A stretch of DNA of 21,728 nt from a virus: positions 1 to 21,728 of the IMG/VR virus record IMGVR_UViG_3300036985_004302, one strand, 5' to 3'. Of this stretch, positions 1 through 21,728 are shown piece after piece. The position numbers and the translations under genes are program-made. Under the pieces are notes generated by a model. It had not been told where the DNA came from and searched no databases. It saw nothing but the letters and a program-made list of their open reading frames with translations. The number at the start of each line of letters is the position of its first letter. Position 1 is the first letter of the stretch.

Positions 1-21
1 TGGCAACGCACATCTCCGCAG

Positions 22-50
22 TTCAATACTTTTAGGTTTATTGTTACAAT
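22..50 (+). promoter_or_regulatory. weak candidate sigma70-like promoter
   Basis: A TACAAT hexamer at 45-50 matches the bacterial -10 consensus at five of six positions, and 17 bases upstream TTCAAT (22-27) matches the -35 consensus at three of six. It lies just ahead of the methyltransferase gene, which has a purine-rich ribosome site (AGGGGGAA) before its ATG. The -35 match is poor, and AT-rich phage DNA yields such pairs by chance, so this is a weak inference. Confidence 0.2.
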
Positions 51-69
51 TCGGACATAGGGGGAAACT

Positions 70-1251
70 ATGATTATCCAAAGTCTTAAATCTTTGGCGG
101 TGCCAATTGATTCTTTGCAAGCCTTGCCTGGCAATCCACGCAGAGGCGATGTGGATGCAGTGGCCGCTTCGCTCTCACGCTTTGGGCAACGCAAGCCAAT
201 CGTGGTGCGCAAAGATGATGGCACCATCATTGCTGGCAATCACACTTGGCAAGCCGCTAAAAAACTTGGCTGGTCTGAAATCGCTGTGGCTTATGTTGGC
301 GATGACGATGTGACCGCGCAGGCTTATGCTCTTGCCGATAACCGCACCGCCGAACTTGGCGACTATGATGATGAATTACTAAAACAGTTAATTGAATCAG
401 TTGGCAGTGTTGACCTAGACCTTCTCAAAGATACTGGTTGGTCACAAGATGCAGTTGAAGAATTGCTAACCAAGATTGAATCAGAAAATCCCAAAGTTAT
501 TGACGAAGATGAAGTGCCAGAAGTTCCAGTTGAACCAAAAACAAAACTTGGTGACCTGTATCACTTAGGCCGTCACCGCTTGTTGTGTGGCGATAGCACT
601 GATGAGGAAACTGTCGCTCGTCTAATGGATGGCGCAAAGGCAGATATGGTTTTTACTGACCCGCCTTATGGAATCAACTATCAAGCAAGACAAAATCAAG
701 ACAAAATTGCAAACGATGGTGACATTGAAACTGCAAAAAATGTTTTTATCAAATCAAGCAAATTTTACAAAGAAGCAAAAACAATTTTTATATGTTGTGA
801 CTGGCGTTCAATTTCTTTCGTTATTGAAAGTTTAGAAAAAAATAAAATGAAACCATCAGCGACAATTGTTTGGGATAAAGGTAGGCCTGTTAGTGCTTTT
901 CAGAAATTTGGAAAATCCTATGAACTTATTGTTTATTGTGGTTCAAACAAAGGCCCATTAGTTATTTCGGATGTGTGGAAAGTTCAAAGAGATTTTGAAC
1001 CCAATCATCCAACTCCAAAACCCATTGCATTAATTGGTAACGCAATAGAAACTTCAAGTTTTAAAAATGATATTATTTTTGATTCTTTTGGCGGCTCAGG
1101 TTCCACTCTTATTGCCGCAGAGCAGACAGACCGCACCTGCTATATGATGGAACTAGACCCTAAATACTGCGATGTCATTATCCAGCGATGGGAAACTTTG
1201 ACGGGCGAGAAAGCCGTGTTGGTAAGCAATGCCGAATCCACCAAAGCCTAA
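70..1251 (+). CDS. ParB-like domain / DNA methyltransferase fusion
   Basis: Predicted DNA adenine-N6 or cytosine-N4 methyltransferase carrying an N-terminal ParB/Sulfiredoxin-like domain (about residues 8-95, including GNHTWQAAKKLGW at 56-68, the counterpart of the ParB G-x-R-R/H box). The C-terminal half has the catalytic DPPY at 197-200, HPTPKP at 313-318, and the SAM-binding FGGSGS motif near 340-345. Catalytic motif before SAM motif is the beta-class order. An acidic linker (residues 143-158) joins the halves. The start ATG follows AGGGGGAA. Its end overlaps the small terminase by 23 bases, so it is translationally coupled to packaging. Such fusions are common in phages and are thought to protect phage DNA from restriction or to mark it; the target sequence cannot be read from the protein. 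The segment between DPPY and FGGSG is more AT-rich than the flanks. Confidence 0.9.
   Translation: MIIQSLKSLAVPIDSLQALPGNPRRGDVDAVAASLSRFGQRKPIVVRKDDGTIIAGNHTWQAAKKLGWSEIAVAYVGDDDVTAQAYALADNRTAELGDYDDELLKQLIESVGSVDLDLLKDTGWSQDAVEELLTKIESENPKVIDEDEVPEVPVEPKTKLGDLYHLGRHRLLCGDSTDEETVARLMDGAKADMVFTDPPYGINYQARQNQDKIANDGDIETAKNVFIKSSKFYKEAKTIFICCDWRSISFVIESLEKNKMKPSATIVWDKGRPVSAFQKFGKSYELIVYCGSNKGPLVISDVWKVQRDFEPNHPTPKPIALIGNAIETSSFKNDIIFDSFGGSGSTLIAAEQTDRTCYMMELDPKYCDVIIQRWETLTGEKAVLVSNAESTKA
670..1085 (+). other. AT-rich target-recognition segment of the methyltransferase
   Basis: Within the methyltransferase gene, the stretch after the DPPY codons and before the FGGSG codons is visibly richer in A and T, with many AAA, AAT, TTT and ATT codons. 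The flanking ParB and SAM-binding segments use more GC-rich codons such as CGC, GCC and GGC. In beta-class enzymes this interval holds the target recognition domain. The contrast is seen directly; that it was swapped in by recombination is inference. Confidence 0.45.
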
Positions 1252-1672
1252 CGAGATTAAGCGCAAGACTGGCAACCCAGGCAAGCGGCGACTGCCATCG
1301 GCGATGACGGTAGTGCAAATGCCAATGGCGTTCAAACCGCCAGAGCCACCCCGCCCACTGGGGCCTGAAGGTTTGCGTTTATGGAATCGAGTATGGGATG
1401 CAGGCCGCGCCTGGGTTAGTCCAACTAGCGACATCGAACACGTTTTGATTATGTGCGAAACGATGGATGAGCGCAGTCAATTGCGCCTTGCAGTTTTGCG
1501 TGGCAGCGACTGGCGTGACCGCGTGGCACTTCGTTCTATTGATAACCAACTTGCATCAATGCTTTCAGCCCTTGGATTTAATCCACTGGACCGTTCACGA
1601 CTAGGCATTGCCGAAGTTCAGGCGCAATCAAAAATAGAACAGTTGATGGCGCAACGTCGTGAAGGAAAATAA
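1229..1672 (+). CDS. terminase small subunit (P27-like)
   Basis: Probable small subunit of the packaging motor, which recognises phage DNA and hands it to the large subunit. The 147-residue protein opens with a basic, proline-rich segment (KRKTGNPGKRRLP at residues 11-23) typical of P27-family phage small terminases, followed by the family-like PRPLGPEGLRLWNRVW (41-56) and a helical C-terminal half that could oligomerise. It lies directly upstream of the large subunit, overlapping it by 14 bases, and overlaps the methyltransferase at its 5' end. The ATG at 1229 fits where family members begin, although no strong Shine-Dalgarno site precedes it, so translational coupling is likely. A helix-turn-helix is not obvious by eye. 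Confidence 0.85.
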   Translation: MPNPPKPNEIKRKTGNPGKRRLPSAMTVVQMPMAFKPPEPPRPLGPEGLRLWNRVWDAGRAWVSPTSDIEHVLIMCETMDERSQLRLAVLRGSDWRDRVALRSIDNQLASMLSALGFNPLDRSRLGIAEVQAQSKIEQLMAQRREGK

Positions 1673-3185
1673 ATTAAAGGGATGGCCACCGAAATACATC
1701 TCGGCAGTGTCACCCGACGAATATCAAGGCTCTCGCGGTGATGATGTCATTGACTTCGCCGAAGCACTTTGCAAGATAACTAAAGATTCAGTTGCAGGTA
1801 ATTCTGGCGAGCCATTGATATTCCGCGATTGGCAAAAGGAATTAACTCGCAATCTATTTGCTGTAAAAGACAATGGCAAGTTAAAACATAAGATTGCCTT
1901 GATTGGCCTTCCCCGCAAGCAAGGTAAATCAGCGTGGCTATCATCTGTGGCATTGGAACATCTAGTTCTTGGACCACAAGGTGGCGAGATTTATTCTTGC
2001 GCTGCTGACCGTGACCAAGCCAAGATTGTTTTTGGAACTGTCAAAGAGATGATTCGATTAGAACCTGAATTGCAATTCTTGCAGGTCTATCGCGATGCCA
2101 TTTACAATCCAAAGAATGGCACAAGTTATCGAGCGCTATCGGCTGAAGCATTTACCAAAGAAGGTCTATCCCCAACCTTTGTAGCCTTTGATGAATTACA
2201 CGCACAACCAAATCGTGAACTCTTTGATGTAATGTCACTGGCGATGGGTGCAAGACAAGACCCGATGTTGGTTGCAATTACTACTGCTGGTGTTAAAGTA
2301 GATTCAAGTGGTAAAGATTCACTTTGCTATGACCTTTACAATTACGGAAAACGAATTGTAAGCGGTGAAGTAAATGACCCATCATTTTTCTTTGCTTGGT
2401 ATGAAGGCAATGATTTAATTGATTATAGAACTGAAGAAGCCTGGCTAATTGCAAACCCAGGTTATGGCGACATATGTGCCGCCGATGACTTTGCCAGTGC
2501 AGTGTTGAGGACGCCAGAAGCAGAATTCAAAACCAAAAGGTTGAACATCTGGACATCTACTCAGACTGCCTGGCTTCCTTCTGGAACCTGGGAAGCATTG
2601 ATTGATAAAGAACGTGAACCAGAGCCAGGTGAAGAAGTTATCTTGGCATTTGATGGTGCGTTCTCTAACGATTCAACTGCTTTAGTTGCTTGGTTACTTG
2701 GTGGAGAAAAACCACACTTGATGGTTGTTGGATTATGGGAAAGGCCAAACGATGCAGACAACACTTGGCACGTTCCAGTCGCAGAAGTCGAACAAACCAT
2801 TATCAACACTGCACGCGATAGTCGCTTTAGTGTGCGAGAAATTGTTTTCGACCCTGCCAGATGGCAGCGAACATTTATGGTCCTCGACGAAGAAGGATTG
2901 CCAGTAGTCTCATATCCAAACAGCGCCGAGCGTATGGTGCCAGCAACTCAGAAGTTTTATGAAGCAGTTGTCAATGCTTCTTTTACGCACGATGGAGATG
3001 AACGCTTGGCACGTCATATGAATAACTGCGTGACAAAGCAATCTTCACGCGGTGTGATGGTTAGCAAATCAAATAGCAAACGCAAGATTGACGCAGCCGT
3101 TGCCAGCATCTTTGGCTATGACCGCGCCACTAGCGCCCCTGAAGCAAAGGCGCCAGTTCCAAAATTCTTTTCACTAAACCTGTAA
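1659..3185 (+). CDS. terminase large subunit
   Basis: ATPase and nuclease of the packaging motor; pumps DNA through the portal and cuts it. Of 508 residues, the N-terminal ATPase has a Walker A-like GLPRKQGKS (83-91), a Walker B with catalytic glutamate FVAFDELHA (174-182, D178-E179), and a coupling motif AITTAG (206-211). The C-terminal RNase H-like nuclease shows three acidic positions in usual order: D332 in FDGAFSNDST, D398 in VFDPARW and D478 in KIDAA. Length is normal for a full-length large terminase. The gene starts with GTG inside the small subunit gene and has no clear Shine-Dalgarno site, again pointing to coupling. All expected catalytic residues are present, so it looks functional. 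Confidence 0.95.
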   Translation: MKENKLKGWPPKYISAVSPDEYQGSRGDDVIDFAEALCKITKDSVAGNSGEPLIFRDWQKELTRNLFAVKDNGKLKHKIALIGLPRKQGKSAWLSSVALEHLVLGPQGGEIYSCAADRDQAKIVFGTVKEMIRLEPELQFLQVYRDAIYNPKNGTSYRALSAEAFTKEGLSPTFVAFDELHAQPNRELFDVMSLAMGARQDPMLVAITTAGVKVDSSGKDSLCYDLYNYGKRIVSGEVNDPSFFFAWYEGNDLIDYRTEEAWLIANPGYGDICAADDFASAVLRTPEAEFKTKRLNIWTSTQTAWLPSGTWEALIDKEREPEPGEEVILAFDGAFSNDSTALVAWLLGGEKPHLMVVGLWERPNDADNTWHVPVAEVEQTIINTARDSRFSVREIVFDPARWQRTFMVLDEEGLPVVSYPNSAERMVPATQKFYEAVVNASFTHDGDERLARHMNNCVTKQSSRGVMVSKSNSKRKIDAAVASIFGYDRATSAPEAKAPVPKFFSLNL

Positions 3186-3194
3186 GGAGTAACA

Positions 3195-3329
3195 ATGAAG
3201 AAAATAGATTGGGCAATCGCTGCTGAAGTTCTTGGCGTTGCGCTCTTTACCGTCGGGGTTGCAATGATTTCACTTCCGCTAGCGTTAATTGCTCTTGGCG
3301 GATTCCTAGTCTGGGCAACGGAGAAGTAA
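3195..3329 (+). CDS. small single-pass membrane protein
   Basis: A 44-residue protein with a charged N-terminus (MKKIDW), a long hydrophobic stretch across about residues 8-41 that could form one transmembrane helix or a tight hairpin, and a charged end (ATEK). A good ribosome site (AAGGAG) sits six bases before the ATG, and the stop TAA overlaps the next ATG by one base, so it is well placed in the operon. No family is recognised. It could be a membrane-acting accessory protein, but nothing in the sequence shows its role. The length, ribosome site and coupling make it likely to be a real gene. Confidence 0.65.
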   Translation: MKKIDWAIAAEVLGVALFTVGVAMISLPLALIALGGFLVWATEK

Positions 3330-3679
3330 TGACTGCTGGTATTTACAATTTTACAATAGACCAAGGTTCCAATTGGAACTTGAATGTTGTCTATAAAGAT
3401 TCCACTGGAACTGTAATAAATCTAACTGGCTACACAGCAGCGATGCAATTGCGTCAGAACTATAATTCTGACACTGCTGAACTGACACTTAACACTTCCA
3501 ATGGCGGCATTGTTATCACTGGCGCACAAGGTAAGTTAGTTTTATCAGCTACAGCAGTACAGACTGCTGCTCTTGATGCAGGCTTTTATGTTTACGATTT
3601 AGAGATTTCATCAGGCGGGGTTGTCACAAGACTTATTCAGGGTCAAATTACAGTTGCAGGCGAGGTAACCCGTGTCTAA
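3329..3679 (+). CDS. virion structural protein, BppU-N-like beta sandwich
   Basis: A 116-residue protein that is almost entirely predicted beta strand. Its pattern ([19 protein letters not shown], then [35 protein letters not shown]) matches a family of small phage proteins encoded beside tail fibre genes, whose fold resembles the N-terminal attachment domain of lactococcal phage BppU. Its likely role is to anchor or cap a fibre on the virion. The ATG overlaps the preceding stop (TAATG), and its last bases overlap the collagen-like gene, which supports assembly of the two products together. Family resemblance is from memory of sequence patterns, so the fold call is moderate. Confidence 0.65.
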
Positions 3680-5651
3680 TACAGTTGTCATTAACGAAGA
3701 TACAAACACCGTTGTCGTAAGCGATGTCGGTCTTGCAGGTCCCGTCGGTCCAACAGGTGCAACTGGTCCTGCTGGCGCAACTGGAGCAACAGGTGTTACA
3801 GGTCCAGTTGGTGCAACTGGTACTACTGGTCCACAAGGCTCAACAGGACCGACAGGTGTTACTGGACCAATCGGTGCAACTGGTGTCACAGGATTAACAG
3901 GCCCAACTGGTGTTCAAGGTTTAACAGGACCAACAGGTATCACAGGTCCTGTCGGTGCAACTGGAGTTGCTGGAGCGACAGGCTCAACTGGTCCACAAGG
4001 TATTCAAGGAATTCAAGGCGTTCAAGGAGATGTTGGCGCTACTGGTGCAACAGGTCCTCAAGGTAATGTTGGTGCAACAGGTCCTCAAGGTGATACTGGT
4101 TCAACTGGCCCAGTAGGTGCTACAGGTGCCACAGGTTCAATTGGCGCAACAGGTCCACAAGGTTCAACTGGACCTGTAGGTGCGACAGGAGCAACTGGTC
4201 CTACAGGTATTACAGGCTCGACTGGACCAACGGGTGCTACAGGGCCGCAAGGTGCTGGTATTTCTATTCTAGGTTCTTATGCAACACTTGCTGCTTTACA
4301 AGCGGCGCACCCAACAGGCAATGCAGGCGATGCTTATATTGTCGGTCCAGATTTATATGTTTGGTCTACGACATCATCTTCTTGGTTAAATGCTGGCGCA
4401 ATTCAAGGGCCAACAGGCTCAACAGGTCCTACTGGACCTATTGGTGCCACTGGCGCTACTGGACCAACGGGTGCTACGGGTGCAACTGGCGCTGCTGGTG
4501 CCAATGGCGGTTCAACAAGTTTATTTGATTACAACGCAGATACATCATCAACTTCAGGCGACCCTGGCGCTGGCGATATTCGTTGGAATAATGCAACGCA
4601 AATCAACGCCACTGTATTAAACATTGACCACTTAGACGTTGATGGCAATGATATTGATGTCTTTGTTGCGTTATTAAAAGCAGATGATTTCATAATCATT
4701 CAAGACAGAGATGTTCACACTAATTTTCAGAAATTCAAAGTTACAGCCGCAGCAACTATCCTTGGCGGTTATAGCACCGTTCCAGTAATCATAGATTCAT
4801 CAGGTGGCACTGGCACAACTAACTTCAGCAACTTTCAAGCCCTTGCATTATTGCTCATCAATGTCGGCTTAACAGGCGCAACAGGTCCTACAGGACCCGT
4901 TGGCGCCACAGGTCCAATCGGAGCCACAGGTTCAACAGGTCCAACAGGACCTATTGGCGCAACTGGACCACAAGGCGTTCAAGGCGATGTTGGAGCAACA
5001 GGACCAGTCGGAGCGACAGGACCAGTTGGTGCAACTGGACCAATTGGCGCAACTGGACCAACAGGACCAGTTGGTGCAACAGGCGCAACTGGAGTTGCTG
5101 GAGCCACAGGAGCAGTAGGAGCGACAGGCGCAACTGGAGTTGAAGGTGCAACAGGACCAACAGGAGCGCAAGGCGCAGTTGGTGCAACTGGAGCGACAGG
5201 ACCACAAGGAATTCAAGGCGTTCAAGGAGATGTTGGCGCTACAGGACCGATTGGCGCAAGTGGTGCAACAGGACCTGTAGGAGCAACAGGTGCAACTGGC
5301 CCACAAGGAATTGCTGGAGATACTGGAGCCACTGGTCCTACTGGAGTTGCTGGAGCAACGGGTGCGACAGGTCCACAAGGAATTGCTGGAGATACTGGAG
5401 CCACGGGTTCAACAGGTGCCACAGGACCAGCAGGTGCAACGGGACCAACAGGTGCCACAGGACCACAAGGAATTGCTGGCGATACAGGGGCAACAGGACC
5501 AGCAGGTGCAACAGGACCACAAGGAATTGCTGGCGCTGCTGGTGCAACAGGACCGACTGGACCAACGGGTGCAACAGGACCAACAGGTGCAACGGGTGCT
5601 ATTGTTGCAGATGACGACCAAAATATTATTGCAAATCAAGTATTTGGATAG
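3672..5651 (+). CDS. collagen-like tail fibre protein
   Basis: A 659-residue fibre protein dominated by Gly-X-Y repeats, mostly GATGPTG, GPQG and GPVG types, which form trimeric collagen helices. A short N-terminal anchor (residues 1-22, beta-rich) is followed by collagen 1 (23-194). A globular insert (about 195-245, with [12 protein letters not shown] and DLYVWS) separates this from short collagen 2 (246-279). A larger mixed alpha/beta insert follows (about 280-400), then collagen 3 (401-643), and the acidic tail [16 protein letters not shown]. Both inserts resemble domains seen in other phage tail proteins. It starts with GTG, overlapping the upstream beta-sandwich gene by eight bases. A stalk-like, host-facing fibre is the probable role. 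Proline hydroxylation is not expected in bacteria; threonine-rich Y positions could be glycosylated, and glycosyltransferases lie nearby. Confidence 0.88.
3738..5600 (+). repeat. 9-base periodic collagen-coding repeat array
   Basis: DNA encoding the Gly-X-Y tracts repeats with a 9-base period (GGN NNN ACN-like units), interrupted at about 4256-4410 and 4510-4870 by the two globular inserts. Larger units are duplicated: the 17-base string CCACAAGGAATTGCTGG occurs at 5301, 5373, 5463 and 5517, spaced 72, 90 and 54 bases, all multiples of 18. This points to in-frame expansion and contraction by recombination or slippage. Long open frames on the other strand here are by-products of the periodicity. 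Confidence 0.85.
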
Positions 5652-5663
5652 AGGAGAAAAACA

Positions 5664-6017
5664 ATGGCAACATTTTCAAAGGTGCTACTTAGCGGCAGCA
5701 CACAAGGCAAAGGTATAAAAGTTGTTCAAACTGCAACTGCGGGAACAACCATTCACACTGCCGTTAGCGGAACGTCATCCATTGATGAAGTATGGCTTTA
5801 TGCTCACAACACTTCATCTGCTAACGTAAAACTTACCCTTGAGTGGGGTGAGGCAACTGCACCCGATGGACACATTGAAATCATTATTAACGCAGAAGGA
5901 ACTGGTTTGGTTCTTATTGCCCCAGGAATTCCTTTACAGAATGGATTGGTAATTAAAGCCTTTGCTGGAACTGCCAACGTCATCAACATTTTCGGTTATG
6001 TGAATCGAATTGCATAA
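5664..6017 (+). CDS. small virion-associated protein of unknown function
   Basis: A 117-residue beta-rich protein beginning MATFSKVLLSGSTQGKGIKV and including VWLYAHNTSSANVKLTLEWGE and PLQNGLVIKAFAGTANVINIFGYV. Small proteins with this pattern are common in phage structural modules, often next to fibre genes, and are usually called virion structural without a defined role. The strand content suggests a compact beta sandwich. A strong ribosome site (GAGGAGA) precedes the ATG, and the next gene starts on the base after its stop. Given its place between the collagen-like fibre and the glycine-rich protein, it may be a fibre-associated or capsid-decorating protein; both are inference. Confidence 0.6.
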   Translation: MATFSKVLLSGSTQGKGIKVVQTATAGTTIHTAVSGTSSIDEVWLYAHNTSSANVKLTLEWGEATAPDGHIEIIINAEGTGLVLIAPGIPLQNGLVIKAFAGTANVINIFGYVNRIA

Positions 6018-6965
6018 ATGAGTCGCTACGGGCAAAAGACACGGCTGACACAATTAGCAGACAACGCCAATCAAGTTGGCACGTGGTTTGGCGTAGTTGT
6101 CACACCTCCAAAAAATCGGGTTGATTTCCTTGTAGTCGCTGGTGGCGGTAGTGGAGGTAAGCCTGACGCAAACCTTTCTGCTGGCGGTGGTGCTGGTGGA
6201 CTTCGTTCATCGGTGACTGCAACAGGTGGTGGCGGTTCTTTAGAAACCACACTTATTTGTGCTTTGAATACGCCTTTTACAGTAACAGTTGGCGCGGGTG
6301 GAGCAGTTCAATCAACTAGTCAAACTGCAGGAAATAATGGGACGAATTCTGTCTTTGGAACAATCACATCAACTGGTGGAGGCGGTGGTGGTTCATCAAC
6401 CAATCCACCAACAACTCAAGGAGATGGAAAAACTGGCGGCTCTGGTGGTGGCGCAGGACAAAAATTATCTGGAACTTGGTCACCTGGAACAGTAGGTGCA
6501 GGAACTACCAATGAAGGTTTTGCTGGTGGTTTAGGAGTTGGAAATACTGTTGGCGGTGGCGGTGGTGGAGCAGGAGAAGTTGGCGACACTGATGGTAATG
6601 GACACGGCGGAGATGGTGTTGCAGTAGAAATTTCTGGTTCATCCGTTACTTATGCTGGTGGCGGTGGTGGTGGTTCAGGTACAACTGGCGGAGTTGGCGG
6701 CGCGGGCGGTGGTGGTAATGGCGGTTCAGGAGACCCATCAACAGGCGCTAATGGAACTGCAAACACTGGCGGCGGCGGTGGCGGCGGTCGCGGTGGTGCT
6801 GGCGGCGGTGGCTCAGGCGGTTCAGGAATTGTGATTCTTAAATACAGTTCAACATTAACTGCAACTTTTAGCGGCGGAGTAACACAAACCACAACCAATA
6901 ACGGCCTATTCAAAATTTCAACAATAACAGCTGCAGGCTTATCAGATACAGTTAGTTGGTCATAA
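6018..6965 (+). CDS. glycine-rich adhesin-like tail protein
   Basis: A 315-residue protein with runs of glycine. After an N-terminal segment (1-33), VDFLVVAGGGSGG opens the glycine-rich body (about 34-280), made of short strand units separated by GGGGGG stretches. A beta-rich end follows (GIVILKYSSTLTATFSGG and onward). This matches the glycine-rich domain family of phage and bacterial surface proteins. In T-even-like phage S16 the gp38 adhesin uses a polyglycine type II sandwich to present receptor-binding loops, and a similar fold may apply here. The ATG abuts the preceding stop with no clear ribosome site, so it is probably coupled. A receptor-binding tip for the neighbouring fibre is the most likely role. 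It also resembles generic glycine-rich proteins of unknown function. Confidence 0.72.
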   Translation: MSRYGQKTRLTQLADNANQVGTWFGVVVTPPKNRVDFLVVAGGGSGGKPDANLSAGGGAGGLRSSVTATGGGGSLETTLICALNTPFTVTVGAGGAVQSTSQTAGNNGTNSVFGTITSTGGGGGGSSTNPPTTQGDGKTGGSGGGAGQKLSGTWSPGTVGAGTTNEGFAGGLGVGNTVGGGGGGAGEVGDTDGNGHGGDGVAVEISGSSVTYAGGGGGGSGTTGGVGGAGGGGNGGSGDPSTGANGTANTGGGGGGGRGGAGGGGSGGSGIVILKYSSTLTATFSGGVTQTTTNNGLFKISTITAAGLSDTVSWS

Positions 6966-7342
6966 TGGCGCATTACGCATATTTAGATGAAAATAATATT
7001 GTCGTTGCTGTAATTGTAGGCAAAGACGAAACAGAGCTAATTGATGGATTAGATACTGAAACTTATTATGCTCAAGGAACTCCTTACACAGTTAAGCGCA
7101 CTTCATACTGGACTTACGGCGGTGTTCATTATGGAGATGATGGCAGTTCTGCATTTCGTAAGAATTACGCTGGTATCGGCTATGGCTTTGATGGTATTGG
7201 TTTTTTTGCGCCGCAGCCATATCCTTCTTGGACATTAAATCCTGAAACTTATTATTGGGAAGCGCCCGTACCTTATCCAAATGACGGCAAAGATTATGTT
7301 TGGGATGAAGCAACACTTAGTTGGGTAGAAGTTCAACCATAA
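6965..7342 (+). CDS. short virion-associated protein (marine/aquatic phage family)
   Basis: A 125-residue protein of a family common in aquatic phages: MAHYAYLDENNIVVAVIVG at the start, then YWTYGGVHYGDDG, RKNYAGIGYGFD and a C-terminal PYPSWTLNPETYYWEAPVPYP followed by VWDEATLSWVE. The repeated W/Y-rich beta strands look like a small carbohydrate- or fibre-associated module. The function is not established to my knowledge; members sit near tail fibre genes. I chose the ATG at 6965, which overlaps the previous stop by one base, over an upstream TTG at 6956 because family members begin with MAH. Confidence is high that it is a gene, low on function. Confidence 0.7.
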   Translation: MAHYAYLDENNIVVAVIVGKDETELIDGLDTETYYAQGTPYTVKRTSYWTYGGVHYGDDGSSAFRKNYAGIGYGFDGIGFFAPQPYPSWTLNPETYYWEAPVPYPNDGKDYVWDEATLSWVEVQP

Positions 7343-7361
7343 TCTAACATCGGGGGATGTA

Positions 7362-8444
7362 ATGAGATTTCACGTTGTGGCTCTGCCACATACGCAAGTA
7401 ACTAAAGAATTTGCAGGGTGCGCTTTCACCGAAAAAGTCAGACGCTTTTGCATAATGATGACTGGTCTTGGTCACGAAGTTTATCTCTACGCTGGCGAGC
7501 AAGTAGAAGCGCCAGTCACCAAACTCATCACCTGTATCTCAGAAGAGCGCCGCGCCGAGGCAGTAGGCAACAACCATTACACACAGGCATCCTTCGACAC
7601 CAGCGCTCTGCACTGGCAAATCTTTAACGCCAATGTGATTAGGTTGATGCAGAGCCACTTGCAACCGCAAGATTTTATCTGCCTCATCGGTGGGTATGCA
7701 CATAAGGCCATTGCCGATGCTTACCCAAACCACACTAGCGTTGAATTCGGTGTTGGATACGGTGGAGTCTTTAGCAAGTTTAGAGTTTTTGAATCATATT
7801 CCTGGATGCATTCCATCTACGCTGGTCATAAGAACCCGACAACAGTTGATGGTCAATTCTTTGATACTGTGATTCCAGGCTATTTAGAACCAGAGATGTT
7901 TCCACTCGGTGAAGGCAAAGGCGATTACTACCTCTTCATTGGTCGCCTGATTGAACGCAAGGGCTATCAGATAGCGCAAGAAGTCTGCGAGCGCCTTGGC
8001 AAGAGACTTATCTTGGCAGGCCCAGGCGAGCAATCAGGATATGGCGAGTTTGTAGGCTCAGTAGGTCCAGAGCAAAGAGCAGAGTTGATGGGAAATGCCA
8101 TCGCAACCTTTGCTCCAACGCTCTACATTGAACCATTTGGAAATGTAGTTATTGAAGCCCAAGCCTGTGGCACGCCTACTATCACAACTGATTGGGGCGC
8201 ATTTACAGAGAACAACATTAACGCTCTGACAGGCTACCGTTGCAGAACGCTGCAAGAGTTTATGGATGCAGCCGAAAACGTTAAAACACTAGACCGAAAG
8301 AAAATCAGAGAACATTCTGTTGGCCGATATGCGCTAGATGTTATCGCCAAAGAGTACGAAGATTACTTCCGCAAACTGCTAACCCTTTGGGATGGCGGTT
8401 GGTATCAATTAAGAACAGAAAAGGCAGGCAATGAGTCTATCTAA
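7362..8444 (+). CDS. GT-B fold glycosyltransferase (GT4-like)
   Basis: A 360-residue glycosyltransferase resembling the GT4 family of retaining sugar transferases. The N-terminal acceptor half is followed by a donor-binding domain from about residue 188: YLFIGRLIERKGYQ (190-203), RLILAGPG (215-222), and the EX7E signature EPFGNVVIE (257-265), whose first glutamate typically contacts the nucleotide sugar. ACGTPTI (268-274) and the acceptor-side TDWGAF also fit. The start follows a GGGGGA site. It lies directly after the fibre block and overlaps portal by 14 bases, so it is part of the late operon. The substrate cannot be read; virion protein glycosylation or surface-glycan alteration are both plausible. 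No membrane segment is seen, so it is cytosolic. Confidence 0.85.
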   Translation: MRFHVVALPHTQVTKEFAGCAFTEKVRRFCIMMTGLGHEVYLYAGEQVEAPVTKLITCISEERRAEAVGNNHYTQASFDTSALHWQIFNANVIRLMQSHLQPQDFICLIGGYAHKAIADAYPNHTSVEFGVGYGGVFSKFRVFESYSWMHSIYAGHKNPTTVDGQFFDTVIPGYLEPEMFPLGEGKGDYYLFIGRLIERKGYQIAQEVCERLGKRLILAGPGEQSGYGEFVGSVGPEQRAELMGNAIATFAPTLYIEPFGNVVIEAQACGTPTITTDWGAFTENNINALTGYRCRTLQEFMDAAENVKTLDRKKIREHSVGRYALDVIAKEYEDYFRKLLTLWDGGWYQLRTEKAGNESI

Positions 8445-9819
8445 AAGACTTCGCGCAGCAGGTGAAAAGCGTGCGCAGAATCAGTTTGTTGAACCACTGA
8501 TTCCAGGCAGACCAGCATACGCATCGCCAGCAGGCGTTGATGTTAATTCTGAAACTGCAATTCGTATGTCAACCGTATATGCCTGCGTTCGTTTGCTTGG
8601 CGATACAATCTCATCATTACCACTTGGTGCTTATGTTCGCCGTGGTCGCAACCGTATCTCATACGCTGCTGTTTATGGCGAAGTTCCAACTTGGGTAAAT
8701 AATCCAAACCCAGAGACAACACGCCTTGAGTTTTATGAACAAATTATTGCTTCACTTAACCTAGAAGGTAACGCCTTTATCCTTAAAGTTATGGACGAAT
8801 TAGGCGATGTTGTTGAACTGTATTGCTTGAATCCACGCGATGTTTTAGTTGAGCGTCCAATACCAGGTGAGCCTGTTCGTTATCGCGTTCGCGATGCTGT
8901 AGGCAACTTCTCATTTAATCTTGATGCAAACCAAATTGTTCACATCCCGCTCTTTAGACTTCCTGGACAACTTCTAGGTCTTGGCCCAATCGGTGCAGCC
9001 CGCGTAACTCTTGGTTCTGCAATGGCCGCTGAAGTTTATGCTGCTTCATATTTTGGCAACGCTGCCAATCCTGGCGGCGTTATTGAAGCGCCAGGTGATA
9101 TGACAGAAGAGCAGGTTTCAGACCTTGCTCGCGATTGGAATATCACGCACACTGGCCCATATAGAGCGGGCAAAATCGGCGTGTTAACTGGTGGAGCGGC
9201 TTTCAAGCCGCTCACACTAAACGCTGCCGATGCCCAGTTGCTTGAAGTCAGACGCTTCGGGGTTGAGGAAATAGCCCGCCTTTTCCGCGTGCCTGTCTCG
9301 CTACTGGGCCACCCTGTTGCTGGCGCGATGTCATTTGCATCGGTTGAAGCGCAGAACCTTTCATTCGTGCAACATTCATTGCGTCCACTCTTGGAGCGCA
9401 TTGAACAAGCACTCTCACCATTACTTCCAGAATCAGATGGCTTCATCAAGTTTAATCTTGATGCGCTGCTTCGTGGCACAACAATTGAACGCTATGACGC
9501 CTACACTAAAGGACTTCGTGAAGGATTCCTTTCACTAAACGATGTTCGCGCTGTTGAAGATTTATCACCACTAGGTGAAGCAGGCGACCAACACCGTGTG
9601 CCATTGCAGAACATTGATGCTGCTGATGCTCCTGAAGTTGGTATGAAACTTCGCTCTGAAATCATTGCTCAACTTGTTCAAGTTGGCTTTGACCCACAGG
9701 CAGTTCTAAAGGCACTTGATATGCCATCAATCAAACACACTGGTGTTCCATCAACTCAATTGCAGGCAGTTTCAACAATTGACCCTGCATCTCCTGAAGC
9801 AGTTTATGAGGTTGAGTAA
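8431..9819 (+). CDS. portal protein (HK97-like)
   Basis: The dodecameric portal at the packaging vertex. The 462-residue protein has the HK97-type portal pattern: AIRMSTVYACVRLLGDTISSLPL at about 43-65, a central portion with NPNPETTRLEFYEQI and LEGNAFIL (111-118), NQIVHIPLFRLPGQLLGLGP, and the downstream EEIARLFRVPVSLLG motif, followed by a helical barrel segment. The ATG lies inside the glycosyltransferase gene end, with AAGGCAGG upstream. The stop overlaps the protease start by one base. Length is typical. The placement before protease and major capsid is the classic head order, while terminase lies some 5 kb upstream because of the intervening fibre genes. Confidence 0.93.
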   Translation: MSLSKRLRAAGEKRAQNQFVEPLIPGRPAYASPAGVDVNSETAIRMSTVYACVRLLGDTISSLPLGAYVRRGRNRISYAAVYGEVPTWVNNPNPETTRLEFYEQIIASLNLEGNAFILKVMDELGDVVELYCLNPRDVLVERPIPGEPVRYRVRDAVGNFSFNLDANQIVHIPLFRLPGQLLGLGPIGAARVTLGSAMAAEVYAASYFGNAANPGGVIEAPGDMTEEQVSDLARDWNITHTGPYRAGKIGVLTGGAAFKPLTLNAADAQLLEVRRFGVEEIARLFRVPVSLLGHPVAGAMSFASVEAQNLSFVQHSLRPLLERIEQALSPLLPESDGFIKFNLDALLRGTTIERYDAYTKGLREGFLSLNDVRAVEDLSPLGEAGDQHRVPLQNIDAADAPEVGMKLRSEIIAQLVQVGFDPQAVLKALDMPSIKHTGVPSTQLQAVSTIDPASPEAVYEVE

Positions 9820-11318
9820 TGCCTTATTACATCTCAGAGAATCAAAGTGATTGTGATGGATGGGCAGCAGTAAAAGAAGAAGCAGATGGTTCATATACAA
9901 CTATTGGATGTCATAGCACAAAGCAAGATGCGATTGACCAGATGGTTGCAATTTCGATTTCAGAAGATATGGAACCAGGTGGAGAAGTAAGAGCAGTTGA
10001 TTTATCTGCTCCTTCATTTATTCGCGAGAATGCTGCGCGTGGTTTGAAGTATTTAGAAGAAGGCTTTGGGGGAGATGGTTTAACTGATGGCACAAAGCGT
10101 GAAGCACGCGAGATGGCATCAGGAAGAATTACAGAAAACAAGGTTCGCAAAATGGCACCTTGGTTTGCCCGCCATCAAGTTGATGGGCAAGCACCGAAGA
10201 ACAGTGACCCTTCGCACGCTGAATATCCAGGAGCAGGATTAGTTGCCTGGCTTTTATGGGGCGGCGATTCCAACTTCAGTGGTAGAGCGCAAGATTGGGC
10301 GCAACGCAAAATTGATGCACTCGATGCTGAAGCCGATTCAAGGAGCAAAATGAAAAAGATAGAACGCCGCACATATGTGGTGCAGGATGTCGAAGCACGC
10401 CAAACAGAAGATGGCGTGATGCGTTTGTCGGGGTATGCAGCAGTTTTTAATGATGCTAGCGTGCCACTACCATTCAAAGAGAGAATCGCACCTGGTGCAT
10501 TTCGTAAGACTTTAACTGAAATGCCAGATGTCAGACTTCTTATCAATCACGAAGGTTTGCCTTTGGCTCGCACCAAGAATGGCACATTGAATTTAATTGA
10601 AGATGACCGTGGCCTTCGCTTTGATGCAGAACTTGCAGATACCCAAGAAGCCCGTGATATTTATACCCTTGTTGAACGCGGAGATGTTGACCAGATGAGT
10701 TTTGCTTTCCGTGTCATCCGTCAGAACTGGAGCAAGGATAAGAGCGAGCGCACATTGACCGAAGTATCACTTGCCGACGGCGATGTCTCAGTTGTCACCT
10801 ATCCTGCCTATCCAACTACCACAGTTGAAGCCAGACAGAAGATTGCTCACGCTTTGGATGCCATCAAAGAAGGTCGCAAGTTAGATGAGGATTCCATCAA
10901 AGCCCTTCGTGATTATCTATCTGAATTATTAGATATGGAAGATGAAGATGATGATGAAATTGAAGATGAAGAAGAAGAGATTGAAACTGAATCTGTTCGT
11001 GCAGTAGATGTTGTTGGAGATTTCGTAGAATGGGATTCATCTGGCGGAACTGCCCGTGGTCGCATTGAACACGTTATGCGTGAAGGAGTTCTTGGAATTC
11101 CTGACTCTGACTTCTCTATCACTGCTGAAGAAGGCGACCCTGCAATCCTCATTCGCGTGTATCGCGAACTTCGTGATGGATGGGTCGCTACTGAAACATT
11201 GGTTGGTCACAAGTCATCAGAACTTCGTGCCATTGACCCACTAGCAGCGCCAAGTGAAGAACAGAGTCGTAAAATCTCACTTCGTTTGGCCAAAGCAATT
11301 ATCGAAAACACAAAATAG
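9819..11318 (+). CDS. prohead protease (HK97/U35-like), multi-domain
   Basis: Head maturation serine protease with extra domains, 499 residues. Residues 1-50 form a small module with CDGWAAVKE and TIGCHSTKQDAIDQMVA. Residues 64-172 contain a second module (SFIRENAARGLKYLEEG, GLVAWLLWGGDS). The U35 protease runs from about 181 to 340: RLSGYAAVF (202-210), IAPGAF (223-228), the His motif INHEG (H244), and the Ser motif DQMSFAFRV (S294). An acidic run (373-391) leads to a C-terminal domain (about 398-470: FVEWDSSGGTARGRI and ILIRVYRE) common in phage head proteins. Both catalytic residues are present. An in-frame ATG at 10350, behind AAGGAG, could make a 322-residue form starting MKKIERRTYVV. 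The full-length ATG overlaps portal's stop (TAATG). Confidence 0.9.
   Translation: MPYYISENQSDCDGWAAVKEEADGSYTTIGCHSTKQDAIDQMVAISISEDMEPGGEVRAVDLSAPSFIRENAARGLKYLEEGFGGDGLTDGTKREAREMASGRITENKVRKMAPWFARHQVDGQAPKNSDPSHAEYPGAGLVAWLLWGGDSNFSGRAQDWAQRKIDALDAEADSRSKMKKIERRTYVVQDVEARQTEDGVMRLSGYAAVFNDASVPLPFKERIAPGAFRKTLTEMPDVRLLINHEGLPLARTKNGTLNLIEDDRGLRFDAELADTQEARDIYTLVERGDVDQMSFAFRVIRQNWSKDKSERTLTEVSLADGDVSVVTYPAYPTTTVEARQKIAHALDAIKEGRKLDEDSIKALRDYLSELLDMEDEDDDEIEDEEEEIETESVRAVDVVGDFVEWDSSGGTARGRIEHVMREGVLGIPDSDFSITAEEGDPAILIRVYRELRDGWVATETLVGHKSSELRAIDPLAAPSEEQSRKISLRLAKAIIENTK
10340..10352 (+). promoter_or_regulatory. internal ribosome site and in-frame start in the protease gene
   Basis: AAGGAG at 10340-10345, four bases before an in-frame ATG at 10350. 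The site falls at the junction between the N-terminal extra modules and the protease proper, immediately before the residues where stand-alone U35 proteases begin. A shorter protease (322 residues) could be made from the same message. The spacing is slightly short but usable. Confidence 0.5.
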
Positions 11319-11321
11319 ATT

Positions 11322-11339
11322 TCTGCTCATCCGAGCAGA
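11322..11339 (+). promoter_or_regulatory. hairpin in the major capsid gene leader
   Basis: TCTGCTC (11322-11328) and GAGCAGA (11333-11339) form a perfect 7-bp stem with a 4-base ATCC loop, four bases after the protease stop. No U-tract follows, so it is not a classic terminator; a message-processing or stabilising element for the capsid message is more likely. The 118-base gap holding it is the longest gene-free stretch in the window. Confidence 0.5.
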
Positions 11340-11436
11340 TTACGAAGTCGGAGCGAGACTCACACCCGCAAGCGCCGTGAACTATCATCGCCACCACCTC
11401 GGAACCTTACAAACACTCACAAGGAGAACTCAAACA

Positions 11437-12777
11437 ATGTCATATGTTGACAAAGTAATTGAGCGCCGTGATGCAGTGAAGGCTGAAATGGATGCAGTTC
11501 TTGAGGCAGTAGCCGCCGAGAACCGCACCGACCTCACAGCAGAGGAAACCGAAAAGGTTGATGCCCTCGTTGAAGAATCACGCTCGCTCGATGCAAAAAT
11601 TGAGAAGTTAACTGCTCAGGCAGTTGCAGATGCAAAGGCAGCAGAAGCACGTTCTGTTGTTGCAGAAGCACTACCAAAGGTTTCAACTTCAATCGTACGC
11701 GAAGAGCGTACCTACCGCCCAGACAACGGAACTTCATTCGTCCGTGATGCATTCAATGCACAAGTTCGTGGCGATTACAGCGCACAAGAGCGCCTAGCAC
11801 GTCATATGAAGGAAGAATCAGTTGAGCGTCGCGATGTTGATACATCAAACTTCGCTGGACTTGTTGTTCCACAATATCTAGTTGACCTTGCAGCACCTCT
11901 TGCTCGCGCAGGTCGCCCAACTGCTGATTTTGCAACAAACAAGATGGCACTTCCTGCCGCTGGTATGTCGCTAGAAATCAGCAGAATGACAACAGGTACA
12001 TCAACAGCAATTCAGGAGACACAGAACACTGCTGTTTCCGAAACTGATGCTGATGACACTCTGCTCTCAGTTCCAGTACGCACAATCGCTGGACAGCAAG
12101 ACCTATCACGCCAAGCAATTGAGCGTGGAACAGGTATTGACACATTTGTTGTTGCTGACCTTATCCGTTCTTGGCACACAACTCTTGATGCTCAGGTTCT
12201 TAACGGCTCTGGCAGCAATGGTCAGTTCAAGGGAATCCGCAACGCTGGTGGAAACGCAATTACTTTTACCACAACATCACCAACAGTTGCATTGCTATAT
12301 CCAAAGTTGGCAGATGCTCTACAGCAAGTTCAGAGCAATGTGTTCACCACACCAACAACCTGGATTATGCACCCACGCCGCCTAGCATTCTTGCTAGCAG
12401 CAACTGATACCGCTGGTCGTCCATTGGTTGTTCCAGCCGCTGGAGTACCACAGAATGCAGTATCAACTGGCGCAGGCGTTGCTCAGTATGCAAACTCAGG
12501 TTACCAACTACTTGGTCTGCCAATCGTCTCAGATGCAAACGTAGGAACAACCTACGGCGCAGCAACCAACCAAGATGAAATCTATCTTGTTGATGCTCGC
12601 GAAATGCACCTATGGGAGCAACCAGGTTCACCATTCTCACTCCGTTTTGATGCAACTACCCCAGGTAGCCTAACCATCAAGACTGTTGTTTATGGCTTCT
12701 CTGCATTCACAGCAGAGCGTTATGCAAAGGCCGCTTCAATCATTAGCGGAACTGGCTTAACAGCACCATCCTTCTAA
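11437..12777 (+). CDS. major capsid protein (HK97 fold)
   Basis: The main shell subunit, 446 residues. Residues 1-75 are charged and helical (AVKAEMDAVLEAVAAENR, then EETEKVDALVEESRSLDAKIEKL), matching the delta scaffold domain that the protease removes in HK97-like phages. The mature shell part begins somewhere before FAGLVVPQYLVDLAAPLARAGR (139-160), a hallmark of HK97 capsids, and includes WIMHPRRLAFL, GYQLLGLPIV and the C-terminal TIKTVVYGFSAFTAERYAKA. I chose ATG 11437, behind AAGGAGA, over the GTG at 11254 because the upstream extension overlaps the protease gene and looks noncoding. Strong leader and codon choice suggest high expression. The crosslinking lysine of HK97 is not assignable by eye. 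Confidence 0.93.
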   Translation: MSYVDKVIERRDAVKAEMDAVLEAVAAENRTDLTAEETEKVDALVEESRSLDAKIEKLTAQAVADAKAAEARSVVAEALPKVSTSIVREERTYRPDNGTSFVRDAFNAQVRGDYSAQERLARHMKEESVERRDVDTSNFAGLVVPQYLVDLAAPLARAGRPTADFATNKMALPAAGMSLEISRMTTGTSTAIQETQNTAVSETDADDTLLSVPVRTIAGQQDLSRQAIERGTGIDTFVVADLIRSWHTTLDAQVLNGSGSNGQFKGIRNAGGNAITFTTTSPTVALLYPKLADALQQVQSNVFTTPTTWIMHPRRLAFLLAATDTAGRPLVVPAAGVPQNAVSTGAGVAQYANSGYQLLGLPIVSDANVGTTYGAATNQDEIYLVDAREMHLWEQPGSPFSLRFDATTPGSLTIKTVVYGFSAFTAERYAKAASIISGTGLTAPSF

Positions 12778-12800
12778 TCTGAAGGAATAACTAAATAGTT

Positions 12801-12844
12801 GTGTAGGAGCAGGTGGGAATCCCCCGACTTGCCTGCTCCTACGC
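12801..12844 (+). terminator. strong hairpin after the capsid gene
   Basis: GTAGGAGCAGG (12803-12813) and CCTGCTCCTAC (12832-12842) pair perfectly over 11 bp. The stem extends outward through a T:G wobble and a G:C pair (12801:12844) and inward through a T:G wobble, giving about 14 pairs; GGG/CCC within the loop can nest. Only a few T bases follow (CTTCAT), so it may be a weak or partial terminator, or a 3' stabiliser that lowers expression of downstream genes relative to the capsid gene. Confidence 0.6.
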
Positions 12845-12867
12845 TTCATAATGATTCGGGGGAATCA

Positions 12868-13551
12868 ATGAAAACAGGACACAAAGTTTCAATCGGCGCC
12901 TGCGACCCAGGCACCGTCAATGCGGCGTGGGCATATCGAATGTTTCAACTCTGCCAAAACCGCTCTGACAAATTAGGGCCATTCGTCAGAATCAAAGGCT
13001 CTGGATTACTTTCCAAAATGCGCAATCGCGTAGTGAAGGCATTCTTAGAGAATACCGATTCTGATTGGCTTTTAATGATTGATGTGGATGAACAACTTTC
13101 CACAGAAGCATTTGATTTGCTTATTCAAACCGCTCACGATAAAGAGCGACCAGTTGTTTCAGCGCTAGTCTTTGCAGCATTTGATGCGCACAAACATTTA
13201 TATCCAAAGCCAGTGCCAGCAATTTTTCAAGATGTACCAGAAGGCTTTTTGCCTTTGTTCAAATATGACCGCAATTCAGTATTTCAAATTGATGCTTGCG
13301 GAACTGGATGCCTCTTGATTCACCGAAGTGTGCTTGAAAAAATGCGTGAAGAAGCAGACCCAAATCAAGGCAAAGATTGGTGTTGGTTCTGGGATGGTCC
13401 AATTGATGGCAACTGGATTAGCGAAGATTTGCTGTTTTCACGCCGTATAAGACAATTAGGCTTCCCGATACACGTTCACACAGGAGCCATTTTGCCACAT
13501 CAGAAATCGTATTGGCTTGATGAAAGACACCACCTATCGTGGAAAGAATAA
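12868..13551 (+). CDS. GT-A type glycosyltransferase (GT2-like)
   Basis: A 227-residue predicted glycosyltransferase. DSDWLLMIDVDEQL (65-78) holds a DVD metal/nucleotide-sugar motif at 72-74; ACGTGCLLIHRSVLEKM (143-159) and SEDLLFSRRIRQLGF (185-199, with E186-D187 as likely catalytic-base region) match GT2-like phage enzymes; HVHTGAILPH (202-211) offers a possible metal-binding histidine. It is shorter than most two-domain GT2 enzymes and has no membrane segment. I chose ATG 12868, preceded by CGGGGGAA, over an upstream TTG at 12799 because the intervening bases form the strong hairpin. It sits between capsid and connector genes, so a virion protein (capsid or tail tube) is a candidate acceptor. 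Acceptor and sugar are inference. Confidence 0.82.
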   Translation: MKTGHKVSIGACDPGTVNAAWAYRMFQLCQNRSDKLGPFVRIKGSGLLSKMRNRVVKAFLENTDSDWLLMIDVDEQLSTEAFDLLIQTAHDKERPVVSALVFAAFDAHKHLYPKPVPAIFQDVPEGFLPLFKYDRNSVFQIDACGTGCLLIHRSVLEKMREEADPNQGKDWCWFWDGPIDGNWISEDLLFSRRIRQLGFPIHVHTGAILPHQKSYWLDERHHLSWKE

Positions 13552-13691
13552 AGTTTTGGCGGAAAGAAACCGCAACCGCAACGCCCGATTTAGAACGGGC
13601 AATTGCACCAAAGGCAGAGAAGAGGAAAAAGCGTGGCACTAACAAACGCCTACTGCACATTGTCAGACCTGAAAACATCTCTAGGGATTGA
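13539..13691 (+). CDS. possible small basic protein overlapping the connector start
   Basis: A GTG-initiated frame of 50 codons reads MERIKFWRKETATATPDLER, then lysine/arginine-rich residues, and stops at 13689-13691, overlapping both the upstream glycosyltransferase end and the connector start in another frame. It covers the otherwise unexplained 81-base gap. Small basic proteins of this style sometimes occur between head genes, but no good ribosome site precedes the GTG and the frame could be chance. Low confidence. Confidence 0.25.
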   Translation: MERIKFWRKETATATPDLERAIAPKAEKRKKRGTNKRLLHIVRPENISRD

Positions 13692-14241
13692 TGACATCCA
13701 AGATGATACTTCACTGGAAGCAGCAATTATGGCTGCAAGCAGAATGGTTGATGATTACACAGGCAGATTCTTTTACAAAGACGGAACTACTGCTGCTCCA
13801 GTAACACGTTATTACACTGCCCAAGATTGGTGGACAACCAACATTGATGATACCTATTACATCAGTGAAATTGCCACAGATGATAACTTTGACCAGTTAT
13901 ACACAACCGTGTGGGCAACTTCTGATTATATGGTTGAGCCTGTGAATAACCCTCGCCGTGGATGGCCTTGGACTAGATTGCTTGCCATTGGCGCCTACAT
14001 ATTTCCTTACAACTTGCCACAATCAGTAAGAGTCAAAGCAGTTTGGGGTTGGACTGCAATTCCAAATGAAGTTCAAATGGCAACCAAGATTCAAGCATCA
14101 AGACTCTTTGTGCGCCGTCAATCACCTTTTGGTATTGCTGGCAGTCCAGAGATTGGAACTGTTCGTCTAGGTTCTCGACTAGACCCAGATGTTGAAGTTC
14201 TGCTTCGTCCATTCCGTAAAGTTTCCTGGATGGCAAAATGA
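13633..14241 (+). CDS. head-tail connector protein (gp6-like)
   Basis: A 202-residue protein that probably forms the adaptor ring beneath the portal. It begins MALTNAYCTLSDLKTSLGI, followed by an acidic loop and AAIMAASRMVDDYTGRFF (30-47), the helix-rich pattern of phage gp6-like connectors. It continues with RLLAIGAYIFPYNLPQSVRVKAVWGW and a helical C-terminal part (VQMATKIQASRLFVRRQSP) that packs against the portal. I chose the GTG at 13633 behind GAAGAGGA over an in-frame TTG 30 bases upstream, because homolog-like sequence begins ALTNAYCT. The last codons overlap the next gene (ATGA). Placement after the capsid block and before the tail genes fits the role. Confidence 0.8.
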   Translation: MALTNAYCTLSDLKTSLGIDDIQDDTSLEAAIMAASRMVDDYTGRFFYKDGTTAAPVTRYYTAQDWWTTNIDDTYYISEIATDDNFDQLYTTVWATSDYMVEPVNNPRRGWPWTRLLAIGAYIFPYNLPQSVRVKAVWGWTAIPNEVQMATKIQASRLFVRRQSPFGIAGSPEIGTVRLGSRLDPDVEVLLRPFRKVSWMAK

Positions 14242-14645
14242 AACCCAGTTCCGTCCGTGATGGTCTTAAAAAGAATCTTCAAACCATCAAAGGTCTGCGT
14301 TGTTATGACCTGATTCCAGACCTGCCACAACCGCCAGCAGCAGTTGTTGGTCAGTTAGATTTCACTTTTGACTTAAATAACTCTCGCGGGCTAGACCAAG
14401 CCAATGTTGATGTTTATGTCATTGTTCAACGCCACTCAGAGCGTTCGGCGCAGGATAACCTAGATAAGTACCTGCAAGGCTCTGGAGACTATTCCATCAA
14501 GGCAGCCATTGAGTCAGATTTGACTCTTGGCGGCGCCTGCAACACCTTGCGTGTTACTTCAGCCGAATCTGGAACATTTATGGCTGGAGATGTGGAATTC
14601 ATATCTTATCGCTATCGAATCACCGTATGGGGCCAAGGAGAATAA
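14238..14645 (+). CDS. tail terminator / head-tail joining protein (putative)
   Basis: A 135-residue alpha/beta protein with an N-terminal helix (SSVRDGLKKNLQTIKGLRCYD), several strands (QLDFTFDL, NVDVYVIVQRHSE) and a strand-rich end (VEFISYRYRITVWGQ). This layout and the position between connector and tail-tube genes match tail terminator or tail completion proteins, which cap the tail tube and contact the connector. It starts within the connector stop (ATGA overlap), and its TAA is followed immediately by the next gene's ATG. Sequence identity to a named family is not recognised, so position carries much of the call. Confidence 0.62.
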   Translation: MKPSSVRDGLKKNLQTIKGLRCYDLIPDLPQPPAAVVGQLDFTFDLNNSRGLDQANVDVYVIVQRHSERSAQDNLDKYLQGSGDYSIKAAIESDLTLGGACNTLRVTSAESGTFMAGDVEFISYRYRITVWGQGE

Positions 14646-14819
14646 ATGGGATACATAGTAAATTCTGACAGTTTTGCCTTGAAGAAAAAAGGCGAAGCAA
14701 TGACAGAAAAAGAACTGCTTGAAGCAGGATGCAATGTTGCGGCGCTAGTCGCAGGTGGTCATCTTGTGTCAGCACAAACCGCAAAAGCAGTACCGACACA
14801 AGAAGGAGAAACCAAATAA
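14646..14819 (+). CDS. small conserved-looking protein of the tail module
   Basis: A 57-residue protein beginning MGYIVNSDSFALKKKGE, with ELLEAGCNVAALVAGGHLVS in the middle and an acidic, flexible end. The ATG abuts the preceding stop and its own TAA overlaps the tail-tube ATG (TAATG), so it is tightly coupled. It appears to be a small soluble protein that often accompanies tail-tube genes in related phages. No function is assigned; an assembly or capping role is inference. Confidence 0.6.
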   Translation: MGYIVNSDSFALKKKGEAMTEKELLEAGCNVAALVAGGHLVSAQTAKAVPTQEGETK

Positions 14820-15232
14820 TGGCACGCATAGTCTTAACAGATGTGTCAGTCGTGATAAATTCAGTAAATTTATCTGACCATATCGCAAGCGTCACAATTT
14901 CGACGTCTGAAGATGTAATTGACACCAGTGCATTTAGTTCAACAATTGCTGCTGGCCGTACCCGCGTTGCGGGCCTTGCCGATAATTCGGTGACACTAGA
15001 GTTCCACCAGGACTTTGCAACATCCTCGGTTGAGCAAACAATTTACCCACTACTTGGCACATTAACCACAGTGGTTGTGAAGCCAACAAGTGATGCAGTA
15101 TCTGCAACAAATCCTTCCTACACTTTTTCAGCGCTTGTCTCAGAATGGCAAGAGTTGTCAGGTTCTGTGGGAGAATTGGCCACGGCATCCGTCACTTGGC
15201 CAATTTCAGGCGCAATTACAAAAGGAGTATAA
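14819..15232 (+). CDS. tail tube protein, copy 1
   Basis: A 137-residue beta-rich protein consistent with a small siphovirus tail tube subunit: MARIVLTDVSVVINSVNLSD, VTLEFHQDF, and the C-terminal FSALVSEWQELSGSVGELAT with SVTWPISGAI. It has an AAGGAG ribosome site, and the ATG overlaps the preceding stop by one base; an earlier in-frame ATG at 14729 was rejected because it lies in the previous gene. It is followed after three bases by a close paralog. The tube role rests on fold pattern, size and position before the chaperone and tape measure genes. Confidence 0.72.
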   Translation: MARIVLTDVSVVINSVNLSDHIASVTISTSEDVIDTSAFSSTIAAGRTRVAGLADNSVTLEFHQDFATSSVEQTIYPLLGTLTTVVVKPTSDAVSATNPSYTFSALVSEWQELSGSVGELATASVTWPISGAITKGV

Positions 15233-15235
15233 CTA

Positions 15236-15658
15236 ATGGCCCGCCTTGTTTTAACTGATGCATATGTCGTGCTTGCAAGCACCGACATCTCAGCATACGT
15301 CACGTCAGTGACATTATCTTCGACACTAGATGTCGTGGAAACCACTTCAATGGGTTCAACTTCCAGAACCCGCGTTGCTGGCCTTCGTGATAATCAAGTA
15401 ACCCTTGAGTTTAACCAGGACTTTGCTTCTGGCGCTCTTGAGACTCTGATTTATCCAAGCGATGCAACTTCAAAAATTGGAACAGCAGTTGCAATGGAGA
15501 TTCGACCAACTAGCGCAGCAGCATCTACAACCAATCCAAAATACAGTTTCAGCGCATTGATTACAGAATGGCAATCAGTATCAGGTAGCGTTGGCGAATT
15601 AGCCACTGTCTCAGTATCCTGGCCAATCTCAGGTGCAATTACAAAAGCAACATCCTAA
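15236..15658 (+). CDS. tail tube protein, copy 2 (paralog)
   Basis: A 140-residue paralog of the gene just upstream. They share MAR-VLTD at the start, RTRVAGL-DN-VTLEF-QDFA in the middle, and FSAL--EWQ--SGSVGELA with WPISGAITK near the end; roughly half the residues match by eye. Differences concentrate in the N-terminal strands and in a loop around residues 73-84. An AAAGGAG site precedes the ATG. Either both subunits are mixed in the tube, or one has taken a special role at an end of the tail or as a decoration. Confidence 0.7.
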   Translation: MARLVLTDAYVVLASTDISAYVTSVTLSSTLDVVETTSMGSTSRTRVAGLRDNQVTLEFNQDFASGALETLIYPSDATSKIGTAVAMEIRPTSAAASTTNPKYSFSALITEWQSVSGSVGELATVSVSWPISGAITKATS

Positions 15659-15678
15659 CAATATAAGGGGGAAATAAG

Positions 15679-15957
15679 ATGGATGGATTAGCAATAAAAG
15701 TAAAAACCGTTGATGGCAATGAGTCGGTCTATAAACTGACTCCACGCATCATCGTCGCTTTTGAACAGAACTTTGGCAAAGGACTACCCAAATTGATTGG
15801 GGAAGAACAAAAAATTGAACATATCTACTGGCTTGCTTGGAAGGCTCAACAGGTCAATGGAGTTGTTGTCAAACCTTTTGGTCCTGAATATCTGGATACA
15901 ATTTTGAGCGCCGAATTGGATGCAGACCCAAATTTCGAATCCACCGCGAAAGCCTAA
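15679..15957 (+). CDS. tail assembly chaperone, short form (gpG-like)
   Basis: A 92-residue protein with VKTVDGNESVYKLTPRIIVAFEQNFGKG and a central IEHIYWLAWKAQQV helix, the pattern of gpG-like chaperones that coat the tape measure protein during tail assembly. It begins with ATG after AAGGGGGA. It stops at TAA 15955-15957, but a -1 frame starts within its 3' end and continues 126 bases past this stop, matching the G/GT arrangement of lambda. The short form is the product when the ribosome does not shift. Location just before tail and tape measure genes supports the role. Confidence 0.8.
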   Translation: MDGLAIKVKTVDGNESVYKLTPRIIVAFEQNFGKGLPKLIGEEQKIEHIYWLAWKAQQVNGVVVKPFGPEYLDTILSAELDADPNFESTAKA

Positions 15958-16085
15958 CGTACACAGTTGCGGCAATTGCGGTGGAGACAGGCATTTCACC
16001 GATTGATTTGCTTGATGCCCCTGAAGGCATCATTGAAGCAATTGGAATCTATTTGAAAGAGCGGGCAAAGAAAAATGGCGGATGA
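15679..16085 (+). CDS. tail assembly chaperone, long -1 frameshifted form (gpGT-like)
   Basis: Predicted fusion made by a -1 ribosomal frameshift near 15927-15936. The first 86 residues equal the short form up to PNF; the ribosome then reads from 15936 in the -1 frame, adding 49 residues (RIHRESLTYTVAAIAVETGI followed by SPIDLLDAPEG and IEAIGIYLKERAKKNGG) to a TGA at 16083-16085, for 135 residues. The extension has no start codon of its own in a sensible position and is the kind of helical T domain seen in gpGT proteins, which bridge the tape measure and tail tube. The next gene begins within its last codons. The coding extension is seen directly; the shift is predicted. Confidence 0.8.
15927..15936 (+). 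promoter_or_regulatory. programmed -1 frameshift slippery site (overlapping heptamers)
   Basis: CCCAAATTTC contains two overlapping X XXY YYZ heptamers, both correctly phased to the chaperone frame: C CCA AAT (15927-15933) and A AAT TTC (15930-15936). A slip at either yields the same amino acids, DPNFRIH, so the product cannot tell them apart. The first is followed by a six-base spacer to the hairpin at 15940. Confidence 0.8.
15940..15985 (+). promoter_or_regulatory. frameshift-stimulating hairpin
   Basis: TCCACCGC (15940-15947) pairs perfectly with GCGGTGGA (15978-15985), and a G:T wobble plus A:T pair extend it to about ten pairs (to 15949 and 15976). The loop is 26 bases. It begins six bases after the CCCAAAT heptamer, within the usual range for a stimulator. 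A pseudoknot partner is not convincing. Confidence 0.7.
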
Positions 16086-16653
16086 AGTCATAGTTCTAAC
16101 AGGTATCAAAGAAACTGTTGATGCCTTAAAAGAATTTGATAAATCTGCTGTTCGTAGATTCAACAAAGTAATTAACACCGAACTTGCCAACGCCGAACGC
16201 GATGCTCACGGTATTGCGCGTGGCATTGGTAATGGCAAAACAGATACTCCAATGAGCGGTTGGCGGACTTATGACGCCGCCAACCCGCAAAGGAGTTCGC
16301 GTGGTGGCGCTGGCTGGCCTGCCTGGAATACTGGAACAGTTATTGCAGGCATTCGTAAAACCAAGGCACAAGGCAAAGTCAGACGCGATTACACAACCAG
16401 TGCTGGCGCTTTGATAAATAAATCAGCCGCTGGCGCTATCTTTGAAATTGCTGGTCGTAAAAGTGGTGGAACAATGGCACGCTCTAATGGCGGTCAATTT
16501 ATGCGCACATTGTCAGCCAGATTCAAACCTGCTTCGCGTTTGATATGGCGCGTTGTTGATAAAGACCGCGCTAAAATTGAAGCCAACGTGAAAAAGGCTC
16601 TTGATGAAGCCAAAGCAGAATTACAAAAACATTTGAACAGAGAGCAGGTATAA
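16075..16653 (+). CDS. putative minor tail protein / tail completion protein
   Basis: A 192-residue basic protein. The N-terminal part has a helical segment (ETVDALKEFDKSAVRRFNKVINTELANAE), followed by a glycine- and tryptophan-containing middle (GAGWPAWNTGTVIAGIRKT) and a helical, charged C-terminal end (KIEANVKKALDEAKAELQKHL). The overall shape recalls HK97 gp10-like or minor tail proteins, but I do not recognise the family firmly. It starts inside the -1 frame chaperone end, so its translation may be tied to the frameshifted product, and it ends one base before the tape measure start. The position between chaperones and tape measure suggests a tail assembly role. Confidence 0.5.
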   Translation: MADEVIVLTGIKETVDALKEFDKSAVRRFNKVINTELANAERDAHGIARGIGNGKTDTPMSGWRTYDAANPQRSSRGGAGWPAWNTGTVIAGIRKTKAQGKVRRDYTTSAGALINKSAAGAIFEIAGRKSGGTMARSNGGQFMRTLSARFKPASRLIWRVVDKDRAKIEANVKKALDEAKAELQKHLNREQV

Positions 16654-16654
16654 A

Positions 16655-18256
16655 GTGGCAATTGGTGCAGTAGTAGCGCGAATCCTCACTCAATACTCTG
16701 ATAAAGGCTCAAAGGCTGCTCAAAAAGATATTAACAAACTTGGCAAGAATTTTGACGCCTTTGCTAAGAAAAGTGTAAAAGCATTTGGCGTTGCCGCTGC
16801 CGCTGTCGGAGCATTTGCACTTAAAGTTGGCAAAGATGCAGTGCAGGCTGCTATTGCAGACCAGAAAAGCCAAGTTCTTCTTGCCAATAGCCTTCGCAAT
16901 ACTACAGGCGCAACTAATGCTGCGATTGCTAGCGTTGAAAGTTATGTAGCAAATCTGCAACTCCAAGTCGGTGTCACCGATGATGAATTAAGGCCAAGTT
17001 TGGCGAAACTAGCGGCGGTAACTGGCTCAGTCAGTGCTGCTCAAGGCTTACTTGGAACTGCCTTGGATGTATCAGCATTTGCAAGCGTTGATTTAGGTAC
17101 TGCAACAAATGCAATTACAAAAGCCTTACAAGGCAATTTTCGTGGTTTGCAAAATTTAGTTAAAGGCATTGACCTAACTACTCTAAAATCAAAAGATTTA
17201 GTTAAAATCTTTGAAGAAGTTGAAGCAATAACACAAGGCTCGGCAGCAGCGCGAGCAAACACTTTAGAATTTCGTTTGAACATTTTACGCATTCGCTTTG
17301 GAGAGATTCTTGAAGAACTTGGTTACAAACTTTTGCCAGTTCTCGAAAGATTTGCTCAAACAATACAGACAAAAGTTTTGCCACAATTAGAAGCATTTAT
17401 TGCAACTAATGGCACAAGATTAGTAGAAGCGTTCACATCTGCTAGTGAGGCTGCCGTCAAACTCATAGGATTATTCGTCACATTCGTTACCTTCGTTTCA
17501 AACAATATGGGCTTGATTGAGACAATGGCTAAATTGATTGCAGGAATGTTTGTAATTGGTCGCATCGCCGCTTTTGCAACTGTATTAGGCAAGTTGACCG
17601 CTGCATTCGTTGCTTTGCGCACTGCCGCTGGCACCGCCGCTGTTGCAACAGCCTTCGCCACAGGCGGCGCATCAATTGGCTCAGCAGCAGCAGCCTTGGC
17701 CATTGTTGGTGGCGCTGCCGCAATCACTGGCTTAAAAGTTGCAGGCAATAATGCAAGAAGCAAAAAAGCAGGGCAGGCAACTGGACCTTTAGGCAATTAT
17801 GCAATGTCAACTGGTTCTACATCAACAGTTGCAGCAGCAGCAAAGGTTGACCCAATGGCTGCTATTATGGCCGCTCTTCTCAAGGCTCAAAACGCTTTGA
17901 ATAATGGCAAGAAAAAAGAACTTTCAATTCAACAGCAAATCACTAATGCAATAGCAAAGAAATACAAAATTACAGTAATGACTGCCGAAATTGAGGCCAA
18001 AGCAACTGCTGCTGCAATCAATGCGAATCTTGCGCGTCAGGCTATGATTGCAAATTCTCCAACCGTTTCACTTGCAGCCCAAGGCGATGGCTCTGCTGGT
18101 GGCAACTCAATAATCAACTCAGGCACGCCAAACGTATCGGTCAACATAACCACACCACACGGAACTGCCGATGACTATGTTGTGGACATTACTAATAGAC
18201 AGAATCAACTTGCTAGACGCGCAGGCGCAATAAACATTTTACATAGGACAAGATAG
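16655..18256 (+). CDS. tape measure protein
   Basis: Tail length ruler and DNA-ejection channel component, 533 residues. The N-terminal helices (ARILTQYSDKGSKAAQKDINKL, then a small hydrophobic helix at 43-59) and repeated helical segments (SYVANLQLQVGVTDDELRPSLAKLAAVTGSVSAAQGLL) are typical. Hydrophobic segments at about 269-283, 294-322 and 326-363 could insert in the host membrane during DNA entry. The C-terminal end is rich in Ala/Gly/Ser. It starts with GTG after a purine-rich site. For a siphovirus this is short; about 1.5 Angstrom per residue predicts a tail near 80 nm. No peptidase motif was noticed. Its stop overlaps the next GTG by one base. Confidence 0.88.
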   Translation: MAIGAVVARILTQYSDKGSKAAQKDINKLGKNFDAFAKKSVKAFGVAAAAVGAFALKVGKDAVQAAIADQKSQVLLANSLRNTTGATNAAIASVESYVANLQLQVGVTDDELRPSLAKLAAVTGSVSAAQGLLGTALDVSAFASVDLGTATNAITKALQGNFRGLQNLVKGIDLTTLKSKDLVKIFEEVEAITQGSAAARANTLEFRLNILRIRFGEILEELGYKLLPVLERFAQTIQTKVLPQLEAFIATNGTRLVEAFTSASEAAVKLIGLFVTFVTFVSNNMGLIETMAKLIAGMFVIGRIAAFATVLGKLTAAFVALRTAAGTAAVATAFATGGASIGSAAAALAIVGGAAAITGLKVAGNNARSKKAGQATGPLGNYAMSTGSTSTVAAAAKVDPMAAIMAALLKAQNALNNGKKKELSIQQQITNAIAKKYKITVMTAEIEAKATAAAINANLARQAMIANSPTVSLAAQGDGSAGGNSIINSGTPNVSVNITTPHGTADDYVVDITNRQNQLARRAGAINILHRTR

Positions 18257-19371
18257 TGGCAAATTATGATGGGGTAACTGCGCCGTCAATCGCAGTTCAA
18301 TTTTATATCAGTTCTGCTTGGACATCAGTTACTGCAACAGATGTTCTTGAAACTAACATTCGCCGTGGATTAAAACAATATGATGTCTTGAATCAGTCAG
18401 GTATTGCAAGCATTGTGTTCAATAATTATTCAGGCAACTATGACCCAGACAATGCATCAGGCACCTATTCGCCAAACTTAAAGGCTGGCTTGCAGATGCG
18501 CATACAGGCAACTTGGGCATCTACCGCTTACACAATCTATCAAGGTTACTTAGAATCAAGCATCGTCAACCAAGGTCATTATCCAACTGTAACGATGACC
18601 TTCCACGATGGTCTTGCCTTCATTGCTGAAGTCGAAGCCCCTGTCTTGGCTGCACTTGCAAACTCAGAGACAGCGGCAAACCGTGTTGACCGAATGCTTA
18701 CCATTGCTGGTTGGCCAGGTGGCGGTTCTCGCTCTCTAACAGGCACTGTGACAATGCAAACCACAATCCAAGGTAAATCCTGTCTGACTATGATTAACCA
18801 GGCTGTGAACGCCATTGCGGGTCGTTTTTATATCTCTCGCAGCGGCGTCGCCACGCTGGTGCCATTATCTGACAAATTCTCCCGTCCAACTCAATTGCTT
18901 TTCTCAGACCAAGGCGATGCCAACTCGGTTCTGTATCAAGGATTGGTTGTTGACCCAGGCACTTACTATGTTGTTAATCAAGCAATTGTGGACCGTGGCG
19001 CCAGTGCAAAGAAAACATCAACTTACAATATAAGCAAAAATTTATATGGTTTAACATCTAAAGTATTTGATGCACCTATCTTGAGCGAAACTAGCGCCAC
19101 TAACTTAGCGTTATATCAATCACAGCAACAATCACTTCCAGCAACCTTTGCCAAACAGGTTGATTTCAGCGCTCTAAATCTCAACGCTTTATATCCTGAT
19201 TTTCTAGCCTGCGAAATTGGCGACCAGGTAAGTGTTAAGCGTTTGACGGTTGATTCACGAAGCCTGCAATACAATCTTGTGATTGAAGGAATGAACCACA
19301 AAATTACCAATGATGATTGGAAGGTTTCATTCCACACATCGCCCATCAATCCTTACTCAATAACAATTTAG
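18256..19371 (+). CDS. minor / distal tail protein
   Basis: A 371-residue beta-rich protein with MANYDGVTAPSIAVQFYI, VLETNIRRGLKQYDVLNQSG, IVFNNYSGNYDPDN and QMRIQATW, a pattern found in actinobacterial phage minor tail proteins that form the tail tip. It continues with a domain containing VTMTFHDGLAF and RMLTIAGWPGGG, and ends in strands (VIEGMNHKITNDDWKVSFHTSP). A baseplate-hub-like role next to the tape measure is likely. It starts with GTG overlapping the previous TAG by one base. The family assignment is by pattern and position; catalytic activity is not evident. Confidence 0.72.
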   Translation: MANYDGVTAPSIAVQFYISSAWTSVTATDVLETNIRRGLKQYDVLNQSGIASIVFNNYSGNYDPDNASGTYSPNLKAGLQMRIQATWASTAYTIYQGYLESSIVNQGHYPTVTMTFHDGLAFIAEVEAPVLAALANSETAANRVDRMLTIAGWPGGGSRSLTGTVTMQTTIQGKSCLTMINQAVNAIAGRFYISRSGVATLVPLSDKFSRPTQLLFSDQGDANSVLYQGLVVDPGTYYVVNQAIVDRGASAKKTSTYNISKNLYGLTSKVFDAPILSETSATNLALYQSQQQSLPATFAKQVDFSALNLNALYPDFLACEIGDQVSVKRLTVDSRSLQYNLVIEGMNHKITNDDWKVSFHTSPINPYSITI

Positions 19372-19380
19372 GGGTAGGCA

Positions 19381-21339
19381 ATGCCATTATGTCCACAGAT
19401 TACTAACACGCCAGTCACAGTCACACAGACTGGCGATTTTGTTGTGACATCTGTTGTGCCTTTGATTGCTGATTCATTCGATGGTCTAGCAAGTAATTTT
19501 GAATCAATTGAAATCTTGGCAGATGGCAAAACCAAGGTTTATCGTGCAAATGATGAGCCAACTGGCGCTGGAATCAATGACGGCGATTTATGGATTGACC
19601 TTAATGATGGCAATAAATTATATGTGAGGGCTGGCGGTGTCTGGGTATCTGCTCAAGATGCATCAATTGGAACAGCGCAAGCAGCAGCAAATGCAGCCGC
19701 TGCCGACGCTGCCATTGCACAAGCCGATGCAACTGAGGCTTTAGCAGACGCATTAGTTGCATATAACGCAGCAGTCGCTTCATTGCAGCCAAGCGCAAAC
19801 ACAATCGTCAATGCCTCAAATCAAATAACTTCTATCAGTGGCAATGGAATAAATGTTTTTTCTGGAACAGGCGCAAATAGTGGTCCTCGCGTAGTTCTCA
19901 ATTCTTTGGGTCTTGCAGCATATGGAACCAGCAGTTCATTCAATATCACCAGCGCATCTGGCAACGGCACATCTGTCACATATACAGCAACTGGTCATAA
20001 TTTCTTTGTTGGTCAAGGCGTTACTGTTACTGAATTAGCACCTAGCGGGTACAACGGTTCATTCATAATCACTGCGGTTGCTGGCTCAACATTTACTGTT
20101 GCAAATACAACAACAGCAACGGTCACAGACCCTAATGGCTTTGCCATAGTCAGTTCTGTAAATGTTACAAATGTTTCTGGAAATGGCACAAATGTTACTT
20201 ACACAGCATCTGGACATTCTTTTACTGTTGGTCAAAGCGTTACTGTAAGTGGATTAGCCCCTAGCGGATACAATGGAACATTTGTCATTACTTCTGTTGT
20301 TGCCAGCACATCCTTTACTGTTGCGAACACAACAACAGCAGGAGTTACAGATTCAAATGGTTCTGCTGAAAGAGCAACGTTTGCAATAAGTTCGACAACA
20401 GGTAACGCGGTATTTTCAGGAAGCATTACTGGTTCTGACATCATCGGTGGAACGCTTAACATCGCAGGCAATGCCACAATTAACAGCTCTGGTCTATTGA
20501 CTGCAACAGGCGCAACTATTACTGGAACCATCAATGCCGAGGCTGGATATTTTGGCACTGCTTCAAATGGTTATAGCATTAGCGCAACAGGACTTACAGG
20601 CGTTGGAACTGGCGCAATCACTGGCGGAACAATTCAAACTTCCTCTGGCTCAAACGCAATTATTCTAAATGGTGCAAGCAACGCTCTACAATTCAAAGTT
20701 GCAAGTGCAATCTCAGGCAATGTTGTGCCGCTTGGAACTGCTGGCATTTTGATGCACTATGGCGCAACACCAGATACGACAGGCACAACATATCCAAAAG
20801 TGCAATTAAGTTTCGCAGCAGCATTGTTACAAGGCAGCGCTTCATATTACGTTCAATCCACTAACTCAGGCAACAGCGCTCTGGGTGAGTTTAGATGTTT
20901 TAATACATTGATAGTTGATTCGTCAGCAACCTTCAACAGCACAATGTTTGCTCCCAACCTAAGCACATCTTCTTCTGCTACTAATCTTCGTGTTGCTACA
21001 GGTTCAATTGGTGAGATTCAAGAAACTAGCGCATCAAGCATACAATTTAAAGAAAATGTTGTTGATGTCAATAGTATTTTTGATTTAGACCCAAAGAAAT
21101 TGCTGGATTTGCCAGTTCGTGCTTTTACTTACAAAGAAGGTTATCTTTCAGCCAATGATGACCGTGTTGGTGTAATGCTTCCTGGTTTTATTGCCGAAGA
21201 AGTAGATGCCATTTATCCAGTCGCAGCAGATTACGGCCAAGATGGTCCGCATTCCTGGAACGAGCGTTTTATTATTCCTGGATTGTTGGCTTTGATTCAG
21301 GACCTTTACAAAGAAGTCCAAACACTCAAGGGGGAATAA
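19381..21339 (+). CDS. tail fibre protein with S74 chaperone domain
   Basis: A 652-residue fibre. Residues 1-90 form an anchor with GDLWIDLNDGNKLYVRAGGVWV (68-89), common in minor tail proteins, then an alanine-rich helical linker (about 92-134), two copies of a beta domain (186-255 and 259-327, each with GNGT, TYTA-GH, APSGYNG and FTVANTTTA), and a beta-helix-like stretch (about 340-545). The C-terminal chaperone (about 550-652) has SSIQFKENV with S552 and K557 spaced as the catalytic Ser/Lys of endosialidase-type S74 domains, plus FIAEEVDAIYP (603-613) and a final helix. Such domains trimerise the fibre and then cleave themselves off. A GGGGTAGG site precedes the ATG. Receptor binding is the likely role; no enzymatic domain was recognised. 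Confidence 0.85.
   Translation: MPLCPQITNTPVTVTQTGDFVVTSVVPLIADSFDGLASNFESIEILADGKTKVYRANDEPTGAGINDGDLWIDLNDGNKLYVRAGGVWVSAQDASIGTAQAAANAAAADAAIAQADATEALADALVAYNAAVASLQPSANTIVNASNQITSISGNGINVFSGTGANSGPRVVLNSLGLAAYGTSSSFNITSASGNGTSVTYTATGHNFFVGQGVTVTELAPSGYNGSFIITAVAGSTFTVANTTTATVTDPNGFAIVSSVNVTNVSGNGTNVTYTASGHSFTVGQSVTVSGLAPSGYNGTFVITSVVASTSFTVANTTTAGVTDSNGSAERATFAISSTTGNAVFSGSITGSDIIGGTLNIAGNATINSSGLLTATGATITGTINAEAGYFGTASNGYSISATGLTGVGTGAITGGTIQTSSGSNAIILNGASNALQFKVASAISGNVVPLGTAGILMHYGATPDTTGTTYPKVQLSFAAALLQGSASYYVQSTNSGNSALGEFRCFNTLIVDSSATFNSTMFAPNLSTSSSATNLRVATGSIGEIQETSASSIQFKENVVDVNSIFDLDPKKLLDLPVRAFTYKEGYLSANDDRVGVMLPGFIAEEVDAIYPVAADYGQDGPHSWNERFIIPGLLALIQDLYKEVQTLKGE
19936..20361 (+). 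repeat. tandem domain duplication in the tail fibre gene
   Basis: Two direct copies of about 210 bases (19936-20145 and 20155-20361) encode the paired beta domains. The copies share motifs GNGT, TYTA, FxVGQ, APSGYNG and TFTVANTTTA but differ at many bases, so the duplication is not recent. Confidence 0.75.
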
Positions 21340-21492
21340 ATGAATGAAGAACTAGATGTCAATGAGATATTGGCAGCAATGAGGCAACAAATCGGGGCAA
21401 TGGCTCAAGAGAATGCAATTTTGGCAGCCAGAATAAAGAAGTTGGAAAATGGACTTAGTAACGCAAATCTTTCCGATACACCGAACAATTGA
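21340..21492 (+). CDS. small coiled-coil protein
   Basis: A 50-residue protein: MNEELDVNEILAAMRQQIGA, then AQENAILAARIKKLENGL, a heptad-like helical run likely to form a coiled coil, and a short polar end. It begins on the base after the fibre stop with an AAGGGGGA site, so it belongs to the same operon. Short coiled-coil proteins like this are frequent between fibre and lysis genes in aquatic actinophages; no function is assigned. The size, ribosome site and tight spacing support a real gene. Confidence 0.65.
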   Translation: MNEELDVNEILAAMRQQIGAMAQENAILAARIKKLENGLSNANLSDTPNN

Positions 21493-21501
21493 TGACCATA
21501 T

Positions 21502-21524
21502 AGACCTGTTTGAAATGCAGGTCT
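21502..21524 (+). terminator. hairpin before the holin-like gene
   Basis: AGACCTG (21502-21508) and CAGGTCT (21518-21524) pair perfectly over seven bases with a nine-base loop. No U-tract follows, so this may be a message-processing hairpin rather than a full terminator. It lies in the 47-base gap before the membrane-protein start. Confidence 0.4.
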
Positions 21525-21539
21525 TGCTGAAGGAGAAAA

Positions 21540-21728
21540 ATGAATCCAACCGATTGGGCAGGCTTTGTTGTCGCCCTTATTAGCATCCTTGGCTCAACTG
21601 CCATTGGAGTCAAATGGCTAGTCAAGCACTATCTTGCTGAACTCAAGCCAAATGGGGGAACTTCTGTTAAGGACCAAGTCAATAGATTAGAAAGTCGCGT
21701 TGATGAAATTTATCGTCTGCTTATTGAT
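21540..21728 (+). CDS. holin-like membrane protein (partial, 3' end outside window)
   Basis: The first 63 residues of a protein that runs off the window. MNPTDWAGFVVALISILGST leads into one transmembrane helix (about 7-28), followed by VKHYLAELKPNGG and a coiled-coil segment (VKDQVNRLESRVDEIYRLL). A single N-terminal membrane helix with a charged cytoplasmic or periplasmic tail, located after the tail genes, fits a holin or a holin-associated protein. AAGGAG lies shortly before the ATG. The lysin, if present, would be expected downstream of the window. Confidence 0.55.
   Translation, partial: MNPTDWAGFVVALISILGSTAIGVKWLVKHYLAELKPNGGTSVKDQVNRLESRVDEIYRLLID

Follow-up and report, generated by a model that had tools for sequence, protein, structure and literature searches.

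How a phage could translate a reading frame that opens without any start codon is the question raised by a 21,728-nucleotide stretch of DNA from an IMG/VR virus record (hereafter the window), a freshwater phage with a siphovirus-like structural gene module. Behind a short gene, G (15679-15957, + strand), a second frame, T, opens in the -1 register with no ATG, GTG or TTG nearby. An earlier note on this DNA had proposed that ribosomes shift frame here, as in the tail assembly chaperone genes of other phages, where G/GT frameshifting is widely conserved among long-tailed representatives (Atkins 2016, PMC5009743). Our analysis indicates that the segment very probably directs programmed -1 ribosomal frameshifting of the kind known from lambda G/GT. 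The frameshift comes close to certainty because, among relatives, the two frames are never fused, the G stop is fixed, the wobble position switches frame and an RNA stem is kept. We conclude that the locus belongs to the known G/GT class of -1 frameshifts, and that the chaperone family itself was previously unannotated.

Profile matches identify a terminase, portal, prohead protease, capsid, head-tail connector, tail terminator and tail tube in the structural module. G is a frame-0 ORF of 92 amino acids that encodes a short tail-assembly-chaperone-like protein. It lies directly 3′ of the major tail (tube) protein (15236-15658, + strand; phrog_4574, E 9.4e-26) and is followed, with one extra gene (16075-16653) intervening, by the presumed tape measure protein (16655-18256, + strand, 533 aa). 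The latter is assigned by position only, the annotated tape measure of Pontimonas phage phiPsal1 standing at the same position, and family searches returned no match for it. The intervening gene is likewise without a family match. Its ATG and the T stop overlap in the window, most relatives have an ATG only a few bases from that stop, and translation of T may be coupled to this gene.

Several other features of the window deserve mention. The tail tube proteins are in tandem (14819-15232 and 15236-15658), as paralogues that are 57% identical, and two copies occur in 244 of the 249 relatives having enough upstream sequence. The most stable 46-nt hairpin of the window (12799-12845) is situated just 3′ of the capsid gene and is possibly a terminator; it overlaps a TTG-started ORF listed from 12799, which makes the true start of that ORF doubtful. 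Between terminase and portal are a collagen-repeat protein (659 aa, 3672-5651), a glycine-rich protein (6018-6965) and a glycosyltransferase (7362-8444), only the first and last of these having a Pfam basis, and at 70-1251 a ParB N-terminal domain is joined to an N6/N4 DNA methylase. One scan of genome contigs for the host gave no relative, and no tRNA is present within the window; named relatives suggest Actinobacteria as the host group.

The T domain occupies 15933-16085 (+ strand, -1 frame, stop TGA at 16083-16085) and has the sequence FRIHRESLTYTVAAIAVETGISPIDLLDAPEGIIEAIGIYLKERAKKNGG. The start-less 49-codon extension described previously is confirmed by this reading, which amounts to 50 amino acids when the slip-site F is counted. 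An AlphaFold model of T consists of three helices (pLDDT 89.5), in support of the helical domain that had been read from the translation. The frame-0 stop TAA of G (15955-15957, + strand) falls within the loop region of the hairpin described below.

Near the G end, the frame-0 codons are GAC CCA AAT TTC GAA TCC ACC GCG AAA GCC TAA. Two overlapping heptamers had been claimed here, and their coordinates and phase are correct: C_CCA_AAT at 15927-15933 and A_AAT_TTC at 15930-15936 (both + strand) are in phase with G. The six-base spacer reported after the first heptamer is also found (TTCGAA, 15934-15939, + strand), and its length is constant in all 305 loci of the main family; only three bases (15937-15939) separate A_AAT_TTC from the stem. 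Across the window's genes, in-phase XXXYYYZ heptamers number 17 among 6,977 codons, or about one per 410, and the -1 frame is open over 23 codons (15888-15957), where a chance heptamer is expected in about 5% of cases. A heptamer by itself is weak evidence, and it is the stem and the relatives that carry the case; on the window alone the frameshift is suggestive, and the relatives decide. Inspection by eye of the stretch 5′ of the slip site in the window revealed none of the Shine-Dalgarno-like stimulators GAGG, GGAG or AGGA.

The perfect 8-bp stem noted before (15940-15947 with 15978-15985) is present, and RNA folding lengthens it to 10 bp, pairing the 5′ arm TCCACCGCGA (15940-15949, + strand) with the 3′ arm TTGCGGTGGA (15976-15985, + strand) and adding an inner helix. 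The predicted energy is -25.8 kcal/mol (z -4.5), none of 200 shuffles was as stable, and the hairpin ranks third in stability among 7,228 46-nt segments tested on the + strand. Both arms are assigned on the fold z, on covariation and on a pairing excess over protein-constrained controls. A search of the region 15600-16300 against Rfam gave no match at E up to 1.

Relatives were collected by four scans of viral contigs with the family's G and T and one from phiPsal1, with the best 80 taken per scan. T was recovered whether the query was T on its own or G, a safeguard against finding split forms only. The 308 loci obtained (IMG/VR) comprise 305 of the main family, 218 of them distinct in the region, and three that are phiPsal1-like. 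Some contigs are present twice and the class frequencies are no census; moreover, many loci are closely related, so that counts overstate independent events. The tree was built on about 290 bases. No fused G-T frame occurs in any of the 308 loci, the T frame is found in all of them and the stem in nearly all, which is the opposite of the single continuous frame, or joint loss of heptamer and stem, that the earlier note had named as grounds for abandoning its reading. G is kept as a 92-aa protein in 303 loci. Counted from where the F codon begins, its stop ends 25 bases downstream in 305 loci and 10 bases downstream in the three phiPsal1-like ones.

The change of coding frame is evident in the pattern of substitution. 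Upstream of the slip site, mean column entropy is highest at position 3 of frame 0 (1.41 vs 0.68 and 0.50); in T, the highest value belongs to position 3 of frame -1 (1.37 vs 0.61 and 0.27). Just 3′ of the slip-site F, frame-0 second positions vary and the -1 protein, FRIHR, is nearly constant. For example, the frame-0 changes TTC/TCC, GAA/GGA/GTA and GCC/GTC in the overlap keep F, R and S in frame -1. Because such changes are largely silent in frame -1, this frame is under constraint from the F codon onward, 5′ of the G stop, and separate initiation of T would therefore not explain the conservation.

Stem pairing is equally well kept, the ten pairs being formed in 96.4% of cells, compared with 87.0% for shuffled partners and 38-48% for slid partners. 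Cells changed on both sides number 87, against 25 in shuffles, and covariation is 0.242, against 0.092 in shuffles (0 of 500 reaching the observed value). If the T protein is held fixed and its codons are redrawn from the family's own usage, pairing is 69% (maximum 72% in 300 draws), and if same-residue codons are exchanged between sequences it is 87.6% (maximum 89.2). At pairs 6 and 8 both bases are exchanged together, C-G for A-U, in 31 and 39 sequences, respectively, pair 9 occurs as G-C, G-U or A-U, and the wobble bases of Ile and His within the 5′ arm are C in 135 of 135 cases. By these measures the stem is under selection as RNA, beyond the constraint imposed by the protein, and it presumably acts as a stimulator of frameshifting. 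In three relatives (L057, L065 and L075) the stem seems to have been re-positioned: the original 3′ arm is disrupted, and the same 5′ arm pairs instead with an equivalent, TGCGGTGG, located six bases upstream. Comparison across the family thus reveals two coding frames, a conserved RNA stem and a conserved slip position.

The slip site itself takes about 20 forms while the T frame, the G stop and the hairpin stay put. The window's clade includes 29 distinct sequences (support 100/99), and CCCAAAT is present in all 29. The codon after CCA AAT is TTC in 17 and TCC in 12, the two being scattered over the clade, and in the members with TCC everything else is unchanged. Hence, the tandem arrangement emphasized by the earlier note stands only in part: both heptamers are in phase, but they are not equal partners, since CCCAAAT is universal in the clade and AAATTTC is repeatedly lost. 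Because AAATTTC flips to AAATTCC repeatedly, phages of the window's clade can, by this comparison, do without it; as an addition it may adjust the frameshift rate or simply be neutral. The likely main site of this phage is CCCAAAT, six bases from the stem, because it is always kept while TTC and TCC alternate.

Among the 218 distinct sequences, class A (CCC in phase) consists of CCCAAAT (149), CCCTTCT (9), CCCAAAC (2) and CCCTTTT (1), and the codon after the heptamer is free (TCC, TCA, TTC or TTA). C occupies the position preceding CCN in 159 of 160 class-A sequences, a synonymous choice in an Asp/Asn codon, and the same position in 22 of 55 sequences without CCN; elsewhere in G, GAT is preferred over GAC for Asp (284:132). 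CCA is always followed by an A-starting codon and CCT by a T-starting codon (160 of 160). Class B (no CCC) consists of NNN TCT TTC (50), GCA AAT TTC (6) and a single sequence, L044, with T_CCA_AAT and an intact A_AAT_TTC. TTC is fixed in all 55 sequences lacking CCN in the set used, and the CCC-less lineages always retain it, one codon nearer the same stem. The 50 NNN TCT TTC sequences lack any X_XXY_YYZ heptamer where the -1 frame is open. As the -1 frame stop in these TCT lineages is usually one or two codons upstream, their shift would have to take place at or beside TCT TTC. Heptamer-free sites have precedent: among the annotated tail chaperone frameshifts reported by PRFect, many lack XXXYYYZ (PMC10885494). 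In E. coli, U_UUC ranks second among the Z_ZZN tetramers and needs a strong stimulator (PMC4066793).

On the tree, at least four changes separate class A from class B, and the CCC-less lineages are a 43-member TCT TTC clade, a GCA AAT TTC clade beside CCA AAT relatives, L223, and a GAA TCT TTC clade. The most plausible view of the tandem arrangement is of a pair of alternative slip registers sharing one hairpin, and the overlapping sites would form a bridge between the classes, either being losable while the other works. We tentatively propose, as a scenario that is quite possible but short of probable, that the slip site moves by one codon under a fixed hairpin, with two-site phages such as that of the window as intermediates, and that at least four lineages ended without CCC, mostly with a heptamer-free U_UUC and the stem three bases off. 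Stem pair 3 is formed in 13 of 33 class-B sequences versus 83 of 84 class-A sequences without TTC; in the same two sets the counts are 25 versus 41 for pair 11 and 16 versus 7 for pair 12. The stem base of class B is relaxed and its top lengthened, as if the working stem had moved up with the ribosome. We suggest that a class-B ribosome, one codon nearer the stem, would already have melted its bottom three pairs. This matches the relaxed pair 3, whose link to class B is conspicuous by count (26 of 55 versus 1 of 160) but has very few independent origins and is not significant on the tree.

Conservation of T 3′ of the G stop would also be compatible with a separate protein made by re-initiation after that stop, with no frameshift. 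However, the first possible start in most relatives is a GTG 48 bases into T (AVETG; 219 of 305), deep in the domain and within the stem, and 26 relatives have no possible start by offset 60 from F. Re-initiation would moreover leave the conservation of FRIHRES 5′ of the G stop, the slip triplet and the stem unexplained, and we consider it very improbable. Fusion by transcriptional rather than ribosomal slippage would join the frames equally well and is possible in those phiPsal1 relatives that carry a run of seven or eight A, but for the window it is scarcely credible: no long homopolymer is present, CCCAAATTT having runs of three only, and a selected downstream RNA stem fits ribosomal slippage.

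Other alternatives concern the register of the same frameshift. If the main slip were on A_AAT_TTC (or on U_UUC alone), three bases from the stem, CCCAAAT would be secondary. In favour of this, cognate re-pairing on UUU is available to UUC, shift-prone sequences in E. coli include R_RR.U_UU.Y heptamers and the U_UUC tetramer (PMC4066793), and the CCC-less lineages evidently use the TTC register. The best heptamers in E. coli are those in which the A-site tRNA re-pairs cognately (PMC4066793); this is so for TTC to TTT and not for AAT to AAA, and by that rule A_AAU_UUC could be the stronger site. Nevertheless, its spacer of three is below the usual 5-9 bases, a wider range being acknowledged (PMC5009743), and the frequent TCC in the window's clade, with the rest kept and CCCAAAT invariant, speaks against it. 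We regard a main slip on A_AAT_TTC as unlikely in this phage. For the CCC-less relatives only, tRNA-Ser (UCU) and tRNA-Phe might slip together on N_UCU_UUC instead of a single tRNA on U_UUC, a conceivable arrangement about which we are somewhat doubtful. UCU precedes in all CCC-less lineages except the GCA AAT TTC clade, and it also stands in place of AAT in the C_CCT_TCT relatives. A tRNA-Ser with anticodon GGA, as we assume it to be, could pair on UUC with one G-U. However, all four bases occur directly before UCU, such that P-site re-pairing is not kept.

For the window, our preferred reading is a slip on C_CCA_AAT. The majority of ribosomes would translate G and terminate at 15957, and a minority would be delayed by the hairpin (15940-15985) while CCA occupies the P site and AAT the A site. 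These paused ribosomes would slip one base back on C_CCA_AAT and continue as ...DPN-FRIHRES... to 16085, yielding a protein in which T is fused to G. If the roles are as in lambda, G would coat the tape measure, and the T portion of the fused protein would recruit tail tube protein. A_AAT_TTC, lying one codon closer to the stem, would offer a further register that resembles the one of other family lineages. Slippage itself, its rate, the dominant register and the roles of the proteins are what we infer from the comparisons.

The earlier note's assignment to a tail chaperone gene fares differently in its two parts, in that the frameshift signal is backed by the relatives and G is a putative tail assembly chaperone by gene order and G/T architecture. 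Neither G nor T of the window has a PHROG, Pfam or NCBIfam match to a chaperone, and the 135-aa G-T fusion has no match in PHROGs. Distant G relatives match phrog_6889, which is annotated as of unknown function. A fold search with G gave confident matches to unnamed phage proteins only; a single weak Foldseek row was named tail assembly chaperone (E 0.17), and Foldseek and VIA-align against the PDB returned nothing usable for G. PDB profile matches to a plant protein (E 0.015-0.03) were judged to be chance.

These findings offer a likely function for a large unannotated gene family of freshwater phages (phrog_6889-related G plus a hidden T) and add T to genomes whose annotation misses it, phiPsal1 included. 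With its fixed T frame, G stop and hairpin and its varying slip site, the family is a natural mutagenesis series, which bears on how little heptamer suffices under a strong stem and on how slip-site position and stem base are matched. Tools that look only for XXXYYYZ would overlook about a quarter of the distinct sequences sampled.

Lambda (G_GGA_AAG) and the window have in common a short G after the tail tube gene, a start-less T in the -1 frame, a slippery heptamer near the G end and a tape measure downstream, presumed in the window. Unlike lambda, the window has CCCAAAT together with a second, overlapping heptamer and a strong conserved hairpin six bases on, its G and T are without sequence match to annotated families, and an extra gene separates T from the presumed tape measure. 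We found no description of overlapping slip sites in phage tail genes in the open-access literature covered. The class-B relatives are like the IS3-family Z_ZZN (U_UUC) sites with strong RNA stimulators in combining U_UUC with a strong stem and no heptamer; unlike the IS3 members, which follow a 4-10 rule, their stem starts three bases after the motif and they belong to phage tail genes.

Closer parallels come from two named phages. Gene 016 of phiPsal1 (MG835450; L082) shares 23.8% identity with the window's G along 80 aa (E 0.9, non-significant), and both this protein and other G proteins of the family match phrog_6889; it is a possible distant relative of the window's G. Its -1 frame matches the T profile (96.6% probability), and the gene order is as in the window. 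This unannotated T frame (4667-4842) lies behind an A_AAA_AAA slip run, right after which G ends; the annotation has no frameshift, and the annotated start of phiPsal1_017 (locus 4777) falls inside the T frame. The gp13 region of EBPR siphovirus 6 (JF412301) has a T-like -1 frame (92.7% probability) after a tail tube homologue, with an in-phase C_CCT_TTG read by eye and a G without family match. Single-sequence folds 3′ of the phiPsal1 and EBPR siphovirus 6 sites give unnormalized energies of -18 to -22 kcal/mol per 60 bases. Thus, the putative G/T frame relationship persists across the unlike slip sites of the window's family, phiPsal1 and EBPR siphovirus 6.
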